NCBI GenBank assembly: GCA_016281295.1
Contig: JAEEII010000234.1
Coordinates: 1 to 5,618 of the forward strand
DNA length: 5,618 bases
From: Bacteroidales bacterium
GTDB lineage: Bacteria; Bacteroidota; Bacteroidia; Bacteroidales; F082
Direction of reading: 5' to 3'
Position 1 is the stretch's first letter. Every line of letters begins with the position of its first letter. The position numbers and the translations under genes are program-made. The notes under the pieces were generated by a model. That model made no database searches and had not been told where the DNA came from. It was given only the letters and a program-made list of their open reading frames with translations. Shown one piece after another: positions 1-5,618 of this stretch.

Positions 1-703
1 TGGCGTTGATTTCCTGACCGAAGATACTCAGGTTCTTGATGTCGCCTTGATGATGGCGAACGAAGTCGGCACTCTGGACAAACATGCCACCGCTTCCCAT
101 GGCTGGGTCGTAGCAGCGGCCTTTGTAAGGCTGCAGCACCGCCACAATAGTTCGGACGATGCAACTGGGCGTGTAGAATTCTCCAGCGTTCTTGCCTTCG
201 AGCGAGGCGAACTTGGAGAGGCAGTATTCGTATGTACGACCTAAAAGGTCTTTGTTCTCTTCCTGTTTGCCCAGCTCGATGGTGTTGGTGAAGAGATCGA
301 CCACATCACCCAAGCGGCGCTTGTCCAATTCCGGACGGGCGAAGTTTTTGGGCAGGATACCTTTCAGGCGGTTGTTCTCTTTCTCAATTTCCATCATGGC
401 ATTGTCGATGACCTTGCCAATCTCTGGAGTGTGAGCCGCTTCGGCAATGACGCTCCAGCGGGCATCTTCTGGCACGTAGAAGATGTTTTCGGACACATAT
501 TCATCCTTATCCTCCTCGAAGCCATCACCTTCATCGACCAGTTGTTGGTGTTTCACGTCGAAACAGTCGGAGATGTATTTCAAGAAGATGAGGCCTAGCA
601 CCACGTTTTTATACTCTGCCGCGTCGATGGAACCGCGCAGCAGGTCAGCTGCTTTCCATATCTTGTCTTCAAAGCCAATGTCGGCTGTATTTGTCTTGGC
701 CAT
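1..703 (-). CDS. hsdM: Type I restriction-modification DNA methyltransferase subunit M (HsdM), C-terminally truncated by the window edge
   Basis: The reading frame begins at an ATG at 701-703 and stays open to the left edge, giving 234 residues of a protein that normally has about 500. It would be the N6-adenine methyltransferase subunit of a type I restriction-modification complex, working with HsdS (specificity) and HsdR (cleavage). The N-terminal helical domain is recognisable from IWKAADLLRGSID (about residues 15-27) and LGLIFLKYISD (36-46). The linker LLGRTYEYCLSKFA lies at 153-166 and the FYTP motif at 176-179. The SAM-binding motif I, DPAMGSGGMF, is at 199-208, followed by IFGQEIN (227-233). 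All of these are intact. The catalytic NPPF motif would lie beyond the edge, so completeness cannot be judged. The hsdS and hsdR genes, if present, would be downstream to the left. The gene is divergent from the aspartokinase gene. Family assignment is very secure; activity and specificity are unknown. Confidence 0.95.
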   Translation of the reverse strand, partial: MAKTNTADIGFEDKIWKAADLLRGSIDAAEYKNVVLGLIFLKYISDCFDVKHQQLVDEGDGFEEDKDEYVSENIFYVPEDARWSVIAEAAHTPEIGKVIDNAMMEIEKENNRLKGILPKNFARPELDKRRLGDVVDLFTNTIELGKQEENKDLLGRTYEYCLSKFASLEGKNAGEFYTPSCIVRTIVAVLQPYKGRCYDPAMGSGGMFVQSADFVRHHQGDIKNLSIFGQEINA

Positions 704-723
704 ACCTTAATTGTTTAAAGATG

Positions 724-731
724 CAAAAATA
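724..731 (-). promoter_or_regulatory. Candidate Bacteroidetes -7 promoter box for hsdM
   Basis: Read on the minus strand, these bases are TATTTTTG, matching the Bacteroidetes -7 consensus TAnnTTTG. The box lies 20 bases upstream of the hsdM ATG, leaving a short leader. No convincing TTTG-like -33 element is seen at the expected distance, so support is a single box in AT-rich DNA. Confidence 0.45.
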
Positions 732-768
732 AGGAAAAAAGAAAATCATCCTTCCCGTAAGCAAGAAA

Positions 769-795
769 TTGGAACAACAATTTTTTATAAATTTG
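769..795 (+). promoter_or_regulatory. Candidate promoter for the aspartokinase gene (-33 TTG, -7 TAAATTTG)
   Basis: TAAATTTG at 788-795 fits the Bacteroidetes -7 consensus TAnnTTTG. A TTG at 769-771 could be the -33 element, with a slightly short 16-bp spacer. The box ends 22 bases before the ATG at 818, implying a leader of roughly 15-20 bases. There is only an AGGAAA-like stretch as ribosome-binding sequence. No leader peptide or attenuator fits into so short a leader, so amino-acid control is more likely through the enzyme's ACT domains than through transcript attenuation. Confidence 0.5.
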
Positions 796-817
796 CACCG
801 CTTCAACAGGAAATACA

Positions 818-2131
818 ATGATCAAAAAAATCTATAAATTCGGCGGGGCCTCCGTGAAGGACGCTGATGCCGTACGTAACCTTAAGAACATCGTAGCACA
901 ACATAAAAACGAGGACATCTTCCTGGTGGTCTCAGCCATGGGCAAGACCACCAACATGTTAGAGAAAGTGCTGAAAGACTTCCGCGAACAGGAAGGAGAA
1001 CTGGGTATTGACGCCCTTTCTGAAGTGATGAGTTATCACGAGAGGATTATCCTTGACCTCTTTGACCAAAACCATGAGCACCCCGTGATTGAGTCCATCT
1101 CGGAGCTGTTCATAGAGCTTTGGGAAAAGCTGCAAAACACCCAACAGCCTTACGACTACCAATACGACCAGACCGTGAGTTACGGCGAGCTGATCTCCAC
1201 CACCATCATCCAGGAATACCTGAACCACTGCGACGTGCCATGCCGCTGGCTGGACGCACGGAAATATGTCATCACCGACGAGACCTTTCGAGCCGCCAAC
1301 ATCGACTGGGATGAGACACGACTCAGAATCAGCAAGCTAAACGAGGAGCACTTCCAAGGTGTGGTGTGCATCACGCAAGGTTTCATCGGGAGTACTGGCG
1401 AAACCAAACGTTCCGAGGAAGGCTTTGAATGCATCAAACACTCCACCACGCTTGGCCGCGAGGGATCCGATTACACTGCCGCCATCTTCGCCAACTGCCT
1501 CGACGCCGAGGAAGTCACCATCTGGAAAGACGTGGACGGGCTGCTCAACGCCGACCCGAAACGGTTTAAAGAGACAGTCCAGCTTCCCCACATCACTTAT
1601 TCCGAAGCCATCGAGCTGGCCTTTTATGGAGCCAGCATCATCCATCCCAAGACTATCAAGCCACTGCAAAACAAAAACATCCCTCTCAAGGTACAGTCGT
1701 TCCTCAACCCTGACCATGAACCTTCCGTCATCGACGGCAAGCCGGATACAAAAACAGAGAAGATCCCTTCCTATATCGTCAAGGACAACCAGACCCTGGT
1801 CTCCATCTCACCCCGCGACTATTCTTTCATGAACGAACACAACCTGAGGCTCATCTTCGCCGCTTGCGACGAGTTGAACATCCACGCCAACGTAATCCAA
1901 ACCTCCGCTTTGATGCTCTCCTTCTGTTTCGACCATGACGACGAAAAACTGAAAGGCCTCGTCGCATTACTGCGCGAGACCTTCCAAGTGAAATATAACA
2001 AGGGCTTGACCCTCTTTACCATCCGTCACTACGACTACTCCTACACCACAGGTGACCGCTTCCTCGAAGGAAAGAAGGTTTATCTCAAACAGAGCAGCCG
2101 AAGCACACTGCAATTTGTAGTTGAGAGTTGA
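818..2131 (+). CDS. lysC: Aspartate kinase (aspartokinase), monofunctional
   Basis: This 437-residue enzyme phosphorylates L-aspartate with ATP to aspartyl-4-phosphate, the first step towards lysine, threonine, methionine and diaminopimelate. Amino-acid kinase fold signatures are KFGGASVKD at 7-15 (Lys7, phosphate loop), SYGELIS at 121-127 (Glu124 aligns with the catalytic-site Glu of E. coli LysC), GREGSD at 213-218, WKDVDG at 236-241 and ADPKRF at 245-250. GASIIHPKTI (271-280) closes the kinase domain. Residues from about 315 to the end form the regulatory ACT region, with no homoserine dehydrogenase domain fused on. Length matches monofunctional LysC (about 440-450). The loop before GREGSD is longer than I recall in relatives (see findings). 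The start gives the correct N-terminus (MIKKIYKFGG) and is preceded by a plausible promoter. The gene stands alone, with no lysA or asd beside it. Which end product inhibits it cannot be read from the sequence, so lysC is the default symbol. Confidence 0.95.
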   Translation: MIKKIYKFGGASVKDADAVRNLKNIVAQHKNEDIFLVVSAMGKTTNMLEKVLKDFREQEGELGIDALSEVMSYHERIILDLFDQNHEHPVIESISELFIELWEKLQNTQQPYDYQYDQTVSYGELISTTIIQEYLNHCDVPCRWLDARKYVITDETFRAANIDWDETRLRISKLNEEHFQGVVCITQGFIGSTGETKRSEEGFECIKHSTTLGREGSDYTAAIFANCLDAEEVTIWKDVDGLLNADPKRFKETVQLPHITYSEAIELAFYGASIIHPKTIKPLQNKNIPLKVQSFLNPDHEPSVIDGKPDTKTEKIPSYIVKDNQTLVSISPRDYSFMNEHNLRLIFAACDELNIHANVIQTSALMLSFCFDHDDEKLKGLVALLRETFQVKYNKGLTLFTIRHYDYSYTTGDRFLEGKKVYLKQSSRSTLQFVVES

Positions 2132-2161
2132 GAGGTGGCTATCGCAGGCTTTACTCTAACC

Positions 2162-2566
2162 TTAATAATCCCACTTGTCGAATGAGAGTTTGGCGTTAGC
2201 TGCCTTGCGTTCCTTGTTGACGGCATCGTATTTCGAGGTGTCAACCGTGGTTTTCTTTCCAGCGTTTTTGTCCTTGGCAGCCTGTTGTTCCTTTTCGAGT
2301 TGTTCTTGCTCTTCGTTCAGCGCATCGTTGGCCTCTTGAACGGCTTGGTTGATGGAGTCGAGTTTAGCGGCTTGTTTTTCAGCTTGTTTCTCGGCTTCCT
2401 CCTCGATGGACTTCGCAATCTTCTCGGCCTGCTTGTCCGCTTCTTTCTGAACGACTTTTTCAACTCCCTTGGAGACGGCTCTTCCGATGATGCCGCCCAA
2501 CTGAGCATGAGCCGGGATCACAGCCACGGCAAACAGCATGGTTAATAACACGAATAGTTTTTTCAT
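2162..2566 (-). CDS. Small exported coiled-coil protein of unknown function
   Basis: This 134-residue protein starts with a clear signal peptide, MKKLFVLLTMLFAVAV followed by an AHA|Q cleavage site after about residue 21. There is no lipobox cysteine, so a soluble periplasmic or secreted protein is expected. A short glycine-containing segment (LGGIIGRAVSKG, 23-34) precedes a long helix rich in Glu, Lys, Gln and Ala (about 35-100), which should form a coiled coil. The tail ends in SFDKWDY. An in-frame ATG nine codons upstream (2591-2593) would put charged residues before the signal peptide, so the ATG at 2564-2566 is preferred. The gene lies 36 bases after the exported protein at 2603-3238 with no promoter seen between them, so they are probably co-transcribed. 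I do not recognise the family; the charged low-complexity helix gives spurious similarity to many coiled coils. No cysteines or catalytic motifs are visible. Confidence 0.8.
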   Translation of the reverse strand: MKKLFVLLTMLFAVAVIPAHAQLGGIIGRAVSKGVEKVVQKEADKQAEKIAKSIEEEAEKQAEKQAAKLDSINQAVQEANDALNEEQEQLEKEQQAAKDKNAGKKTTVDTSKYDAVNKERKAANAKLSFDKWDY

Positions 2567-2602
2567 GGTCTTCACATTTTCAAGGTTGAACATAGCTTTG
2601 AG

Positions 2603-3238
2603 TTACTTTTTCAGGGAAGTCAACACGCTGGTGCTGAACAGTTCACCTTTTGAATAGGTCTCCATCTTGACTTGACCGATACCACGGGCATACCACACCT
2701 TCAAGGTAGTCTCGTTCTTGATACCCATCACACGTCCTTCAGAGGTTTGCTTCAGCACATAGCACTTGAAAGTGCCGGCTGGGGTAGTGATTTCTTCACG
2801 ATTAACGATTTCATTCTCGGTGATGGTGTTTTTCACACGGAAGCCACCGAGGTCAACGATCATCTCACCCAAAGGCAACTTGTATCCAACGGCGAGTTTG
2901 TTGGGGATACGCAACAATTCAGGATCCGTGGCGGTGAGGTCGATGTTTCCTTGGCCCATCGAAATCATGGCGCTTCCATTACGAACCTCCATGCCCGTTT
3001 CCACGGTGGTCACGGTGCCCCCCGCATTCACGGTGGTTTCCATGACAATGTCGTAATCCATGTCGCTGATCATTTTCACGTCCTTATAAACAGTCGTGGT
3101 GGTACCCGTCTCCTTGCCTTTGGCGTCATAGTCGGTGTAGGTCAGCTCTGCCCCTTTGGTGACACAGCAATAAGGAGTCTGAGCATGGACTTGCATGATT
3201 CCTGTCAGGAGCAGGAATAACAGAAACAATCTTTTCAT
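2603..3238 (-). CDS. Exported beta-rich protein, DUF3108/TapB-like, function unknown
   Basis: This 211-residue protein has a signal peptide (MKRLFLLFLLLTG, cleavage near VHA|Q after residue 19). The mature part alternates beta-strand-like segments rich in Thr and Val: ELTYTDYDAKGKETG near 31-45, then METGMEV-type strands around 66-85. The C-terminal half has the pattern TPAGTFKCYVLKQT (152-165) followed by VWYARGIGQVKMETYSKGEL (181-200). I associate the 'PAGTF.C...' and 'WYA.G.G.VK.E.Y..GEL' pattern with DUF3108/TapB-type exported proteins of Bacteroidetes, which have no firmly known biochemical role. That match is from memory. Three cysteines are present in the mature protein (C24, C25, C159). 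The gene has its own promoter and is the first of a likely two-gene unit with the coiled-coil protein downstream. The ATG at 3236-3238 is chosen because the signal peptide begins exactly there. An envelope or periplasmic role is inferred. Confidence 0.85.
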   Translation of the reverse strand: MKRLFLLFLLLTGIMQVHAQTPYCCVTKGAELTYTDYDAKGKETGTTTTVYKDVKMISDMDYDIVMETTVNAGGTVTTVETGMEVRNGSAMISMGQGNIDLTATDPELLRIPNKLAVGYKLPLGEMIVDLGGFRVKNTITENEIVNREEITTPAGTFKCYVLKQTSEGRVMGIKNETTLKVWYARGIGQVKMETYSKGELFSTSVLTSLKK

Positions 3239-3264
3239 GTCAAATTATTTTTAGTATCAAAGTG

Positions 3265-3293
3265 CAAAAATACAAATAGATTTTAAATTGCAA
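3265..3293 (-). promoter_or_regulatory. Candidate promoter for the exported-protein operon
   Basis: Read on the minus strand, 3272-3265 is TATTTTTG (TAnnTTTG -7 consensus). A TTG at 3293-3291 lies 18 bases upstream as the -33 element. The -7 box ends 26 bases before the ATG at 3238. It is divergent from the trmO promoter, and the -33 elements of the two lie side by side within TTGCAA at 3288-3293. Confidence 0.55.
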
Positions 3294-3320
3294 GAACCAT
3301 TCCAAAAAAATGTACTTTTG
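3288..3320 (+). promoter_or_regulatory. Candidate trmO promoter, placing the transcript start at or next to the ATG
   Basis: TACTTTTG at 3313-3320 matches TAnnTTTG well. TTG at 3288-3290 is a possible -33 element with a 22-bp spacer. Only five bases (3321-3325) separate the box from the ATG at 3326. Because this box is centred about seven bases before the transcript start, the mRNA would begin essentially at the start codon and be leaderless or nearly so. No Shine-Dalgarno sequence is present. Confidence 0.55.
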
Positions 3321-3325
3321 CGGAC

Positions 3326-4036
3326 ATGAAAATCATCGCCCACATCCACACCGAGTTCCCAACCAAATTCGGCATTCCACGACAGAGCGGCATCGTAGAG
3401 ACGCTACAAGGGACCATCATTTTCGAACCGGAATACCGAAACCCAGAGGCGTTCCGAGGCTTGGAGGAGTTCTCACATCTTTGGCTGATCTGGGAGTTCT
3501 CCGAAGCGAAACGAGACACTTGGTCACCCACGGTAAGGCCTCCACGACTCGGTGGCAACGTACGCAAAGGGGTCTTCGCCACGCGATCGCCTTTCCGGCC
3601 TAATCCCATCGGGCTCTCCTCAGTGAAGCTGGAGCGGGTCGAGATAGACGCGAAGCTCGGACCGGTGCTGCATGTCAGCGGCGCCGACCTCATGGACGGC
3701 ACTCCTATTTTCGACATCAAGCCTTACATCGTCTATACCGACAGCCATCCCGATGCCGTCAGCGGGTTTGCCGGCAAGCCAGCGAATCACCTGCTGGAGG
3801 TGGAATTCCCCGAAGAGCTACGGTTAGGAATCCCCGAGAGACAACAAGAGAGCCTTATCGCCATCCTCGCCCATGATCCGAGGCCTCAATACCAAGATGA
3901 CCCCAACCGAGTTTACGGCATGACATTCGGAGATTATGAAGTGAAGTTTCGCGTTGATGGCAATAAGGTCACCGTCACGGAAGTGACTAAGAATCCATAT
4001 AATTCGCTACATTCACCGAACAGACTAACTCGCTAA
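3326..4036 (+). CDS. trmO: tRNA (N6-threonylcarbamoyladenosine(37)-N6)-methyltransferase TrmO
   Basis: This 236-residue protein matches TrmO (YaeB/TsaA family), which uses SAM to methylate the N6 of t6A at position 37 of ANN-decoding tRNAs such as tRNA-Thr, making m6t6A and tuning decoding. It has the TsaA-type beta-barrel rather than a Rossmann methyltransferase fold. Signatures in order are KFGIPRQSG (14-22), SHLWLIWEF (50-58), RSPFRPNPIGLS (87-98), DLMDGTPIFDIKPY (121-134), DPRPQY (184-189) and RVYG (195-198). Length equals that of the E. coli protein (about 235). The ATG at 3326 is the only ATG before an in-frame stop at 3284 and sits just after the promoter. An overlapping ATG at 3310 belongs to another frame. 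The last 12 bases overlap the end of the convergent rpn gene. The tail after about residue 221 is not conserved as far as I can tell. The gene appears to be a single-gene unit. Confidence 0.95.
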   Translation: MKIIAHIHTEFPTKFGIPRQSGIVETLQGTIIFEPEYRNPEAFRGLEEFSHLWLIWEFSEAKRDTWSPTVRPPRLGGNVRKGVFATRSPFRPNPIGLSSVKLERVEIDAKLGPVLHVSGADLMDGTPIFDIKPYIVYTDSHPDAVSGFAGKPANHLLEVEFPEELRLGIPERQQESLIAILAHDPRPQYQDDPNRVYGMTFGDYEVKFRVDGNKVTVTEVTKNPYNSLHSPNRLTR

Positions 4037-4053
4037 ATCTGTTTCGGTTAGTC
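4016..4053. other. Interleaved inverted repeats at the trmO/rpn convergent junction
   Basis: Two inverted repeats overlap where the two genes converge. CCGAACAG (4016-4023) pairs with CTGTTTCGG (4039-4047), with one bulged base. GACTAAC (4023-4029) pairs perfectly with GTTAGTC (4047-4053). The arms are interleaved, so the stems cross and would be alternatives or form a pseudoknot-like fold. There is no T-tract on either strand, so this is a weak candidate for bidirectional termination or 3'-end protection. It may also be chance. Confidence 0.35.
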
Positions 4054-4378
4054 CTGTGACTTTCCAGATGGTCTCCTTATCTATACCCAAATCAAGCATT
4101 TTACGGGCAGTTTCTTGTTTTTCTTCCGCTATACCAAGTTCTTTCCCTTTCTCCAGTCCGATTTTTTCTCCTTTCTCCAGCCCGATTTTTTCTCCTTCCG
4201 CCCGACCTTCTGCTCGACCTTCCGCTCTTCCTTCTGCTCTTCCTTCTGCTCTTCCTTCTGCTCTTCCTTCTGCTCGACCTTCGGCGAGGCCTTTGGCTTT
4301 ACAAGTACGCATGATGGCCTGTTCAACCCAAACGTTATCGATATTCTTGTAGTAGGCATAGCGTTCCCCTTCGGTCAT
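4025..4378 (-). CDS. Possible internally translated C-terminal Rpn product (RpnS-like antitoxin), same frame as rpn
   Basis: Published work on E. coli Rpn proteins showed that the C-terminal domain is also made separately from a start inside the gene and blocks the toxic full-length protein. Here Met211 (codon at 4376-4378) is preceded by GAGG with a five-base gap, a fair ribosome-binding site for a genome where such sites are usually weak. It would give a 117-residue product: MTEGERYAYYKN, the linker, all AEGR and EKIGLEKG repeats, and the C-terminal segment, but no nuclease residues. Alternatives are Met206 (4391-4393, 122 residues) and Met233 (4310-4312, 95 residues, preceded by CAGG). No internal promoter box was noticed. 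Existence of this product is an inference from family knowledge plus the local sequence. Confidence 0.35.
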   Translation of the reverse strand: MTEGERYAYYKNIDNVWVEQAIMRTCKAKGLAEGRAEGRAEGRAEGRAEGRAEGRAEGRAEGEKIGLEKGEKIGLEKGKELGIAEEKQETARKMLDLGIDKETIWKVTGLTETDLAS

Positions 4379-5008
4379 GCCAGCCTCTTCCATCAGGGCA
4401 ACCGCCTTGTTTGTCAAGGGGTTTTCAATCAACTCTGGCGGGACTGTTTTGGTTGCCCCGTTGATTTCCGTGAGGAAGCGAAGCCACAGGTCGCGCATCT
4501 TGGTCTCTTCTTCGTTTTGGGGTTTGAACTTGGGCAGCTCGACAAAGGCGATGTGGAGACCCTCAATTATTTTGTCCGAATGTTTGTCGTGGACGAGTTG
4601 GTAATAATGGTAGTATTCGTCCTTGGGCAGATCCGTCTCGAAGACATCGTTCACGATATTGAGGGAATAGACAGGCTGAAGAATCTTATATTCCTTTCCT
4701 TTTTCCAGCTGTGAAACGTATGCTTTGGAGGCGTTGAACAAGACGCGCGACTTGAATTCCTCGCTCCACACCATCTGCATCTCAACAACGAACTTGCGCC
4801 CGGCTTTGTCTTTGCATTGTACATCCACAACGGAGAACTTTACGTTGGGGATTTCCGGGATCATCTCGGGGGTTAGATACTCGATGCTCTCAATCACTTG
4901 GTCACCTTTCAGGGGGAGCATGGCGTTCAGGAAACTGAGCAACAGCTCCGCATGTTGTCCGAAGACTTTTTTGAATGTCACGTCGTAACGTGGGTCACAA
5001 TACCTCAT
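4025..5008 (-). CDS. Rpn-family PD-(D/E)XK nuclease (putative transposase/recombination-promoting nuclease) with C-terminal AEGR repeats
   Basis: This 327-residue protein belongs to the Rpn group (PDDEXK_2/TIGR01784-type 'putative transposase'). Those proteins are DNA endonucleases, not true transposases, and E. coli members act as growth-inhibiting anti-phage toxins. Visible signatures are DPRYDVTFKKVFG (5-17), VVDVQ (60-64, Asp62), then VVEMQM (74-79, with E76-x-Q78 in place of the usual E-x-K, as is common in the family) and ASKAYVSQ (93-100). The N-terminal nuclease region reaches about residue 195. A variable C-terminal part follows: seven AEGR units plus AEGE (242-273), two EKIGLEKG units, and a terminal helical segment LDLGIDKETIWKVTGLTETDL. 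Met206, Met211 and Met233 are possible internal starts just before the repeats. The frame is intact and the putative active-site residues are present, so it looks functional. It has its own promoter, a 12-bp overlap with trmO, and no recognisable target-site or terminal repeats marking a mobile element. Family call secure; anti-phage role inferred. Confidence 0.9.
   Translation of the reverse strand: MRYCDPRYDVTFKKVFGQHAELLLSFLNAMLPLKGDQVIESIEYLTPEMIPEIPNVKFSVVDVQCKDKAGRKFVVEMQMVWSEEFKSRVLFNASKAYVSQLEKGKEYKILQPVYSLNIVNDVFETDLPKDEYYHYYQLVHDKHSDKIIEGLHIAFVELPKFKPQNEEETKMRDLWLRFLTEINGATKTVPPELIENPLTNKAVALMEEAGMTEGERYAYYKNIDNVWVEQAIMRTCKAKGLAEGRAEGRAEGRAEGRAEGRAEGRAEGRAEGEKIGLEKGEKIGLEKGKELGIAEEKQETARKMLDLGIDKETIWKVTGLTETDLAS
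4148..4195 (-). repeat. Two tandem 24-bp repeats in rpn (EKIGLEKG units)
   Basis: Units at 4148-4171 and 4172-4195 are identical except for one base (T at 4157, C at 4181). They encode two successive EKIGLEKG octapeptides. A degenerate third unit (KELGIAEE) follows in the protein. Near-identity at the DNA level, including the synonymous positions, points to recent duplication. Each unit contains a run of six A on the coding strand. Confidence 0.9.
4190..4285 (-). repeat. Eight tandem 12-bp repeats in rpn (AEGR minisatellite)
   Basis: Eight 12-bp units encode seven AEGR tetrapeptides and one AEGE. Four central copies (4226-4273) are identical: GCAGAAGGAAGA on the coding strand. Flanking copies differ mainly at synonymous positions (GGT CGA, GGT CGG, GCG). 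As unit length is a multiple of three, gain or loss of copies keeps the reading frame. The last unit overlaps the first bases of the neighbouring 24-bp repeat. Four-residue repeats of variable number are documented in the C-terminal helix of Rpn proteins. Confidence 0.95.
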
Positions 5009-5058
5009 GTTTAAATTGTTTTATGGGTTAATAAAAAAGTGTTTTTAAAATGATGCTG

Positions 5059-5089
5059 CAAAGATAAGGTATATTTTTAAAATATACAA
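5059..5089 (-). promoter_or_regulatory. Candidate rpn promoter (-33 TTG, 20-bp spacer, -7 TATCTTTG)
   Basis: On the minus strand, TATCTTTG (5066-5059) is a textbook match to the TAnnTTTG box. TTG at 5089-5087 lies 20 bases upstream, a good spacing for Bacteroidetes promoters. The box ends 50 bases before the ATG at 5008, so the leader is about 45-50 bases of AT-rich sequence with no Shine-Dalgarno site. This is one of the best promoter candidates in the window. Confidence 0.65.
5069..5087. promoter_or_regulatory. Perfect 19-bp palindrome filling the rpn promoter spacer; possible operator
   Basis: GTATATTTT, one central T, then AAAATATAC form a perfect nine-base inverted repeat. It starts two bases upstream of the -7 box and touches the -33 TTG, so a bound dimer would block RNA polymerase. 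As RNA it would not be in the transcript, which argues for a DNA-binding site rather than a terminator. The AT-rich composition raises the chance of coincidence; the G/C ends and exact placement lower it. No regulator gene is adjacent in the window. Confidence 0.4.
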
Positions 5090-5119
5090 GTGTTTTGACG
5101 AAAAAAATTTCATTATTCT

Positions 5120-5157
5120 AAAAAACAAAAGAGGATGACTAAAAAAGCCATCCTCTT
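5120..5157 (-). terminator. Rho-independent terminator of the Omp28-like gene
   Basis: AAGAGGATG (5129-5137) pairs with CATCCTCTT (5149-5157), a nine-pair stem with an 11-base loop that can gain two more pairs after a mismatch. On the minus strand the stem is followed by TTTTGTTTTTT (5130-5120). It lies 47 bases downstream of the stop codon at 5204-5206. It separates the Omp28-like unit from rpn and supports independent transcription of rpn. Confidence 0.8.
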
Positions 5158-5166
5158 CATGAGATA

Positions 5167-5183
5167 TCGTGCCGCTGGCACGA
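5167..5183. repeat. Compact hairpin TCGTGCC-GCT-GGCACGA in the 3' region of the Omp28-like gene
   Basis: A perfect seven-base stem with a three-base loop lies between the Omp28-like stop codon and its terminator. It is GC-rich, unlike its AT-rich surroundings. On the plus strand it is followed by CGTTTTT (5184-5190), so it could also stop plus-strand transcription. The minus-strand transcript would carry it as a 3' UTR hairpin. It might alternatively be one copy of a dispersed palindromic repeat, which one window cannot show. Confidence 0.55.
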
Positions 5184-5203
5184 CGTTTTTCTCTCAAGTA
5201 AGA

Positions 5204-5618
5204 CTAGTTGATCTTTTTCATGGCCGTCTGCATAATCTTACCGCCTTGATTCATGTCGGCGATATAGACCAAGAGATAGCACTCATCAGCGTTATAGGAC
5301 GCATCCAAAGCACCCGTGACATTGACGGTATATCTTTCCCCCTCAACACACGGTCCATTGCACAACGACTGACCTTGCGCACCATTCAGAGTGCCACGGA
5401 ACACATTGCGGAAGTCATATTCCTGATTCACACCACCAGGTGTCGTCTGCCATCCAATGATATGATCCTCTACCAGACATACCGTGACGGAATAATTTCC
5501 ATTCAACTCAGCCAAAGCCATTGCGGTAGCCTCCACTTGCAGCTGTCGGCTCTCAGCGTCAAACCAATTGGTGATCCGCAACTCGAAGGTCTGATCCTCC
5601 TCTATTGCGGCTTGGACA
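5204..5618 (-). CDS. Omp28-related outer membrane protein, C-terminal part (N-terminus beyond the right edge)
   Basis: The frame is open from the right edge (first complete codon at 5615-5617) to a TAG at 5204-5206, giving 137 residues. A TTG at 5579-5581 could be read as a start, but the upstream frame has no stop, so the gene is cut by the window. The segment NGNYSVTVCLVEDHIIGWQ, then YDFRNVFRG, and near the end a hydrophobic strand ECYLLVYIAD followed by GGKIMQTAMKKIN, fits the C-terminal domain of Omp28-related proteins. These are exported, often lipid-anchored Bacteroidetes proteins whose missing N-terminal half usually contains a thioredoxin-like segment. Three cysteines fall in SLCNGPCVEG and DECYLL, and another in VTVCLVED. 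Function in the family is not established beyond envelope location. The gene ends with a good terminator. Assignment is by remembered pattern, moderately strong. Confidence 0.8.
   Translation of the reverse strand, partial: VQAAIEEDQTFELRITNWFDAESRQLQVEATAMALAELNGNYSVTVCLVEDHIIGWQTTPGGVNQEYDFRNVFRGTLNGAQGQSLCNGPCVEGERYTVNVTGALDASYNADECYLLVYIADMNQGGKIMQTAMKKIN

Follow-up and report, generated by a model that had tools for sequence, protein, structure and literature searches.

The rpn gene on the minus strand at 4025..5008 of the window (the whole 5,618-nucleotide stretch of Bacteroidales DNA analysed here) is an ordinary member of the Rpn nuclease family with an RpnS-like tail and live repeat variation, and nothing that we find convincing at the sequence level marks Met211, Met206 or Met233 as an internal start. 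The explanation towards which we lean slightly is that the gene, apparently acquired on its own, encodes an Rpn nuclease from the PDDEXK_2 branch, and that this nuclease would be checked by the protein's own helix-tail domain rather than by a separate antitoxin. A sequence-only reading of this DNA had proposed a gene within a gene; its description of an Rpn nuclease with intact residues followed by an RpnS-like, repeat-variable domain stands, whereas its separate internal start is not supported. As the protein architecture and the repeat variation persist here while an SD-type internal start does not, the gene offers a clear test case for the role of the antitoxin, and poses the question of whether Rpn proteins in general need an antitoxin product or whether only lineages that initiate by SD have one.

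The encoded protein has 327 residues, and in frame, position and residues it agrees with the sequence-only reading. It matches the TIGR01784 'Rpn family' profile (E = 5.4e-38; 131.4 bits against a curated cut-off of 52.1), which places it in the Rpn nuclease family (TIGR01784/COG5464), while residues 6–225 (4334..4993, minus strand) match the PDDEXK_2 nuclease domain PF12784 (E = 5.5e-47; 160.8 bits against a cut-off of 27.4). The PD-(D/E)XK catalytic residues by which membership of the family is judged are present in the protein and nearly invariant among its relatives: D62 (4823..4825, minus strand) is kept in 173/173 aligned sequences, and in the E-x-Q motif formed by E76-M77-Q78 (4775..4783, minus strand) E76 is kept in 171 and Q78 in all 173, the aligned set consisting of 53 locus sequences (window included; four dropped) and 120 proteins among the matches listed (6777 matches in all). 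The profile matches and this conservation bear out the earlier identification of an intact Rpn domain, and a structural comparison of the protein returned weak matches that include PD-(D/E)XK folds. By analogy with enteric Rpn proteins, we infer that the window protein is toxic, has nuclease activity and acts in phage defence. Upstream of the full-length start lies a putative Bacteroidales-type promoter (CTTG, 20 bp, TATCTTTG; 5059..5090, minus strand), a type for which we take the consensus to be TTTG/TAnnTTTG. The annotated start, M1, falls at the 61st percentile of starts for context, as scored with a matrix built from the predicted starts of G001 (the genome that carries the closest named locus), and at the 54th for accessibility. 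G001 also carries five further, distant rpn-type places (C26, C34, C40, C44 and C59), one of them interrupted by a stop codon within the match and another situated at a contig end. Many homologues (P0001, P0002 and others) bear the label PF27070 in the protein database; a local Pfam scan of P0001, P0002, P0013 and P0061 did not report it.

As had been noted from the sequence, a repeat-rich domain follows the nuclease domain. It comprises eight four-residue repeats encoded by 12-base units (seven AEGR and one AEGE; residues 242–273, 4190..4285), then two KIGLEKG(E/K) repeats (residues 274–289, 4142..4189) and an RpnA-S-like tail (residues 282–327, 4028..4165), all on the minus strand, and much of it is predicted to form a long C-terminal helix of roughly 94 residues (213–306). 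The tail is related to RpnS and resembles a solved antitoxin domain. The four-residue repeats vary in number between near-identical copies, as they do in RpnLS: P0001 is the window protein minus exactly six repeat units (two versus eight), and is otherwise identical over 303 residues. More generally, among 226 protein pairs at least 90% identical in the N-terminal part, which are not mutually independent, the C-terminal length differs in 171, and in 104 of the 171 the difference is a multiple of four. This variation corresponds to the repeat hypervariability that Zhong et al. describe, including in Bacteroides fragilis, whose Rpn is thus a likeness already reported from the same phylum (PMC10327210). 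In another genome (G047; locus L124), a short ORF resembling residues 211–327 extends to the very end of contig 248 and may represent either an RpnS-like gene standing on its own or an rpn that has been truncated.

The likeness to E. coli RpnA-E and RpnLS (COG5464) extends to the order of parts, a PD-(D/E)XK nuclease, then a helix lengthened by repeats and an RpnS tail, to four-residue repeats that change in number, and to the nature of the gene as a single mobile unit. The two differ in that the window gene is matched by PF12784, whereas the E. coli proteins presumably correspond to Pfam PF04754. In the self-restrained nuclease that we tend to favour, the Rpn nuclease would, by analogy, cut DNA during phage infection; the helix-tail domain of one copy would pair with that of another, the repeat number would set the match between paired domains, and the pairing would hold the nuclease in check. 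A wider claim, of which we are rather doubtful, is that an intragenic antitoxin is not conserved among the Rpn proteins of Bacteroidota, and that the RpnS-like helix-tail restrains the nuclease only within the full-length protein, through repeat-matched self-pairing, because the phylum would lack SD-driven internal starts; the gene-within-gene arrangement of E. coli would then be an SD-dependent solution found elsewhere.

The sequence-only reading proposed that an antitoxin is translated from Met211 (ATG at 4376..4378, minus strand) by means of a GAGG five bases before it (4384..4387, minus strand). Both elements exist, as do the other in-frame ATGs between the domains (M206 and M233), and Met211 stands two residues before the predicted helix. 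Enteric Rpn systems work in this manner, an intragenic antitoxin having been demonstrated for E. coli rpn genes and for one C. difficile rpn cloned and expressed in E. coli (PMC10327210). However, the GAGG proved to be no more than expected by chance: in synonymous recodings with the amino acids held constant and codon usage weighted to the rpn gene, it falls exactly before Met211 in 36% of cases (P = 0.36), because Glu-Ala encoded as GAG-GCN always yields GAGG, and some SD-like 4-mer occurs upstream in 59%. Likewise, an SD-like 4-mer is found in 7 of the 18 sequences with Met211, against 7.0 expected. The conservation of Met211 among close homologues, on which the proposal had been made to hinge, holds only in part, for the residue is kept in 8/8 sequences at least 60% identical (window included) but in 13/30 at least 50% identical. 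Our homologue set comprised 66 sequences (window included; 15 skipped as partial, duplicate or without a start), and among the 54 that are at least 40% identical (window included; several of them Verrucomicrobia-type or other non-Bacteroidota, and some close to each other) column 211 is Met in 15, Phe in 24 and Tyr in 15. The prevalence of Phe or Tyr (39/54) is consistent with an explanation at the protein level, namely a hydrophobic or aromatic residue placed just before the modelled helix. Moreover, Met211 ranks at the 5th percentile of starts for context and the 18th for accessibility, and is separated from the repeats by 31 residues, as against the 8–20 given by Zhong et al. for the internal Met (PMC10327210).

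The translation signals of the host group also bear on Met211. In 20 stretches of the G001 genome, SD-like 4-mers precede 8.5% of 212 starts predicted as longest ORFs versus 13.3% of 1895 internal ATGs; the corresponding figures in E. coli are 60% of 60 annotated starts versus 8.2% of 438 internal ATGs. The ribosomes of Bacteroidia, the class to which the host would belong by its closest relatives (Bacteroidales), reportedly do not recognise the SD (PMC9976891), and initiation is described as depending on A residues upstream and on weak structure (PMC6847099). On the other hand, McNutt et al. note that several orders of Bacteroidia retain strong SDs ahead of rpsU or rpsR, and SDs may therefore serve special genes (PMC9976891). 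As a control, we applied the comparison to eight enteric Rpn genes, in which the internal start is proven for the K-12 genes (PMC10327210) and assumed by alignment for the plasmid genes. The start position is Met in 8/8, an SD-like motif is present in 7/8 against 2.9 expected, and the mean pairing energy is −7.6 against −4.2 expected. A strong SD (−8.5 to −10.8) precedes the internal start in each of the four K-12 genes, in contrast to the window gene with its chance-level motif and its Met unconserved across the family, whereas the four plasmid genes, at −5.7 to −6.6, are no stronger than Met211 (−5.8), a point in its favour. As the recoding P of single enteric genes ranges from 0.018 to 0.43, the recoding test speaks for groups and not for single genes, and a start that uses no SD would be harder for it to detect. 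Synonymous recoding, the statistics of host starts and the comparison of homologues together led us to reject Met211 with its GAGG as a start signal, and translation of an antitoxin from it is very improbable. An internal start codon that is conserved and carries an SD-type signal ahead of the repeats, as in RpnLS, was not found in the window gene, and all three of its hinge ATGs have contexts like those of ordinary internal codons.

A small product might also arise in an SD-independent manner, from Met233, from a GTG or TTG, or from a leaderless transcript issuing from an internal promoter. The RpnS-like tail fits such a product, as do the internal transcription starts present in E. coli rpn genes (PMC10327210). 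Met233 (4310..4312, minus strand) lies 9 residues before the repeats, which makes it the sole hinge ATG of the three to fall within the published range, and for accessibility it ranks at the 42nd percentile of predicted starts; yet it is Met in only 7/54 homologues, and its context is at the 5th percentile of starts. An SD-like motif accompanies it in 1/9 sequences against 1.0 expected. Across residues 195–245, at least one ATG, GTG or TTG is present in 50/54 homologues and none in the other 4, but 25 of the 54 have no ATG there. No strong TTTG/TAnnTTTG promoter was found in codons 1–233, a scan with little power because synonymous shuffles also average none. On this balance we regard an SD-independent internal start as unlikely, and we think that restraint by self-pairing of the full-length protein is likelier than restraint by a small product from a lineage-specific SD-free start. 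The portion of Zhong et al. consulted reports no translation test of Rpn in Bacteroidota (PMC10327210), and a literature search for Rpn small proteins in this phylum gave no other such report among the matches listed.

Three further ATGs were considered and set aside. Met206 (4391..4393, minus strand) has an SD-like pairing energy of −7.6, among the best 4% of internal ATGs, and an SD-like motif in 8/16 sequences against 6.3 expected; it was rejected for its poor context (3rd percentile of starts) and accessibility (13th) and its presence as Met in only 16/54, and it lies 36 residues before residue 242. Met171 (Met in 30/54; context 11th percentile, accessibility 34th) sits within the nuclease domain. 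Met304 (4097-4099, minus strand) ranks at the 67th percentile of starts for context and the 57th for accessibility, but would yield a 24-residue peptide, and its context was read as that of an A-rich coding stretch. In the eight sequences at least 60% identical, Met206 is kept in 7 and Met233 in 5. A comparison with four homologues (8–14 codons each) gave no consistent rise in synonymous conservation near Met206 and Met211.

The gene neighborhood suggests how the gene came to its present place. It stands alone between trmO (3326..4036, plus strand), which is convergent with it and overlaps its 3' end by 12 bp (window 4025–4036, on opposite strands), and an Omp28-family gene (5204..5617, minus strand) cut by the window end. 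Comparable trmO loci were taken as the best 30 among the 99 matching genomes out of 172 searched, and 0/30 have an rpn match in flanks of up to 1.5 kb. As in the window, an aspartate kinase lies within the flank at 15/30 loci, and at 5/30 it is joined by counterparts of the two genes that separate it from trmO in the window, encoding a small uncharacterised protein (2162-2593, minus strand) and a DUF3108-like protein (2603-3238, minus strand). An omp28 relative (29–58% identity) directly follows trmO, at −1 to 49 bp, in 10/30 loci; in 3/30 it lies 646 (L139), 695 (L152) or 1322 bp (L140) away, and in 17/30 the flank has no omp28 match. At L134 a 467-aa open frame occupies the region downstream of trmO. 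As the junction differs among these relatives (L134, L139, L140 and L152), it may take in genes repeatedly. Any rpn match is found in 48/173 genomes of the family of G001 (G001 counted). Taken together, the rpn-free trmO loci, the lone rpn between trmO and omp28 and the patchy presence suggest that rpn was apparently acquired as a single gene, though the junction varies otherwise too.

The same patchiness, the finding that some relatives have nothing in the junction and the older 'putative transposase' label attached to the TIGR01784 name would also agree with a nuclease that serves mainly in the recombination or spread of DNA, with neither an antitoxin nor a role in defence. We consider this quite improbable, as Zhong et al. 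describe rpn genes as lacking the hallmarks of transposition (PMC10327210) and the tail resembles an antitoxin domain. The family as a whole is widely spread, rpn genes having been reported from 34 bacterial and two archaeal phyla (PMC10327210). In many relatives the match to TrmO stops at about residue 220–224 of 236, which gives the impression of a changed TrmO tail in the window. Apart from rpn, a single defence-type gene was recognised in the window, namely a partial type I methyltransferase subunit, HsdM (2-703, minus strand; HsdM_N and N6_Mtase domains), at the window edge.
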